From: Candidatus Gastranaerophilales bacterium
Lineage (GTDB): Bacteria > Cyanobacteriota > Vampirovibrionia > Gastranaerophilales > Gastranaerophilaceae
Assembly: GCA_944323045.1 (NCBI GenBank)
Contig: CALUQX010000003.1
Location: forward strand, 1 to 64,000
Reading direction: 5' to 3'
Length of the DNA stretch: 64,000 nucleotides
Shown here piece after piece: positions 1 through 64,000 of the stretch. The stretch's first letter is position 1. Every line of letters starts with the position of its first letter. The notes under the pieces were generated by a model. That model had not been told where the DNA came from, ran no database searches, and worked only from the letters and a program-made list of their open reading frames with translations. Both the position numbers and the translations under genes were made by a program.

Positions 1-263
1 TGGAGCAGAGCTCCTTAGGCGAGTCTCCGTGAGCGTGGAGCAAATTCAAGACAGGTGATTAAGTGATTAAGCGGGTTGCATGAATCAGGCAACGCTGAAT
101 TTCCCTCGCACCTCCTCCATGTCATCGCGCATTTATTGCGCGATCTCTACCAATAACGTCATCCCGCAGCGGCATTTACGCGTCACGCAAGAATCGTCGC
201 CTTGCGGGATCTCTTATGGAAGTTACTAAGTTACTAAGGCACTGAGGCACTAAGTATTTAATA

Positions 264-302
264 AAAATAAGGCAACGCTTGAATCTTGCTTTGCCTCATT
301 TT
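264..302 (-). terminator. Second 3' hairpin of prepilin gene 1, terminator-like
   Basis: The arms AAAATAAGGCAA and TTGCCTCATTTT pair with one mismatch. They sit just beyond the octamer array that follows the gene. Hairpins of the same type, with a GGCAA core, occupy the same place 3' of the other two variable prepilin genes, at 9123-9157 and 38103-38139. A-rich and T-rich flanks would suit a Rho-independent terminator on either strand. Confidence 0.5.
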
Positions 303-311
303 GAAATCCTC

Positions 312-343
312 TTAATCACCTAATCACTTAATCACCTAGTCAC
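312..343. repeat. Four tandem octamers next to the variable-segment hairpin
   Basis: Four exact 8-bp units are seen: TTAATCAC, CTAATCAC, TTAATCAC, CTAGTCAC. On the gene strand they read GTGACTAG, GTGATTAA, GTGATTAG, GTGATTAA. Every unit carries a stop codon on the gene strand, and the 8-bp period spreads stops over all three frames. The array starts one base beyond the hairpin at 345-371. Confidence 0.75.
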
Positions 344-344
344 G

Positions 345-371
345 CCATTAAGTGGCTCTGCCTCTTAATGG
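345..371 (-). other. Hairpin over the stop codon of prepilin gene 1, DGR cruciform candidate
   Basis: A 12-bp stem with one mismatch and a 3-nt loop: on the gene strand CCATTAAGAGGC, loop AGA, GCCACTTAATGG. The left arm includes the last codon and the TAA stop. In the Bordetella phage DGR a short hairpin just downstream of the variable repeat promotes mutagenic homing. The same structure is present at 9056-9082 and 38186-38212. Confidence 0.65.
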
Positions 372-496
372 TCAAGACAAACCGCTAGTATGTTGCTGCT
401 GCCGCGGCTGGCGTTGTCCCAGCGCGTGCGGTTAGAGAAGAAGTAGCGGATGTACGCGTAGTTGCTGCTGTTCTCCTGCCCAGACCAAACATAGAA
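365..496 (-). other. Variable segment (putative DGR VR) of prepilin gene 1
   Basis: 132 bp, codons for residues 326-368 plus stop. It opens with eight codons identical in all three copies (FYVWSGQE) and ends with a nearly invariant AVCLDH block. Between these, codons are dominated by NNC (AAC, AGC, TAC, CGC, GAC, GCC, GGC), GC-rich inside an AT-rich gene. Against the copies at 8931-9062 and 38206-38337, 20 codons differ in amino acid, and 17 of these are NNC in every copy, with changes only at bases 1 and 2. This is expected when AAC or AGC codons in a template are mutated at adenines. Confidence 0.8.
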
Positions 497-1471
497 GTAA
501 CCAGAAAATGGTGATGCTGAGAGGAATTGAGCTGCTATTTCTGTGTCTAAGGGTGCATATGTTGTACTTGTTCCACCGTTTATGCTGTCTGTATTATATA
601 CATACTTTGCTAGGTCTATTAATTGCGATTCTGTTGGCATATTATTTATTCCTCCGCATGCCTTTACTGCGCCCGCAAAATAATCATTTCCGTTATAGCA
701 TGCATCTACGTCTATTTCGCCTTTATTCTTCGCCTCGGTACATGCAGAATATGATAAATATCCGTATTCTTCTGGAGATATAATTTTCGTTATGCACATT
801 GTATCTTTTAATTCAGGTATCAAGCAGCCAGATACGCCTGCCAGTTGTTCTACATTTATGTGTTTTATATCTTTACCATTTGTATTTGGATTTTTATTCC
901 CTGACAAATCATATAATATTGCCATAGATTTTGAGGTTGCCGCAAACTGATTATTATACGGGTCTTGGGTCGCATTCGGATTGTAAGCAATTACCGCATT
1001 TACGCCATTCGCAAACTGAACAGCCACCGTATCAGTCTCCCAATCCAGACCGAATGCGGATGCGTCTGTTACTTTTGACATGTCTACCGGCTCTTCATCA
1101 GCACTCCAAATAACTTCCTTGTTAAAGCATTTTGTAATATTGTCATTATCACAGACACGGGTTATTTTAATATATTTTTTCAACTCATTCACAAAGTCCA
1201 TGGTTGAAGAATAACCTGCCAATTTTTCCTCTGTGTTCATCTGACGTGTAGCTACAAGTAATCTGTTTTCAAAAACTTTTTGTCCACTTTCCCATGCCTT
1301 CTCATTGTAGTTCTTAACTAATGACGGGATTGTCAGCACTGCGACAATTCCAATCACAGCAAGCGTTATCAGCACCTCAGCCAGCGTGAATGCATTGTGC
1401 CGGCTGGCAACACGTAAATATTGATTTTGTTCAGTTTTTAGCAATTTAAATGTAGTATAATTCTTTTTCAT
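365..1471 (-). CDS. Prepilin-like protein with DGR-type variable C-terminus (copy 1)
   Basis: 368 aa. Residues 1-27 form a long leader. F28 begins a prepilin N-terminus with motif FTLAEV, Glu at +5 and a hydrophobic helix of about 22 residues. The residue before the expected cleavage point is Ala rather than the usual Gly. The C-terminal third contains KACGGINNMP and YVWSGQE and resembles the DUF1566/C-type-lectin-like fold used by many DGR targets. Residues 326-368 are the variable segment. An AAGGAAGG ribosome site precedes the ATG. Residues 28 to about 250 are nearly identical to the gene at 7959, in inverted orientation. Likely exported by a type IV pilus or type II secretion-like system as an adhesin or minor pilin. 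The function is inferred from architecture; the prepilin call is firm. Confidence 0.88.
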   Translation of the reverse strand: MKKNYTTFKLLKTEQNQYLRVASRHNAFTLAEVLITLAVIGIVAVLTIPSLVKNYNEKAWESGQKVFENRLLVATRQMNTEEKLAGYSSTMDFVNELKKYIKITRVCDNDNITKCFNKEVIWSADEEPVDMSKVTDASAFGLDWETDTVAVQFANGVNAVIAYNPNATQDPYNNQFAATSKSMAILYDLSGNKNPNTNGKDIKHINVEQLAGVSGCLIPELKDTMCITKIISPEEYGYLSYSACTEAKNKGEIDVDACYNGNDYFAGAVKACGGINNMPTESQLIDLAKYVYNTDSINGGTSTTYAPLDTEIAAQFLSASPFSGYFYVWSGQENSSNYAYIRYFFSNRTRWDNASRGSSNILAVCLDH

Positions 1472-1515
1472 TGTTATATCCTTCCTTATTTATGAATTAT
1501 ATTTCAATATCATGA

Positions 1516-1543
1516 ATTATAGTAGATATTTTTATTTTGTCAA
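1516..1543 (-). promoter_or_regulatory. Sigma70-type promoter of prepilin gene 1
   Basis: On the minus strand, TTGACA (1538-1543) and TATAAT (1516-1521) are separated by 16 bp and point at the prepilin gene. The site lies in the 89-bp gap shared with the divergent XRE gene. The same TTGACA element with 16-17 bp spacing precedes the prepilin genes at 7959 and 52523. Confidence 0.7.
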
Positions 1544-1560
1544 GCAAGTAAAATATAATT

Positions 1561-1779
1561 ATGGAAGATAAAGATATTCTAAACATTGTTTCTGATAATA
1601 TACGCATTGCTCGTCTACAAAAGAGAATTTCTCAAGAGAAATTAGCAGAAAAAATAGATATTTCTACCAAATATCTAAATATGATTGAAAACAGAAAAGC
1701 CAATCCCACAATCGTCATTGTAATCCGGATATGTCAGGCGCTGGGGATTGACCTTAATACCATATGGTCTAACAATTAA
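1561..1779 (+). CDS. XRE-family HTH regulator, divergent from prepilin gene 1
   Basis: 72 aa, almost entirely one helix-turn-helix domain of the Cro/C1 type (residues about 10-66, motif ISQEKLAEKIDIS followed by YLNMIENRKANPT). It has no other domain. It diverges from the prepilin gene with 89 bp between them, so it probably controls that promoter and its own. No Shine-Dalgarno sequence is visible before the ATG. Similar small regulators lie beside the prepilin genes at 7959 and 52523. The domain call is firm; the target is inferred from position. Confidence 0.85.
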   Translation: MEDKDILNIVSDNIRIARLQKRISQEKLAEKIDISTKYLNMIENRKANPTIVIVIRICQALGIDLNTIWSNN

Positions 1780-1835
1780 TCACAGTTCATCATTTTTATA
1801 AAATTCATGCTATACTTTACATGTAAGGAGTTACT

Positions 1836-1904
1836 ATGAATAAAATCAGATGGCATGAAAGATTTGAGAATAATTATATTATTCTACAGAGAATATTTCT
1901 TTGA
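1836..1904 (+). pseudogene. 5' fragment, possibly of a HEPN/nucleotidyltransferase-partner gene
   Basis: A 22-codon ORF reads MNKIRWHERFENNYIILQRI plus two residues and then stops. It has a strong AAGGAG ribosome site six bases before the ATG and a TATACT -10-like box at 1811-1816. The opening recalls the W-x-x-R-F-x-N start of HI0074-like substrate-binding partners of minimal nucleotidyltransferases (MNT/HEPN pairs). It runs into the 3' end of the SNF2 gene, so most of the original gene would be lost. The resemblance is short and the assignment weak. Confidence 0.3.
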
Positions 1905-4900
1905 TATCGTCCATTGTAAGTGATTTTACAATATTTCTGTCAACAGAAATTACGCTGTCAACAAGGTTTCTCTTAATTGTTTTGAGTTTTTGTATTTTTT
2001 CTTCAACAGTATTTTTAGTGATAAGTCTGTATACAAACACCTTCTTAGTCTGCCCGATACGGTAAGCACGGTCAGTTGCCTGATCTTCAACCGCCGGATT
2101 CCACCACGGATCGTAATGGATTACGTAATCCGCACCTGTCAGGTTCAAGCCTGTACCGCCTGCTTTCAGACTTATCAGGAATATCGGAATAGTCGGATTG
2201 TTATTAAAGTTTTCAACAGCAGCCTGCCGGTCTTTTGTTTTACCGGTCAGGTATTCGTACTTGATACCTTCACGTTCCAGCCAGCCTTTTACAATATCCA
2301 GCATGTCAACAAACTGGCTGAATAAAAGAATTCTGTGACCTTCTGAGATAATTTCTTCAAGCATATATTTGAGTTTTTCAAATTTGCCGGAAGAAGTGAT
2401 GTGTTTAACATTTTCTTTATCATACAGTCTTGGGTGACAGCAAATCTGGCGTAATCTAAGCAGTGCAGAGAAAATTGATAATCTGCTTTTTTCCAGACCA
2501 TTTTGTTCAATGCTCTTGAACAATTCCTCTTTAGTACTGTCAAGCACCTGTAAGTAAAAGTCTTTTTGCTCATCTGTAAGTTCGCAGTATGCAATGTTTT
2601 CAACTTTATCAGGAAGATCTTTGGCAACATCACGTTTCATACGACGGAGTATGAATGGATAAATCTGTAATTTTAAACGCTTTTCAACAGTTTTATCGGC
2701 GCGTTCCATTATAGGATTTACATAACGCTGATTAAATTCAGACATATTGAACAAAAATCCCGGCATGAGAAAATCAAATACTGACCATAATTCTTCAAGT
2801 TTGTTTTCTATCGGAGTACCGGATAGCGCAAGTTTGTGGGGTGCATTCAACTTTTTAACAGCCTGAGCAGTTTGCGAAAGTGCATTCTTAATGTTCTGAG
2901 ATTCGTCAAGAATAATATATCTAAAATTGTATTCCTGCAATTTGCTGATATCACGTCGCACAAGTGCGTAACTTGTGATTACAACGTCATAGTTAGGAAT
3001 TTCTTTAAATAATTGTTTTCTCTCAGTTCCGGCTAATTTCAAACAGCTTAAGGTAGGTGCAAACTTCTGTATTTCAGATTCCCAGTTAAATACAACAGTT
3101 GTCGGACAAACTACCAGTGTAGGCTGAGGTCCGTCTTCTTCTTTTGCCTTTTGGATAGCCGTCAGTGCCTGTAAAGTTTTTCCAAGCCCCATGTCATCAG
3201 CAAGAATTCCGTTAAGTCCGTATTTATACATAAACCAGAGCCAGCCAAAACCTTTTAACTGATATTCTCTGAATTCAGCATTTATGCCCTCCGGTAGTTT
3301 TAAATCATCGGAAGCTGAAAATGCAGACATTTGTGACCAGAATTTTTCAAAATTATCACTTAATTCCAGTTTAACATTTAAGTTTTTCATTTCACTGATT
3401 AAACCGGCTCGATATGTCTTGACGATAAATTTGTTATCAGGATTTCTAAATACATCAAAAGAATTAAACGTTCTCAAAAGGCTGTAGATATCTTGCGCCG
3501 GATATTCTACAAATCCAAGACTTCTTATCCTGCTGTATTTTTCGCCGCCCTGAATTGTTTCATATATTTCATCAAAACTTATTATTTCTTCGCCCACACG
3601 ACCGTATAAAAATACTTCAAAGCTATCCTGAGTTTCTTCACTAAAATCTATTTTGGCACATAATTCAAATGGATCGTCAAGAAGTTTGAAGAAATTCATG
3701 TCGTCTTTTTCCACAAATTTCCAGCCATCACCTGCTTGTTTTATGTAATAGTTGTAAAAATCTATTGCATTTTCTTTTTCCAGCGCAAGGTTATTGGTCT
3801 GCATCGGAATGAAACGGCAGGCAAGCAGCATATTATAAGCTTCCTGTTCATGTTTAAGATTTCTTTTAATCCAGTATACAAAATCATCGCCATTCTTTTT
3901 GATTGTTATATAAGGTGATTTGTCAGTTAATTTTGAATACGGGACACGCACGCCGTCATAATCGAATTCTAAAGAGGCTTTAAGAGACTGATCGTAGTCG
4001 ATTCCCATTGTCACAACTTTTATAGGCGGACGTTCTTCAAGCATCAATTTGCTGATATTTTCAGCAATTTCAACTTCCATAATTTCCTGCAGTTTAGGCA
4101 GTTCTTCATAGATAAATTTGCCGCCGTCCGAATCTTTCAGGTCAGTAAATGAAGATTTTAATAAATTCTGCGGCAGAGACTGCATTGCGACATTTGTCGG
4201 GAAGATAATGTTTTTATAGCGTCCCCACTTAAGGTGTCGAGAGAAATAACGAACTTCTTCAAACGGATAAACGTCATCACTATTAGGACGCTGCCACTCA
4301 AGAGAGAGCATTATATTTCCCGCTTGAGAAGTATTTACATATAACACGAGTTTCCATTCGTCATGTGTAAATTTCAGCCGGTCTTTTGTTTTTTCGTCCA
4401 GAACTTCATCAGCCATAGCAAGCAGTGTAAACATATGTCCGAATTTTGTGATAGGAATATCGTACCAGCCTGCTTTTTTGTCCTGACGTGAAATTTTAAG
4501 TAACTGCTGGAATATAGCAAGTTCTACTTTCTGAGAGTTATTTAATTTGAAAGTCGGATCCTGCTTTTGGGCTTCAATCAATCCGCGCAAAATCGGTTCA
4601 ATTTGTCTTACGACTTTACCGGTTTCACGTGAGCGCACAAGGATAGAAAAATAATTTGCTTTACGTTTGGCGTTGAAATGGAAAAGATAATTGCCGTCAG
4701 GTTCTTCAGTAAGAGCAGTGTTTTCGTCAGGGAATTCAAATTCAATGCCGTATTTAGTTTCCAGCCAATCTTCATAAGCATGTTCATCAATAGCTTTTAA
4801 AGCAACAGCAACCGCGTGTTTGCACCATTCTTCTTTCAGTGGACAATTGCAGCGGGCTTCCACTTTATTTTTCTTAAAAATCAAATCTGTATTATAGTGA

Positions 4901-5055
4901 TCCTGAAAATTTCCTTTAACTTTACCCATATAGAAATTTTTTTCAGGATAGGTATCAAATACCATATCCTTAGTATGATATTCGTAACCTCTTCGCCAAC
5001 TACCTGCACTGGCTCTATCTTTTATATACTTGTAGTTAAATTTTGGAACACTCAT
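1879..5055 (-). CDS. SNF2-family helicase with N-terminal SWIM zinc finger
   Basis: 1058 aa. A SWIM zinc-binding motif lies near residues 69-80 (C69, C71, C78, H80). After a long middle region comes a SNF2/Rad54 ATPase: Walker A DDMGLGKT near residue 622, the DESQ variant of the DEAH box near 717, and a helicase C-terminal domain with GGTGLNLTGAD and DQATDRAYRIGQ near 970-1000. Bacterial proteins of this type are HelZ-like or RapA-like double-stranded DNA translocases thought to remodel protein-nucleic acid complexes. It is full length and its neighbours give no further clue. No good ribosome site precedes the ATG; a TATACT box lies about 15 bases upstream. Confidence 0.92.
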   Translation of the reverse strand: MSVPKFNYKYIKDRASAGSWRRGYEYHTKDMVFDTYPEKNFYMGKVKGNFQDHYNTDLIFKKNKVEARCNCPLKEEWCKHAVAVALKAIDEHAYEDWLETKYGIEFEFPDENTALTEEPDGNYLFHFNAKRKANYFSILVRSRETGKVVRQIEPILRGLIEAQKQDPTFKLNNSQKVELAIFQQLLKISRQDKKAGWYDIPITKFGHMFTLLAMADEVLDEKTKDRLKFTHDEWKLVLYVNTSQAGNIMLSLEWQRPNSDDVYPFEEVRYFSRHLKWGRYKNIIFPTNVAMQSLPQNLLKSSFTDLKDSDGGKFIYEELPKLQEIMEVEIAENISKLMLEERPPIKVVTMGIDYDQSLKASLEFDYDGVRVPYSKLTDKSPYITIKKNGDDFVYWIKRNLKHEQEAYNMLLACRFIPMQTNNLALEKENAIDFYNYYIKQAGDGWKFVEKDDMNFFKLLDDPFELCAKIDFSEETQDSFEVFLYGRVGEEIISFDEIYETIQGGEKYSRIRSLGFVEYPAQDIYSLLRTFNSFDVFRNPDNKFIVKTYRAGLISEMKNLNVKLELSDNFEKFWSQMSAFSASDDLKLPEGINAEFREYQLKGFGWLWFMYKYGLNGILADDMGLGKTLQALTAIQKAKEEDGPQPTLVVCPTTVVFNWESEIQKFAPTLSCLKLAGTERKQLFKEIPNYDVVITSYALVRRDISKLQEYNFRYIILDESQNIKNALSQTAQAVKKLNAPHKLALSGTPIENKLEELWSVFDFLMPGFLFNMSEFNQRYVNPIMERADKTVEKRLKLQIYPFILRRMKRDVAKDLPDKVENIAYCELTDEQKDFYLQVLDSTKEELFKSIEQNGLEKSRLSIFSALLRLRQICCHPRLYDKENVKHITSSGKFEKLKYMLEEIISEGHRILLFSQFVDMLDIVKGWLEREGIKYEYLTGKTKDRQAAVENFNNNPTIPIFLISLKAGGTGLNLTGADYVIHYDPWWNPAVEDQATDRAYRIGQTKKVFVYRLITKNTVEEKIQKLKTIKRNLVDSVISVDRNIVKSLTMDDIKEIFSVE

Positions 5056-5182
5056 TTGATCAGAGTATAATCTTTCTTTTACCTAAGGGTTTAACATCTG
5101 AATATAGATAAAGCTATCTATAAGCCCACAACACTTACATTATTGCATAAATATTTCAAAAAGGCAAGTTTATGACAAAACA

Positions 5183-5647
5183 TTAAGCGCCCAGCAAAAT
5201 AAAATGCATCCAGTAAGCAACACCGATTCCGAAAAAGGCACCGGCAATAACTTCAAGCGGAGTATGCCCTAACAATTCTTTTAATTTTCCTCCGATAGCT
5301 TGAACATCATGCTTGTAAAAATCATCCATCATTCTGTTAAGACAGGCGGCAGTTTTTCCGGCAGCACGCCTGAGTCCAGCGGCATCATACATTGTAATCA
5401 GAGCAAAACCAAATGCCACTGCAAAAATTACACTGTCAAATCCTGTTATTATACCTGTTGCAGTTGACAGGCTCATTACTCCTGCAGAATGTGAACTAGG
5501 CATTCCGCCGGTTGTTGAAAATATTTTAAAATTGATTTTCTTTGTTTTCAGAGTAAAGATGATAAATTTTAAAATCTGTGCAGTGAATGCTGCTAAAAGC
5601 CCTGCAGCTATTACTTCGTAACCTGTGTTTCTAATCTCTGTAATCAT
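5183..5647 (-). CDS. DUF212 (YuiD-like) membrane protein, PAP2-related
   Basis: 154 aa with about four hydrophobic segments. The motif GGMPSSHSAG resembles the phosphatase motif of the PAP2/vanadium haloperoxidase fold, and the C-terminus has GHTPLEVIAGAFFGIG. This is the DUF212 family, annotated as acid phosphatase/haloperoxidase-related; its substrate is unknown. The start overlaps the stop of the prenyltransferase gene by four bases (ATGA), so the two are translationally coupled. A role on a polyprenyl or lipid phosphate is plausible from that pairing but is only inference. Confidence 0.85.
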   Translation of the reverse strand: MITEIRNTGYEVIAAGLLAAFTAQILKFIIFTLKTKKINFKIFSTTGGMPSSHSAGVMSLSTATGIITGFDSVIFAVAFGFALITMYDAAGLRRAAGKTAACLNRMMDDFYKHDVQAIGGKLKELLGHTPLEVIAGAFFGIGVAYWMHFILLGA

Positions 5648-6540
5648 ATTTTTACTCTTTGTTTAATTCCCTCTATAATATCTATAAATACCTGTGAATC
5701 TATATCATACTTTTTAAATATATCATAACACTCATCAAAAAGGCAAGCCAGTTTACATTTTGCATTATCAAGTCCGTACAGGCTTACATAAGTCAGTTTA
5801 CCGGCGTCTTTATCCTTGCCCGGAGTTTTGCCGAGTGCTTCAAAAGTTGAAATTTCATCCAGTACATCATCTGCAATCTGAAATGCCAGTCCCAATTTTT
5901 CTGCAAATTCAGTCATAATTTCCAGTTTTTCATCATCGGCACCAGCAATAATTGTACCTGTTCTTATAGCAAGTTTAAACAGGTCAGATGTTTTGTGTAA
6001 ATGAATATATTTCAGAGTATCGTCTAATGAGCCGGTGATTTTACCCCCTTCACTTTCAATATCCACAACCTGTCCAGCAATAACACCATAAGCACCTGCA
6101 TATTGAAAATATTCATTTAAGACTCTGAGTTTTGTTTCGTCCGATAGATTATCAGAATATTTTAAAATGATTTGCGGGGCAAAGGTCAAAAGTGCGTCAC
6201 CTGCAAGTACAGCAGTTGCTTCACCAAATTTTTTATGATTACTCGGCTGCCCGCGTCTGAAATCATCATTATCCATACAAGGAAGGTCATCATGAATCAA
6301 TGTTTGGGAATGCAGCATTTCTATAGCGCATGCAGTAGGTATAGCATCCAAATAATTTCCGCCAAATATCCGGCAGCTTTCAAGACACATAACAGGTCTG
6401 AGTCTTTTACCCGGAAGCATCACCGTATACTTCATTGATTTAAATAAATCTTCTGGATACTGAATTATAAAAAATTCATCCAATTTTTTGTTTACAATGC
6501 CAATAAAATCGTTCATTGATAATTCTGTCTTATTCATCAT
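5644..6540 (-). CDS. ispA: Polyprenyl (farnesyl/geranylgeranyl) diphosphate synthase
   Basis: 298 aa, the usual length for short-chain trans-prenyl synthases. The first aspartate-rich motif DDLPCMDNDD starts at residue 84 and the second, DDVLD, lies near 224. It condenses isopentenyl diphosphate with allylic diphosphates to give C15 or C20 chains for quinones and cell-wall carriers. It sits between rsgA (11-bp overlap) and the DUF212 gene (4-bp overlap) in one operon. Another isoprenoid gene, ispF, is at 59095. The exact product length cannot be read with certainty. Confidence 0.92.
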   Translation of the reverse strand: MMNKTELSMNDFIGIVNKKLDEFFIIQYPEDLFKSMKYTVMLPGKRLRPVMCLESCRIFGGNYLDAIPTACAIEMLHSQTLIHDDLPCMDNDDFRRGQPSNHKKFGEATAVLAGDALLTFAPQIILKYSDNLSDETKLRVLNEYFQYAGAYGVIAGQVVDIESEGGKITGSLDDTLKYIHLHKTSDLFKLAIRTGTIIAGADDEKLEIMTEFAEKLGLAFQIADDVLDEISTFEALGKTPGKDKDAGKLTYVSLYGLDNAKCKLACLFDECYDIFKKYDIDSQVFIDIIEGIKQRVKI

Positions 6541-7525
6541 CTTCTAAGTCCTTATATAAATTTTGATTGATAGTTCTGCGTGAGCTGCGGCGTTTCTTTT
6601 CACTGATTTTTACAACAGCCTTATTATTTATTGTCTTTTTAAAATGTTCTGTTTTAATCCCCTCATATTTGATTAACTCTTTATATGCCCTTGCTTCTTC
6701 TACAAAATCCAGATAACTCTTATATCTTGAAGGGTCAATTCTATCAATGTTAGCAAGAACATTACAGCCGTCTTCATGAATATGCAGGCAGTCACTGTAC
6801 TTACAGCTAGGCGAATACTTGTTAATATCATCAAAAAGTTTGTCCACATCAGCAGGCATCAAAAAATCAAATTTAACATTACTGAACCCGGGTGTGTCAA
6901 CTATTCTTGATGTGTCATTTAATTTAATAATTTCACAGTGCCGCGTTGTGTGTGTGCCGCGCTGAAGTTTTTCGCTCACTGCTTTTGTCCTTAATTTTAA
7001 ATCAGGATTAATTGCATTGACAAGACTGGACTTGCCGGCTCCGGAAGACCCGCATAGTACACTTGTCTTGTTTTTTAAAAGTTTTTCAAATGCCTTAATA
7101 CCGGAATGTTCGGTAGCAGATGTGTAAACAATATCAAATCCAAGCGGCTTATATATTTGAGTAATCTTATCTTTCAGGTGTTTATCAAAATTCAAATCAT
7201 TCTTATTAAAACACAATTTAGTGGAAATATTATAATATTTGGCAAGAGCAATATATCTGTCCAACTGGTGTAAATTTAAATCAGGTTCTTTGAGTGCAGA
7301 TACAATAATTATTTGGTCAATATTAGCAACACTAGGGCGAGCAATGTAATTTTTGCGCGGAATAATATTTTGTATGAGTCCATTTTCAAATTCAACAAAA
7401 TCCCCAACGAGAATCTTTTCCTTACGCTTTTTAAGAACTTCACGCACTTTGCATACAGTTGTACTATTCCCGTCATCAATAAAATAAAAATCCGAATGTA
7501 TTTTGTAAATTTGCCCTTCAACCAT
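6530..7525 (-). CDS. rsgA: Ribosome small-subunit GTPase RsgA
   Basis: 331 aa. An N-terminal OB-fold region (about 1-65) precedes a circularly permuted GTPase with P-loop GSSGAGKSS near residue 160 and DTPGF near 213. The C-terminal zinc-binding segment has Cys and His residues in CKYSDCLHIHEDGC. RsgA (YjeQ) acts late in 30S subunit assembly and is stimulated by the ribosome. It is the first gene of the rsgA-ispA-DUF212 operon. The residues after about 300 form a basic tail (KKRRSSRRT). Confidence 0.95.
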   Translation of the reverse strand: MVEGQIYKIHSDFYFIDDGNSTTVCKVREVLKKRKEKILVGDFVEFENGLIQNIIPRKNYIARPSVANIDQIIIVSALKEPDLNLHQLDRYIALAKYYNISTKLCFNKNDLNFDKHLKDKITQIYKPLGFDIVYTSATEHSGIKAFEKLLKNKTSVLCGSSGAGKSSLVNAINPDLKLRTKAVSEKLQRGTHTTRHCEIIKLNDTSRIVDTPGFSNVKFDFLMPADVDKLFDDINKYSPSCKYSDCLHIHEDGCNVLANIDRIDPSRYKSYLDFVEEARAYKELIKYEGIKTEHFKKTINNKAVVKISEKKRRSSRRTINQNLYKDLEDDE

Positions 7526-7638
7526 ACCAAAATTATATTAGCATAAAAAAAGTTAACACACACTATTAGTGTCTATCAATTGCAGGCACATGAACTACAA
7601 ATTGCAGAAAGATTATGTACTGTCTTTTTTATCTCACA

Positions 7639-7857
7639 TCATAGTTTGAAATCAAAAAGTTCGGCTAATTCCATATCTAATGCATTAGCAATTTTTAAAA
7701 GTGTTGAAAACTTCGGGTCATTGGTGCCGCATTCTATACGACTTAGAGAACGCGTAGTAAGCCCTGTTTTCATAGATAATTCAAGCTGTGATATTTTACG
7801 CTTGTTGCGTTCGTACTTAATTTTATAACCGAGTTTGAGAAAATCATCTTTGTCCAT
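7639..7857 (-). CDS. XRE-family HTH regulator, divergent from prepilin gene 2
   Basis: 72 aa, a single Cro/C1-type helix-turn-helix (KISQLELSMKTGL, then RSLSRIECGTNDP). It diverges from the variable prepilin gene at 7959 with 101 bp between them, the arrangement also seen at 1561 and 52171. It is not a close copy of the regulator at 1561, although the prepilin genes they face are nearly identical over most of their length. Autoregulation and control of the prepilin gene are inferred from position. Confidence 0.85.
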   Translation of the reverse strand: MDKDDFLKLGYKIKYERNKRKISQLELSMKTGLTTRSLSRIECGTNDPKFSTLLKIANALDMELAELFDFKL

Positions 7858-7874
7858 TTTTATATTTTATTTTA

Positions 7875-7903
7875 TTGACAAAAATTAAGCGATATACTAT
7901 ATT
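7875..7903 (+). promoter_or_regulatory. Sigma70-type promoter of prepilin gene 2
   Basis: TTGACA (7875-7880) and TATATT (7898-7903) with 17-bp spacing, about 55 bp before the ATG. An inverted repeat ATATACT/AGTATAT flanks the -10 and start region (about 7892-7927) and could be the operator of the divergent XRE protein. Confidence 0.6.
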
Positions 7904-7958
7904 ATAAATATTAGACATGCAGTATATATAAAAGAAAATTAATTTATGGAGGATTATT

Positions 7959-9062
7959 ATGAAAGGGACATTAACTTTATCTGAATACGGTTCAGCATGC
8001 ACTACTGCTCAGGCGACCGCTAAAGCCGCATTCACGCTGGCTGAGGTGCTGATAACGCTTGCTGTGATTGGAATTGTCGCAGTGCTGACAATCCCGTCAT
8101 TAGTAAAGAACTACAATGAGAAGGCATGGGAAAGTGGACAAAAAGTTTTTGAAAACAGATTACTTGTAGCAACACGTCAGATGAACACAGAAGAAAAACT
8201 AGCGGGTTACAACTCAACCATGGATTTTGTAAACGAACTCAAAAAATATATTAAAATCACAAGAGTCTGCGATAATGACAATATTACAAAATGCTTTAAT
8301 AAAGAAGTTATTTGGAGTGCAGATGAAGAACCTGTGGACATGTCAAAAGTAACAGACGCATCAGCTTTTGGTCTAGATTGGGAGACTGATACGGTGGCAG
8401 TTCAGTTTGCGAATGGCGTAAATGCAGTAATTGCCTACAATCCGAATGCGACCCAAGACCCGTATAATAACCAGTTTGCTGCGACCTCAAAATCAATGGC
8501 AATATTGTATGATTTGTCAGGAAACAAAAATCCGAATACAAAAGGTAAAGATATAAAAAATATAAATGTAGAGCAGTTAGCCGGTGTAGAAGGCTGCTTG
8601 ATACCTGAATTAAAAGATACAATGTGCATAACGAAAATTATATCTCCAGAAGAATACGGATATTTATCATATTCTGCATGTACCGAGGCTAAGAATAACG
8701 GCGAAATAGACGTAGACTATTGTTATAACGGAAATGATTATTTTGCAGGTGCAGTAAAAGCATGCGGCGGAATAAACAACATGCCAAGCCAGGATCAACT
8801 AACCCAGTTAGCAAAATATGTATACAATAATGATAGTATAAACTCCAGCAGCTACACATATTACCTAGCTTTAGACACAACGAAAGCCTCCCAATTCCTC
8901 TCAGCCTCCCCAGGTTCATCTTCTGGATGGTTCTATGTTTGGTCTGGGCAGGAGTACAGCAGCGATCGCGCGTACAGCCGCTACTTCGGCTCTACCTACA
9001 CGGGCTGGTACTACTACGTCCGCAACCTCAGCAGCATACTCGCGGTTTGTCTAGACCATTAA
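7959..9062 (+). CDS. Prepilin-like protein with DGR-type variable C-terminus (copy 2)
   Basis: 367 aa. Leader of 24 residues, then FTLAEV with Glu at +5 and a hydrophobic helix; the residue before the cleavage point is Ala. The central region matches the gene at 365-1471 with only scattered changes, while the leader and about 100 C-terminal residues differ more. The CTLD/DUF1566-like domain contains KACGGINNMP and YVWSGQE; residues 325-367 are the variable segment. A good GGAGG ribosome site precedes the ATG. A promoter and a divergent XRE gene lie upstream. Likely a surface-displayed minor pilin or adhesin whose binding face is diversified; the binding role is inferred from other DGR targets. 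Confidence 0.88.
   Translation: MKGTLTLSEYGSACTTAQATAKAAFTLAEVLITLAVIGIVAVLTIPSLVKNYNEKAWESGQKVFENRLLVATRQMNTEEKLAGYNSTMDFVNELKKYIKITRVCDNDNITKCFNKEVIWSADEEPVDMSKVTDASAFGLDWETDTVAVQFANGVNAVIAYNPNATQDPYNNQFAATSKSMAILYDLSGNKNPNTKGKDIKNINVEQLAGVEGCLIPELKDTMCITKIISPEEYGYLSYSACTEAKNNGEIDVDYCYNGNDYFAGAVKACGGINNMPSQDQLTQLAKYVYNNDSINSSSYTYYLALDTTKASQFLSASPGSSSGWFYVWSGQEYSSDRAYSRYFGSTYTGWYYYVRNLSSILAVCLDH
8931..9062 (+). other. Variable segment (putative DGR VR) of prepilin gene 2
   Basis: 132 bp starting at the invariant FYVWSGQE codons. Variable codons are NNC as in the other copies, with Tyr (TAC) frequent in this one. One variable codon is GAT, so not every difference fits adenine mutagenesis. 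The variable segment ends in the shared GCGGTTTGTCT(A/T)GACCAT block, which could hold the initiation site of homing. Confidence 0.8.
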
Positions 9063-9082
9063 GAGGCTCTGCCTCTTACTGG
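9056..9082 (+). other. Hairpin over the stop codon of prepilin gene 2
   Basis: CCATTAAGAGGC, loop TCT, GCCTCTTACTGG: a 12-bp stem with one mismatch, including the final codon and stop. The loop is the reverse complement of the loop in copy 1 (AGA). A 9-bp tandem array starts one base after it (9084-9110: GTGAGTAAA, GTGAGTGCA, GTGAGTAAT). Confidence 0.65.
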
Positions 9083-9412
9083 GGTGAGTAAAGTGAGTGC
9101 AGTGAGTAATGTATTTACAATTAATCAGGCAATGTGGATATTCCATGTTGCCTGATTTACCTCTCCGAGGGGGAGGTCACAACACTTAACGAACGTAAGT
9201 GAGTTTAGTGTTGTGGGTGGGGGTTGGTCATAGGCGTATTTAGATTAGCTGTGGCTGTTATGAAACTTCGTAGGCTACGCCTACCCCCCTCCTCGAAATC
9301 AGAGATTTCGGTCCTCCCTCCAGGGGAGGACATGAAAACCGCAGGCAATGTGGATATTCTACATTGCCTGATGTTTTCATGTCATCGCGCATTTGTGGAT
9401 TGCGAGCAGAGC

Positions 9413-9516
9413 GGATTTGCGTACGGACGGAGCAAAGCGAGTCCGGGTAGCGAACAGATTGAGCCGACTAAGCCGCAAGGCTTTTAGGCGAAACTCTGTG
9501 AGCGTGGAGCAAATCC
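9413..9516 (+). repeat. Structured repeat element, copy B
   Basis: Closed by GGATTTGC (9413-9420) and GCAAATCC (9509-9516). Inside are CGGAC/GTCCG, the conserved text TAGCGAACAGATTGAGC, a hairpin AAGCC-GCAA-GGCTT (9470-9483) with a GNRA-type loop, and CTCTGTGAGCGTGGAG. Copies at 1-47 (partial), 37228-37409 and 61623-61732 (reverse) keep the framework but use different hairpin stems, each still paired. This points to a structured RNA or a hairpin-dependent DNA element of unknown function. Confidence 0.65.
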
Positions 9517-9685
9517 AAGACACGTCTTATCGTCCTAACGTCTTTTTCAAAACAACTGTTCACAGGTTACAGAGCCCAAAGTATAAAAGCGGACTTGTCC
9601 GCCCAGCAAGGCGTAGATTTTCATCTGCTGCGTCAGTCGTGATGACAGATTTATTTTCGCATGTCATTATTCAGAATTATGCAGA

Positions 9686-9714
9686 AAAAAGACTGACATA
9701 TTGTCAGTCTTTTT
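9686..9714 (-). terminator. Bidirectional Rho-independent terminator
   Basis: AAAAAGACTGACA and TGTCAGTCTTTTT form a perfect 13-bp stem with a 3-nt loop. It lies 44 bp beyond the stop of the minus-strand SLH gene and probably ends its transcript. Confidence 0.85.
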
Positions 9715-9757
9715 CCGGCTAACGAACTAAACTACTGTGCGTCAATTGTACCTCTTA

Positions 9758-11794
9758 TTAGTCAGCACAACCAAATGCGATAGTAACGTGTTCTCTTGGA
9801 TTTACTGCAGATATTTTGTATCCGCGCGGGTCTACAAGGTAAGCAAATTCGTCGCCTGTGGTTTGGAATAAGCCCATTGTACCTGATAAAGCTGTTCTTG
9901 TTACGTCAATCGGAGCCTTAACAGTTTCCCATATACCATCTCCTAAGTTTCTGGCTGCGGCACCAAATTGTCCCTGGAATACGTGACCGAGCATATAACC
10001 GGCATCATTTGATACGTTTTCTGCCGCATTACCGACATTTGTCAATATGCCGCCTGCTGTTCTGCCCACTACACCTACCAGTGAACCAGCTAAGGTGAAT
10101 GGCGCTTCTACTAATCTCGCAACAGGGTTAACCTGTTTTGATTTATTAACCTGTGCCTGTAATATTTGTTTAGGCAAATTAGTCTTACAATCACCATTCT
10201 TTATGCTTGTGAATGATAATTTTATAGCACCTTTATCACAGCCTGACGGTCTGATAACTTCTACAACCTGACCGGTTACTGTTGAACCGCAAGGATAATT
10301 TACACCGTTAATTGTAATATCTTCAAGAGTTTTTGCTCTGAAGTATTGACCTACGTGTGATGATTTTGAGGTTAACTGGTCAATCATCGCAACTTTAAGG
10401 GTCGGTATCTTAACAATGTCCTCTTGTTCCATAAAGGCTTTTTTAGTCACAGGACATGCTGGACAAATATTGTTTGCGGTTTTTGGATTTGTATCATAAC
10501 CGAGTGCTACACGTACAGTCTGTAACATTGATGCAACATCTGCACGGGATGCTTCTTTATTAGGACAAATCATATTTGGATTTGGCATATCTTTTAAAGC
10601 ACCGCTCTGTAATGATTTAGCAACCGGTATTCTTGCCCAGTTTGGAACTGTGTGTCCATCAGCATATTTGCTTAATATTTCATCAGCTTTGCACTGGTCA
10701 ATATCACAGGTCATACCTTTTGCAATAGTTGTTAAGGCTTCTGCTCTTGTTACAGGATGATTAGGCTCAAATTTGCCATTTGGATAACCTTTTAACAGGT
10801 CTTCTTCTACGGCTTTTGCAATTGCTGCATTAGCCCAGTTGCTTACAGGAACATCTTTGAACATGCATTCGTTGTTCATGCTGCAATCAAGATTGAACCC
10901 TTTAACTAACATTGTTGCAAATTCCGCACGTGATATACTTCTGTTTGGTTTGAACATACCGTCAGGATAGCCCACAACAACATCATTAATAGCTAACTTA
11001 TCAATATCGCAGGCAGCCCAGTAACCATTAGGAACATCAGGGAATGCACATGCACCGGCTACCCCTGCTGCAGCACCGGTTGTACCTTCACTGGTGTATT
11101 CGAAAGGGACGAAAGACTTTTTTACTGCATTAATAGAATTAGATGTTTGTAAATCAATAGGGCAGTTATTACCGTCCATTAATCTTTCATTTCTATCAAT
11201 CGGAATACCATTATGTCTTGTAGGAGCTTCATTCAAACAAGGCAATTCTGCAGCGGCACCTGTAATATTACCGCTTGAAGATACGGTTACTCCATTAATG
11301 TCTGAAGAAAGTGTTCTTGGAGTTCCGAGCATAGCTGTTTCAGAAGAGAAGATTGAACTTGCCGGATGTCCTACATAGTTGTTTGTACCGTAAATGGCAT
11401 TTGGATAGCCATAAACTTGTTTCATATCCTGTCTTGAAGGTTTACCTGTTCCCGGGCATACTGCACAGGCAGGTTCTGCCGGTTTGTCACAGCTAATTTC
11501 ATCCGGACATCCGCAATCGCTTTTCTTTTGTTCACACGGATCGCATTGTGCCGGCGGACACGGGTCTGCTTGTTTTTTGCAATCGCATTCATCAAATGTC
11601 TTTTTGCATTTGTCGCAGGATGGCGTCGGTGTTTCACACGGGCATGCAGGTCCTGTTACTACAGGCATTGGTTCAGCACATGGAGCCGGTGTTTCCGGCA
11701 CTGAACATGGACAAGCCGCCATTGCTGAATTCAAGGAACACGTTGCTATTCCAACGGCAATTGCAGCTGCCACAGTAAGTTTTTTAATAGTCAT
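9758..11794 (-). CDS. SLH-domain envelope protein with Cys-rich N-terminus
   Basis: 678 aa. Signal peptide 1-26 (cut after AMA). Residues 27 to about 117 are Cys/Pro-rich with about 17 cysteines, some in CPC motifs. Three S-layer homology repeats follow: near 249-300 (FPDVPNGYWA), 310-362 (FKDVPVSNWA) and 368-435 (the last degenerate). The C-terminal 200 residues have no recognised domain, only glycine-rich and TAGG-like stretches. SLH domains bind peptidoglycan-linked polymers. Cyanobacterial SLH proteins often carry a porin barrel, but none is recognised here. Likely an abundant cell-wall or outer-envelope anchor. It is a single gene with its own terminator at 9686. Confidence 0.85.
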   Translation of the reverse strand: MTIKKLTVAAAIAVGIATCSLNSAMAACPCSVPETPAPCAEPMPVVTGPACPCETPTPSCDKCKKTFDECDCKKQADPCPPAQCDPCEQKKSDCGCPDEISCDKPAEPACAVCPGTGKPSRQDMKQVYGYPNAIYGTNNYVGHPASSIFSSETAMLGTPRTLSSDINGVTVSSSGNITGAAAELPCLNEAPTRHNGIPIDRNERLMDGNNCPIDLQTSNSINAVKKSFVPFEYTSEGTTGAAAGVAGACAFPDVPNGYWAACDIDKLAINDVVVGYPDGMFKPNRSISRAEFATMLVKGFNLDCSMNNECMFKDVPVSNWANAAIAKAVEEDLLKGYPNGKFEPNHPVTRAEALTTIAKGMTCDIDQCKADEILSKYADGHTVPNWARIPVAKSLQSGALKDMPNPNMICPNKEASRADVASMLQTVRVALGYDTNPKTANNICPACPVTKKAFMEQEDIVKIPTLKVAMIDQLTSKSSHVGQYFRAKTLEDITINGVNYPCGSTVTGQVVEVIRPSGCDKGAIKLSFTSIKNGDCKTNLPKQILQAQVNKSKQVNPVARLVEAPFTLAGSLVGVVGRTAGGILTNVGNAAENVSNDAGYMLGHVFQGQFGAAARNLGDGIWETVKAPIDVTRTALSGTMGLFQTTGDEFAYLVDPRGYKISAVNPREHVTIAFGCAD

Positions 11795-12003
11795 TTTTAC
11801 CTCCTTGTGTTTGCGGGCTTTTTACTAAAAACCCAAAAAATTATTTAAAAAACAAACTTATACCAGATTATGTACTTTATTTGTTGTCAGAAACATTACC
11901 GTAAAAGGTTATTCACTAGGGCTATTTGCTCAATGCTTTATTTATAATTATTGATTTTTTACGGAATTTAGATTATTATTTGATAAAGCAAGAGAGAATT
12001 GTT

Positions 12004-12786
12004 ATGTACAAAAAGCTATTATTACTGGTAATTTGTTTAAGTTTTATATTCTGCGGATGCGGCACGAAAAAAACTATTGATGATGATTTGAGTCGCATTA
12101 TGAAACAGGATAAAATTACAATAGGGGTCAGAACAGATACAATGCCGTTCGGATTCAAAGATAAAAACGGTGACTATGCAGGTTACGACATTGATATAGC
12201 AAAGATTATTGCAACGGCTCTGATAGGTGATGATAAAAAAATAAAATTTGTAACTGTAACAGCATCTGATAGAATCAGAAAGCTTATCACCAATGAAGTT
12301 GATATGCTTGTTGCGACAATATCTATAACTGAGCCAAGACAGAGAATTTTAGATTTTTCAGTTCCGTATTACGCTGCAGGTCAAGCGATGATGCTGCCTG
12401 CTAACAGCGATATTATATCTTTGCGGGAGCTTTCCGGCAAAAAAGTTATTATTGTATATGGCTCAACAAGTGAACGCAGTATCAGATCAAGTATCCCGAA
12501 TGTAAATGTTATTGGATATAAGACATATGATGCAGCTTATCAGGCAATGAAGTCAGGTGTTGCAGATGCGCTTATTGCTGATGATACGCTTTTATACCGT
12601 TATACGCTTAATGACCCTTCACTAAAACTACTGCCAAAGCGATATTCAAAGGAATATTACGCTATTGCTTTCAGAAAAGACGAGGCGTCTCAGCGTTTAC
12701 AAATTCGGGTAAACAGTGTTCTTCAAAGTCTGCAGTCAACCGGACGCCTTAACAGGCTGCAAGAAAAATGGGGAATCAGCGATTAA
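12004..12786 (+). CDS. Amino-acid-type ABC transporter substrate-binding lipoprotein
   Basis: 260 aa from the ATG at 12004; an upstream in-frame ATG at 11926 adds residues before the signal sequence and is less likely. The N-terminus MYKKLLLLVICLSFIFCGCG is a lipoprotein-like signal with a Cys at the expected place. The rest is a family 3 (SBP_bac_3) periplasmic binding protein: ITIGVRTDTMPFGFKDKNG, then GYDIDIAKIIA and the C-terminal ALIADDTLL. It would capture a polar amino acid or similar ligand outside the membrane. No permease or ATPase gene is adjacent, so the partner is elsewhere. Confidence 0.88.
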   Translation: MYKKLLLLVICLSFIFCGCGTKKTIDDDLSRIMKQDKITIGVRTDTMPFGFKDKNGDYAGYDIDIAKIIATALIGDDKKIKFVTVTASDRIRKLITNEVDMLVATISITEPRQRILDFSVPYYAAGQAMMLPANSDIISLRELSGKKVIIVYGSTSERSIRSSIPNVNVIGYKTYDAAYQAMKSGVADALIADDTLLYRYTLNDPSLKLLPKRYSKEYYAIAFRKDEASQRLQIRVNSVLQSLQSTGRLNRLQEKWGISD

Positions 12787-12891
12787 CTGTGTTTTGCAGT
12801 TTACACACTGTAATACCAAAAGTGTCAAAAAATGTGGCGACTATAAAGAAGAATAACTTTTGCGATATAAAACTTAATTTTATACGTAATA

Positions 12892-13530
12892 CTAATTTGC
12901 TTCTTTTAAAACAACAATTGCTTCTTCAATCTCTACACGCAAGTATTCCAACTGTTGTTCAATATTATTCGTGTTATAAATATATCCGGCACCGCCATAT
13001 GCAAGATATGCTTTATATTTTTCGGCTTCAGTTCGAAGATTTGAAACGGTTCTGGCATGACTGCTGACTTCCTGCAATCGTTGAAATGAAATAAATGTAC
13101 TTTCAGGTTTTTCTGCATATTTGTCTTCAAGGTATTCAACATTCTTGTTCAAAAAATAAACTTTAGCAACAAAACGCTGAACAGGTTCATGCTCTTCTAT
13201 AGAGTCAAGTATTTTTTCAAGAACAGGTATCATTTCATTCAAATCATTAATATATTCAGAAGTTTTGTCGGATTTAAGAATAATATTTACGAAAGAAGGA
13301 TCTTCACGCGGGATAGGTTTTAGTGCATCACCTGAGTGAAATTTTTCAGTTTTTTCAAAAACAGGTTTAGCACTGTGCTCTTCAGTCGTATTAAAACTCT
13401 TGCCTAAATCCGGCAGGGTCCCCATATAACCTTTGCCTTCATCTGCAGCAGGTTTACGCCCGCCAAAGAGTGCATAAGATTGCGGAACATTTAAAAATAA
13501 TATTAAAATTAATATCAGAATTTTTCGCAT
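12892..13530 (-). CDS. Exported protein of unknown function
   Basis: 212 aa. Signal peptide 1-21 (hydrophobic core ILILILILFL, cut after SYA). The mature part is charged and mostly helical, with a predicted helical hairpin from about residue 90 to the end; no family recognised. It is followed 52 bp upstream on the same strand by the gene at 13583, also encoding a secreted helical protein, so they may be co-transcribed. Its 3' end faces the solute-binding protein gene. Confidence 0.7.
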   Translation of the reverse strand: MRKILILILILFLNVPQSYALFGGRKPAADEGKGYMGTLPDLGKSFNTTEEHSAKPVFEKTEKFHSGDALKPIPREDPSFVNIILKSDKTSEYINDLNEMIPVLEKILDSIEEHEPVQRFVAKVYFLNKNVEYLEDKYAEKPESTFISFQRLQEVSSHARTVSNLRTEAEKYKAYLAYGGAGYIYNTNNIEQQLEYLRVEIEEAIVVLKEAN

Positions 13531-13582
13531 ACAAATATTATAATGATTCTAAGCAAAAAATCATCATATAAACTATCGAAAG

Positions 13583-14230
13583 TTATTCAGGCATTTTGCA
13601 TTTGCGACCGAAAAGATGCCTGATGCCGTGTTTTGGACAAACTTCTTCATCATACTGATAAGGCACACCAAACGGCTGCAGGTGCGGATCCGGTTTAAAG
13701 AGAGGTTTATTTTTTTCACAACGTTTAATATCTTTGCGTTTCATTTTTTGAATAAGGTTGTATTTTGCTTTTTGTTCGCCTGATAACATGGCTTTGAATT
13801 TTTTATCGTATTTACGTGTAATTTTATCAATATCGTTTTTTAGATTTTTAATTATCTTTTCCTGTTTTTTAATGGCAGAGGCATTGGCTTGCGGGTTGCA
13901 TTGAAGTTTTTTCAGAACATAAGTTTCTTGTTCCAGAAGATTTATCTTCTTATCAAGTTCTTCATAGCGGCATTTTTCAATTTCATTTTTACATTTTCTC
14001 TGCTGCGGGGTGAGATTCAAAACATTGTAGGTAGCTGCACGATTATTAATCATGCGTTCAACAAGCTCTCCACAACTGCAAGACTCTTTAATATCTTGAG
14101 CTGAGAATATAATATTTTCTGTTTCCGGGGAAAAAGCATTATTGACCGGACAAGAATTCTGTTCAGCAGCAAAGCATGTTCCTGCAAAAAGTAATGAGCA
14201 TAATCCTAAAATGAGTAATTTTGTTTTCAT
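13583..14230 (-). CDS. Exported coiled-coil protein, Spy/CpxP-like
   Basis: 215 aa. Signal peptide 1-21 (cut after CFA). The mature part has LTPQQRKC and later LSGEQKAKY, reminiscent of the LTxxQ motifs of the CpxP/Spy periplasmic chaperone family, separated by a long charged helix (about residues 85-160). Cysteines are frequent (CSCGE, KCKNEIEKC). The C-terminus (about 165-215) has further Cys and His. The Spy-like assignment rests on two short motifs and is tentative; a periplasmic location is likely. Confidence 0.6.
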   Translation of the reverse strand: MKTKLLILGLCSLLFAGTCFAAEQNSCPVNNAFSPETENIIFSAQDIKESCSCGELVERMINNRAATYNVLNLTPQQRKCKNEIEKCRYEELDKKINLLEQETYVLKKLQCNPQANASAIKKQEKIIKNLKNDIDKITRKYDKKFKAMLSGEQKAKYNLIQKMKRKDIKRCEKNKPLFKPDPHLQPFGVPYQYDEEVCPKHGIRHLFGRKCKMPE

Positions 14231-14304
14231 AAATCTCTCCTCATAATTATTTTGCCATAGAGGAAGAAAAAATACAAATCATATTTTTATTGTAGAATTT
14301 AGAT

Positions 14305-14667
14305 ATGGAAAAAATGCACTTAAGGAATTATGCGTATTTAGGCGATGCGGTTTGGGAATTACATATCCGTAAAAAAACAGTAATGCAGACAGAAAATGCA
14401 AAACTGCTGCATAAACTGACAACAGACCGGGTAAAAGCGTCGTTTCAAGCAGAATTGCTGCATTATTTAGAATCTGAATTGACAGAACAAGAATTAGAAT
14501 TAGCACGCCGCGGCAGAAATTTAGCGATACCTGTTGCGAGACGTTCAAATCAGACGGAATACCGTGCTGCAACGGCATTTGAAGTCTTGATTGGCTGGTG
14601 GTATCTGGAAGATAAAATGCGTCTGGAGGAAATTTTATCTAAAATTGAAAACAAACTGTTTGAATAA
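14305..14667 (+). CDS. mrnC: Mini-ribonuclease III
   Basis: 120 aa, the size of mini-III enzymes, which have the RNase III catalytic domain without the double-stranded RNA binding domain. The signature YLGDAVWELHIR near residues 11-22 contains the catalytic Asp, and RRGRN lies near residue 71. In Bacillus the enzyme matures 23S rRNA ends. The ATG has no clear Shine-Dalgarno site. It stands alone upstream of tRNA-Ala. Confidence 0.85.
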   Translation: MEKMHLRNYAYLGDAVWELHIRKKTVMQTENAKLLHKLTTDRVKASFQAELLHYLESELTEQELELARRGRNLAIPVARRSNQTEYRAATAFEVLIGWWYLEDKMRLEEILSKIENKLFE

Positions 14668-14779
14668 TTTTTTAAAAAAGGGGCTTTACAAAAAAAAATC
14701 AGCATGTAGAATAAATATTGTGACAAGTAAATAGATAAGAAATTTCAAATCGTACAGATTTAAAATTTCAAAGAATTCT

Positions 14780-14852
14780 GGGGGTTTAGCTCAGCTGGTA
14801 GAGCACCTGCTTTGCACGCAGGGGGTCAGGAGTTCGAATCTCCTAACCTCCA
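14780..14852 (+). tRNA. tRNA-Ala (anticodon TGC)
   Basis: 73 nt cloverleaf. Acceptor GGGGGTT/AACCTCC with one G-T pair, D-arm GCTC/GAGC, anticodon stem CCTGC/GCAGG with loop TTTGCAC (anticodon TGC), T-arm AGGAG/CTCCT with loop TTCGAAT, discriminator A. The 3' CCA is not encoded. Confidence 0.95.
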
Positions 14853-14889
14853 AATAAAAAGGGACATTAAAAAATGTCCCTTTTTATTT
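14852..14889 (+). terminator. Terminator of tRNA-Ala
   Basis: AAATAAAAAGGGACATT and AATGTCCCTTTTTATTT form a perfect 17-bp stem around a 4-nt loop directly after the tRNA. The T-run in the right arm supports Rho-independent termination. Confidence 0.85.
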
Positions 14890-15308
14890 GGTTTGTTTTG
14901 GTATAAGAACCTCCAAAATGCGTCAGCATTTAAGGCGTTTGAGCGCAAGTGAGCTGAGTGTACTAATTTCCCAGATTGATTTGTACGGATAGATAGATTA
15001 TTTTGGTAAAGTTGGCTTTGTGTGGGAGTTTCCGGGTCGGAAAAATTTTCTGTAAAATAACATAAAAAATGAATACAAACAGACAGGTCGGAATTTTAGG
15101 CAGGATAAGCAGGAAGCAGAGATTATATATGTTATGATTACGTCTTTAATATAAGTAAAATATACACAAAGAACACCACGAGGAAATTTTTCTTTTTCAT
15201 TTATTGTATATAGTTCTTCTGTAACAATTTATAATGAAAAACTACATATCTAACAATTTTTATTTTCAGGTAATTTATAGCATATAAGTAAAAACAAAAG
15301 GATATAGA
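14890..15308. other. Intergenic stretch with no recognised gene
   Basis: About 420 bp, AT-rich towards its right end. The only ORFs are a few tens of codons and look random. The last bases carry AAAGGATATAGA, a ribosome site for the gene at 15309. A 10-bp echo of the tRNA 3' end (AACCTCCAAA) occurs near 14908. Confidence 0.6.
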
Positions 15309-16991
15309 ATGCTCATAAATCTCTCACCAATAAATTTACAATATAACAATAAAAATATTCAAAAGCCGCATACAATAAATTACAATCTTACTCCGCTTGC
15401 GTATGATACTGTTTCATTCGGAGCTATGAGAAAGAAAGAGTTTGAAGGGATAGATTTAGCGGTTGTTCAAAAATTCAATGCTCCTATTGAAAAATTTAAT
15501 TCAAATGCTGATTTGCAAAACTGGGCAGGAGAAAAAGCAGAAGTAATAGCAGAGAAAAACTTTGGCGGACGGAGTGAAGAAACTAAAATCCAACGAAAAG
15601 CAATACTGAAAGAATGGTCTAATTATGTTTTCAATGAAAATGATGCTTATAATAACACAACAGCACTTTTAATTTTGAATGCAATAACAAAAAACTTAAA
15701 ACCTGATAACGATAATATTCCACCTGTATTGAACAAAGGTGTTCTTGCTGATTGTATATACAAGATTGATAAAAACACAAAAAACGACCCAAAATACCGG
15801 TTTGACTTAAATAAAATGTATCAAAACAACCTTCGTGCGGCTTACCTGAATGACTCTGAAACCAATACAGGTGAAACAGATACAAAATGGGTAATTATCC
15901 CATCTAAAAACAACGACTATGAAAATTTTGAAGTTAACGTAGAAAAATTAAAAGCACTATCCTATAAAACGTGGTGTACAAAAAGTAATAATGCAGAACC
16001 ATATCTTGAACAAGGGGATTTTCACGTATATGTTGAAAACGGAAAACCCAAACTCGGAGTCAGATTTGTTGGTGATGAAATAGAAGAAATTCAAGGTGAG
16101 AAAAACAACGGCAGAATTCCAATTGATTACTTTGATATTATACAAAATCATATTTCTGAGAATAATCTGAAACTTACCGATAATGCAAAAGATGAAATAA
16201 AATCTGCGGAAACGGCAAGAAAAGAAATAAAAAAGATAAAAAAAGATTTAAAAGAATCCATAAAAAATAATGATGTTAAAACAATCTATAGATACTTTGG
16301 AATAAATGTAAAAGAAGGTAAAACCGGATATTTAACAATTTCTGAATACAAGCAGCCATCTAAAGACTATACATTTAAAGATTTAGGCATAGATGAAAAC
16401 AAGCTGATTGAAAAAGTCAAATCAATCAATGGTAATGCAAATTTCAGCAATTCCATGCTGACAGATTTAAATAACATCAAATATATTAATGGTAATGCGT
16501 TTTTTGGGCATTCACAGGTTTCTAACTTAGGGAATCTTAAATCTATAGGCGGGCAGGCCAATTTCAGATATTCAACGATAACAAGTTTAGGAAATCTTAA
16601 ATCTATCGGTCAGGATGCTTATTTCAGCTATACCAAGATAACTGGTTTAGGAAATCTTGAATCTATAGGCGGGAATGCTGATTTTCGTGATTCAGAGATA
16701 ACCAGCTTAGGAAATCTTGAATCTATCGGCTGGAATGCTTATTTCCAAAATTCAAAGATAACAAGCTTAGGGAATCTTGAATCTATCGGTGGGAGTGTTG
16801 ATTTTCGTAATTCAGAGATAACAAGTTTAGGGAATCTTAAATCTATCGGTGGAAATGCCGATTTCAGATATTCAAAGATAACAAGTTTAGAGAATCTTGA
16901 ATCTATCGACGGAGAGGCTGATATAAGGACTTCAAAATTAAAAGATAAAGATTTTGCTTACATCAGCGTAGATGAAGGCATATTAAAATAA
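15309..16991 (+). CDS. Protein with tandem 20-residue repeats and N-terminal FG-type tag
   Basis: 560 aa. No signal peptide. The N-terminus starts MLINLSPINLQYNN and reaches SFGA at about residue 36, the tag seen in five other proteins of this window. Residues about 50-370 are a charged region without a recognised domain. From about 376 to 545 there are eight to nine tandem repeats of 20 residues with pattern G-N-A-D-F-R-x-S-x-I-T-S-L-G-N-L-E-S-I-G. Conserved Leu, Ile and Phe spacing suggests a leucine-rich-repeat-like or beta-solenoid stack. A role in binding is plausible from the fold only. The nucleotide repeats are well conserved, suggesting recent expansion. Confidence 0.8.
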   Translation: MLINLSPINLQYNNKNIQKPHTINYNLTPLAYDTVSFGAMRKKEFEGIDLAVVQKFNAPIEKFNSNADLQNWAGEKAEVIAEKNFGGRSEETKIQRKAILKEWSNYVFNENDAYNNTTALLILNAITKNLKPDNDNIPPVLNKGVLADCIYKIDKNTKNDPKYRFDLNKMYQNNLRAAYLNDSETNTGETDTKWVIIPSKNNDYENFEVNVEKLKALSYKTWCTKSNNAEPYLEQGDFHVYVENGKPKLGVRFVGDEIEEIQGEKNNGRIPIDYFDIIQNHISENNLKLTDNAKDEIKSAETARKEIKKIKKDLKESIKNNDVKTIYRYFGINVKEGKTGYLTISEYKQPSKDYTFKDLGIDENKLIEKVKSINGNANFSNSMLTDLNNIKYINGNAFFGHSQVSNLGNLKSIGGQANFRYSTITSLGNLKSIGQDAYFSYTKITGLGNLESIGGNADFRDSEITSLGNLESIGWNAYFQNSKITSLGNLESIGGSVDFRNSEITSLGNLKSIGGNADFRYSKITSLENLESIDGEADIRTSKLKDKDFAYISVDEGILK

Positions 16992-17201
16992 GTTTGTGGG
17001 TTGGGGTTTGTACTCCTACACAAAGTGTCCAAAATAATCAAACCATGTGGAACAAATAATCAAACTATGTGTTCTTTTACACCACCTATAAAAAAGGAAT
17101 TCATCCACCACGCAAAGATATTAACTGATATTAACATAATGCAAAAAATTCTAAGATGGTGTATACTAAATACAAGGGGTAAAAATAAAAAAGGAGAGGT
17201 C

Positions 17202-18437
17202 ATGTCTATTGATGATGCACTGGTTATGATTTTGGCAGGTGGCGAAGGAAAACGTTTATATCCTCTAACAAAAGACAGGGCAAAACCTGCTGTTCCGTTT
17301 GGCGGCAGGTACAGAATTATTGATTTTGTATTGAACAACTTTATTAATTCAGGATTTTTCAAGATAAAAGTTTTAACGCAGTACAAATCTGATTCTTTGA
17401 ACAAGCATATTACGCGAGGCTGGGCTTTGTCTCCGTTTTTAAATCAGTATGTGGATTTAGCACCTGCACAAATGCGTACTGGCAATGAATGGTATCGCGG
17501 AACTGCTGATGCTATTTATCAGAACGTTTTTCACATTACAGACGAAGATCCCGATTACGTCTGTATTTTCGGCGGTGATCATATTTACAAAATGGATGTG
17601 TCCCAGATGCTTGATTTTCATAAAGAACATGATGCAGACCTTTCAATTTCCGCTATCCCTATTCCTGTTGAAGAGGCGTCTGAATTCGGAATTATTGAGG
17701 TTGATGAAAACTGGCGGCTTACTAACTTTGTGGAAAAACCGCAGAACAAACCCAAAACAATCCCCGGTAATGATAAAATGTGTCTGGCATCAATGGGAAA
17801 TTACATTTTTAACAAAAATGTTTTGCTTGATGCGCTTAACCAAGATGAAAAAATTCAATCCTCAAGTCATGATTTCGGGAAAAATGTTATTCCAATGCTG
17901 CTGTCTGAAGGTAAAAATATTTATGTGTACAATTTCAATAATAATAAATTTCCGGGCATGACTGATGCTGAACGCGGCTACTGGATGGATGTAGGAAGCA
18001 TTGACGCTTACTGGCAGGCAAATATGGATTTATTAAAGTACAATCCTGAATTAAATCTGTATTCCAAAGAATGGCCTATTAGAACATTTAATTACAACTA
18101 CCCTCCGGCAAAATTTGTCTGGGAAGAAGGCGACAGAGTCGGTATGGCAACAAATTCCATGGTGTCTGAAGGCTGTATTGTTTCAGGAGGCAGTCTGTCA
18201 CGCTGCGTGCTTTCTCCAGAAGTCAAAATAAACAGCTATTCACAGGTTGAAGAAAGTATTTTGATGGAAAATGTTGAAGTCGGCAGATATTCCAAGATTA
18301 GAAAAGCTATTATAGATAAGAATGTCAAAATTCCGCCGAATACAACAATAGGTTATGATAAAGAAGCCGATGAAAAACGCGGGTTCCATGTGTCCTCCGG
18401 CGGTGTAACCGTTGTTCCGAAAGGAGCAATTCTGTAG
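17202..18437 (+). CDS. glgC: Glucose-1-phosphate adenylyltransferase
   Basis: 411 aa from the ATG at 17202, which has an AAGGAGAGG ribosome site; an upstream in-frame start at 17001 adds an unrelated 67-residue stretch and is rejected. The nucleotide-binding motif [21 protein letters not shown] is followed by [13 protein letters not shown]. The sugar-phosphate site lies around GIIEVDENW and NFVEKP, and a C-terminal left-handed helix domain starts near residue 300. It makes ADP-glucose, the first committed step of glycogen synthesis. A TATACT box lies at 17162-17167. No other glycogen gene is adjacent. Confidence 0.95.
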
Positions 18438-18512
18438 TTAAATTTTATATTTTATTCTAATCTCAATCAAACAGCGGTTGAATCATTACCGTAGAAAACT
18501 TATGCTATTACT

Positions 18513-18791
18513 ATGGAAAAAAAGCATTTTGTTTATATTTTAGAGACTGTCCGCCATACTCTGTATTGCGGTTATACCGACAATGTAGAAAAAAGATTCA
18601 AAGCTCATTGTGAAGGCAAAGGGGCAAAGTACACCCGTGCAAACAAACCGCTAAAAATTGTTTTTCAAAAAGAATTTTCAAGCAAACATGATGCACTGCA
18701 TGCTGAGGCTGTTATCAAAAAACTCTCACGCAATGATAAATTAAATCTTATTAAAGCCCCTCAGAATCTGGATTCGATAATGCATCTTTAA
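18513..18791 (+). CDS. GIY-YIG nuclease family protein (UPF0213)
   Basis: 92 aa. The motifs FVYILETVRHTLYCGYTDN and KRFKAHCEGKGAKYT match small stand-alone GIY-YIG domain proteins of the UPF0213/YhbQ group, with VYI for GIY and GYT for YIG. The conserved Arg (KRF) and a Glu (HAEAVIKKL) of the catalytic fold are present. Members act on nucleic acids but are poorly characterised. Its 3' end overlaps that of the convergent gene at 18751 by 41 bp. Confidence 0.88.
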   Translation: MEKKHFVYILETVRHTLYCGYTDNVEKRFKAHCEGKGAKYTRANKPLKIVFQKEFSSKHDALHAEAVIKKLSRNDKLNLIKAPQNLDSIMHL

Positions 18792-20127
18792 TCTGTTGTA
18801 TTTCAGCATCAAGTTTTTCTATAGCTTCATTTTCCTTTTGCAGGCGTTTCTCGTCATTTGCTATTTCTTTTTCAAGCTGTTTCATCCGCTTGTCAGCATA
18901 AGCATTAGGAATATCATTAAATTCTGTAGAACCTTTCATGCGCTGCTGACGTTCATACTCCCGCAATCCGTCTTTGTATTCCTGATCTATTTCTTTTAGT
19001 CTTGCCTTATAAATTTTCTCAAGTTCTTTATCAGCCGCTTTGTCAGCTTTTTTCTTTGCTTTTTTAGCGGCTTTATCAGCCTTTTTCTGTAATTCTTCTT
19101 CCTGCTCAACGAGTGCCAGCGGCACAACACCGTCCTGAACAATCTTATAGCCGTTCATAGAGACTTGAACATCTGTTTCCTTAAATGTCACCAGACGCGA
19201 CTGTTCGCCCTTATAATCGACACTCCAGATGCCGAGAGTCACAGGAGTGTCGCCTGTGTAAGCGTACGCACTTATCAGAATTCTGTCCGGATTATTTAAA
19301 TCAAACCCCAGCGGATAGATATCCCAGCGGACTTCTTCAAGGTTCAAGCCTTTGTATTCTTTCCAGTAGTAAATAATTGCATCACGCACTTCTACAAGAT
19401 TGTATGAAATATCATTTGTAAAATCATAGACAAGTGCATTTGTCTGCCATATACCGTCCATTGTAGAGCCTATTTTTTCTTTTGCAAGAATTTTAGTTCC
19501 GTCAGTAGAAAAATCAATAGGCGTAATTGTTCTGAATGTTCTGTCATTTGCTATTTCTTTATCTGTTGAAAAAATTGGTTCAGGCAGACGGTGCTGTGTG
19601 TTTGCGGTTAGAATTTTATTCAGATTAGTTTGATCTTCCTGCAATTTAATTACAAACACATCACAGGCAACCGACCCGCGTTCCGGATAGTAATATATTG
19701 ACGGATAAACCATAACAGAAAAATCAGGGGAGACAACTCCCTGCGCATTTTGCTGCCGTTGATAGTGGAATCGCCCTTTTAATGAAATTTCAGGACTTCC
19801 GGGTGGGTTATTGTAACGCACAATTTTATAAGTCGGCTGCGGAACATATTTCATATCAGCCGGCTTTTCAAGTTTAGGAACATCAATTTTTTCAGCCATT
19901 TTGTCCTTTGGAGCAGAAATTTTATTATATTCCTCCATTGTCATAAAGCCTGACGGGTATTTGTCCTGCTTTGCGCGTTCAAAATCCTCTTTTGCATCCT
20001 GTTTTTTTACATCACGTATATACTGCGCTTCTCGTTTTTGCGCATCTTTTGGCGGCTGAGGAAAATTATCTCCTGCATAGATATAGCCCATAAGCCCGAT
20101 AACAATAACGACAAGTGCGTATATCAT
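18751..20127 (-). CDS. Membrane-anchored protein with C-terminal coiled coil, unknown function
   Basis: 458 aa. The N-terminal hydrophobic segment (residues 2-18) is a signal anchor. Residues about 85-330 form a beta-rich region with YKIVRYNNPPGSPEISLKG and later IDFSTDGTKILAK and GIWSVDY, reminiscent of beta-propeller blades. From about 345 to 450 the sequence is a Lys/Glu/Ala-rich coiled coil. It starts three bases after the response regulator gene, so it is the third gene of the histidine kinase operon and may be linked to that signalling system. No family recognised. Confidence 0.75.
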   Translation of the reverse strand: MIYALVVIVIGLMGYIYAGDNFPQPPKDAQKREAQYIRDVKKQDAKEDFERAKQDKYPSGFMTMEEYNKISAPKDKMAEKIDVPKLEKPADMKYVPQPTYKIVRYNNPPGSPEISLKGRFHYQRQQNAQGVVSPDFSVMVYPSIYYYPERGSVACDVFVIKLQEDQTNLNKILTANTQHRLPEPIFSTDKEIANDRTFRTITPIDFSTDGTKILAKEKIGSTMDGIWQTNALVYDFTNDISYNLVEVRDAIIYYWKEYKGLNLEEVRWDIYPLGFDLNNPDRILISAYAYTGDTPVTLGIWSVDYKGEQSRLVTFKETDVQVSMNGYKIVQDGVVPLALVEQEEELQKKADKAAKKAKKKADKAADKELEKIYKARLKEIDQEYKDGLREYERQQRMKGSTEFNDIPNAYADKRMKQLEKEIANDEKRLQKENEAIEKLDAEIQQIKDALSNPDSEGL

Positions 20128-20130
20128 TTT

Positions 20131-20808
20131 TTATACCAGACCTTCTTTCATCGCCATTGAAATTGCTTTGGAGCGGCTTTCTACATACAACTTTTGCAGA
20201 ATACTATGGACATGTGTTTTTGTCGTAGAAATTGAAATAACAAGTTTTTCTGCAATCTGTGGATTGGTCAGACCGTCGACGATTAATGCAAGAACTTCCA
20301 TTTCACGTTCTGTAAGTCCATAAAGATTTTTACCCAATTTATAATTAATTTCACCTTTTTTATTTGGAGAATCAGAACCGCGTCTTATATTAGTTAGAAC
20401 TATTCTTGCAATAGCCGGATCAAGCCAGCCTGCGCCTTCACTAACCGCTTTTAAAGCAGCGACTGTTTGTTCTGCGGTTGCACCTTTTGTAATATATCCG
20501 TCAGCACCGGCACGGAATGAATCTAAAACATCATCTTCATCTTCACGTGAAGTGTACATCAAAACCCTGATATCAGGATTAACAGCCTTAATTTTTCTTG
20601 TTGCTTCAATACCGTCAATTGTAGGCAGTCCGATATCCATTACAACAACATTAGGATTAAGTTTCAGTGCATTGTCAACACCTTCCTGACCGTCAGAATA
20701 CATACCCGCAATCTCAACATCAGGAGCGTTACTTAAAATAACAGATAAGCCCAAACGCGCCATATCATGATCTTCAACAATTATTACTTTAATGTTTGCC
20801 ATAAACAC
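20131..20808 (-). CDS. NarL/FixJ-type response regulator
   Basis: 225 aa; the start may be M3 (MANIKVIIVEDHD). The receiver domain (about 5-120) has acidic residues VEDHD and the phospho-acceptor Asp in VVMDIGLPT. The C-terminal LuxR-type helix-turn-helix has LTEREMEVLALIVDGLTNPQIAEKL. It would bind DNA on phosphorylation. Its start overlaps the end of the histidine kinase gene by 20 bp, so that kinase is the probable partner. Confidence 0.93.
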   Translation of the reverse strand: MFMANIKVIIVEDHDMARLGLSVILSNAPDVEIAGMYSDGQEGVDNALKLNPNVVVMDIGLPTIDGIEATRKIKAVNPDIRVLMYTSREDEDDVLDSFRAGADGYITKGATAEQTVAALKAVSEGAGWLDPAIARIVLTNIRRGSDSPNKKGEINYKLGKNLYGLTEREMEVLALIVDGLTNPQIAEKLVISISTTKTHVHSILQKLYVESRSKAISMAMKEGLV

Positions 20809-22420
20809 CTTCTTTTTTATTCTTAATACTTTTTTTCATATTTACAACATCGGTTAACAGAAAAGAAAATTCACTGCCTTTATTTATTTTACTTTCAACC
20901 CAGATTTTGCCGCCGTGGGCTTCGATTATCTGACGGGATAAGTAGAGTCCCAGTCCGGTGCCGGTTGAGCGCTTTTTACTTGTGCCCTGAGAAAATCTCT
21001 TGAACAAATGCGGTAAATCTTCTTTTGGAATACCGTTGCCGTTATCTGTCACCGAAAATATTAAATCACCATGCTGTACTTTTAATAATACATTTATCTT
21101 GCCTGATTTATCGGTATAATTCACCGCGTTACCGCATAAATTTGTAATAACACGTTTTATTTCCGCACGATCTGCAAGAATTTCTGTATCATCATCCATA
21201 TCACATTCAAGCGTGAATTCTATGTCTTTTTTCTTTGCAAGCGGCATTAATTCATCATAACACTGCTTTGCAAGATCTTTGACATTAAAAACAGTTTTGC
21301 AAAGCTCTAATTTTCCGCTCTCAAACCTGTATACCTCAAGCAAAGCATTCACAAGCCCCAACAAATCCTCATTGCTCTGCAGCATTGTAGAAAGAAGAAC
21401 ATGCTGCTTTTCATCAAGTTCACCAATTGCGCCATCCAAAAAGAATTTTAGCGTCTGAATTGCTGCCAGCAGAGGAGTTCGCATATCATGAGTTAAAGTT
21501 GCAATAAAATCATCCCTCAGACGTTCTGTTGCTTTTTGTTCAGATACATCTCTAATCACTCCTACATACTTATGTTCTGTTGAATCCTCTGGCGAAATAA
21601 GCGCAAAACTTATTTCAACCGGCATAGTATCATCACTCAAAGCATTTCTAATGTAGTAATCTCTCAGTATAATTTCATGCCTGTCTGAATTAAGCCCGAA
21701 AATTCCTCCGTCCTTATTATTGGATGAATCATTCTGTTCAAATTTATCAGAGTATGCAATTTCTTGAAATTTCTTTTTCAAAAGAGATTTTTCAGATAAT
21801 CCTGTTATATTTTCGCATGCCGGATTCGCCTGTAAAATTTTTCCTTTACCATTGATTATAAGGATACCGTCCGCACAGTAGTTGATTATTCCGCTCAATT
21901 TCTTATTAGCCTGCAACAAATCAGCAGTGCGTTCTGCCACAAGTTTTTCCAGATTGTTGGAATAATTTTGAAGTTCTTTTTTGGCAGCTTCCAGTTCAAT
22001 GATTTTAGAACGCAAATCAGATAGTAGATGACTGCGCTCAATACCGTTTTTGATATTCACTATCAAGTCATCGTTATCCCAGGGTTTTTCAATGTATTTA
22101 TATAATCCAATTTCATTAATTGCTTTTATAGCATTTTCTTTGTCCGCATAACCTGTTAAAAGTATCATACTTGTTTCCGGGTAAAGTTTTTTGGCTTCAG
22201 TTAAAAATTCCAGCCCGTTCATCTCCGGCATTAGAAAGTCCGAAATAATCAAATCAACCTCATTGGATTGTAAAAATTCCAATGCTGCAACAGGAGAATT
22301 GAACAAAAATGTATTGTTAAACCCTTCGACCTTAAAAAGCGCTTTAAATGCCGAAGTTACAATTTTTTCATCATCAACTACTATAATTTTCCCATTTTCC
22401 ATACTTATATGATAAGCCAT
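20789..22420 (-). CDS. Histidine kinase with N-terminal receiver and PAS domains
   Basis: 543 aa; a start at M7 (MENGKIIVVDDE) is equally possible. Receiver domain about 7-130 with IISDFLMPEMNGL; coiled-coil linker 130-170; PAS domain about 175-290 (GILIINGKGKILQANPACENITG); HisKA with phospho-acceptor His in TLTHDMRTPLL near residue 310; HATPase domain with NLCGNAVNYTDKSG and GTGLGLYLSRQI. There is no membrane segment, so it is a cytoplasmic sensor. It is the first gene of a three-gene operon with the response regulator and the membrane-anchored protein at 18751. The signal is unknown. Confidence 0.93.
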   Translation of the reverse strand: MAYHISMENGKIIVVDDEKIVTSAFKALFKVEGFNNTFLFNSPVAALEFLQSNEVDLIISDFLMPEMNGLEFLTEAKKLYPETSMILLTGYADKENAIKAINEIGLYKYIEKPWDNDDLIVNIKNGIERSHLLSDLRSKIIELEAAKKELQNYSNNLEKLVAERTADLLQANKKLSGIINYCADGILIINGKGKILQANPACENITGLSEKSLLKKKFQEIAYSDKFEQNDSSNNKDGGIFGLNSDRHEIILRDYYIRNALSDDTMPVEISFALISPEDSTEHKYVGVIRDVSEQKATERLRDDFIATLTHDMRTPLLAAIQTLKFFLDGAIGELDEKQHVLLSTMLQSNEDLLGLVNALLEVYRFESGKLELCKTVFNVKDLAKQCYDELMPLAKKKDIEFTLECDMDDDTEILADRAEIKRVITNLCGNAVNYTDKSGKINVLLKVQHGDLIFSVTDNGNGIPKEDLPHLFKRFSQGTSKKRSTGTGLGLYLSRQIIEAHGGKIWVESKINKGSEFSFLLTDVVNMKKSIKNKKEGVYGKH

Positions 22421-22530
22421 TTTTATCCGGCAGACAAATTGTTAACAAATTCGCAATATTACCCTATTTTTACAATTATACTGTTGCATTTTTTGTTTGA
22501 TATGCTAATCTTAATTCGGAGCTAAAATTA

Positions 22531-23418
22531 ATGAGTGATGATTTCGAAAATCCATTAGTAAGTGTCATAATTCCCGTATATAACGCGGAAAAATATATTG
22601 CAAAATGCATAAATTCGCTAATTGAACAAACTCTGCAGAATTTTGAAGTAATTGTAGTAAATGACGGTTCAACTGATAATACTCCTGATATTTTGAAAGA
22701 GTTAGCAAAAGAAGACAGTCGTATAATAGTAATTAATCAATCAAATCAAAAACAGGGGGCTGCCAGAAACAGAGGACTGGAAATAGCAAAAGGCAAATAC
22801 ATAACTTTTGTTGATGCAGATGACTGGCTTGATTTAGACTATCTGGAAAGAATGTATCAGGCAATCATCGAGGATAAAGCCGACATTGCTGTATCAGGAC
22901 TTGTACGTGAATATACAAACTCTTACAAATACTACTTAAAATACGAAGAAAAACAAGTATTTCGCGATATCAGCGACGTCATAAAAATATGCAAATTCCC
23001 GTCTAAGGGGTATGTCTGCGGTAAATTATTCAGTGCTGATCTGATAAAAGGGCTGCGTTTTAAAGAAAATGTGTATTATGAAGATACAGCATTTTTAATA
23101 CGAGCATTTGGCAGTACAAAAACACTGGTTACTGTGCCTGAAATTTTATATCACTATTTTTCAAACAAATCTTCAACAGTAAAGTCAGCACAATCAAAAA
23201 AGAAATTTCATGACCGCATTCGTTCCGCACTCGAAGTAATGGAATTTGCAGCTCAGCAAAACATCACTCTGCCCAATCTCCTTATTGCAAAAGAAAGAAA
23301 GTTTTTATCTACAATTAAATACTACAGAGACAGAATTGTATATTATTATCTCGGTATAAAAGTTTATGTAAAACACATACATTTTGAGCAGTATGTTGAT
23401 AAGCTTTTAGAAAATTAG
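22531..23418 (+). CDS. Family 2 glycosyltransferase
   Basis: 295 aa. GT-A fold with SVIIPVYNAEKYI and EVIVVNDGSTDNT near residues 11-50 and the DxD-type metal motif in FVDADDWLD near 94. It transfers a sugar from a nucleotide-sugar, probably to a surface polysaccharide or protein. Length and motifs match capsule and LPS enzymes; the C-terminal 70 residues are less conserved. It stands alone and ends at the hairpin at 23417. Confidence 0.9.
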   Translation: MSDDFENPLVSVIIPVYNAEKYIAKCINSLIEQTLQNFEVIVVNDGSTDNTPDILKELAKEDSRIIVINQSNQKQGAARNRGLEIAKGKYITFVDADDWLDLDYLERMYQAIIEDKADIAVSGLVREYTNSYKYYLKYEEKQVFRDISDVIKICKFPSKGYVCGKLFSADLIKGLRFKENVYYEDTAFLIRAFGSTKTLVTVPEILYHYFSNKSSTVKSAQSKKKFHDRIRSALEVMEFAAQQNITLPNLLIAKERKFLSTIKYYRDRIVYYYLGIKVYVKHIHFEQYVDKLLEN

Positions 23419-23452
23419 CCGCAATTTTAACAAAAACTGCGGCTGATTTTTA
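23417..23452 (+). terminator. Terminator between glycosyltransferase and ferritin genes
   Basis: AGCCGCA and TGCGGCT pair around a 14-nt loop, followed by GATTTTTATAG. It overlaps the TAG stop of the plus-strand gene and is close to the convergent ferritin stop, so it may serve both. Confidence 0.65.
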
Positions 23453-23458
23453 TAGAAT

Positions 23459-23968
23459 TTATTTGTATGAATGTGATTTATATGTTCTTTCCTGCAAATC
23501 TTTATCAATATGATACAATGTTGCTTTATCATCGCCAAACATTTTGAGTTTAAGAATTATTTCATACGCATTTCGTTCTTCTTCAACCTGTTCTGCGATA
23601 TACCAATCAATGAAATTTCTTGATGCAAGATCGCATTCATCATCACTCATTGAGGCAACACAATTTATGCTGTCAGTAACATATTTTTCATGTTCATATA
23701 TTTTCTCAAATATTTCTAAAGGTGAGCCGGATATATTCTCCGGAACGTCAATTTGTGAAAGCTGGACTTTTCCGTTTCGTTCAATAATAAAATCGAATAA
23801 AATCATGCCATGATCTACTTCTTCACGTGCCTGAACTTTAGTCCAATTGGAAAAACCTTCAAGACCAATTTCGTCAAAATAAGCAGACATAGCAAGATAA
23901 AGATAAGCTGAATAAAATTCTTTGTTAATTTGCGCGTTAAGTACATCTTGTATTTTCTCGTTAATCAC
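23459..23968 (-). CDS. ftnA: Ferritin
   Basis: 169 aa four-helix ferritin. It starts MINEKIQDVLNAQINKEFYSAYLYLAMSAYF and has EEVDHGMILFDF and the later AEQVEEERNAYEII, giving the usual ferroxidase Glu and His ligands of bacterial non-haem ferritin. It oxidises and stores iron. It overlaps the superoxide reductase gene by eight bases, so iron storage and superoxide removal are expressed together, a common pairing in anaerobes. Confidence 0.95.
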   Translation of the reverse strand: MINEKIQDVLNAQINKEFYSAYLYLAMSAYFDEIGLEGFSNWTKVQAREEVDHGMILFDFIIERNGKVQLSQIDVPENISGSPLEIFEKIYEHEKYVTDSINCVASMSDDECDLASRNFIDWYIAEQVEEERNAYEIILKLKMFGDDKATLYHIDKDLQERTYKSHSYK

Positions 23969-24356
23969 TATTTGCCTCCCATAATCCGTGTATATTACAG
24001 TATTCTCTAGCCAGAGAATTATTTATATATTTATCAATTACAAGCTCCGGTTTTTCATCCGGATGCAGGTATTTTCGTTTTACATAATTTTTATCTGCAG
24101 AAATTACTTCAATAAACATGACATAATGTTCCGGTATCATTGGATGCGGTTCGGCTCCGACACGTATTTCCATCCCATTAGTTTCTGTTTTAGAAAATAC
24201 CGGAACATGTTTTTCTGTGGATGCATCATCATTGGTTCCTGCCTGCAAAAGACGCATAGGCTGCCCGCAGCAAACAAGTTCTCCTGCGCCTTCAACAACG
24301 ACTTCAACAATATTGCCGCATATGTCACATTTATACAATTCTAATCTCTCTGTCAT
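23961..24356 (-). CDS. dfx: Desulfoferrodoxin (superoxide reductase)
   Basis: 131 aa with both domains. The N-terminal rubredoxin-like desulforedoxin centre has C10, C13, C29 and C30. The C-terminal reductase domain has the His/Cys iron ligands in EKHVPVF, EPHPMIPEHY and CNIHGLW. It reduces superoxide to peroxide without making oxygen, typical of strict anaerobes. It is the first gene of a two-gene operon with ferritin. Confidence 0.96.
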   Translation of the reverse strand: MTERLELYKCDICGNIVEVVVEGAGELVCCGQPMRLLQAGTNDDASTEKHVPVFSKTETNGMEIRVGAEPHPMIPEHYVMFIEVISADKNYVKRKYLHPDEKPELVIDKYINNSLAREYCNIHGLWEANSD

Positions 24357-24488
24357 ACCTGACTCCTTTCTCTATCTGAAAATATAAAAAATTTATAAGA
24401 ACTTTTCATTAGTCGACTGGAGAATTATTGTGGTAATATTTCTTTACAAACTGTCAAAAAATATTACGCTTTGGTTTAATATAAAAGT

Positions 24489-24710
24489 ATGAAAGTATTT
24501 CCGGTCTCATTAAATACATTCACATCAAAGAATAAACAACAGCAGGATAAAAAAGAGGTTAATCCTTATGTTTATACTGCATCAACTCCGCGTGCAGAAA
24601 AACTTTTTAAGCCGCAGATTTTTAACATAATTTTAGGCACATTAGCCACCCTTGCAGTTGGCACAACATTATACAAACTTTCCGGCAAAAAAATATTTAA
24701 ACTTAAGTAG
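24489..24710 (+). CDS. Small single-pass membrane protein
   Basis: 73 aa. The N-terminus MKVFPVSLNTFTSKNKQQQ resembles the polar leader of the tagged proteins but lacks the F-G-G type core. One hydrophobic segment lies at about residues 44-62 (FNIILGTLATLAVGTTLYKL), then a short basic tail. No family recognised. It ends about 40 bp before the SRP RNA. Confidence 0.55.
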   Translation: MKVFPVSLNTFTSKNKQQQDKKEVNPYVYTASTPRAEKLFKPQIFNIILGTLATLAVGTTLYKLSGKKIFKLK

Positions 24711-24712
24711 TA

Positions 24713-24742
24713 TTGTGATATTTTGTATTTTTGTGTTATAGT
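24713..24742 (+). promoter_or_regulatory. Promoter of the SRP RNA
   Basis: TTGTGA (24713-24718) and TATAGT (24737-24742) with 18-bp spacing, placing the start near 24749, at the 5' end of the RNA. Confidence 0.5.
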
Positions 24743-24748
24743 AATATT

Positions 24749-24940
24749 GCCGTGTTCCACGGAGATTTGCGATCTCTTGACCCGAAGCCAATGCGGGGTG
24801 CAGAGCCTGTTGTGAGGGCTTGGTGAATATGGTTGAAGTAAATATTTTTGTTGACGTTTAAGGATATGATGGCGTAAGCTGCCGAACCGTGTCAGGATGG
24901 AAACATAGCAGCACTAAGGCAATCCTTGCGGGTGTTGTAT
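24749..24940 (+). ncRNA. ffs: Signal recognition particle RNA
   Basis: The conserved domain IV is clear: CCGTGTCAGGATGGAAACAT, then AGCAGCACTAAGGC and TGCGGGTGTTG, matching the Ffh-binding GTCAGG...GGAA...AGCAG...AAGG pattern. About 190 nt runs from the predicted start near 24749, with a CCGTG-TTC-CACGG hairpin at the 5' end. That is longer than the ~100-nt E. coli form, so an Alu-containing long form is possible. Ends are approximate. Confidence 0.85.
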
Positions 24941-25035
24941 TTTTAAAAAGAGAAAATATTTGCAGATGTCATAATTGCCAAATTCGATAGACAGTGACAC
25001 GGCTTTATTAATATATTTTTTGCATCCGGTTATTT

Positions 25036-25066
25036 TTGACATACCTGAAAAAATCATTAATATAAA
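25036..25066 (+). promoter_or_regulatory. Candidate promoter of the lytic transglycosylase gene
   Basis: TTGACA at 25036-25041 with TAATAT (16-bp spacing) or TATAAA (19-bp spacing) downstream. About 55 bp from the gene start at 25122. Confidence 0.4.
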
Positions 25067-25121
25067 TGATAACATTTAGCACCAAAGTTAGTAATATAAA
25101 TGTTGGACAAGGGTAGGTAGT

Positions 25122-25865
25122 ATGTTTTCAAGTTTTATTAGAAATTTACTTTCATCAGGCGGAGAAGCCAATGCAATGCAAAGAGCAATGCAGATTAACC
25201 AGAAGATTATCACAGCAAATCAAAAAAATAATCCGGCTAATGTTAATCCGCAAAACCCGCTTGACACAATCTATCCAAATACAAATCCTAATGTTAAATC
25301 ATTTGAAAAAGTTTTGCAGGCATCTACAACAGCCAATTTCGGGTCACTTTTGCTTAACCCTAAAAAATTAAACGTAGATGCGCAAATTGCTGATCCTGAT
25401 TCAATGAATGCTCTTAATCAGGCTATACAAAATTCTATGGGGATAAATAATACGGTGCCTGCACAAAGCACTGCATCTCCTAATGTATCAAAAAATCAGA
25501 TTCTTGATTTAATAACACAAATTTCAGAAAAACACGGAGTTGATGAAAATTTAATAAAAGCAGTAATTAAACAGGAATCCGGATTCAACCCTAATGCAAA
25601 ATCAAAAGCCGGCGCCATGGGGTTAATGCAATTAATGCCTCAGACTGCCAAACATTTAGGCGTAAAAGATCCATACAATGCTGTACAAAATATTGATGGC
25701 GGTGTCAGATACTTAAAATCAATGCTGAATAAATATAACGGCAACGTAATACTTGCACTTGCGGCATACAATGCCGGACCAAATGCAGTAGACAGATATG
25801 ACGGTGTTCCGCCATATTCTGAAACTCAAAATTACGTAAAAAATATCCTTGCAAATTATTTGTGA
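25122..25865 (+). CDS. Lytic transglycosylase (SLT domain)
   Basis: 247 aa. Residues about 125-247 form a Slt-type lysozyme-like domain: the catalytic Glu in [10 protein letters not shown], then [10 protein letters not shown] and [13 protein letters not shown]. It cleaves peptidoglycan glycan strands to 1,6-anhydro ends. The first 120 residues are Asn/Gln-rich and probably unstructured. There is no typical signal peptide; export may use another route. A weak GGTAGGTAG site precedes the ATG. Confidence 0.9.
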
Positions 25866-26019
25866 TAAAGCAGTGATTAAAATAAATTAAGTATCTATAG
25901 GTGTCTTCTAGTCTAGCCTGTGCAATGAGAACGCTGACTAATATAACATTCCGTATGTTCGCAATACTCACTTTTATTTTTTCTTTGTTTGTTATATTAT
26001 TCTGTCGAGGAAAATTATT

Positions 26020-26373
26020 ATGTTATTAGAATTTTTAAACTCCAAAATTCACAGGGCGACAGTTACTGATGCCAATCTTAATTACGTCGGCTCTATCACT
26101 ATTGATGAAGATTTACTAACAGCTGCGAATATGCAGGAATGGCAAAAAGTTGAAATTCTTGATGTTAACAACGGCGAAAGATTCCAGACCTACATAATTA
26201 AAGGTAAATCAGGCTCCGGCGAAATTTGTCTCAATGGCGCTGCTGCAAGAAAAGTACAGCCGGGTGATAAAGTAATTATTGTAACTTACGCTCAGTTTAC
26301 CCCTGAAGAAGTAAAAAATCACAAACCAACTATTGTTATCGTTGACGACAACAATAAAATCGTTAATCAGTAA
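26020..26373 (+). CDS. panD: Aspartate 1-decarboxylase
   Basis: 117 aa, normal length. The self-cleavage site G24-S25 lies in [12 protein letters not shown]; Ser25 becomes the pyruvoyl group. C-terminal motifs [20 protein letters not shown] match the family. It makes beta-alanine for pantothenate and CoA. Its 3' end overlaps the convergent XRE gene by 11 bp. No other pantothenate gene is adjacent. Confidence 0.96.
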
Positions 26374-26689
26374 TCTTATAATTAACTGATTTGCAAAAAT
26401 AATAAACAATTTCCGTAAGTTGTTTATTGTTTTCTAATGCTTGATTTATCTGAGTAATCATCTCATCCTGCGTTAACTCTTCAAAATAATAAAATTCCCA
26501 TGGCGCAACCTCTAAAACTTCTGCCAACTTTTGCAGTGTTTCTATTGATGGGGCAAATTTTCCTGTCTCAATATAACTCATACTTGGAATTTCTATATTT
26601 ATCAATTCTGCGAGTCTTTCCTGCGTCAAATTCTTTGATTTTCTAATCTGTTTTATTCGTTGTCCCAATAATTTTTTGAAATCAGACAT
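26363..26689 (-). CDS. XRE-family HTH regulator
   Basis: 108 aa. The N-terminal helix-turn-helix (residues about 8-65) has [22 protein letters not shown] and [11 protein letters not shown]. The remaining 40 residues are acidic and probably mediate dimerisation. A palindrome TAAACTG/CAGTTTA at 26704-26719, 15 bp before its ATG, is a likely operator. It diverges from the strong promoter at 26772, which may be its target. Confidence 0.85.
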
Positions 26690-26703
26690 TTCAAAACCCT
26701 TTA

Positions 26704-26719
26704 TAAACTGTCCAGTTTA
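26704..26719. promoter_or_regulatory. Palindromic operator candidate
   Basis: TAAACTG-TC-CAGTTTA: a perfect 7-bp dyad 15 bp upstream of the XRE start at 26689. Length and position suit autoregulation by an HTH dimer. Confidence 0.5.
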
Positions 26720-26771
26720 ATTATTGAACCAACCGGCATGTTTTTTAATAAACAACAGATTTATGTTAACC

Positions 26772-26800
26772 TTGACAATTAAAGTTATATACGATATAAT
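26772..26800 (+). promoter_or_regulatory. Consensus sigma70 promoter without a conventional gene
   Basis: TTGACA (26772-26777), 17 bp, TATAAT (26795-26800): an exact consensus promoter on the plus strand. No plus-strand gene follows before the convergent yajQ gene; the product is probably the short transcript at about 26807-26940. Confidence 0.7.
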
Positions 26801-26806
26801 ATAATT

Positions 26807-26940
26807 AACAGATTTATTTATTGTAAATATATTAGTGTTTAACATTAATAATACAGCAGTAAAAATGTTGACCATAGGGAAAGGGGGTCGCATTTTTATT
26901 AGAAAACACCTGTCGCATTCAGGTGTTTTCGCTTGAATAT
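26807..26940 (+). ncRNA. Candidate small RNA of about 130 nt
   Basis: The stretch runs from the expected start of the consensus promoter to a perfect hairpin GAAAACACCTG/CAGGTGTTTTC (26903-26933). A G-rich AGGGAAAGGGGGTCG stretch precedes the hairpin. A 24-codon ORF (MLTIGKGGRIFIRKHLSHSG...) starts at about 26864 but has no ribosome site. The hairpin is not followed by a strong T-run, so the 3' end is uncertain. The XRE gene at 26363 diverges from it. Confidence 0.4.
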
Positions 26941-27017
26941 TTCAATGCAAATAGGACACATACCGGAGTACCCCCTGCCCTCACTTTACTCACTCAGCCA
27001 CGCAAATAATTCTGCAA

Positions 27018-27518
27018 TTATCTGTAGTTTGTAAATTGGAGCGGGTAATCGTATTTATCCTCGTTTTTTCTAAGTGTTTGAATAACACTTTGCAAATCAT
27101 CTTTATCTTTGCCGGAAACTCTCACCTGATCACCTTGAATTGAGGCTTGTACTTTGATTTTCATATCCTTAATATCAGCGACAATCTTTTTGGCGAGTTC
27201 CTGAGTTAGTCCTTTTCTGAGATTATAAACCTGTCTTACATTACCGCCAAGTGCGTTTTCAATAGGCTGCGGGTCAAGAACCTTTATGCTGATATTACGT
27301 TTTACAAGTTTTGATTGCAAAATGTCGTAAATATTACGGAGTTTCATTTCATCACTTGTTGTAACAGTTATTGCCTTGTCCGCTTCAAGTTCAACAGTGG
27401 AATTTGAATCCTTCAGGTCAAATCTTGATGCAACATCTCTTTTAACCTGATCAACAGCGTTAACTAGTTCTTGTCTGTCAAATTCAGATACAATATCAAA
27501 ACTACAATCTTTTGCCAT
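27018..27518 (-). CDS. yajQ: YajQ-family nucleotide-binding protein
   Basis: 166 aa, the standard length. It starts MAKDCSFDIVSEFDRQELVNAVDQ and ends VIQTLRKNEDKYDYPLQFTNYR, both highly typical. YajQ proteins have two ferredoxin-like folds; the Xanthomonas member binds cyclic di-GMP. It is a single gene with a GGGGG-type ribosome site. Confidence 0.95.
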   Translation of the reverse strand: MAKDCSFDIVSEFDRQELVNAVDQVKRDVASRFDLKDSNSTVELEADKAITVTTSDEMKLRNIYDILQSKLVKRNISIKVLDPQPIENALGGNVRQVYNLRKGLTQELAKKIVADIKDMKIKVQASIQGDQVRVSGKDKDDLQSVIQTLRKNEDKYDYPLQFTNYR

Positions 27519-27603
27519 ATAATCCCCCTTTTTTCCAATAATAGCACAAAAATGCGGATATGTAAAATATCCGCATTACACAAAAATTATTGGGGTTGTA
27601 TAT

Positions 27604-27960
27604 TTATGGAGTATTAGTTTTCTTAAACAGTTTGCCAATTGCAGTGAATCCTTGTTTTACGACATTGCCAAGCCCGCCGTTATTTTTTACATATTTTCTT
27701 GCCGGAGGAATAAATCCGCCCACAGCCATCCAGAAAAGCGCGGTTGCAACAGATTTTGCAGTATTTTTTGTTTCTTTATCTTTTTTAGCAATAGTTTCAT
27801 ACTTATCTGTCATCGGCTCCTGATGCATTTTTACAGCCGGAATTGAGCCATACAGAGGATACATCCCAGGATACATATACGGACCACACATTCCGGAAGA
27901 CATCATGCCTATGTCCTGATACATTGCAGGATTGTACATACCATCATCAATAGATAACAT
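27604..27960 (-). CDS. Small Met/Tyr-rich protein with one membrane segment
   Basis: 118 aa. The first 45 residues are rich in Met, Tyr, Gly and Pro (MYPGMYPLYGS). Residues about 70-88 are hydrophobic (SVATALFWMAVGGFIPPA), then a basic tail. No family recognised. It stands alone between yajQ and an XRE remnant. A peripheral or single-pass membrane location is inferred. Confidence 0.55.
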   Translation of the reverse strand: MLSIDDGMYNPAMYQDIGMMSSGMCGPYMYPGMYPLYGSIPAVKMHQEPMTDKYETIAKKDKETKNTAKSVATALFWMAVGGFIPPARKYVKNNGGLGNVVKQGFTAIGKLFKKTNTP

Positions 27961-28062
27961 AACTATTCACTCCACATTGAAAAATAACTAACCTATTTAT
28001 ATAAAGTTATTTGGAGGGAAAAAATTGCCTGCCGCACAAATCCATTTAATGTTTTGTAACAA

Positions 28063-28296
28063 ATGAGTCGTATTCAGCTATAAAAATTTTTAGAAGAATT
28101 TGGGCTAAACTTAAAAATTGAGCGGGTTAGGAATAAACTTACGCAAGAAAAACTTGCTGAATTGGTCGATTGCAGTACACCATTCATCGGATACATTGAG
28201 CGTGGTATAAAAAGTGTCACGATTTACCAGTTTTTAAAAATAGCAAAAGTTTTGAATCTTGATTTGAATAAATTTTTTAAAGATATTGAATTATAA
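28063..28296 (+). pseudogene. XRE-family HTH gene with an in-frame stop
   Basis: From the ATG at 28063 the frame reads MSRIQL, then TAA, then KFLEEFGLNLKIERVRNKLT and continues through a complete helix-turn-helix to a stop at 28294-28296. No alternative ATG, GTG or TTG start lies between the TAA and the domain. One base change (for example TTA to TAA) would explain it. The rest of the domain (RNKLTQEKLAELVDCS, then FIGYIERGIKS) is intact, so the loss is probably recent. A sequencing error cannot be excluded. Confidence 0.65.
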
Positions 28297-28300
28297 ATAA

Positions 28301-28334
28301 CGCGAAAGTCCTGAAGTAATTCAGGACTTTCGCG
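28301..28334. terminator. Bidirectional terminator after rplT
   Basis: CGCGAAAGTCCTGAA and TTCAGGACTTTCGCG form a perfect 15-bp stem around GTAA. It sits 26 bp beyond the rplT stop on the minus strand and directly after the HTH remnant on the plus strand. There is no long T-run on either side. Confidence 0.7.
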
Positions 28335-28360
28335 TCTAATAAATTTGTCTCAGTCAGTGC

Positions 28361-28705
28361 TTATTTAGTAGCAGCTTCAAAAACAGTTTGGAAAGCTTCA
28401 GGATCTCTTACGGCCATATCAGCAAGCATTTTTCTATTTACGATGATGTTAGCTTTTTTACAAGCGTTAACAAATCTTGAATAGCTCATGCCGCGTTCTC
28501 TAACTGCAGCGTTGATTCTGACAATCCACAAACGACGCATATTGCGTTTTGTAGTTCTTCTGTCTCTGTAAGCGTATTTCAAAGCTTTCATAACAGCGAT
28601 GTTAGCTACTTTGAAAATTCTGCTTCTTGCACCGATGTAACTTTTAGCAAGTTTTAATATTTTTTTATGTCTGTTGCGACTTACATTACCACGTTTTACT
28701 CTCAT
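28361..28705 (-). CDS. rplT: Ribosomal protein L20
   Basis: 114 aa, very basic N-terminus ([20 protein letters not shown]) and the conserved [19 protein letters not shown]. Binds 23S rRNA early in 50S assembly. It follows rpmI by eight bases in an operon. The usual first gene, infC, is not upstream here; a hydrolase gene lies there instead. Confidence 0.97.
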
Positions 28706-28713
28706 TTTTCCTC

Positions 28714-28923
28714 CTATCTAGAATACTTCTTGTACGGTAACTCTTTTGATATCAATTTTACGTGTGAAGGTGAAATTGATACGGTTTTAAAAATACGGCG
28801 TTTTCTAGAAGAAGATTTGTGTTGGAGCAAGTGACCGATACCTGCTTGTCTTCTTGTAATTTTACCTGTTGCAGTAACTTTGTAGCGTTTTGCAGCAGAT
28901 TTGTGTGTTTTCATTTTTGGCAT
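28714..28923 (-). CDS. rpmI: Ribosomal protein L35
   Basis: 69 aa from the ATG at 28923 ([20 protein letters not shown]), which has an AAAGGAG ribosome site eight bases before it; an in-frame ATG 36 bp upstream is rejected. Basic, with [13 protein letters not shown] typical of L35. Operon with rplT. Confidence 0.96.
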
Positions 28924-29040
28924 TTTGTTCTCCTTTTTATTATAAAAACTAATAAACAAGCCTCAGGCATACCAGAGCCGTAAGACTGCAAAACTATATT
29001 ATCACGTCAAAAAATATTTGCAATACAAATGTTAACAAAT

Positions 29041-29817
29041 TTAAAAAGTAATTGACAAACCGGAATACACGTCTTTTACCGGTACATAACGTGACAGGAG
29101 CAGTTTAGTTTCAAGATCACAGCAGTGACAAGGGTAAATATATTCTACCTTTTCTTTGCGTAGATATTCACCTATTTCTTTTATATCATTTTCGTGGTTG
29201 TTACCGATATAAATACCGCCGATAATCGCATGAATACGGTTGTCATTAGCGACTTTTTTGGCGTATTCTGCAATATTAATCAATCCGGAATGTGAACAAC
29301 CGGAGATAATTACAAGTCCGTTTTCTGACATATAAACCAGTGAAGAATCATCTCTGTGGCGATATCTTGTTTTATCTGCAACAGGAATTTCCCCGAGGAA
29401 TAGTATATTGTCTGTCAGATAGCGTGGATGAGCGGTCAAAGACAGTTCAAACAAATCACACAATTTAGGCAAATTCTTATTTGCGAGTGTATCATCTTCT
29501 AATTGTTTGAGAATATTTGGATGTGCCGTAATTCTTTTGACACAAATAGGAAATCCCACACGTGAGATTTTGAGATATAAACTTTGTAGTCTTGCCAGTC
29601 CGCCGGTATGGTCAATATGTCCGTGAGACAGTACAATATCTGTTACATCGCTCAAGTCAATTCCTAATTGATAGGCATTTCTTATAAAGGCGTCGCTATA
29701 ACCGCAGTCAAACAGAATTTTTCTGTAGCCGTCTTCTATACAAAAGGATAATGCAGGTTCCGCACATAAAAAATGCGCTATATTTGAATTATTATCAACC
29801 AATACAGTCAGTTGCAT
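29041..29817 (-). CDS. Metallo-beta-lactamase-fold hydrolase
   Basis: 258 aa from the ATG at 29817, which has a GGAG site seven bases upstream; a start seven codons earlier is less likely. Metal motif LSHGHIDHTGGL (HxHxDH), a later GCSHSGLINI and a C-terminal PCHC. The layout resembles MBL proteins annotated as dihydropterin-aminobenzene phosphate synthase-like. The substrate is unknown. It lies between the thr operon and rpmI without evident linkage. Confidence 0.85.
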   Translation of the reverse strand: MQLTVLVDNNSNIAHFLCAEPALSFCIEDGYRKILFDCGYSDAFIRNAYQLGIDLSDVTDIVLSHGHIDHTGGLARLQSLYLKISRVGFPICVKRITAHPNILKQLEDDTLANKNLPKLCDLFELSLTAHPRYLTDNILFLGEIPVADKTRYRHRDDSSLVYMSENGLVIISGCSHSGLINIAEYAKKVANDNRIHAIIGGIYIGNNHENDIKEIGEYLRKEKVEYIYPCHCCDLETKLLLSRYVPVKDVYSGLSITF

Positions 29818-29938
29818 AATATTACTCCGTTTACTCAATTCCTATAATTTATCCTTTTTATATTATACACTATTTTTATAAAAAAAACATCATTCTAAAG
29901 AATTAATACTCAAGGACACCTGAAAAGCACAGAATCAA

Positions 29939-30991
29939 TTATAGCTTCATAACTTTTAAAATATCCGTTATTTCGCTGGAAGTCTTTTTAACATCAGCAT
30001 TAGAATACTTGATTGCATTGTCCGGATCCTTAAGCCCGTTTCCGGTCAAAATACATACAATTTTTGCGCCTTCTTCTATCTGGTCTTTTACTTTAATCAA
30101 GCCGGCAACAGATGCGGCACTAGCAGGTTCTGCCAGAACACCTTCGCATGAGGCAATAAGTTTATATGCATTTACAATTTCGTCATCAGTTACAGAGTTT
30201 ATCATACCGTGGCTTTCGTCTCTTGCTGCTTCAGCCTGTTTCCAGCTTGCAGGATTTCCTATTCTGATAGCGGTTGCTAGTGTTTCCGGATGCATAATTC
30301 TTTCACCGCGCACAATTGCAGCTGCACCTTCTGCTTCAAATCCCATCATTTTAGGTAGTGATGCAATTTTGCCAAGAGTATGGTATTCTTTATAACCTTT
30401 CCAGTATGCAGTGATATTGCCTGCATTACCTACAGGAATGAAATGATAATCCGGAGCCTGCCCAAGCGCATTACAAATTTCAAATGCGCCTGTTTTTTGA
30501 CCTTCGATTCTATATGGATTAACAGAATTTACGAGGGTAATCGGATATTCATCTGCTATTTTTCTAACTACTTCAAGAGCTTCATCAAAATTGCCGTTAA
30601 TAGCGATAATTTCAGCACCGTACATCATTGCCTGAGAAAGTTTTCCGAGTGCGATATACCCGTCAGGAATAAGCACAAATGTTCTCATGCCGGCTTTTGC
30701 GCCATATGCTGCGGCAGACGCGCTTGTATTACCTGTAGAGGCACAAATTATAGCCTCTGCACCGGATTCTTTTGCTTTTGAAACAGCCATTGTCATTCCG
30801 CGGTCTTTAAAACTGCCTGTTGGATTAGAACCTTCAAATTTCAAATAAATTTCTGCATCCAACCCGATTTTTTTAGCAAGATTTTCTGCTTTAATTAATG
30901 GTGTATTGCCTTCATTCAAAGTGATTACCGGAGTTTTTTCACTCACCGGAAGGTATTCTCTGAATGTGTTTATTAATCCCTGATAGTACAT
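29939..30991 (-). CDS. thrC: Threonine synthase
   Basis: 350 aa, PLP-dependent fold II. The PLP lysine is in [20 protein letters not shown]; the phosphate loop is [13 protein letters not shown] and [15 protein letters not shown]. It converts O-phosphohomoserine to threonine. The short form matches the cyanobacterial/Bacillus class. It starts 15 bp after hom in the same operon. Homoserine kinase is not here. Confidence 0.95.
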
Positions 30992-31006
30992 ATTAATCCT
31001 CTTTTC

Positions 31007-32290
31007 TTATATTTGAACGCGGATAAGACTGTTAACTTTGTTTATAAATTCGTCTTCCTCAATTTCTTTTATAGCTTTTTGCATATCACTTTCAAGCACG
31101 TGTTCTGTGATAACAGTAATATCAGCAGTATTGTCATCAGAAACACCGCGCTGTACAATGCTGGCAAGGCTTATACCGTTATTGGCGCAAATCGTACCGA
31201 TTTTACCTATAACGCCTTTGTTATTTTTAGCATTGATAGAGATATAGTATTTATTAACCGTTTCAGAAATAGGCACCGGAACAGCCTCTGCATTATGCTG
31301 ACATCTCATCATAGGAAGGATGTAATCTGTTGTACCTATTTCATTAGCAATTGCCAGAATATCTCCTACAACAGAGCTTGCAGTCGGAAATTCACCGGCT
31401 CCGGGACCGGAAAGGGTTACACTTCCTACCGGATGTCCTTCAAGACTTACCGCATTTGTAACATAATCAATGTGTGCCAGTGTGGATTTTTTGGACACAA
31501 GCATCGGGTGAACGCGGACATCAGCATGTCCTGCATCATCAATATTTGCAGATGCAATAAGCTTAATCTTATATCCTAAATCATTTGCGGCATTCATATC
31601 CTGCGGACGGATTTTTGTGATACCTTCGCGGTAGACATTTTCAAGTTTTACGCGTTTTCTGAAGGCTATAGTAGCAAGTGTTGTAATTTTATAAGCAGCA
31701 TCAAACCCTTCAACATCACCCGTCGGGTCTGCTTCAGCATAACCTAATTCCTGCGCTTCTTTTAAAACATCTTCATAAGATGCACCCTGAACATCCATTT
31801 TCGTCAATATATAATTGGTAGTTCCGTTTAAAATAGCTTCAACTTTACGGATTTTATTACCTGCAAGAATTGTTTTAATCGGCATTATCAAAGGAATACC
31901 GCCTGCTATAGCCGCTTCATACAAAACAACTTTGTTATATTTTTCAGCGAAATTAAACAATTCTTCGCCGTGCTTTGCCAGTAATTCTTTATTTGCAGTA
32001 ACAATATGTTTGCCGTTTTTAATTGCTGTCTTAATAAGTTCAAAAGCAGGTTCAACCCCGCCTATGAGTTCAGCCACAATAGAAATATCCGGATCATTAA
32101 CAACTTCATAAGCATTATCAGTTACAATAGAAGAATCCAGATTTTCTATATTACGCGGTTTGTTCAAATTGCGTACGGCAATTTTAGTTATTTCTACATT
32201 ATCAAACCCAGCAAGAGTTTTATAAACACCTGAGCCAACTGTGCCCAGTCCTATTAGTCCAATTTTTATCTTCTTATTATCCATATTCAA
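31007..32290 (-). CDS. hom: Homoserine dehydrogenase with C-terminal ACT domain
   Basis: 427 aa. N-terminal Rossmann motif GLIGLGTVGSGVYKTL, the catalytic region TANKELLAKHG, AAIAGGIPLI and LNGTTNYILTKM, and a C-terminal ACT domain (about 350-427) for feedback by threonine or another amino acid. It reduces aspartate semialdehyde to homoserine. Operon with thrC. Divergent from the tagged protein gene at 32356 with a 65-bp gap. Confidence 0.96.
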   Translation of the reverse strand: MNMDNKKIKIGLIGLGTVGSGVYKTLAGFDNVEITKIAVRNLNKPRNIENLDSSIVTDNAYEVVNDPDISIVAELIGGVEPAFELIKTAIKNGKHIVTANKELLAKHGEELFNFAEKYNKVVLYEAAIAGGIPLIMPIKTILAGNKIRKVEAILNGTTNYILTKMDVQGASYEDVLKEAQELGYAEADPTGDVEGFDAAYKITTLATIAFRKRVKLENVYREGITKIRPQDMNAANDLGYKIKLIASANIDDAGHADVRVHPMLVSKKSTLAHIDYVTNAVSLEGHPVGSVTLSGPGAGEFPTASSVVGDILAIANEIGTTDYILPMMRCQHNAEAVPVPISETVNKYYISINAKNNKGVIGKIGTICANNGISLASIVQRGVSDDNTADITVITEHVLESDMQKAIKEIEEDEFINKVNSLIRVQI

Positions 32291-32355
32291 ATATTAACAC
32301 AAAAAATAAAATTCATGCGCAAAAAATTTTATTTCTGTGTTTTAATAAAAAAACA

Positions 32356-33009
32356 ATGAATATATCTCCTGTTAAACAGAATAAAAATACAGCATTTACC
32401 GCAAGAAAATTCGCAATAGTAAAGTCTATTGCTGATACTGCCCCAATTGAAATTTACCGAATCGGGAAAAAAGATAAAGAGGCATTAAATAGAATCGTTG
32501 ATGGCATTGATATGTCAAAGCTTTTACCGTCAAAAAGAAATACCAAAAATTTCAGCATCTGGCAGGAACTTATACAATTTATGGGCGATTTTATAGGAAC
32601 AACCAACCGCCAACGGGTTTTGCTTGCAGTACAGGATGAAAAGCCATGTGGGCTTCTGGTATCTATTTGCAAAAAGAAACACTGTGATCTGGTAGGATTT
32701 GCAACCTGGCCTATCGGGGTTGACAAGAAAGTTAAAAATGCAGGACGCGCATTATTTACTGCATTTCTCGATATGGTAACAGCTAAAAAATATAAAACAC
32801 TTAAACTTGAACCTATATTACAGGGACCGACTGACACTGTAGGATTTTACAAAAAAATGGGACTTGATTTTCACGACCCCAATCTTTCAATAATGTCCGC
32901 AGCCAGAAAAACAATTGCTGACACCTATGCAAGGCAGACAAAAGAATTAAATTATTTAAAGGTAAAAAATCCAACGGATGAAAGTTTAAATTATTTAATA
33001 ACAACCTAG
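32356..33009 (+). CDS. GNAT-like acetyltransferase with N-terminal tag
   Basis: 217 aa. The N-terminus MNISPVKQNKNTAFTARKF carries the short polar leader and F-T-A core seen in other proteins of this window. The rest resembles a GNAT fold: VLLAVQDEKPCGLLVSI, then KKVKNAGRALFTAFLDM and a C-terminal TVGFYKKMGLDF typical of the last acetyl-CoA-binding element. The substrate is unknown. It starts 65 bp from the divergent hom gene. Confidence 0.65.
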   Translation: MNISPVKQNKNTAFTARKFAIVKSIADTAPIEIYRIGKKDKEALNRIVDGIDMSKLLPSKRNTKNFSIWQELIQFMGDFIGTTNRQRVLLAVQDEKPCGLLVSICKKKHCDLVGFATWPIGVDKKVKNAGRALFTAFLDMVTAKKYKTLKLEPILQGPTDTVGFYKKMGLDFHDPNLSIMSAARKTIADTYARQTKELNYLKVKNPTDESLNYLITT

Positions 33010-33019
33010 ACTGAATGTT

Positions 33020-34021
33020 TTAATGAATAAAATTCTGCTGCGGGGTAAGAGACAATTCCTTAAATATTTCCCTTATTTCATCAGAAATATCCTCTTCATT
33101 CTGAATATTTTTTTTGACAAGCTGCGCAAACCCGGCTTTTTTAAACTCGTGCATCCCGCGATGCCTGAAATACTCTTCTAAATAATCCACCATTGAGCCT
33201 GCTGTGTTTTCTTTGGCGACAGGCGCAATTGATATGTTTCTGGTCGCGAAATCAAGAGTCCTCTGCACTAGCTGCTCCGGTAAAACATCCTCAAACTCAC
33301 CGGCTTTTAATATATGTACGCGGTCTATATCACGTAAACGCGGCTGTATTTCCTCTAAATTCTCAGAGGCATCTTTGTCTAGTAAAATAAAAACAGGTAA
33401 TTTACAATTTTGAACGAGTTTGTAGAAATATTTTACCACTTGATTTTTTCCGCCGGCTGATATTACATAAATACCTTTTTTATCAAAATCTACCCCCAGA
33501 ACTCTTGCAAATTCCGGCAGTAATGTCTCTTCTGTAATCCCTTCTACAAGCAAAAGTTGTTCTACAGGAAACCTCAATGCCTTTTGTTCCCGCATAGTCT
33601 TTATATCCTCTGCACAAGCAAGTTCTGCAAGCCACTGAAGATTCTTTGTACTATCTTTAGAGATTAGCGGCAGCATTGCCCTGTAATTTATTTTATTCTT
33701 CAAAAGTTCCTTAACATTTTCCCCGCAATTAAAAATAGAATTCTCATAATCGTAAAGCCGCTGATTAATCACGTAATCATCAATCAATTCAAGCCCCATT
33801 GTTTCAAGCGAATAATTAATGACCTTTTCAGCTAAATCCCGAACGATTCTATAATCCATATTTTCTAAATCTGATTTTTTATATCTCGGTTCCACAAGAT
33901 TGGATGTAATAATATCAGTAAACACTCTTAAATACTTTATCTCAGGCTCCTTAAAGCGCGTAAGTCTATCTATAGAAATTAATATCTGTTCTTTTGTAAG
34001 CTGTTTAATTTTAACTTTCAT
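33020..34021 (-). CDS. TOPRIM-domain protein (OLD nuclease-like)
   Basis: 333 aa. Residues about 160-270 form a TOPRIM domain: LLLVEGITEETLLPEFARVLG (catalytic Glu) and VFILLDKDAS (acidic DxD region). This resembles the TOPRIM half of OLD-family nucleases, but the ATPase half is absent and no ATPase gene is adjacent. The first 150 residues are helical without a known domain. It could be a stand-alone nuclease or RNA-processing protein; the assignment beyond TOPRIM is tentative. Confidence 0.7.
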   Translation of the reverse strand: MKVKIKQLTKEQILISIDRLTRFKEPEIKYLRVFTDIITSNLVEPRYKKSDLENMDYRIVRDLAEKVINYSLETMGLELIDDYVINQRLYDYENSIFNCGENVKELLKNKINYRAMLPLISKDSTKNLQWLAELACAEDIKTMREQKALRFPVEQLLLVEGITEETLLPEFARVLGVDFDKKGIYVISAGGKNQVVKYFYKLVQNCKLPVFILLDKDASENLEEIQPRLRDIDRVHILKAGEFEDVLPEQLVQRTLDFATRNISIAPVAKENTAGSMVDYLEEYFRHRGMHEFKKAGFAQLVKKNIQNEEDISDEIREIFKELSLTPQQNFIH

Positions 34022-34111
34022 CTTTTTCGTTACATTTTTTAATTTTAGCCTATTTGCATGGCAACTTTTTTATTCACAGTTTTTTTATATAATTGTAGTG
34101 GAGTTATGGTA

Positions 34112-35515
34112 GTGCTTTCAATCAATACAAATTATCAACAATATAATTATAGCACAAGCGGAATTAAGCAGGCAAACAGTGTAAACAAGCCGCAAACCGG
34201 GTCTTGTGCCTCTTCTTTGCCTGTAGATAAAACTTACAATGTTCCGTTCGGTTCTGCCATGACATCCTCACAATTACGTACTACCCTCTCTACTAAGGAA
34301 GAGAAAGAAAAATATAAATTTTTAACTAAAACGGTAGATAAAACTACCCGCAAAGAGTTAAACAAACTGCTTAAATCCGGTATTCTTTTGAAAAATGATT
34401 CAAATGATCATTCTTCAGTACTTGACAATCTTCATAAAATAGCGACAACACCGCGCGCAGAAGGATTAGATAATGCCGTTATATTAAAAGAAACAATTGA
34501 TACTATTGCAAATCCGTATTTAATAACCCAGCAGTTTGGCGATATTCCTGAAGAATTTCAGGATAAAGCATTAAAACTCTATGCAGAAAGTCATCCAGAT
34601 TTTAATCCTGATACAACAAATCTCATAGAAAAAGGAGTTGCAAAAGCAGACATTAACCTTGAACACTCAGGAACATGTGTTGCTGCAAGTATAGAATTTA
34701 ATATGGCACAAAAGCATCCGGCGGAATTTTCACGTTTTGTTGAAAATTTAACCTCACCAAAACTTGCAGTTGAAAAAACTATTAAGTTAAAAAATCTTGC
34801 TGACAATGTTCTGGACACAGTCTGGCTGCTAAATGCATTTGAAATTCCTTTCACTGCAGACAACTTCAACGAAGTAAAATTAACATTTGCGCCTGATAAA
34901 AATGCAATATTAAGAGCGCAAATTCAAAATTCTCACAGAGATCCGGGGGAACGCTCAGTAATTGATGTACTTATGCAGTCAACTTTAATGCAAACCGGCT
35001 CACAACAAACTTATGACACTTTAACAGATACTCGCGGCGGCAAATTCAATCAGAACAACAAAGGGCTTATTGAATTTGAAAAAACATTTACAGAATCTGT
35101 TGTAGAAGACAAAAATAAAATTTCAATGACCTATCAAACAGTTGATGAAAACGGACGCATTACCGGTTATGAAACTGATTTCAATACAATGAAACGCCAG
35201 ATAATTTCTGCACTTGCAGCCGGTGAAAATGTCATTATAGGTTACACTCAAACAGATGAAACAAATAAAATTATCAACGGACACGAAATTACAATAACCG
35301 GTGTTCAGCAAGACAACAAAGGGAAATTGATGTTTATATGCAATGACACAGATGATGATTATTACGCCCCTATTGCATACAGCGAAGATTATTTACTGCC
35401 AAAAATCCACCACGCCGCACTTCCGCAGCAAGTCGTAGGCAACGATGTAAACATCGTAGAAAACTGGGTTGAAGGGTTAAAATCCTACAAAGAAATAAAA
35501 AGGCAGGCAGCTTAA
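34112..35515 (+). CDS. Tagged protein with possible papain-like cysteine protease site
   Basis: 467 aa from the GTG at 34112, eight bases after a GGAG site; ATG starts at 34106 (only two bases from it) and 34058 are less likely. The N-terminus SINTNYQQYNYS leads to NVPFGSA near residue 46, the common tag. In the body, SGTCVAASIEFNMAQ, then NGHEITITGV and FICNDTDDDYY have the Cys, His and Asn/Asp order of papain-fold (C39/C1-like) peptidases. No family was recognised; the catalytic reading is inference from those three spots. Confidence 0.6.
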   Translation: MLSINTNYQQYNYSTSGIKQANSVNKPQTGSCASSLPVDKTYNVPFGSAMTSSQLRTTLSTKEEKEKYKFLTKTVDKTTRKELNKLLKSGILLKNDSNDHSSVLDNLHKIATTPRAEGLDNAVILKETIDTIANPYLITQQFGDIPEEFQDKALKLYAESHPDFNPDTTNLIEKGVAKADINLEHSGTCVAASIEFNMAQKHPAEFSRFVENLTSPKLAVEKTIKLKNLADNVLDTVWLLNAFEIPFTADNFNEVKLTFAPDKNAILRAQIQNSHRDPGERSVIDVLMQSTLMQTGSQQTYDTLTDTRGGKFNQNNKGLIEFEKTFTESVVEDKNKISMTYQTVDENGRITGYETDFNTMKRQIISALAAGENVIIGYTQTDETNKIINGHEITITGVQQDNKGKLMFICNDTDDDYYAPIAYSEDYLLPKIHHAALPQQVVGNDVNIVENWVEGLKSYKEIKRQAA

Positions 35516-35597
35516 TGTTACAGAAATATAACATTGAGGCAAAAAATTTTTTTACAAGTTTTACAATGAATACAGACAGCAACAAAGTCAGGTAACC

Positions 35598-37160
35598 ATG
35601 ATCTATAATCTTCCTCCTACAAATTTATTAAATAAATACCAGCAGCAACATGCCCCAAATACAAATGCATCCAACGGTAAATCAACCCGTGCCAGCATAT
35701 TTTATATAAATGACCTTCACGGAAAAATGACTAATATGGAACGATTGTATGCCATAGCAAGACAATTTGATTCTTTCACTCCGTCTTATGAAATGGATAA
35801 ATTAAAGTTGGCATCAGGTGACATAATTCTGGGCGAAAATTATCTTGCTAACCGTGTAGCGCACAACTTTATGAACTGGGCAGGTTTCAGTGCCACAGCA
35901 CTTGGCAACCACGAAATGGATGTTGTGCCTGAAAAACTTTCAGAACTTATTAAAAATGCAAAATATAAAATACTCGGTGCCAATGTTGATGTTGACAAAA
36001 CAAGTCCTATGCATGGCAAAATTGCAAAATCTTTTGTAGAAGAACACAATGGCAACAAATACGGCATAATCGGTATTGCCCCATCGGATGTTCTGGACAG
36101 GGTTAAGCATAATAAATCAGTCGAAGAAATTCACGTAAGTGATTTTGACCAGACAATAAAAGAAGTCCAAACAGAAATAGATAAATTCAAATCTCAGGGG
36201 ATAAATAAGATTATTCTTCTTTCCCACAGCGGTTATGAAAACGACAAGCGAATAGCGCAGGAAACCTCAGGATTAGACGTTATTTTAGGGGCGCATACCC
36301 ATAACATTCTAGAAAACGTAAAAGACGGGATAAATCTTATAACTTCTAAAGACGGAGAACCTGTAATTATCACTCAAGCAGGAAAAGACGGTGAAAAATT
36401 CGGAGTCTTGAATCTTGAATTTGATGCTAATGGTGTTATTACAAAAGTTCAGAACAATCTATCTACAACGCGTGAATTCAGAAGAATTTTACCAATAAAA
36501 TACGCCGTAGAAAGCATTCTTGGTAAACCCGAGATACTTGGCGAAATAAGTTCTGTACCTCCGGCGCCGAAACACAGATTAATTTCAAATAACCCTAATG
36601 TTAATATAATAGCTGATGCGATGAGAGAAGAATTAGGTACTGATATGGCACTGCTTAACTCAGGTAACATTCGCGGCAATTTTGATGTCGGAACAGTTGA
36701 TTCAAGACTTATCTCAGATATTACGCCGTTCAAGAACAACATGGTTATCGCAAATGTGTCAGAAAAAGAACTGGTTGATGCAATAAAAGTCGGTACAAAA
36801 TCCTTCACCAATGTCGGGAACAAGCCTGGCATTTTCTACGTTTCCGGTCTTAAATACACTGTCAACACAAACGGACAACTGCTTGAGTTGAAATTTATAG
36901 ACAAAGAACACAACGAACACTCTATTGATGTTGAAAATCCGCGTCCTGATAAATTCTACAAAATTGCAATGGATGATTTTACGGCAACAGGCGGGGACGG
37001 GTATTTTACGAAACGTAACCCGAATTTCATAGAAAAATTGTTCGATTTCGACAAAGACAAATTAGCTTGTGATTATATCAAAAAGATGAAAAGCCCAATT
37101 GTCCTGACAGACGACAAACGGATTACAGTAGTTGACGCAGGGACAGGAAAAGCGGTTTAA
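35598..37160 (+). CDS. 5'-nucleotidase/UshA-like metallophosphoesterase
   Basis: 520 aa. Metallophosphatase domain (about 33-290): INDLHGKM, SGDIILGE, GNHEMDVVP, LLSHSGYE and GAHTHN give the di-metal ligands. The C-terminal 5'-nucleotidase domain (about 310-510) has LLNSGNIRGNF and FTATGGDGYF. UshA-type enzymes are normally periplasmic with a signal peptide; here the N-terminus is a Gln/Asn/His-rich leader (MIYNLPPTNLLNKYQQQH) instead, so localisation is uncertain. It follows the tagged gene at 34112 by 82 bp and may be co-transcribed. Confidence 0.88.
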   Translation: MIYNLPPTNLLNKYQQQHAPNTNASNGKSTRASIFYINDLHGKMTNMERLYAIARQFDSFTPSYEMDKLKLASGDIILGENYLANRVAHNFMNWAGFSATALGNHEMDVVPEKLSELIKNAKYKILGANVDVDKTSPMHGKIAKSFVEEHNGNKYGIIGIAPSDVLDRVKHNKSVEEIHVSDFDQTIKEVQTEIDKFKSQGINKIILLSHSGYENDKRIAQETSGLDVILGAHTHNILENVKDGINLITSKDGEPVIITQAGKDGEKFGVLNLEFDANGVITKVQNNLSTTREFRRILPIKYAVESILGKPEILGEISSVPPAPKHRLISNNPNVNIIADAMREELGTDMALLNSGNIRGNFDVGTVDSRLISDITPFKNNMVIANVSEKELVDAIKVGTKSFTNVGNKPGIFYVSGLKYTVNTNGQLLELKFIDKEHNEHSIDVENPRPDKFYKIAMDDFTATGGDGYFTKRNPNFIEKLFDFDKDKLACDYIKKMKSPIVLTDDKRITVVDAGTGKAV

Positions 37161-37227
37161 TACTAGAGGTACCACAGCATTTTGAAGAACGGTGAACGGT
37201 TGTTACAAAAGTGATTAAGTGACTAGC

Positions 37228-37409
37228 GAATTTGCGCACGGACGGAGCGCGAGCCGGCAGAGGGCGAAACGGCGACGCGTAGGCGGCGGCGTTGCAGACC
37301 CGTTTAACGCCGGCGAGTAAGACAGTGAAACGAGTCCGGATAGCGAACGGATTGAGCCGGCTTGTGCGTAAGCACAATAGGCGAAACTCCGTGAGCGTGG
37401 AGCAAATTC
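37228..37409 (+). repeat. Structured repeat element, copy C, with internal insertion
   Basis: Closed by GAATTTGC and GCAAATTC, a compensatory change from GGATTTGC/GCAAATCC in copies B and D. The hairpin TTGTGC-GTAA-GCACAA (37362-37377) replaces AAGCC-GCAA-GGCTT of copy B. Between CGGAC and GTCCG this copy carries about 80 extra bases that include a reverse-complement stretch related to the DNA leading into hairpin element E. GTGATTAA octamers flank it on both sides. Confidence 0.65.
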
Positions 37410-37803
37410 AAGACAGGTGATTAAGTGATTAAGCGGGTTACATGAATCAGCCAACGCCACCATGTCATCGCGCAGCGGCATAGTCGCAATTCTAGCAAGT
37501 CGTAGATAATGCGCAATCTCTACCAATAACGTCATCCCGCAGCGGCATTGACGCGGCACGCTAGATTCGACGCCTTGCGGGATCTCTTATGGAAGTTACT
37601 AAGTTACTGAGGCACTAAGGAGTTACAAAATATCAGTCAATGTTAAAGATATGTCACCCTGAACTTGTTTCAGGGTCTAGTCCGCGCGGCAAAGTTCGAC
37701 AAATTGAATAACAAGACACCGACAAGTGCAACATGGGCTAGATGCTGAAACAGTCTTGGTTGCTCGCGTGTGTCTTACTCGTTCGCGTTTAGCAGGTCTT
37801 CGG

Positions 37804-37839
37804 TTGACGTCGGCAATGGCATAGCCATTTTGCCGTCAA
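37804..37839 (+). repeat. Hairpin element E, copy 1
   Basis: TTGACG/CGTCAA and ATGGC/GCCAT form two stacked stems around ATA, preceded by GGTCTTCGG and followed by CAAGCCTCCGCC. At 61443-61478 the same flanks enclose TTGCCTGC/GCAGGCAA and ATGTC/GACAT: the stems differ but still pair. Confidence 0.55.
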
Positions 37840-38102
37840 GCCTCCGCCTTCCGCTCTCTCGCGCAACGGCGTTCCGGACTTTCTTTTCAGCGGCTTTGCC
37901 GCCTCCAAAGAAAGCTCCTACAGCCTCAGCTCGCAATCCGCAGTTCAGCATGACAAAAAATAAATAAGGCAACGCTTGAATCTTGCTTTGCCATTCAAAA
38001 GGCACTAAGGCACTAGGGGGCTAGGGCACTAAGTAGTTACGACAACAGACAACGTGGAATTTTCCACATTGCTTGTTGTTAAGGGAACAAGTTCTTTACA
38101 AA

Positions 38103-38139
38103 AAATAAGGCAATGTGCGCGTTTCACATTACCTTATTT
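38103..38139 (-). terminator. Second 3' hairpin of prepilin gene 3
   Basis: AAATAAGGCAATGTG and CACATTACCTTATTT pair with one mismatch. Same position relative to the gene, and same core, as the hairpins at 264 and 9123. T-rich on the gene strand end, so terminator-like. Confidence 0.55.
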
Positions 38140-38150
38140 CAATTTAATCC

Positions 38151-38182
38151 TTAGTGCCCTAGTGCCTTAGTAACTTAGTGCC
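38151..38182. repeat. Four tandem octamers next to prepilin gene 3
   Basis: TTAGTGCC, CTAGTGCC, TTAGTAAC, TTAGTGCC with exact 8-bp period, three bases from the stop-codon hairpin. The sequence differs from the array of gene 1 (TTAATCAC type) but the period, unit number, place and stop-codon content are the same. Confidence 0.75.
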
Positions 38183-38185
38183 TTT

Positions 38186-38212
38186 CCAGTAAGAGGCTCC
38201 GCCTCTTAATGG
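38186..38212 (-). other. Hairpin over the stop codon of prepilin gene 3
   Basis: On the gene strand CCATTAAGAGGC, loop GGA, GCCTCTTACTGG: 12-bp stem with one mismatch, as in copies 1 and 2. Confidence 0.65.
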
Positions 38213-38337
38213 TCAAGACAAACCGCAAGAGTGAGGTTGCTGCTGCGGTTGCCGCTGTTCAAGCCAGTGTGGGTAGAGCCGAAGAGGCGGTTGTACGCGA
38301 TGTAGCCGCTGCCCTCCTGCCCAGACCAAACATAGAA
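38206..38337 (-). other. Variable segment (putative DGR VR) of prepilin gene 3
   Basis: 132 bp beginning at FYVWSGQE and ending with AVCLDH and stop. Variable codons are GGC, TAC, ATC, AAC, CTC, CAC, AGC. Trp in the middle of the other copies is Leu (TTG) here, and ATA near the end is ACT, which are not explained by NNC variation. Confidence 0.8.
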
Positions 38338-39258
38338 CGCAGTAGAAGATGGTGAGGCTGAGAGGAATTGGGAGGCTTTCGCTGTGTCTAGGGGTAAGCC
38401 TGATACATCCTGCTGAGCGCCTATTGTACTGTCATGATTATATACATATGTCGCTAGTTCGCCTAGTTGTGTCATTGTTGGCATGTTGTTTATTCCTCCG
38501 CATGCCTTTACTGCTCCAGCCCAATAATCACTACTGTAGTAACAAGCCTGTATACCTAATTCTCCGTCGGATACCGCTTGGTTACATTCTTCTAATGTCA
38601 TTGGGCTATATCCTGTTCCCGGGGCGAGTATCTGGCTTATGCACATGCCGCCGACTAAATCTTTCTTAATCATACAGCCAAGTTTTTTTACATTCGCATT
38701 CTGATTTACATCTTTACCTAAGGTATTTGGATTCTTATGTCCGGATACGTCGTACAAAATCGCCATGCTTGCCTCGGTTGCGCTAAACTGATTATTGAAC
38801 GGTTGTTGGTCGGTCTGCGGATTGTATGCTATTAATGCATTTATTCCATTTGCAAATTGAACGCCAACGGTTTCTGTACCCCAATCCTCTTTGGCAAGTT
38901 TGGCGGATGTCTTTAAACTCGTGGCGTCCACCTCCTGACCGTCCGCTGTTAAGATTGTGCTTTCAAAGCATTTGCTCAAATTGTTGCTATCGCATACATT
39001 GGTTATTTTGATTTTCTTCTTTAATTCGTTTACGAAATCCATGGTTGAATTGTAACCGGATAACTTTTCTTCTGTATTCAATTGTTTTGCGGCAACTTCA
39101 AGGCGTTTTTCAAAGACATCTTTTGCTGTACCCCATGCCTTTTCGTTGTAGTTCTTAACTAGGCTTGGTATCGTTATCGCCGCTACCACGCCGATAATGA
39201 CAAGGGTGATGAGGGTTTCTGCAAGAGTAAACCCGTAATTTTTTTGTAATCTATCCAT
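38206..39258 (-). CDS. Prepilin-like protein with DGR-type variable C-terminus (copy 3)
   Basis: 350 aa. Short leader MDRLQKNYG, then FTLAET with Glu at +5; here the residue before cleavage is the canonical Gly. The sequence is a diverged relative of copies 1 and 2 throughout, so it is an older paralogue, yet the last 43 residues have the same frame, length and variable pattern. The domain contains KACGGINNMPT and YVWSGQE. A GGAGG ribosome site lies upstream. It diverges from a small AbrB-like gene at 39358 rather than an XRE gene. Function as for copy 1. Confidence 0.88.
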   Translation of the reverse strand: MDRLQKNYGFTLAETLITLVIIGVVAAITIPSLVKNYNEKAWGTAKDVFEKRLEVAAKQLNTEEKLSGYNSTMDFVNELKKKIKITNVCDSNNLSKCFESTILTADGQEVDATSLKTSAKLAKEDWGTETVGVQFANGINALIAYNPQTDQQPFNNQFSATEASMAILYDVSGHKNPNTLGKDVNQNANVKKLGCMIKKDLVGGMCISQILAPGTGYSPMTLEECNQAVSDGELGIQACYYSSDYWAGAVKACGGINNMPTMTQLGELATYVYNHDSTIGAQQDVSGLPLDTAKASQFLSASPSSTAFYVWSGQEGSGYIAYNRLFGSTHTGLNSGNRSSNLTLAVCLDH

Positions 39259-39273
39259 AAATCCTCCTTTATT

Positions 39274-39335
39274 GTTATAACATTATTATAACCTATTAAC
39301 AAAAATTACTGTCATAATAGTTATAACATTGTTAC
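39274..39335. promoter_or_regulatory. Repeated GTTATAAC dyads between prepilin gene 3 and the AbrB-like gene
   Basis: GTTATAAC-ATT at 39274 leads into ATTATAAC ending at 39292, and GTTATAACATTGTTAC spans 39320-39335. Two copies of the same dyad in the 99-bp divergent gap suggest binding sites for the AbrB-like protein or another dimeric regulator. Confidence 0.5.
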
Positions 39336-39357
39336 AATGCTTAACTATGAAGGCTAT

Positions 39358-39507
39358 ATGATACGAAAAATAATACAGATAGGAAACAGCTGGGGGGTTA
39401 TAATACCGCTGCCAATATTGGAACTTATAAAAATTAATCCGGTAAAAGATAAAGTTGAATTTACCGTTGAAAAAGATTGTATAATTATTAAAAAAGTTAA
39501 AGAATAA
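39358..39507 (+). CDS. AbrB/MazE-like small DNA-binding protein
   Basis: 49 aa: MIRKIIQIGNSWGVIIPLPI, then LELIKI and a VEFTVEKDCIIIKKV strand pair. This is the swapped-hairpin AbrB fold (compare GNSxGVxIP in MazE-type antitoxins). No toxin gene follows it, so a stand-alone regulator is more likely. It faces prepilin gene 3 across 99 bp with repeated dyads, the place taken by XRE proteins at the other prepilin genes. Confidence 0.75.
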   Translation: MIRKIIQIGNSWGVIIPLPILELIKINPVKDKVEFTVEKDCIIIKKVKE

Positions 39508-39527
39508 TTTTTATTTAAATAGATGCT

Positions 39528-40637
39528 TTAGATATCAATATCTTTTCTATAATATTTATGCTGCATCTGAATTTTTTCAGCGTAATTTTTCAGCGCAGGA
39601 AACGGATTTTCTGCATTTGTACAAATAGAGAGAACTCGCCCGCCATTTGAATATAATTTTCCGTCATTTACCCGAATGCCAGCAAAATAAACATCTATAT
39701 CCGGCTCATCAGGCAAGGTTATTTCATCACCTTTTACCGGTTCATCCGGATAACCTTCTGACGCAATTGTCAAACATCCGCCAACTCCATCACGATATTC
39801 AGGTGCCGTGCCATTCAACAATATATCCAGAAAATCGTTTTTAAGGTTGGTCAGTATAGCCTGACACTCAGGGTCGCCAAGCCGCACGTTGTACTCAAGC
39901 ACATACCAGTCATTACGCGTCCAGATTAATCCCGAATAAATAAATCCGTTAAAGTCTGCCCCTGCATTCAAAAGTGCTTTTTCAAGCAGTTTTAAATAAA
40001 TATCTAATTTTTTCTGCTGTTCTTGTGTTAATTCAACAGGGCTGTAGGCTCCCATACCGCCTGTATTGGGTGCATCTTTAGCTGCAGAAAGCCGTTTGAA
40101 ATCACGCGCAGGACGGAAATTTATCAATCTCCCGTTATACATATATGACATGACAGAAATTTCTTCTCCGTCCAGATATTCTTCTATAAAATATCTCATG
40201 CCTGTAAATTTTCTTGCAAAAGCATTTTTTTCGTCATTGTTATAAAGAACTTTTACACCTTTGCCCTTGCATAGTCCGTCAAATTTTAAAACTTGAGGAA
40301 AGTCATTTGATTCTATTGGAAGGAGTTTAGCGCATTTTATCCCGTTGTTGACTATAAATTTTTTGGCGAATAGTTTTGAACTTTCAAGACGAGAAAAATT
40401 TTTGTTTACCCCGATGCATTTGATACCGGCATGTTCAAATTGGTCAACAAACCCGTCACAAATCGGCTGTTCTGAACCGAAAATAACCAGATCAGGTTTC
40501 GGGCAGGAAGTTAAAATATCCTGACATGTATTTTCGGAAATAAGTTTTACAGATTTGCATAATGGTGATTTTTCACAGGCATTTTTTATTGCCTGTTCTC
40601 TTGCTCCGTTACCTACAACCAGTATATTTAATGACAT
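39528..40637 (-). CDS. purD: Phosphoribosylamine-glycine ligase, short divergent form
   Basis: 369 aa from the ATG at 40637, which has a GGAGG site six bases upstream; the longer frame to 40688 is rejected. ATP-grasp enzyme: N-terminal VVGNGAREQAIKN (GGREHA in most homologues), FIEEYLDGEEISVMSY, DFKRLSAAKDAPNTGGMGAY and NVRLGDPECQ. It makes GAR in purine synthesis. Usual length is about 420 aa, so this is a shortened form. Last gene of purM-purN-purD. An AbrB-like gene is convergent at its 3' end. Confidence 0.9.
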   Translation of the reverse strand: MSLNILVVGNGAREQAIKNACEKSPLCKSVKLISENTCQDILTSCPKPDLVIFGSEQPICDGFVDQFEHAGIKCIGVNKNFSRLESSKLFAKKFIVNNGIKCAKLLPIESNDFPQVLKFDGLCKGKGVKVLYNNDEKNAFARKFTGMRYFIEEYLDGEEISVMSYMYNGRLINFRPARDFKRLSAAKDAPNTGGMGAYSPVELTQEQQKKLDIYLKLLEKALLNAGADFNGFIYSGLIWTRNDWYVLEYNVRLGDPECQAILTNLKNDFLDILLNGTAPEYRDGVGGCLTIASEGYPDEPVKGDEITLPDEPDIDVYFAGIRVNDGKLYSNGGRVLSICTNAENPFPALKNYAEKIQMQHKYYRKDIDI

Positions 40638-40667
40638 TTCTACCTCCAAATAATTATTTATCATATT

Positions 40668-40738
40668 CGAATAAGTGTTTTTTTTCAACGATAGCGGGAG
40701 CAGGGCGTGAGCGTGGTGAAAAAAGATACTTATTCGGA
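40668..40738. repeat. Long inverted repeat between purN and purD
   Basis: CGAATAAGT and ACTTATTCG, extended by TTTTTTTTCA and TGAAAAAA, enclose GC-rich text with GGGCGTGAGCGTGG, which echoes the GTGAGCGTGG of the structured repeats. It lies inside the pur operon and could attenuate purD or be a small inserted element. Confidence 0.5.
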
Positions 40739-40753
40739 TAATCTATTTTTTAA

Positions 40754-41344
40754 CTAATGACAACCGCTGCAATTTCCGGAACACCCGCCGATTAAATCAG
40801 AAAAATCAAACACTTCGTCTTTTAAAAGTTTTTCTATCACTATCGGATAGAGTTTGTGTTCCAGATTGTGAATTTCAGCCTCAAATTCATCATAGTGTGT
40901 AAGATTACCAATCAAAACAGGGTATTGCGCAATGATTTTTCCGCCGTCCAAATCACTTGTTACATGATGCACAGTTACTCCGCTTACTTTTACTCCTGCG
41001 TCATAAGCACGGAAAATAGCATCTTTGCCTTTAAATGCCGGCAGCAGTGACGGATGAATGTTGATAAACTTGCCCAAATTCAAAACATCATCCGGCAGAA
41101 TTCTCATATATCCGGCAAGAACAATTAAATCAAAGTTGTTCACCGCAAAATATGCTCCATTCTGTTCAAAAGGCAGGTATTTGTATTTTACCCCTAATTT
41201 TTTAGCACGTTCTAAAATATAAGCGTTAACATTATCAGTAAGACAGGTTATATCAACCTCCATTTCAGGCTTTTGCTGAAAATATTTTACTATTGCTTCA
41301 AAGTTTGAGCCGTTGCCAGACCCCATTATTGCTATTTTTTTCAT
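40754..41344 (-). CDS. purN: Phosphoribosylglycinamide formyltransferase with Cys-rich tail
   Basis: 196 aa. GSGNGSNFEAI at the N-terminus, the catalytic Asn and His in INIHPSLLPAFKG and the Asp in HHVTSDLDGGKII. Uses 10-formyl-THF to formylate GAR. The C-terminus ends GGCSGNCSGCH, a short Cys/His cluster not expected in this family that might bind a metal. Its start overlaps purM by four bases. Confidence 0.95.
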   Translation of the reverse strand: MKKIAIMGSGNGSNFEAIVKYFQQKPEMEVDITCLTDNVNAYILERAKKLGVKYKYLPFEQNGAYFAVNNFDLIVLAGYMRILPDDVLNLGKFINIHPSLLPAFKGKDAIFRAYDAGVKVSGVTVHHVTSDLDGGKIIAQYPVLIGNLTHYDEFEAEIHNLEHKLYPIVIEKLLKDEVFDFSDLIGGCSGNCSGCH

Positions 41345-42249
41345 ATGATTACCCTCCCTAATTCAAAAGGTTCAAAACATTTACAAATTTCAAAAATCTT
41401 ATCTTTATTTTCCGGAGCGCTGATTATGCAAAATCCCACACCGCAATTAAAAACATCATAAATTTCATCGCCTATTAGTTCGTGTAAACGTTGGTAAATC
41501 GGCTGCTGCGGAATATTTGTCTGATAGAGTTCGACTCTCTTAAGTTCCACTATGCGTGACAGATTTTCTTTTAGTCCGCCGCCTGTTATATTTGCTCCTG
41601 CTTTGATGAGTTTCTGTTCCCATAACTTTCTAATTGTATTGTAATAGATATATGAAGGAGCTAGACATGAGTCGAATTCCTCATCTGTGAGTTTATTTTC
41701 ACTGTACAATTTTCTAATCAGTGAAAAGCCGTTTGCATGTATTCCACTGGATTTCAAACCAATAATAACATCTTTTTTTTCTATTGTTTGAGGGGCTGAT
41801 TTTCCTATGCCTATAGCAAAGCCTGAAATATCAATACATCCAATACGGAGCAAATCCGGCATTTCTGCAGTTTCACCGCCAAGAAGTCTGCAATTGCATT
41901 CTGTAAGGGCATGTTTTAACTCTGTAATTATTTCAGAGACAGCCTCACTATCCAGTTTATTGACAGCAATATAGTCTGAAAAACCAACAGCCGTTACATC
42001 TCTTGTTGCCATGTCATTTAAATTAGCTGCAACAAGGTCTACTGCTATTGTTTTATAAAGTTTTCGTTCGTATAAAGGTATAATCTTTGTTCCGATACCG
42101 TCGCAACAGTTGAAAATTTGTATTCCGTTGTAGTTAACACTTCCTACAAATTCGCTGACATTTGTATCCTGAATTTTTGCGCGGAGTTTGCGGTTTAACT
42201 GTTCCGCTTCTGCCAGGTTTACACCGGCATTTTTATACATATCACCCAT
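41341..42249 (-). CDS. purM: Phosphoribosylformylglycinamidine cyclo-ligase
   Basis: 302 aa, shorter than the usual 340-350. The N-terminus MYKNAGVNLAEAEQL matches Y-x-x-AGV-x-(I/L)-x-x; FNCCDGIGTKIIPL and LLGGETAEMPDL are characteristic, and GLKSSGIHANGFSLIRK and ITGGGLKENLSRI follow. It closes the AIR imidazole ring. First gene of the pur cluster; in most bacteria the order purM-purN is the same. Confidence 0.94.
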   Translation of the reverse strand: MGDMYKNAGVNLAEAEQLNRKLRAKIQDTNVSEFVGSVNYNGIQIFNCCDGIGTKIIPLYERKLYKTIAVDLVAANLNDMATRDVTAVGFSDYIAVNKLDSEAVSEIITELKHALTECNCRLLGGETAEMPDLLRIGCIDISGFAIGIGKSAPQTIEKKDVIIGLKSSGIHANGFSLIRKLYSENKLTDEEFDSCLAPSYIYYNTIRKLWEQKLIKAGANITGGGLKENLSRIVELKRVELYQTNIPQQPIYQRLHELIGDEIYDVFNCGVGFCIISAPENKDKIFEICKCFEPFELGRVII

Positions 42250-42275
42250 ATAATAATTTTATTACAAAAATATAG

Positions 42276-42308
42276 AAAAAGTGACAGAGTTATCTTCTGT
42301 CACTTTTT
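42276..42308 (-). terminator. Terminator of the oad operon
   Basis: AAAAAGTGACAGA and TCTGTCACTTTTT form a 13-bp stem. It lies between the stop of oadB and the start of purM, both on the minus strand. Confidence 0.85.
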
Positions 42309-42326
42309 TACTGAATTGATTCGACA

Positions 42327-43502
42327 TTAGTTGCATAATGCAAGCAATATACCTGCCGCAACTGCAGAGCCGATAACACCTGCGACATTCGGTCCCATAG
42401 CGTGCATCAAAAGGTAGTTCTGGCTGTTGGCTTCAAGTCCTACTTTATTGGATACACGTGCAGCCATCGGAACTGCTGATACACCGGCTGAACCAATCAG
42501 CGGGTTAATTTTTTCTTTAAAGAACAGATTCAGGAATTTTGCAAATAACACTCCGCCTGCTGTTGCAAAAGAGAATGCCAGAATTCCTAAAATCAAAATA
42601 AACAATGTTTGAGTTGTCAAAAACTGATCTGCAGAGAGTTTAGACCCTACTGACAAACCTAAGAAGATTGTTACAATATTAATCAAAGCATTCTGCATTG
42701 TATCAGAAAGTCTTTCAACGACTCCGCATTCTTTACATAAGTTGCCGAATGTTAATGCGCCGACTAACGGGCAAGCATCCGGTAAAAAGATTATACAAAG
42801 TCCGAGAACTACAAGCGGGAAAACGATTTTTTCGCGCTTTGAAACTTCACGTAACTGTTTCATTTCGATTTTACGTTCAGCTTCTGTTGTCAGAGCCTTC
42901 ATAATTGGCGGCTGAATTACAGGTACAAGTGCCATGTAAGAATAAGCCGCAACAGCAATAGCACCTAATAATTCAGGAGCTAATTTAGAGGTTACGTAAA
43001 TTGAAGTCGGACCGTCAGCCCCTCCAATAATTCCTATTGCGCCTGATTGCGGCAAAGTAAATCCGAAACAGCATAGCGCAAGCAATAATGCCGCAAATAT
43101 ACCGAATTGTGCTGCACCGCCTAAAAGTGCTGTTTTAGGGTTGGCAATTAGCGGACCAAAGTCAGTCATTGCACCTACACCCATAAAGATGATGAGCGGA
43201 AACAAGCCCTGATGTATACCAAATTCATATATTATTCCCAAAAATCCGTGAGGACCTGCTATATCAGCAACCGGTATGTTTGATAAAAGTCCGCCGAATG
43301 CAATAGGAACTAACAATAATGGTTCAAATTCCTTTTTAATACCGAGCCATAACAGGAATAAACAAAGTAAAATCATAATCGGTGAGCCGAACTGATGTAA
43401 AAATTGTTCAAATCCGCTTGTTATAGTCGGGTCTGCAGGCTGTACAAAATTTGCTATACCTGTTGACTGCCATAATTTATATAAGCTGTCTGCAATATTC
43501 AT
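42327..43502 (-). CDS. oadB: Na+-translocating decarboxylase beta subunit
   Basis: 391 aa, about nine or more membrane helices. Motifs [38 protein letters not shown] and the C-terminal [20 protein letters not shown] are diagnostic for OadB/GcdB/MmdB. It couples decarboxylation of carboxybiotin to export of Na+. Last gene of birA-oadG-oadA-oadB. Confidence 0.96.
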
Positions 43503-43529
43503 ATTTCTATCCTTCTTTAATATATACTA

Positions 43530-45314
43530 CTACCCAACCGTAACCAGTACTTCGCCGGTTTTAACTTTGCCGCCGACTTCTATTTCTACTGATTGAACAG
43601 TGCCGGTTACAGGTGATTTAATTTCAGTTTCCATTTTCATGGCTTCAATAACTGCAATTACGTCTCCTTCATTTATATAGTCGCCGGTTGAAACAAGTAC
43701 TTTCAAAACAGTACCAGGCAATGCGGCTTTAACAGGAGTTCCTTCACCTGCCGGAACAGCAGTGGCATCAATGCCTGCTTTAACATTGATATCATACAAT
43801 TTGCCGTTAACAGTAGCCTTGTCGCCTTCAATTGTAACAGCGTATTTTTTACCGTTAACAGAAACAGTGTAACCGCCGGTTGAATCAATTTTCGGCTCAG
43901 TTTCACCCTTTTCACACTTTCTAACACCAATTGTGCCATTGCCCTGCAAGAATAATATACCTTTTTCTTTGCAAGCTGCTGAGATAAATATATTTTCTTC
44001 AGTAACAGGCAGACCGGCATCTTCAAGACGTTTTGTAGCTGCAGCAATACCTTTTTCAGGATCTCTGTCGTTAATATCAACGACGGTTTCTGTGGTTGGC
44101 TGTAAACCTAATTGTTCTGAGGCAATTCTGACAACTTCAGCATCCGGTTCGCAAGGAGTTTTACCAAAATATCCGAGTACCATTTTGCCGTAACCTTCTG
44201 CAATCTTTTTCCAGTTCCCGAACATAACATTGTTAAATGCCTGCTGGAAGTAGAATTGAGAAACAGGAGTTACAGATGTTCCGAATCCGCCTTTCATGAC
44301 AACTTCTTTCATCGCAGCAACTACTTCAGGGAACTTATCCATTAAGTTATTGTCCCTCAGCATTTGAGTATTTGCAGTTAAAGCTCCGCCCGGCAGTGGT
44401 GATTGAATAATCATCGGATTAACTGCAAGTGCTTCAGGCGGCAAGAAGTAATCCTTCATGCATTCTTTGAAAATTTCTTCGGTTTCAAGAATTTTTTCAA
44501 CGTCAATGCCTAAATCGTAATCAGTTCCTTTGACAGCATGCCACATAGAAACAATGTCAGGCTGAGCAGTTCCGCCTGAGACAGGTTTCATAGACAGATC
44601 AATACCGTCAGCTCCGCCGTCAAGCGCAGCAAGATAACATGCCAGACCTGTGCCTGCTGTTTCGTGTGAGTGGAATCTAATGTGAGTGTCTTCACCAAGA
44701 ATTTCTCTTGTGCGTTTGATTGTTTCATAAACTTTTCTAGGACTAGAAGTTCCTGATGCATCTTTAAATGCAAGACTGTCAAACGGAATGCCTGCATCAA
44801 GAATATTTCTCAACACTTTTTCATAAAAATCAACATCGTGCGCACCGGTACAACCATAAGGAAGTTCCATCATTGTGATTGTAACTTCATGTTTTAACCC
44901 GTTATCTCTTATGCATTGTGCTGAATAAATTAAATTGTTAACATCATTCAATGCATCAAAGTTTCTAACCGTTGTAACCCCGTGTTTTTTGAACATTTTA
45001 GCGTGCAGGTTAATAATGTCACGCGGCTGAGAATCCAATCCAACTACATTAACACCTCTCGCTAAACTTTGAAGATTAATGTCAGGTCCTACAGCAGCTC
45101 TTATTTTATCCATTGTTTCAAATGCATTTTCGTTGCAATAGAAAATCGGTGACTGGAATCTGGCACCGCCGGCAACTTCAAAATGTCTTATGCCTGCACT
45201 GACTGCAGCCTGCAATGCCGGAATAAAATCGTCTACAAAAACTCTGGCTCCGTACACTGATTGAAACCCGTCTCTGAATGAGGTATCCATAACTTTAATT
45301 AGTTTTTTTGCCAT
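43530..45314 (-). CDS. oadA: Oxaloacetate decarboxylase alpha subunit (carboxyltransferase plus biotin domain)
   Basis: 594 aa from the ATG at 45314, preceded by AAAGGA; the frame extends five codons further. TIM-barrel carboxyltransferase (about 1-460) with MDTSFRDGFQSVYGARV and FHSHETAGTGLACYLAALDGG; C-terminal biotinyl domain with EAMKMETEIKSP (biotin on Lys). Between them is a Pro/Ala-poor linker with beta-rich repeats. Substrate may be oxaloacetate or a related 2-oxoacid; pyruvate carboxylase subunit B is an alternative name for the same architecture. Confidence 0.92.
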   Translation of the reverse strand: MAKKLIKVMDTSFRDGFQSVYGARVFVDDFIPALQAAVSAGIRHFEVAGGARFQSPIFYCNENAFETMDKIRAAVGPDINLQSLARGVNVVGLDSQPRDIINLHAKMFKKHGVTTVRNFDALNDVNNLIYSAQCIRDNGLKHEVTITMMELPYGCTGAHDVDFYEKVLRNILDAGIPFDSLAFKDASGTSSPRKVYETIKRTREILGEDTHIRFHSHETAGTGLACYLAALDGGADGIDLSMKPVSGGTAQPDIVSMWHAVKGTDYDLGIDVEKILETEEIFKECMKDYFLPPEALAVNPMIIQSPLPGGALTANTQMLRDNNLMDKFPEVVAAMKEVVMKGGFGTSVTPVSQFYFQQAFNNVMFGNWKKIAEGYGKMVLGYFGKTPCEPDAEVVRIASEQLGLQPTTETVVDINDRDPEKGIAAATKRLEDAGLPVTEENIFISAACKEKGILFLQGNGTIGVRKCEKGETEPKIDSTGGYTVSVNGKKYAVTIEGDKATVNGKLYDINVKAGIDATAVPAGEGTPVKAALPGTVLKVLVSTGDYINEGDVIAVIEAMKMETEIKSPVTGTVQSVEIEVGGKVKTGEVLVTVG

Positions 45315-45344
45315 AACATATCCTTTCAATTATATCTAAATCTA

Positions 45345-45578
45345 TTATTTTTTAGCCATAACCGCGGCTATTGCGACTGCAATTGCCTCATCTTCTCTTA
45401 CCGCTGCTGATTTATGTTTTTCAATAACAACAACTTTTTCAGGAAAAATTTTGTTTAAATAGGCTATCACTGCGGACATAAGATGCATTGCACCTATCAT
45501 AAGCCATAAAAATGCAAGAACAAATCCCATTCCTATTACCATAAGCGTCATGCCTATTTTTAAGAGTTCTAAATTCAT
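45345..45578 (-). CDS. oadG: Na+ pump decarboxylase gamma subunit
   Basis: 77 aa. One membrane helix (about 7-40), then a charged segment (KVVVIEKHKSAAVREDEAIAVAIAAV), typical of OadG-type anchors that hold the alpha subunit on the beta subunit. It overlaps birA by four bases and precedes oadA by 30 bp. Confidence 0.88.
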   Translation of the reverse strand: MNLELLKIGMTLMVIGMGFVLAFLWLMIGAMHLMSAVIAYLNKIFPEKVVVIEKHKSAAVREDEAIAVAIAAVMAKK

Positions 45579-46291
45579 AATATATCTCCTATGGTTAATT
45601 CTATTTCTTTATCATTATTTTTCAGCACAAGTGCGCCGTCATTTGTAATTGATTTTGCTATACCTGATTTTTTTTCGTTCAATATCTGCACACAGATTTC
45701 CCGATCTAAAAAACTGGCATGCTTTATATAATATTCTTTTATAAATTCAAATCCTGTTTCTAAGAATTCGTCATAATCCTTAAAAAAATTATTAACAAGT
45801 TTATTTCTGAATTCGTCAAGTTTAATTGTACTGTTTAACTCTAAATTAAGTGCGGTTACCGGTCTGTCAATACATTCTAACGCACCGGCAGAAGAATTTA
45901 AATTAACACCAATTCCAAGCACAAGCCCTTTGAATTCATTTCCCTGAATAACTGTTTCAGAAAGAATTCCGGCTATTTTTTTCCCGTTAATCAAGACATC
46001 ATTAGGCCATTTTATCTGAGGTTCAAGCCCGTATTCTTCTAATATCATGCTCAATTTTACTGATAAATACTGGGTAAGATTTGAATAGACTTTTGCAAAT
46101 GATGCTGAAGGTTTTAATACAAATGTCAAAAATAAATTTCCTTCTCCCAAATCAACCCATGCTCTTTGCAGACGCCCATGCCCCGATGTCTGTCTTGAAG
46201 CATGCACTATTGTTCTGTCCCCAAATTTGTCTAAATTTAATTTTGCATAACTGTTGGTAGAATCTATCTCTTCCAGATGAATATTATACAT
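45575..46291 (-). CDS. birA: Biotin-protein ligase
   Basis: 238 aa from the ATG at 46291 after a GAGGG site; a start seven codons earlier is possible. Motifs IDSTNSYAKLNL, ASRQTSGHGRLQRAW and KWPNDVLINGKKIAGIL match BirA, without the N-terminal repressor HTH. It attaches biotin to the alpha subunit encoded two genes downstream. Its position as first gene of the decarboxylase operon suggests it is dedicated to that enzyme. Confidence 0.94.
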   Translation of the reverse strand: MYNIHLEEIDSTNSYAKLNLDKFGDRTIVHASRQTSGHGRLQRAWVDLGEGNLFLTFVLKPSASFAKVYSNLTQYLSVKLSMILEEYGLEPQIKWPNDVLINGKKIAGILSETVIQGNEFKGLVLGIGVNLNSSAGALECIDRPVTALNLELNSTIKLDEFRNKLVNNFFKDYDEFLETGFEFIKEYYIKHASFLDREICVQILNEKKSGIAKSITNDGALVLKNNDKEIELTIGDIL

Positions 46292-46334
46292 TTTCCCTCT
46301 TTCTTTGTTCAATTTTATAATAAAAAAAAAATAT

Positions 46335-46363
46335 TTGCGATTTTTTTTTCAGCGTTTTAAAAT
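46335..46363 (+). promoter_or_regulatory. Candidate promoter of the atp operon
   Basis: TTGCGA (46335-46340) and TAAAAT (46358-46363) with 17-bp spacing, followed by a GGAGAGG ribosome site before atpB. Confidence 0.5.
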
Positions 46364-46388
46364 AAATCTGTAAGGGAGAGGAAAATAT

Positions 46389-47072
46389 ATGGAACACTGG
46401 TTATATAGTATTAATCTTTCCGGTCATACATTGACTTTCAATCTGGATACAATATTTACTATGTGGTTTGCCATGATTGTCATAATTATATTTTCACTTA
46501 TGGCAACAAGAAAATTGTCTCTTATTCCTAACAAACTTCAGGCGTTTTGTGAAGGCGTTATGAATTTCTTCTGGGGAATTATGGGCTCAATGAATACCGC
46601 AAAAGAACATGTTCCGCTCATAGCCTCTTTGTTTTTATTTATTGTGTTTGCAAATTTGATGGGACAGTTACCGCTTAGAATTATACATCTTAAGACAGGT
46701 GAACTGGCTTCCCCGACTAATGATATTAATTTAACTGCAGGACTTGCAGTTATTGTATTAATATATTATGTTACTGCCGGTATTTTGAAAAAAGGACCTA
46801 AATTCTTTTTACACGAATTAAGTTTTACCGGTATAGTAACAATGTTTGTAGAAATACTGGAAATGGTTACAAGACCATTAAGCCTTGCAATCCGACTTTT
46901 TGCCAATATTTTTGCAGGCGAAATTCTTGTTTCAATAGCACTCGGCGCATTTGCATACTTTGCTCCGCTGCCGATTATGCTGTTTGAAATATTCGTTGCC
47001 TTTGTTCAGGCTACGGTATTTATGATGCTGACTATTGCTTATGTATCGTCAGCAACAGGTGAAGAACATTAA
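46389..47072 (+). CDS. atpB: ATP synthase subunit a
   Basis: 227 aa membrane protein with five to six helices; the essential Arg is in RPLSLAIRLFANIFAGEI, near residue 160. It forms the ion half-channels next to the c ring. First gene of the operon; no atpI precedes it. Followed by atpE after 30 bp. Confidence 0.96.
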   Translation: MEHWLYSINLSGHTLTFNLDTIFTMWFAMIVIIIFSLMATRKLSLIPNKLQAFCEGVMNFFWGIMGSMNTAKEHVPLIASLFLFIVFANLMGQLPLRIIHLKTGELASPTNDINLTAGLAVIVLIYYVTAGILKKGPKFFLHELSFTGIVTMFVEILEMVTRPLSLAIRLFANIFAGEILVSIALGAFAYFAPLPIMLFEIFVAFVQATVFMMLTIAYVSSATGEEH

Positions 47073-47102
47073 TTTTTACAATTTTAAATAAGGAGAAAAA
47101 TT

Positions 47103-47330
47103 ATGGAACAATTACAATTAGCACAATTAGGTTCAGGTATCGCAATCGGGTTCGGTGCTATCGGTGCAGGTCTCGGTATCGGTATTGCTACAAAGGGTTT
47201 GATGGACGCAATTTCAAGACAACCGGAAGTTGCCGGTAAAGCAGTCGGGTTCTTCCTCGTTGGTGCTGCTTTGGCTGAAGCTTGTGCTTTGTACGCCTTC
47301 ATCATCGCTTATCTGCTTATGGCTAAGTAA
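47103..47330 (+). CDS. atpE: ATP synthase subunit c
   Basis: 75 aa, two helices with the loop ISRQPEVAGK and the ion-binding Glu in AALAEACALYAF. The Gln and Ser that accompany this Glu in Na+-type rings (GxGxGQG and AES) are Ile and Ala here (GLGIGIA, AEA), so proton coupling is more likely. A GGAG site precedes the ATG. Confidence 0.96.
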   Translation: MEQLQLAQLGSGIAIGFGAIGAGLGIGIATKGLMDAISRQPEVAGKAVGFFLVGAALAEACALYAFIIAYLLMAK

Positions 47331-47342
47331 TCGGAGTAAATC

Positions 47343-47762
47343 ATGGAATTTAATGCAACATTCATAGTTTCTATAATTAGTTTTATTATATTCACACTCT
47401 TAATGAACGAAATTTTGTATAAACCAATTACAAAAATCGTTGAAGAGCGTGAACATGTGATTAACGACAATTATGAATGCGCTAACGCTTCAAAAGATAA
47501 AACTACAGCAATTTACACTGACCGCGATGAAAAACTTGCTAAAACTGCCGCCTCTAACAGGCAATTAACCGCAGAAAAACTCGCCGAAGCTAATAATATT
47601 GCTAAAAATAAAACAAATGAAGCTAAACAAAATTCCGCTGCTCAGATTGATTCAGCAAAACAGGAAATTCAAAGCAAAAGTGAAGTTCTTAATAATGAAG
47701 TAAAAGGTCGAATTAATGAACTTGCTGAAAGTATTTCCGCAAAGGTTCTGGGAGAATGCTGA
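47343..47762 (+). CDS. atpG: ATP synthase subunit b'
   Basis: 139 aa. One N-terminal membrane helix and a long charged helix. As in cyanobacteria there are two different b-type genes; this first one corresponds to b' by position. It overlaps the next gene by seven bases. The symbol atpG is used for b' in cyanobacteria and for gamma elsewhere. Confidence 0.85.
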   Translation: MEFNATFIVSIISFIIFTLLMNEILYKPITKIVEEREHVINDNYECANASKDKTTAIYTDRDEKLAKTAASNRQLTAEKLAEANNIAKNKTNEAKQNSAAQIDSAKQEIQSKSEVLNNEVKGRINELAESISAKVLGEC

Positions 47763-48258
47763 TGAATATTTGGAATTTGATAGTTGAGTCAAATACTTTT
47801 AATTTTATTGTAATGGTTATTATTCTTGCAGTTTTGATGCAAAAGATGAATGTCTCATCTCTGTTAGAAAATTTGAAGGATAATATCATTAACAAAATCG
47901 AAATGTCTAAATCTGCAAGGGAAAATGCAGAAAATGACCTTAAAAAAGCCCAAAATGCTGTTGCAAATTTGGATAATGAAATTAAAGAAAGTATTGAATT
48001 AACTAAGAAAAATATAGAAGGCGCTGTGAAACAGACGCTTGCTAATGCAGATGTACAGGCTCAAAATATTCTTAAAAACGTTCAAACAGTTATTGACAAT
48101 GAAGAAAAACAAATTTCTTCCAGAATACTTAATTCAACAACACAAGAGGCAGTTCAATCTGCAAAAGATAAGATTATTGCAAAATTGAAGGCTGACCCGT
48201 CACTTCACAATAGATATATTGATGAAGCGATAGCAGATATTGATAAGGTGACATTATA

Positions 48259-48259
<1 letters not shown>
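47756..48259 (+). CDS. atpF: ATP synthase subunit b
   Basis: 167 aa. N-terminal helix (NFIVMVIILAVLMQKM) and a long coiled coil; the second stator b-type protein. The stop and the start of the next gene overlap by one base (TAATG). Confidence 0.9.
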
Positions 48260-50305
<2,046 letters not shown>

Positions 50306-50544
50306 TCAGTGAACTGTGAATAGTGAGCTGTGAACAGATTTATGTGTAAGATGGCTAATGCCTCAGGGCGCCAATCGGTATAAGAACGTGGTACATAATT
50401 GCAGTGTGTCAGGTTTAATATTTAAGAAATGAACTTATAATCTTAATCACTTAAGTCACTAAACCACATTTAAATGTCGATGCAGATGTAGGTTGGGCTT
50501 TCAGCCCAACAAGTACAACTCAACCAAATAATTGGGTAAAGAAT
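50306..50544. other. Non-coding insert between atpA and the gamma gene
   Basis: 239 bp without a gene inside an otherwise compact operon. It has TTAATCAC-like units near 50443-50467, similar to the octamers beside the prepilin genes, and a perfect hairpin GTTGGGCT/AGCCCAAC at 50492-50510. It could lower or separately control gamma expression. Confidence 0.6.
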
Positions 50545-51477
50545 ATGGCAAATTTAAAAGATATTAAAAATAGAATACAAAGTGTTGAGAGCACAAAAAA
50601 GATTACACGTGCAATGAAAATGGTTGCGGCTGCAAAAGTTAAAAAAGCCGAATCAACCGTTAAAGCATCACGTCCTTTTACAACAGAATTAAACAGTATG
50701 TTTGAAAAATTGTTGAATTCTGTTGGTGCTTACAGTGCGACAACGCTTAAAATTAAAAAAGCTATTGATAACTATCCGGCATTACTCGATATGCGTCCGG
50801 TAAAATCTGTTGCTTTGCTTGTTATTACCTCTAACAAAGGTCTTGCTGGAGCATATAATGCCAATATTGTCAGAAAAACTATCAGTACAATTACTGAATA
50901 TAAAAAACAGGGCATTGATACGCATTTATTCATTGTCGGTCAAAAAGGTAATTCAGCGCTAAAACGTAAATGCAAAGATTTAGGATGCACTATAGAAAAA
51001 ACTTACCTGAATGTTGCAAACAATCCGTCAGGCGAAGGCGCTTATATCATAGCAGAAGACCTTGCTGAATATTATGTAAACGGTCAAGTCGATAAAATTG
51101 AAGTTGTAACAACAAGGTTCAAAAATATGATGAGCTATTTTGTTGAAAACTGGACAGTTCTTCCGCTGGATACCACAAAAACATTGTCAGAACGCAACAA
51201 GGATAATGTTGTTGAGCCTTTAATGGAATTTGAACCTGATATGCATCATATTTTGCAGAAGGTTGTGCCTTTGTATGTGACAAATATTATATTCCAGTCA
51301 TTGTTAGAAGCACAGGCAAGTGAACTAGCCTCCCGCATGACAGCGATGTCTGCCGCAACAACCAATGCAGAAAAAATGATTAAAGAATTGTCTATTGTAT
51401 ACAATAAAACAAGACAGTTTGCTATTACACAGGAAATTATTGAGGTTGTTTCCGGCGCAAATGCTCAGGTAGGATAA
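50545..51477 (+). CDS. atpC: ATP synthase subunit gamma
   Basis: 310 aa. The N-terminus MANLKDIKNRIQSVESTKKI and ITRAMKMVAAAKV and the C-terminus with SRMTAMSAATTNAEKMI and NKTRQFAITQEIIEVVSGA are diagnostic. Central rotor shaft. The symbol follows cyanobacterial use. No beta or epsilon gene follows, as in cyanobacteria where they form a second operon. The next gene, eight bases on, is a hydrolase. Confidence 0.96.
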   Translation: MANLKDIKNRIQSVESTKKITRAMKMVAAAKVKKAESTVKASRPFTTELNSMFEKLLNSVGAYSATTLKIKKAIDNYPALLDMRPVKSVALLVITSNKGLAGAYNANIVRKTISTITEYKKQGIDTHLFIVGQKGNSALKRKCKDLGCTIEKTYLNVANNPSGEGAYIIAEDLAEYYVNGQVDKIEVVTTRFKNMMSYFVENWTVLPLDTTKTLSERNKDNVVEPLMEFEPDMHHILQKVVPLYVTNIIFQSLLEAQASELASRMTAMSAATTNAEKMIKELSIVYNKTRQFAITQEIIEVVSGANAQVG

Positions 51478-51485
51478 CTGCATTA

Positions 51486-52217
51486 ATGAATAATTTATTT
51501 CTACAGACTGCCGATAATATAAAATTGGCACTGAATCATTATGCGACCGGTCATGATGCTGTTATAATTGTCATTGCCGGCTGGTTTATGACTAAAGATA
51601 GTAAAGCTTTTTCTATGCTTGCGGGGATGTTATGCAATAATTTTGATGTAATAACTTTTGATTGCCGCGGACACGGGAAAAGTTCCGGATTTTATACATT
51701 TACGGCAAAAGAAACTCTGGATGTAGAAACTGTGGTTGCATTTGCACGCAAAAATTACCGGAAAGTTTATCTTATGGGATTTTCACTGGGCGGTGGACTC
51801 GCATTAATTCACGGTGCATTAAAGAATGATGTTGATAAAATTATTGCGGTATCTGCTCACAGTGATTTTAATAGAATTGAAAATAAAATGTTGCATCCGG
51901 ATGCATGGCGTGAAACATTCAAGAAATTTGAACCTCTGCGCTGGATTTCTGTGCGCCCTTCCATACATATACAGAAGAAAATTGCGCCAATTGATGTTGT
52001 CGAAAGAATAACAGTGCCAACACTATTTGTTGCAGGTGCAAAAGACCCGACGGTGTGCCCGTGGCACACAAAAGCGCTTTTTGATAAAGCAAATTGCAAA
52101 AAGAAGTTTGAACTATTTGAAAATGGCATTCATGCAGAAGATTTATTTTTACACGAACCTGAGCGCTTTTTTAATCTTTGTATTGACTGGTTTTGTCAAG
52201 GGGCAGCAGACAATTAA
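51486..52217 (+). CDS. Alpha/beta-hydrolase
   Basis: 243 aa. Nucleophile elbow GFSLGGG near residue 99, Asp in VAGAKDPTV near 183 and His in GIHAEDLF near 214 form the expected triad; FDCRGHGKSSG is the oxyanion-side loop. Probably an esterase or lipase-like enzyme; substrate unknown. It starts eight bases after the gamma gene and may share its transcript. Its 3' end overlaps the convergent XRE gene by 47 bp. Confidence 0.88.
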   Translation: MNNLFLQTADNIKLALNHYATGHDAVIIVIAGWFMTKDSKAFSMLAGMLCNNFDVITFDCRGHGKSSGFYTFTAKETLDVETVVAFARKNYRKVYLMGFSLGGGLALIHGALKNDVDKIIAVSAHSDFNRIENKMLHPDAWRETFKKFEPLRWISVRPSIHIQKKIAPIDVVERITVPTLFVAGAKDPTVCPWHTKALFDKANCKKKFELFENGIHAEDLFLHEPERFFNLCIDWFCQGAADN

Positions 52218-52413
52218 TATCAACTCCGAGAGCAAGTGCAATATTTGCCACAACAAGGATTGTCGGACAGACTTTTTCGTTCTCGATCCGGTACAGATGC
52301 TGCGGCGTGATATCAGATTTTTCCGCCAGATATTCCTGTGAAAAATTCTTGCGTGCACGCTCAACACGTATGTTTTCTGCTAAAATTTTTACTGCCTCAT
52401 CTTTAGTTAACAT
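52171..52413 (-). CDS. XRE-family HTH regulator, divergent from prepilin gene 4
   Basis: 80 aa, one helix-turn-helix domain (RARKNFSQEYLAEKSDITPQ, then YRIENEKVCPT). It faces the prepilin gene at 52523 across 109 bp that contain a 44-bp palindrome, the best operator candidate in the window. No ribosome site is evident. It overlaps the end of the hydrolase gene by 47 bp. Confidence 0.85.
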   Translation of the reverse strand: MLTKDEAVKILAENIRVERARKNFSQEYLAEKSDITPQHLYRIENEKVCPTILVVANIALALGVDINCLLPLDKTSQYKD

Positions 52414-52431
52414 ATTATTATGTTAGCACTC

Positions 52432-52497
52432 TTGACAAAAATATATTAGAACATATAATTTAATTAATGAACATATATGTTTATTAATTAAATTATA
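52432..52497 (+). promoter_or_regulatory. Promoter and 44-bp palindrome upstream of prepilin gene 4
   Basis: TTGACA (52432-52437), 16 bp, TATAAT (52454-52459). The -10 box is the first part of a 44-bp palindrome (52454-52497) centred between 52475 and 52476 with one mismatch in 22 pairs; its centre is ACATATATGT. Binding there would block transcription of the prepilin gene. Confidence 0.7.
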
Positions 52498-52522
52498 ATA
52501 TAATCAAGAAAGCGAGATTGAT

Positions 52523-53290
52523 ATGAAAAGACAAAATGCTTTTACACTTGCAGAAGTGCTTATAACACTGGCGGTAATCGGAATTGTCGCTGCTATAACT
52601 ATCCCTGCATTAGTTAACAATTATCGAGAAAGAGTTACAGTTACGGGATTAAAAAAGATGTATTCAACACTCACTCGAGCATACCAACTCGCTGTTGCAG
52701 AATACGGGACACCTGAGAATTGGAATCTTGAAAAGTATCAATATTCAGAGGATGAGGGCAAGTTTATAACTTCCGGCAGCGCAGATGCTCTGATGAAAAT
52801 GTTTACAAGGAGTTTGAAAGTTGAAAAATTTTGCAAAGCCGCTGATGCTGATTGTATGAAGGAAATTGACTACAAATTCCTTAACGGCAACTCAGACGGA
52901 CAAAATTGGCGTACAGGCAGATTCAGTACTGCTATACTTACTAATGGAGTTATAATATATGAGTATGTTAATTCCGAAAACTGTTCTACAATTATAAATG
53001 CTGACAAGAATCTAAAAAACTGCGCATCCTTTTATGTGGATTTAAATGGATACAGCGAACCAAATCAACGCGGAATTGACTTCTTTGAATTTATCTTAAC
53101 AAATCAAGGTGTTTATCCTCAGGGCACACCTATAACAGGAAGGCAGGAGTATTCTTTCGATGTTACTTGCAAAGATAAGAAAACAGATAAAGGTTATGGC
53201 TGCACCGCGTGGGTTGTAACCTATGATAATATGGACTATTTGAAATGCAATGATTTATCCTGGTACGGCAAGCACAAATGCAGTGATTAG
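52523..53290 (+). CDS. Prepilin-like protein without variable segment
   Basis: 255 aa. Leader MKRQNA, then FTLAEVLITLAVIGIVAAIT with Glu at +5 and Ala before the cleavage point. The rest is unlike the three variable prepilins beyond the first 40 residues; it has Cys residues near the C-terminus (TCKDKKTDKGYGC, LKCNDLSWYGKHKC) and no YVWSGQE block. Divergent XRE regulator as for the others. Likely exported pseudopilin or minor pilin. Confidence 0.85.
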   Translation: MKRQNAFTLAEVLITLAVIGIVAAITIPALVNNYRERVTVTGLKKMYSTLTRAYQLAVAEYGTPENWNLEKYQYSEDEGKFITSGSADALMKMFTRSLKVEKFCKAADADCMKEIDYKFLNGNSDGQNWRTGRFSTAILTNGVIIYEYVNSENCSTIINADKNLKNCASFYVDLNGYSEPNQRGIDFFEFILTNQGVYPQGTPITGRQEYSFDVTCKDKKTDKGYGCTAWVVTYDNMDYLKCNDLSWYGKHKCSD

Positions 53291-55023
53291 TTATTTAAGT
53301 TGCCGTAAAAGTTCACCATTTTGCTTTTGAGAAATTCATTATTTGCTTCATGTGCCGTATTATCAGGAATATTGCCGGCATTTCTTAAAGCAGCATTTCT
53401 TTCTTCGCGCTTGTCTGTCATATAGATGTTCAGTCTCGGTATTCCAATACCCAGTACAAGTGCAGAGTATGCATAACCGATAAGTTGTGCAAGATTCAGA
53501 ACATTCAGTTTGCCTCTTGTAACTTTATCTGCTTTAGGAAGTAATTTCATCATATTAGAGAAGTTTAATGCTTTTCCGTCTTCCCCGATAGTAGAAAGAC
53601 CATGTTTTTTCAATCCTTCTACCAGCACTTCATCTTTAGTTTTGAGTGTTGAATTTATAAAGCGTTTGAATACATTTTTGCTTTTTTCTGCTGTATTAAG
53701 TAATGATTTTGATTTATCCATAGCCATTACAGCGCCTTTGGTAACAAGGCTGCCTAAAATTAACAGATTTAAGAATCCTAAAGTATCTTTAATAGCAGAT
53801 TCTCTGAGTTCATCCTTGTCGCGTGCTGCAAACAGTCTTGACATGATAGTCATACCGTAGACAAATTTTAACTGATTTATAGTCGGGGTCATTCCTTTGA
53901 ACTGAAGTTTAGAAAGCAATTTTGACGGTTTGGTTGTTATTGTAGCCAGCGCTCCTGTACCAAGAATCAAACCGGTCAAGACTTTCTGTACAGCAAATGA
54001 TTTGCTGTCATCTTTTTTACGACCTTCTACACCAACAAACCCGTCGCTGCCTGTACGCTTTTTAGTTAAATATCTGTTAACAGGCTGCACAGACATACCA
54101 AACAGCGCTGCAAAGCCCAAGCCTAATGCAGAACGTTTAAGGTTGAGTGATTTAAGACCTTTAACAAAGACGTTCTGAGCAACATCATCAGCATTTTTGA
54201 ATGCATCTATAACTTTACTGTTTACAAATGTTCTTGATACATTAAATATATTTTGGACAGTTGTTCTTAATGTTCCGACTGAAGATTTTGAATCATTGAG
54301 TAATCTTGCTGATTCTTTTCCGCCGGTAGATTCTGAGATGACATTTACAAGATAATCAGTTTTTTCATTTAAGAATTTTTTAACCTGCTTTTTCTCAGCA
54401 CCTGTTAGTTTTTTATTACCGAGTTCTTCAGCCTGTTCAAGAACTTCAACGATAGTATTTTTAACTTTTGATTTATCAGCATCGGCGATTGGTGTAAATC
54501 CGTTGTTGAATGTTGAGATGCGTCGGGTTACGCGTTCAGCATAATCTTCTTTAACATTTTTCGGAATTCTTACAACACCATTTGGGTCGATATCATAAGT
54601 TCCGCCGTTATTAAAATGATTATGCACTGCATCATGCCAGTCTCTTGCAAGAATATCGATTGCGCTGTTGTCAGCAAAGATTCTGTGAGCTTTTATTCCG
54701 TATTTGTTGTTAAACATAGATGCCAGAGCAAGCCCTGCAACAGTTCCGTATACACCGACCATAGAGTGGTTGAATGTACCGCAAGATTCACGGATAAATG
54801 TTTCTGTACCTGCCTGCGGACCACGTTTGCGCATATCAGTCCAGGTTCTAGGTATAACCATTGAGCCTAAATCAACAGCGTTGGCGCCCCACGCCTGATT
54901 GGTTTCAAAAAAGCGTAATACACCTGTGGCGACTTCCATACCGCCTGTAAATCGAGGCTGGTCATCTTGTTTACTGTTAATCTTTTGTTGTTGTAGTTGA
55001 GGGGTAATATTCTGTATTTTCAT
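53287..55023 (-). CDS. Large tagged membrane protein, paralogue of 55037
   Basis: 578 aa. N-terminus MKIQNITPQLQQQKINSKQ leading to RFTGG near residue 28. Several hydrophobic segments (about 102-122, 290-310, 342-362, 420-445, 512-535). Shared with the next gene: ATxxIPRTxx near residue 56, F-x-RES-x-G near 80, QPVNRYLT near 313, LQFKG near 375 and DELRESAIKD near 403. Not recognised. It is 13 bp downstream of the paralogue, same strand, one operon. Confidence 0.75.
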   Translation of the reverse strand: MKIQNITPQLQQQKINSKQDDQPRFTGGMEVATGVLRFFETNQAWGANAVDLGSMVIPRTWTDMRKRGPQAGTETFIRESCGTFNHSMVGVYGTVAGLALASMFNNKYGIKAHRIFADNSAIDILARDWHDAVHNHFNNGGTYDIDPNGVVRIPKNVKEDYAERVTRRISTFNNGFTPIADADKSKVKNTIVEVLEQAEELGNKKLTGAEKKQVKKFLNEKTDYLVNVISESTGGKESARLLNDSKSSVGTLRTTVQNIFNVSRTFVNSKVIDAFKNADDVAQNVFVKGLKSLNLKRSALGLGFAALFGMSVQPVNRYLTKKRTGSDGFVGVEGRKKDDSKSFAVQKVLTGLILGTGALATITTKPSKLLSKLQFKGMTPTINQLKFVYGMTIMSRLFAARDKDELRESAIKDTLGFLNLLILGSLVTKGAVMAMDKSKSLLNTAEKSKNVFKRFINSTLKTKDEVLVEGLKKHGLSTIGEDGKALNFSNMMKLLPKADKVTRGKLNVLNLAQLIGYAYSALVLGIGIPRLNIYMTDKREERNAALRNAGNIPDNTAHEANNEFLKSKMVNFYGNLNN

Positions 55024-55036
55024 AATCTAAATCTCC

Positions 55037-56737
55037 TTACGAATTAAAAAATGCTTGAAATGCCGGGTTGTGTTTGATTGATGACTTTAAAAGGTCTGTG
55101 GACAACGTTGTGCCCGCGGCGCCCGTCGCGGCTCCGGTTGTTCGTGCATTTGTGTTCGCAAGTTCTTTTGCTTTGCGTTCTTGTTCTTTCTTGTTCGTAA
55201 CTGTTCGGTTGTATAGCGGGATAAATACACCAAGTGCAATTAGTGAGAATGCAAGGTTTCCAATCTGACAAATTGTTCTTAATCGTTTGTCTTTTACTGT
55301 TGCGAGTTCATCAGTAGATTTCAGCGCTGTGTGTTTTGTCCAGTGCCATAATTTTTCAAGCGGATTTGCATTTTCTTTTAACGGCTTAAGTGTATTTATA
55401 AGTTTAGCATCTTTATCTTTATGTTCAATATATGTGGCAATACCTTTTGCTGCAAAATCACCTAAGAAGTAGAAACTTAAGAATGTTGCTATATCACGTA
55501 TAGTCGCTTCTCTAAGGTCGTTAGCGTCCTCACTGGCACCCATACGGCTGGCAAATGTAGCTGTAGATATTATACGTGCCTGATCCATTGACGGGAATTG
55601 CCCCTTGAATTGCAGCATATTGAGTGTCGGCATTTTCATCATAGAAAGCAGACCAACACCTACCATTGAGCCTATTGAAATTATTTTTTGCTTAAATAGT
55701 TTTGCTTTTTCTTCTTTAGTCGGTTCTTTGTATTCTTTGCCGTTGTAAATAGGAGCGCCTTTTTGACCGGCAGATCTATGGGTAAGCCATCTGTTAATCG
55801 GCTGCATAGATATTGCAAGCGGAATGATTACTGCAAGACCGCCTATGCTTTTCCAGTTAACTAATTTACCTGCTTTCTTAGCATAGTTTTCCAGTTGTCC
55901 GGCATCGGTTATATTTTCTTTGACAGCACCACGCAGGAATTTAACCATATTTGAATATATGCTTTCAAGGTTAGTTGAGTGGAATTTACTGTCGCCTTTA
56001 AATTTGATATTCTCTGTTATATGAGTTCTTTTTGCAATGTCATTGAATGCTTCTGTAGAGAGTTTTGAGCCATTGTGTTCATCGTGTACTGCTTTTACCA
56101 GTTTATTGAACACTTCATCATCAGAAGAGTCAAGAATTTGCGCGAATGCTTTTTCACTTTTTCCATCAATACCTGAAATATCATATGTCAGATTTTTGAA
56201 TGCATTGAATAATTTTTCATCACCTGTGCCTTGAGCATTTTTATAGTAATGCGTAATTTTTTGAATAGTATTTGTATCAGCCCAGTTGCTTGCAAGATTT
56301 GATTTATTAAAAGGTTTCATCAATGACGGGATGAATTTATTTATTGCACTTGCAACTCCATATACAATATAACCCGGTATAAGACAGTTAACTATAAGTC
56401 CAGAGGATTCACGGCGGAATGCTTCCATACCGGCTAAAACATTTATTTTATGGTGTTTTTTATCTTTGTTATCTTCTGTTTTTTTATTAGAATCATCTTT
56501 TGGAACAGCAAAAGTTTCTACAAGAGTACGCGGAATAATAGCAGTCGCAAGATCAAGCACAGTTACGTTAATCATCGGATGCTTTTCGCACTGCTGTACC
56601 AGTTTAATTCCGCCTTCACCTACTTTTTTCGCATATCTGGCAAAAGTTTCCTGATATCCGCCAAAAGACACATCATTTTTTTTATGCTGCGGGGTATATT
56701 TATTATTTAAACTACTTAATCTAATGTCACTTATCAT
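55037..56737 (-). CDS. Large tagged membrane protein, paralogue of 53287
   Basis: 566 aa. N-terminus MISDIRLSSLNNKYTPQHKK with VSFGGY near residue 26. Domain order and motifs match 53287: IIPRTLVETF, FRRESSGLI, QPINRWLTHRS, LQFKGQFPS, DLREATIRDI. Several membrane helices. The C-terminus is Ala/Thr-rich. Membrane location is likely; function unknown. Two similar but clearly diverged copies imply an old tandem duplication. Confidence 0.75.
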   Translation of the reverse strand: MISDIRLSSLNNKYTPQHKKNDVSFGGYQETFARYAKKVGEGGIKLVQQCEKHPMINVTVLDLATAIIPRTLVETFAVPKDDSNKKTEDNKDKKHHKINVLAGMEAFRRESSGLIVNCLIPGYIVYGVASAINKFIPSLMKPFNKSNLASNWADTNTIQKITHYYKNAQGTGDEKLFNAFKNLTYDISGIDGKSEKAFAQILDSSDDEVFNKLVKAVHDEHNGSKLSTEAFNDIAKRTHITENIKFKGDSKFHSTNLESIYSNMVKFLRGAVKENITDAGQLENYAKKAGKLVNWKSIGGLAVIIPLAISMQPINRWLTHRSAGQKGAPIYNGKEYKEPTKEEKAKLFKQKIISIGSMVGVGLLSMMKMPTLNMLQFKGQFPSMDQARIISTATFASRMGASEDANDLREATIRDIATFLSFYFLGDFAAKGIATYIEHKDKDAKLINTLKPLKENANPLEKLWHWTKHTALKSTDELATVKDKRLRTICQIGNLAFSLIALGVFIPLYNRTVTNKKEQERKAKELANTNARTTGAATGAAGTTLSTDLLKSSIKHNPAFQAFFNS

Positions 56738-57243
56738 AAATTTTTGTCTGGTTTTTACCTAATAACTACAAGTATTATATCAAGCACACAGCATATACAA
56801 AAGCCGTGAATATTAAAAATTGCTATTTATACACTTAATGTAAAGTTTATATTAAGACGATTTTTTGTTTTTTTACTAAAAATACAAAATTTTAAATTAA
56901 TTTTTGCAAAATTTAATAAAAAAACTGTTGTAAATTAATCAAATTTGTCTTAAATTTTGATTTTTTGCATGCAAATTTTTTGTAAATTTTTGTAAATTTT
57001 TTGAAATAACTTGATAAAATCTACCATAATTTATCAAAAACTGCAGGCATGCTGTTTATTATTTATCATCATTATAAAATATAAACTATTACCCGAGTAA
57101 CCGGTACTTTAATATATTGAAGAATTATATGTAGTGCTTTTGTTCTAAGTTTTTATATCTGAATTTCGTATTCAGCAAATAATAGGCTTGTTGAATAGTT
57201 TTTTACAGCATTCACCCTTATCATAGCGATAAGGAGTTCTGTC
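56738..57243. other. Very AT-rich intergenic stretch
   Basis: 506 bp with no gene seen. The middle (56860-57010) is nearly all A and T with repeated TTTTTGTAAATT units. A GAT-AAGGAG ribosome site ends it, before 57244. It probably holds promoters for the divergent genes on both sides, but no clear pair of boxes stands out. Confidence 0.6.
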
Positions 57244-58173
57244 ATGAAAAAACTATTAATTATATTATGTCTTATATTATCTGTAAATTACGCATATGGT
57301 GGTCAATATACTGATACAATTGACAAACTGGAAAATGAGATATTCGGGTTTCAGTATGGCAACGAAACTGATGAAATGCGGCTTGACCGTATAGAAGAAA
57401 ATGTATACGGGCAGGCGTCAACAAAATCAACATCAGAAAGAATCGCCAAACTCACAAAAGACCTGTCAGCAAACGAAATAGGCAAAGAAATTGCCCCGCG
57501 TGAAGACACATTTATGGATGAAACAGGAGATTATATTGACGAACAGCCTGTTGCACAGGGTCCGAATGTTGATTATCCTGCTGTAAATGAACTGGAACGT
57601 CAGGTATTCAATAAAGAAAATAAGAATATGGATATCAAAGAAAGACTTTCATATCTTGAAAAACAGACATTCGGTAAGACTTATAACGATGATTTAGCCA
57701 CACGTGTTGACAGACTTCGTGCAGAATTAAAACCATCTTCGCTTATGGACAATGAAATAGCGCAGTCTTCTAATGAGTTTTATGATGACGAAGTTGTTGA
57801 ACTGGACAAGGATTATCATTTAGACAGATATGAACCTCCTGCATTTGATTATGATGCTTATAATGCAAGGCATTCCACCCCGTCGCACAGTTACAAGCCG
57901 CGTAAAACTAATATTGCAAGCATTGAAAAATCATTGTTTAAGCAGACTTATAATGGTGACAATATGGACAATCGTCTGTCAAGAATTGAGTCCGGCATGT
58001 TTGGAACAACTTTTGCAGGTGACAGTCAGCAGGATAGACTTAACAGAATATCAAGCGCTTACAGTGCACAAAAAACTGCCAAAACATACGATTCTAATAA
58101 GTTCACCCAGAACATGGCAACTGCGATGCAGATAGGTACACTAATCCTTATGGTACTAGCATGTGTGCTGTAA
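57244..58173 (+). CDS. Exported protein with RLxRIE-type repeats
   Basis: 309 aa. Signal peptide 1-19 (cut after AYG). Three repeats of about 30-45 residues follow the pattern L-E-x(3)-F-x(10-12)-R-L-x-R-I/L-E-x(3)-F/Y-G: near 22-52, 113-144 and 222-255, with a partial one after. The C-terminus has a hydrophobic segment (about 288-306). Likely periplasmic or envelope associated with a membrane tail. Family not recognised. Confidence 0.65.
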   Translation: MKKLLIILCLILSVNYAYGGQYTDTIDKLENEIFGFQYGNETDEMRLDRIEENVYGQASTKSTSERIAKLTKDLSANEIGKEIAPREDTFMDETGDYIDEQPVAQGPNVDYPAVNELERQVFNKENKNMDIKERLSYLEKQTFGKTYNDDLATRVDRLRAELKPSSLMDNEIAQSSNEFYDDEVVELDKDYHLDRYEPPAFDYDAYNARHSTPSHSYKPRKTNIASIEKSLFKQTYNGDNMDNRLSRIESGMFGTTFAGDSQQDRLNRISSAYSAQKTAKTYDSNKFTQNMATAMQIGTLILMVLACVL

Positions 58174-58198
58174 TCTTATCTGTAGCACTCCAGCGGTA

Positions 58199-59092
58199 TT
58201 ACTTTCTACAGCGATTGTGAGAACAATATGGCTCCGGATGAATTAGTATATCTGTTTTACCCAACTGATCCTCTATCATATCTTCTATTTCATCACATAT
58301 TTTATGGCACTCAAGGAGTGTCATTGTCTCCGGAAAAATCAAGGTTATTTCAAGATCTTTTTCAGCGCCGACGCGTCTGGATTTTAAATTTTTACATTCT
58401 AGCACCCCGCGTTTGGTAAACTCCTTTAAAATCCCGTCTATTTTTTCAAGATCTTCCTTTGGTAGAGCTCCATCAAGCAGATTGTTCAATGTCTCACGGG
58501 ATATGGAATAACCTGTTTTAAGTATAAAAAATGCAACAAGCATTGCAATAAGCGGGTCAAATATCGCATAACCGGTAAGTTTTATCAATACAAGTCCTGC
58601 CATTACCCCGAATGACGAATAAATATCAGTTCTTAGGTGCTGTGCGTCTGCGTATAGCGAAACAGAATTAGATTTTTTTGCGACATAAAACAAATATGTA
58701 CTAACAAGATAATTCGCAACCACAGAAAACAGCATTACCAGAATACCGGGGGTAGAATTTATGTCTTCAATATCTCCGGCAAATAGTTTTTTACAGGCTT
58801 CAAAAATAATAAAAATCGCTGCGAAAATAATTAATCCGCCTTCTATAAATCCGGACATATCTTCGTATTTGCCATGTCCGAACTGATGTCCTGCATCAGC
58901 CGGTTCAGAAGAACGCATTACCGCAAAAAATGTCAATATAGATGCCAGTACATCACTTAAAGAATGTATTGCTTCTGAAATAATACTTATACTGCCTGTT
59001 ATTATACCAACAATAAATTTTAAAATAATTATTATTGTGTTAGAAGTTATTGACAGTCCTGCTGAAAACTTTTTCTCTTTTATTAAATCCAT
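58199..59092 (-). CDS. Cation diffusion facilitator transporter
   Basis: 297 aa, six predicted helices and a cytoplasmic tail with Cys residues and His. Metal-site motifs HSLSDVLASI (HxxxD) in helix 2 and YADAQHLRTDIYSS (HxxxD) in helix 5 match CDF zinc/manganese/iron exporters. It lies two bases from ispF, same strand. The metal cannot be read from sequence. Confidence 0.92.
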   Translation of the reverse strand: MDLIKEKKFSAGLSITSNTIIIILKFIVGIITGSISIISEAIHSLSDVLASILTFFAVMRSSEPADAGHQFGHGKYEDMSGFIEGGLIIFAAIFIIFEACKKLFAGDIEDINSTPGILVMLFSVVANYLVSTYLFYVAKKSNSVSLYADAQHLRTDIYSSFGVMAGLVLIKLTGYAIFDPLIAMLVAFFILKTGYSISRETLNNLLDGALPKEDLEKIDGILKEFTKRGVLECKNLKSRRVGAEKDLEITLIFPETMTLLECHKICDEIEDMIEDQLGKTDILIHPEPYCSHNRCRK

Positions 59093-59094
59093 AA

Positions 59095-59574
59095 CTAATC
59101 TACTTTCCTCAACATTACAACTGCGTGTGCTTCTATTGCCAGTTCTCTGCCCACAGCATCCATTTTTTCGTTTGTCTTAGCCTTAATTGATATATTGTTC
59201 AAATCCGTTTCAAGAATCTTGCACATAATCTCTTTCATTTTTGGAATGTACGGCATCATTTTAGGTCGCTGCGCAATAATATTACAGTCAATATTGTTTA
59301 TTATATAGCCGTTCTGTTTAACCAATTCATAAACATGCTTCAAAAGCAGAGTGCTGTCAGCATCTTTATACATAGGATCTGTATCCGGAAACAGCGTTCC
59401 TATATCGCTGAGGGCAAGTGCACCCAAAAGTCCGTCAATAATCGCATGTATCAATACATCAGCATCGGAATGCCCGAACAGTCCTTTTTCATGTGTAATC
59501 TTTACTCCGCCGATTATCAAATCTCTGCCTTCGGTTAATTTATGGATATCATATCCCAGTCCGACTCTATACAT
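59095..59574 (-). CDS. ispF: 2-C-methyl-D-erythritol 2,4-cyclodiphosphate synthase
   Basis: 159 aa. Metal ligands in GYDIHKL (D8, H10) and the hallmark HSDADVLIHAIIDGLLGAL; DTDPMYKDADS and the C-terminal DAVGRELAIEAHAVVML follow. Fifth step of the MEP isoprenoid pathway, supplying IspA. Followed directly by the CDF gene. Confidence 0.97.
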   Translation of the reverse strand: MYRVGLGYDIHKLTEGRDLIIGGVKITHEKGLFGHSDADVLIHAIIDGLLGALALSDIGTLFPDTDPMYKDADSTLLLKHVYELVKQNGYIINNIDCNIIAQRPKMMPYIPKMKEIMCKILETDLNNISIKAKTNEKMDAVGRELAIEAHAVVMLRKVD

Positions 59575-59624
59575 TTTTTAATACCTCTCATTGCAGTTTT
59601 TAATAAAGGTATTATATCACAAAA

Positions 59625-59647
59625 ATGCCTCTGATAAAAAGAGGCAT
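59625..59647 (-). terminator. Terminator of the DJ-1 family gene
   Basis: ATGCCTCT/AGAGGCAT stem with 7-nt loop, followed on the minus strand by TTTTTG. It ends the transcript of the gene at 59657. Confidence 0.8.
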
Positions 59648-59656
59648 AAGTGAATT

Positions 59657-60379
59657 TTAAGAATTTTCTGAAAGATATTTTATTATTGCTCTGGCAAAAG
59701 TTTCTGAGGATTGAAAGTTTTGTCCGGTGATTAAATTGTCATCTTGAATTACATTCACAGCACCGACATTTTCTTTACAGAATATTGCACCCGCGTTTTT
59801 CAATGCATCTTCTAAAAAGAATGGTGTAAGATTCTCTTTTTTATAAGCATATTCTTCATCATTTGTAAAACATGTAAGTTTACGACCGTTAACAAAAGGT
59901 ATGCCATCTTTTACTGCAGGTAATAGTCCGGCTGGACCGTGACATACTGCAGCGATTAGTTTGTGATGCCTGTCAAAATAGTTAATGATATCACCAAGCG
60001 TTTCATTTTGTGCAAGGTCAAACATTGGACCGTGACCACCCGGCAGAACAATTGCATCATATACTGTATAGTCAATTGTATTCAGCGGTAAGGTATCGTT
60101 CAATGCCTTTTTGGCTTCATTCCACTTGATATCATTAATAAGACTTTCGCTTGCAGGGTCTATTGGTGAAATTTCTCCGGTAGGTGAGGCAACTGTTATG
60201 ATATAGTCCTGTTCGGTAAATGCAAGATACGGACGAGCAAATTCTTCCAGCCACACGCCTGTTTTATCATGGTTTTTCGCTTCACATGCGTTTGTAACAA
60301 CCATTAATATGCGCTTTGGCAATTCGCAATTGTATGTTTCAATAACTTCGACATCTTCAATTTTATTTTCGTCAGTCAT
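59657..60379 (-). CDS. DJ-1/PfpI family protein, Hsp31-like
   Basis: 240 aa. Class I glutamine-amidotransferase-like fold: VLPGGHGPMFDLA, nucleophile Cys in AAVCHGPAGLLP near residue 149, and ITGQNFQSSETFA at the C-terminus. The order matches Hsp31/glyoxalase III-like proteins that handle methylglyoxal or act as chaperones. The exact activity is not established. A GGAGG site precedes the ATG. Confidence 0.88.
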   Translation of the reverse strand: MTDENKIEDVEVIETYNCELPKRILMVVTNACEAKNHDKTGVWLEEFARPYLAFTEQDYIITVASPTGEISPIDPASESLINDIKWNEAKKALNDTLPLNTIDYTVYDAIVLPGGHGPMFDLAQNETLGDIINYFDRHHKLIAAVCHGPAGLLPAVKDGIPFVNGRKLTCFTNDEEYAYKKENLTPFFLEDALKNAGAIFCKENVGAVNVIQDDNLITGQNFQSSETFARAIIKYLSENS

Positions 60380-60748
60380 AAAAAATCCTCCTTTTGCTTA
60401 TGATAAAAACAAAAATTAACGACAAATACATTGGCTGACAGAGGAATTTTTTAATATAGCAAAAAATATATTTACAGATTTTAAGATGTAAACAAACAAT
60501 GCATTATAAAAAATCTGTTGACAAATAATTAATTTATTTCGCCTTGTGGTTTTCGTACAGTAAACTTTTTCCCTAATAAAAAACTTCCCAGGTTTCTGGC
60601 TCGCTCGCGTGTAACGGCATTACGGACTTTCGTTTTGCAATAAAAAACTTCGCTGCCTGTACAACATTGGAACTTTTTACCAAAATACTGAATGAAAAAA
60701 TTGTTAATATTAATAACCTAAAGATTTATTCCATGATAAAATCATATT
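60380..60748. other. Intergenic repeats before the zeta-like pseudogene
   Basis: No gene. A 27-bp sequence at 60494-60520 (AAACAATGCATTATAAAAAA...) recurs at 61289-61315. AAAAAACTTCCCAGG near 60578 and CTTTCGTTTTGCAATAAAAA near 60624 are versions of units found again at 61390-61847. Confidence 0.6.
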
Positions 60749-61137
60749 ATGCATTATAAAGATAAAGTATTATATATAATAGCAGGTGCAAATGGCAGTG
60801 GTAAAAGTACTCTTGCGGAAGTTCTTTTGAAAGAAAAGAATTTGGTATTTCTTAATGCTGATGAAATAGCGAAAGAAATTGCACCAAATGCAATTAATAG
60901 CGTTCCTATATCTGCAGGCAAAGAATATTTTAAACGATTAGCACTATATTTTAGGGATGACCTGTCATTCGCTGTAGAATCAACTCTTTCGGGGTGTTCT
61001 ATAATGGTTATGATTATGCTCCGCTAGTTGCATCTTTTGGAACAAAAGAAAAATATGATATAATTAATAATGAAAAACAGGAATTATTTTATAGAATATA
61101 CAAAATTGCAAAGGATGAAATAAAAGTTAATGACTGA
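60749..61137 (+). pseudogene. Broken zeta-toxin-like P-loop kinase gene
   Basis: The first part reads MHYKDKVLYIIAGANGSGKS with Walker A, then NADEIAKEIAPNAI and SFAVESTLSG, the pattern of zeta-toxin/UDP-N-acetylglucosamine kinase-like enzymes. After about residue 84 the frame breaks; in another frame NGYDYAPLVASFG and RIYKIAKDEIKVND run to a stop at 61137. The whole is shorter than family members, so an internal deletion with frameshift is likely. The gene would be inactive. Confidence 0.7.
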
Positions 61138-61336
61138 TAAAGATGCATTAGAATTGTTGAATATGTTTACAACAGCTGCTCAAATTGCAAAATCAAGAAA
61201 TAAATTTGAGTATACTTTGAATTTGAATGAAAATGATTTGAACGAGTTATTCAAAAAAGCATTTCCTTTTATGAAAGATAACGTAAGTAAACAATGCATT
61301 ATAAAAAATCTGTTGGCAGATAGATTCATGCCCTAA
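61130..61336 (+). CDS. Small protein of unknown function after the zeta-like gene
   Basis: 68 aa; starts with an ATG overlapping the zeta-like stop by eight bases (ATGACTGA), suggesting old translational coupling, as in toxin/antitoxin pairs. Sequence MTDKDALELLNMFTTAAQIA is helical and acidic overall. Not recognised. The last codons are in a 27-bp repeat also found at 60494. Confidence 0.5.
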   Translation: MTDKDALELLNMFTTAAQIAKSRNKFEYTLNLNENDLNELFKKAFPFMKDNVSKQCIIKNLLADRFMP

Positions 61337-61442
61337 CCCAAACACTTTTACATGAAAACGGACTGGTATAAACCAGTCCGCTTTCATGTAAAAACTCCCC
61401 AGGTTGGACTGTCTTGCTTGGCGGCATTAAACGGGTCTTCGG

Positions 61443-61478
61443 TTGCCTGCCGCAATGTCTATGACATTTTGCAGGCAA
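61443..61478 (+). repeat. Hairpin element E, copy 2
   Basis: TTGCCTGC/GCAGGCAA and ATGTC/GACAT around TAT, with the same flanks GGTCTTCGG and CAAGCCTCCGCC as copy 1 at 37804. Both stems differ in sequence from copy 1 but remain paired. Confidence 0.55.
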
Positions 61479-61555
61479 GCCTCCGCCCTCTGCCGCCTCG
61501 CGCTCGAACCTGACAAGGCTCTGCCTTGTGGTTCTCGTCCAACTTTTGAAACTTC

Positions 61556-61598
61556 TGACATTACAAAAGCAGGGACAAGCCCTGCTTTTGTAATGTCA
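61556..61598. terminator. Perfect 19-bp hairpin with A/T flanks
   Basis: TGACATTACAAAAGCAGGG and its exact complement around ACAAG. No gene ends nearby; it belongs to the repeat series at 61.3-61.9 kb. The T-run inside the right arm resembles a terminator. Confidence 0.55.
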
Positions 61599-61622
61599 AT
61601 AAAAAACTCCCCAGGTTGTCTT

Positions 61623-61732
61623 GGATTTGCTCCACGCTCGAATAGTTTCGCAATTGAACCTTCGGTTCAAGCTTGCTCAATATTCTCGCTATCCGGACTT
61701 GCAGCTGGGCTGCGTCGTCCGTCCGCAAATCC
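61623..61732 (-). repeat. Structured repeat element, copy D
   Basis: Reverse orientation. Closing stem GGATTTGC/GCAAATCC; hairpin TTGAACC/GGTTCAA (61654-61670); inner GCAGC/GCTGC hairpin inside CGGAC/GTCCG; conserved GTCCGGATAGCGA. Stems differ in sequence from those of copies B and C yet pair. Confidence 0.65.
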
Positions 61733-62185
61733 GCTGGACTCTTCACCAAGAGCCCTTCGGGCTGGTTGGTTCTCAAACACTAAACTTAACAAGCAAAACA
61801 AAAACCGGCAAAAGCCGGCTTTCGTTTTGCAATAAAAAACTCCCCAGACTGACCAACAATCGAACCATTTTGGAGCTTTTCTTCAACAGTATTACTGTAA
61901 CACAAATAGACTTATTTAACAAGATTGAAGGGTTTAACTATGATTACATAAATGGCAGGTATGTTTCATAGTTGATTTAATTATTTATTTTTGTCATTTT
62001 ACTTTCCTCTTACCAAAACTTACCAACATTTTACTATTGGTAAATCCTCATAATAGCCTCCTTTTAAGAGTTTGATGAAATATGGAAAACACTTTAAAGA
62101 CGAAATATAGCGTCGTCGTTTAAAGTGTATTTGTGAGGAACACAAACTCACGAATTGGTAAAAAAAATAAAAAAAGGAAGGAACT

Positions 62186-62665
62186 ATGACCAAAAAAACA
62201 CAAGTTGTTACGTATATGAGAGTAACAAATCAGAAACAAGTAAGAGAAGATTATTCTCTTGAACAACAACAAAAAATTCTTAGAGATTATGCTAATAAGA
62301 ATAATCTTAAAATTGTAGCAGAATTTACTGATAGTGAGTCAGCGATGGGTTTGAGTAGAAAGGAAATTAAAGAAAGGGGCACTTTTCTTAATTCTTCTAA
62401 AAATTGCTCAACAATTTTAGTGAATAAAATTGCCAGACTAATAAGAAGAATTAAAGACCTTGCGTTAGTTGATGAAGGTATTACAATTCGTTCGTCAAGG
62501 GGAGATTTAGCCGAAAATCTAAGTATGGATTATTGGCATATATTATTCTCCAATAATTGCGTGCAAAAAGAGAAAAGAATACCAGAACCCCAAATCAAGA
62601 AGCAAAGACAACTATTTAGAAAATTAGAAAAAGAAATTAGAAAAGAGGTAAATAATGTTAAATAA
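62186..62665 (+). CDS. Serine-recombinase-like protein, probably inactive
   Basis: 159 aa. The N-terminus VVTYMRVTNQKQVREDYSLEQQ matches the catalytic start of resolvase/invertase proteins (YxRVSxxxQ), but the catalytic Ser is Thr (RVTN). After NNLKIVAEFTDSES the family likeness fades and the protein ends without the usual DNA-binding domains. A GGAAGGA site precedes the ATG. Likely a regulatory or degenerate resolvase of a mobile element; the next genes overlap it. Confidence 0.6.
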   Translation: MTKKTQVVTYMRVTNQKQVREDYSLEQQQKILRDYANKNNLKIVAEFTDSESAMGLSRKEIKERGTFLNSSKNCSTILVNKIARLIRRIKDLALVDEGITIRSSRGDLAENLSMDYWHILFSNNCVQKEKRIPEPQIKKQRQLFRKLEKEIRKEVNNVK

Positions 62666-63323
62666 TTTGTTAAAACAAACTGATAAAATAAAGTTAATTA
62701 ATGAACATAGAATCATAAACTTACACGAACTGCCAATAGAAAAAAAGAAGTTTAAAGCAATGGTCGGTAAAATAAGTTTTGACAACAATACGGACGCTGG
62801 TAAGCAAAATCAATACTTATATTTAAAGAATTTAAAAATTAAAATAGATAATATTTGGTTTAATGTCGAGAGTTCTGGTAATGCTATTAGGGTCAAGATG
62901 GGTAAAAAGTTAAAAAAAATGTTTTTAAAGGAAGATGATGTTCTGACTTTTGAAGCCCATGTCGTAAGTAGGGACGTAGAATTTGACCAAATTGAAGGTT
63001 ATCACGATATTAGCTTTAATAAACTTCATTGTGAACCACATGCAGTTTTACCCCAAAGTTATAATAGAAATATTACTGTATATATGTATAATGACATATT
63101 TTCAAAGCATTATTGTTGTTGGCATAATAATTATGTAGAGTATTTTGATAGAAAAACTTTTGATATGAAATATGAAAGTTTTTTTGAGTTTCATACTTCT
63201 GAAGATGGGAATTTTAAACGTCTTCTTGAACCACGAAGTATGTTTTTTGAAAGTAGAGAGTTAAAGCACTTAAGTAATATTATTGCTCTTAAGACAAAAA
63301 CGGAGGTAAGACATAATGCATAA
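62655..63323 (+). CDS. Mobile-element protein of unknown function
   Basis: 222 aa. The middle (about 35-110) has QYLYLKNLKIKIDNIW and FLKEDDVLTFEAHV, a beta-rich block that recurs in the next-but-one gene as KDLYLLTDDNEELV and LKEGDVITFNARV; an OB-like fold is possible. It overlaps the resolvase-like gene by 11 bases and the next by eight. Not recognised. Confidence 0.65.
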   Translation: MLNNLLKQTDKIKLINEHRIINLHELPIEKKKFKAMVGKISFDNNTDAGKQNQYLYLKNLKIKIDNIWFNVESSGNAIRVKMGKKLKKMFLKEDDVLTFEAHVVSRDVEFDQIEGYHDISFNKLHCEPHAVLPQSYNRNITVYMYNDIFSKHYCCWHNNYVEYFDRKTFDMKYESFFEFHTSEDGNFKRLLEPRSMFFESRELKHLSNIIALKTKTEVRHNA

Positions 63324-63648
63324 AGTTAAAATCTCACTTCCAAATTGGCTTGTAATTTTATTGAACGAGTACGAGAAAGAAGGATATATAGAAATAAATA
63401 AATTTATAGCAGGCTCAATTTCTGATTTTATCAACATATTTAATCTTGATAAAGATTCATTATCTACAAGTAATTCACCAAAATCTGATATGGTTATAAA
63501 TTTACCTTTAGATACTGTGGAATTAGTGAACGTTATCGCAAAAAAATATGACGTTCAAAGTTCAGACATAGTTTTTACTGCTCTAGGGCACACAATTCCT
63601 GTATTAATAACCTACATTGAAGAATGTGGAGGTTATGATGAGAAATAA
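63316..63648 (+). CDS. Possible tandem ribbon-helix-helix protein
   Basis: 110 aa. Two halves look alike: VKISLPNWLVILLNEYEKEG and MVINLPLDTVELVNVIAKKY, each a short strand followed by helices, as in CopG/Arc-type DNA-binding proteins. The duplication reading is by eye. Overlaps both neighbours by a few bases, so it is part of a mobile-element operon. Confidence 0.5.
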   Translation: MHKVKISLPNWLVILLNEYEKEGYIEINKFIAGSISDFINIFNLDKDSLSTSNSPKSDMVINLPLDTVELVNVIAKKYDVQSSDIVFTALGHTIPVLITYIEECGGYDEK

Positions 63649-64000
63649 AGTAAAAGAAATCGGTAATAAAACCAGAGAAAGATATAGAGCTACTGTTGGA
63701 AGAATGGGCATTAAATCTAATGACCATAAAGGCTTTCCTGAAAGAACCATTCTGTTAAAAGACTTATATTTACTTACAGATGATAATGAAGAATTAGTAA
63801 CAGACCACTTATGGAAAACTGTAGGTCAACAATTAAAAAATCTCGATTTAAAAGAAGGTGATGTTATAACCTTCAACGCTAGAGTAGGTTCTTACAAAAA
63901 AGGTTATAAAACTAAAGTTACTGATTACACATTAAAGTATATGACGAAAATTGAAGTAATTAGAGAAGATAGACCTCTCCAAGAAGGAGAAAAGACATCT
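63635..64000 (+). CDS. Mobile-element protein, cut by the window edge
   Basis: At least 122 codons, start ATGATG at 63635 or 63638 after a GGAGG site. RYRATVGRMGIKSND, then TDHLWKTVGQQLKNL and LKEGDVITFNARVGSYKKGY. The last block resembles part of the protein at 62655, so both share a domain. The 3' end lies outside the window. Confidence 0.6.
   Translation, partial: MMRNKVKEIGNKTRERYRATVGRMGIKSNDHKGFPERTILLKDLYLLTDDNEELVTDHLWKTVGQQLKNLDLKEGDVITFNARVGSYKKGYKTKVTDYTLKYMTKIEVIREDRPLQEGEKTS

Follow-up and report, generated by a model that had tools for sequence, protein, structure and literature searches.

Folded repeats with common blunt ends, probably mobile, at tRNA T-loops and other foldable sites in the Gastranaerophilaceae

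Introduction

The palindromic elements of Rickettsia and Wolbachia (RPE/WPE) are folded repeats of ~100–150 bp that occur in many copies in and around genes, including RNA genes, and for which we know of no transposase. Integron attC sites present a folded strand with two paired boxes and a spacer, in concatenated units that carry gene cassettes. REP/REPIN sequences, as described in two papers (PMC3733652, PMC3116915), are palindromes of 20–40 bp that bear a GTAG/CGTC tag and have a dedicated RAYT. By analogy, the nearest published parallel to the repeats described here is accretion in the T-loop of ssrA in Dehalococcoides, where islands insert in the middle of the T-loop, leave direct repeats of the RNA-gene 3' end, accumulate in tandem and carry a conserved motif just before each repeat (PMC3146451).

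Here we describe two folded elements, type A (~112 nt) and type B (78–98 nt), from a gut Gastranaerophilales genome (Melainabacteria, non-photosynthetic Cyanobacteriota; 2.0 Mb in 44 contigs). The starting point was the first 64,000 nt of contig CALUQX010000003.1 (assembly GCA_944323045.1), called the window below. Compared by description rather than by sequence, A and B resemble RPE/WPE as folded many-copy repeats of ~100–150 bp, but their junctions at T-loops are blunt, the tRNA 3' ends there are duplicated and the units can be tandem, and A and B show no evident general insertion into protein genes. With attC they have in common this folded-strand layout of paired boxes and spacer, and concatenated units; they differ in having no gene cassettes and no GTTRRRY core at their ends, and integron attC was rejected because the GTTRRRY/RYYYAAC core was absent from the element ends when these and 170 flank pairs were read. 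They are likely to belong with the non-autonomous palindromic mobile repeats, and the likeness to REP/REPIN sequences lies in a short non-autonomous palindromic repeat with a single-strand fold; membership was rejected, since type A ends in GCG...AAGAC and measures ~112 nt instead of showing a GTAG/CGTC tag and 20–40 bp. T-loop insertion, 3'-end repeats, tandem accretion and a motif before the repeat are all features of the ssrA islands as well, but those are kilobase islands with an integrase, whereas A/B units span ~180–300 bp and combine a covarying fold with the absence of any gene (PMC3146451). Direct repeats of the 3' end with a T-loop junction were found, and an integrase inside the unit was not.

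Results and discussion

Type-A copies and their fold

The initial annotation had described a structured repeat family in four copies (1–47, 9413–9516, 37228–37409 and 61623–61732) with compensatory base changes, and all four are real. A covariance model refined the limits to 1–53 (partial, plus strand), 9411–9522 (plus), 37226–37415 (plus) and 61617–61734 (minus), giving three full copies and one partial. The partial copy, which covers model positions 59–112, is cut by the contig start. The complete copy at 9411–9522, GCGGATTTGCG...CAAATCCAAGACA, forms a three-way junction closed by P1 at 9413–9420/9509–9516. The copy at 37226–37415 is longer than the others only because a type-B element of 78 nt (37247–37324, plus; GCGCGAGCC...GTAAGACA) is nested bluntly in its P2 loop, which it splits exactly at GGACGGA/GTGAAAC (a slash marks the insertion point here and below); without this insert the copy reads CGGACGGA/GTGAAACGAGTCCG and matches the uninterrupted copy L001. 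The minus-strand copy lies between AGAGTCCA and ACCTGGGGAG; its unit has an upstream hairpin segment at 61735–61773 (minus; GAGAACCAACCAGCCCGAAGGGCTCTTGGTGAAGAGTCCA), read from the sequence, and downstream of the element CCTGGGGAGTTTTTTATTG, at ~61830–61852, resembles a second copy of the 3' end.

All type-A sequences fit a single three-way junction composed of P1 (GRATTTGC/GCAAATYC), a P2 hairpin (CGGAY/RTCCG) with a variable loop able to accommodate inserts, and a long P3 that contains two tandem G-A steps and closes with a hairpin that is hypervariable yet paired. The four internal hairpins noted at the outset (GGAGC/GCTCC, AAGCC/GGCTT, TTGTGC/GCACAA and TTGAACC/GGTTCAA) are borne out, two of them with GNRA loops (GCAA and GTAA). 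Among 17 aligned copies, 95.7% of cells are paired, against 17–41% in slid controls, and 82 cells are double-changed against 28.0 (sd 4.6) in shuffled alignments, a count reached by 0 of 500 shuffles; for 63 distinct rows the count of double-changed cells is 294, compared with 80.9 after shuffling, and slid controls are 16–43% paired. These figures should not be read as probabilities, since the model partly shaped the alignments and the sequences are related to one another, but in view of the slid controls the fold can hardly be doubted. Over 196 sequences, 129 G-U pairs stand against 32 A-C in 6219 cells (~4:1), an excess which indicates that the fold of one strand, this one, is selected. Together with the covariation, these counts support well the earlier claim of selection for structure. 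G-U nevertheless accounts for 2% of type-A paired cells compared with 11% (42 of 370 cells, and no A-C) in the T-stems of tRNAs at these loci, a rough comparison in which the T-stem G-U pairs may be conserved ones. Since G-U is kept over A-C and yet is rare, unlike in the T-stems, the folded molecule could be either RNA or single-stranded DNA.

That no RNA family of this form was known also holds for Rfam: at the gathering cut-off a scan of the window returned only SRP RNA and tRNA, and a permissive scan of six loci placed no family on the element. Our search of open-access text found no description of it.

Type-B elements

Type B was recognised by reading the insert nested in the 37 kb type-A copy. 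Its fold is different, while its termini and insertion sites are those of type A. This fold shows 333 double-changed cells against 114.6 in shuffled alignments, and 101 G-U against 8 A-C pairs, of which 68 G-U belong to one near-constant pair and the remainder stand at ~33 to 8. In the window, a type-B copy at 37771–37864 (minus) directly adjoins a partial one at 37865–37927 (minus, 36 bits). Another, at 61410–61503 (minus), belongs to an array of elements at 60.4–61.8 kb and sits within the foldback GTTGGAC-GA-GAACC...GGTTC-GA/B/GTCCAAC; the hairpin segment upstream of it (61504–61547, minus) was read from the sequence.

Distribution

The covariance model, applied to the genome and its relatives, gave 58 type-A matches in this genome, where a 17-mer pattern allowing up to two mismatches also matched 41 times, against 0 for the reversed pattern. 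Type A is present in 32 of the 60 family genomes and 24 of the 41 genera, with 1–39 matches in each of the other positive genomes. Its occurrence is patchy even between sisters, G017 having none and G053 having 37. Type B is spread more widely (50 of 60 genomes, 38 of 41 genera), with 41 matches in this genome. In a phylum sample screened with strict filters, 66 of 194 genomes carried type A, all of them Gastranaerophilaceae, and none was found outside the family. Among the matches listed, most named genomes with the element are labelled Gastranaerophilales; the few titled Bacilli or Alphaproteobacteria may be misbinned contigs. The genomes are fragmented MAGs, and many copies lie near contig ends. 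Phage and plasmid collections gave no match to the element, and IMG/VR gave one contig, in which the single copy is centred in a perfect palindrome, TGCGGGTTT/AACCCGCA.

Ends and insertion sites

The ends of the unit are blunt, GCG...AAGAC followed by 0–1 nt, with no target duplication. Flank comparison found an uninterrupted counterpart for 72 of 173 sites (e.g. L024 versus L362 at 96.7%, and L291 versus L238 at 95.6% over 91 nt), under a permissive criterion (up to three gaps, 75% identity) that let in some homologous repeats which do not represent the same locus. The insertion point follows an A in 136 of 190 cases, and many copies lie in or beside hairpin loops. Targets comprise tRNA T-loops and, sorted by eye, palindromic repeats, short tandem repeats of this genus and other elements. 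Palindromic targets include TGTCATCCTGAACTT/GTTTCAGGATC, CCCTTGAGGGAGA/GGGTTAGGG and ATTGCGA/GCGAATGCGAAGCAAT; on inspection, orientation looks constant within each target repeat family. The insertions into short tandem repeats of this genus show no obvious hairpin, simple inverted flanks account for few sites only, and a general test of hairpin enclosure gave a modest excess, its weakness being due to control points that lay within the same hairpins. Copies with common flanks could have spread as larger duplications, and neither a circular intermediate nor a fresh insertion was observed.

The tRNA T-loop is the clearest of these targets: once the element is excised, 50 of the 196 distinct copies leave a sequence that agrees with the T-arm and acceptor of a predicted tRNA at 18 or more of 22 positions, the best control reaching 14 of 22. 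An intact tRNA often lies ~80 nt upstream of the element, and a second, partial tRNA 3' end often adjoins it; the arrangement of an intact tRNA upstream and a partial copy downstream was seen for Asp, Leu, Gly, Tyr, Arg and Lys. In order, one finds the tRNA, a terminator, the hairpin segment, the T-stem copy, the element, the tRNA 3'-end copy and another terminator. Such units, typically ~180–300 bp and gene-free, stand in tandem behind several tRNA genes, and a single T-loop can contain A and B in succession (X'-A-B-Y').

In many units the hairpin segment has the form rcY-GA-rcX, in which all but the central GA is complementary to the two sides of the target, a pattern that the window's type-B unit at 61.4–61.55 kb shows well: its segment runs rcY-GA-rcX-loop-X', and rcY (GTTGGAC) pairs with GTCCAAC beyond the far side of the element. 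A guide test with rigid, fixed geometry was not convincing (mean 5.56 versus 5.14). In a looser form, the second one tried, the segment before GAGAA (rcY) covaries with bases beyond the element, at a level reached by 32 of 10 000 shuffles; since the rigid test failed, the idea of a guide is tentative.

Across the family the region behind tRNA-Asp (L090–L119) is an insertion hotspot. At L107 (tRNA-Asp) and L094 another type of element, GGAACAGTCGGCTCGAA...GAGCTGAA, neither A nor B, stands before the second tRNA 3' end or in its place.

A proposed mode of insertion

The reading that we favour, at a probability of about 0.62, is that A and B are non-autonomous, MITE-like palindromic mobile elements which insert bluntly next to a purine in or beside foldable loops. 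Each forms a compact folded domain whose ends, GCG...AAGAC, are fixed and as a rule followed by one further purine, and would insert as an exact blunt unit, without target-site duplication, next to a purine that is mostly A. At a tRNA 3' end the element enters the T-loop behind position 57 or 58; its other targets are palindromic repeats, entered at the loop, and other elements, entered at the edge or in the P2 loop. At a tRNA, the inserted unit would consist of tRNA 3' end, terminator, target-complementary hairpin segment, copy of the T-stem 5' strand and one or more elements; because it would bring a tRNA 3' end with it, the tRNA would stay intact and units could stack in tandem. We infer that a recombinase supplied in trans acts on DNA, with one folded strand as its substrate. 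If this is true, it adds a class of small mobile elements whose hallmark is structure and not a gene or inverted ends, shows tRNA gene ends gaining stacked modules while the tRNA is kept, and offers a tractable system in which to look for the recombinase that recognises folded DNA or RNA. More doubtfully, the elements might form a lineage-specific class of transposons with common termini and a modular fold that recognises single-stranded hairpins and T-loops and rebuilds the end of the target gene at each insertion, moved by a recombinase or guided by RNA through the target-complementary upstream segment.

Candidate enzymes and alternative explanations

Surveys of reverse transcriptases, IS110, Y1 and tyrosine recombinases brought up no convincing partner for the elements. 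Tyrosine recombinases of XerC/D size occur in every genome in a Phage_integrase family search, and one of 188 aa, found in 40 of 60 genomes, is weakly associated with type A (25 of 32 genomes with it, 15 of 28 without). In two genomes (L373, L374), a type-A copy lying in a tRNA-like T-loop marks the end of an island that contains a small tyrosine recombinase; judged from sequence, these islands carry restriction-modification-like or BREX-like genes together with HipBA-like genes. Serine-recombinase islands use the same tRNA-Asp hotspot. These islands raise the alternative that the tRNA units are attR leftovers of islands whose tyrosine or serine integrases used the T-loop, the folded elements being passengers or part of the attachment site. 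The duplicate tRNA 3' ends, the T-loop crossover and an accretion like that of the ssrA islands (PMC3146451) would all follow, and both the two HipBA-like islands and the large serine recombinase-like genes at tRNA-Asp fit it. We nevertheless think it improbable: wherever a second 3'-end copy was inspected at tRNA-Asp, a folded element almost always came before it, the serine-recombinase islands appear to be joined at the acceptor end and not at the T-loop, and many copies lie away from tRNA genes altogether.

The reading frame of the serine recombinase-like genes at tRNA-Asp enters the tRNA (...NGGTDEARTRD). Near the array at 60.4–61.8 kb, a 159-aa ORF with a Resolvase N-terminal domain (62186–62665, plus) probably represents the beginning of a large serine recombinase that has been broken.

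Somewhat less likely again is a functional structured RNA, regulatory or small non-coding, which is dispersed beside genes and whose fold acts as RNA. This was in part the view of the initial annotation, and its claim of selection for the fold stands: covariation is strong, GNRA loops and tandem G-A motifs are present, G-U is preferred over A-C on one strand and, on inspection, the units at tRNA genes lie between terminators. The RNA nature does not follow, since the patchy occurrence (32 of 60 genomes) and the blunt insertions with empty counterparts suggest a mobile element. Nesting of the elements in one another, the lack of a conserved prepilin neighbour across genomes and, by the rough comparison given above, the scarcity of G-U relative to T-stems point the same way. 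As judged from the sequences, type A seems to fit the description of a mobile repeat better than that of an RNA gene, and compensatory base changes in a repeat need not imply a regulatory RNA.

It is very improbable that the elements are REP/REPIN-like and moved on single-stranded DNA by a RAYT (Y1 HUH transposase). The folded strand and the lack of target duplication would suit such an enzyme, Y1 genes occur in 23 of the 60 family genomes, this one included, and three of them lie within a few kb of type-A copies. However, the neighbours of the RAYT/Y1 genes at 20 loci, and likewise in this genome, are other short palindromes, many of the GTAGG type, and not A or B; a RAYT flanked by the same repeats was thus not found, and REP/REPIN-RAYT was rejected. 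Moreover, the copy-rich genomes G053, G014, G046 and G027 have no Y1 match, and type-A ends lack a GTAG tag. At L308–L327, GTTGGGCATACTTGCCCAAC is an example of the short palindromes that flank RAYT-like Y1 genes, and GTAGG is frequent in them.

Insertion at the RNA level, by intron-like reverse splicing or retrotransposition, would account for the exact siting in loops, the RNA-like fold and the strand-consistent orientation, but is the least probable reading, because neither this genome nor G027, with its 26 copies, gave a reverse transcriptase match when searched, we know of no self-splicing intron class as short as these elements of 78–125 nt, and L112, L213 and L284 lie antisense at a different position of the tRNA-Asp end. 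A group II intron or retroelement was rejected on the same absence of a reverse transcriptase from this genome, and an IS110 bridge-RNA element because the IS110 recombinase (Transposase_20), found in 4 of 60 family genomes, is absent from this one.

Prepilin genes and local repeats

Three of the copies had been placed beside variable prepilin genes, correctly: two of the neighbours match the N_methyl family and the third is a close homologue. With homologues located by tblastn, a prepilin gene lies within ~1.5 kb of 20 of 37 distinct copies in this genome and of 11 of 90 in other genomes. The link therefore holds here and is weak elsewhere, so that it reflects local composite repeats and not a general role of the element; this fits duplication, in this genus, of what look like blocks of prepilin gene, repeats and element.

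A palindromic repeat at ~9289–9333 of the window (L004) gives a weak, sub-threshold match to whalefall-1 RNA (24.5 bits against a cut-off of 37). Short tandem repeats of 8–9 nt are plentiful around the type-A copies of this genus, and in the window they occur at 220–270, 37593–37640 and 37998–38033 (AAGTTACTAAGGCACTA, AGTGATTA and ACGTCTTA types).
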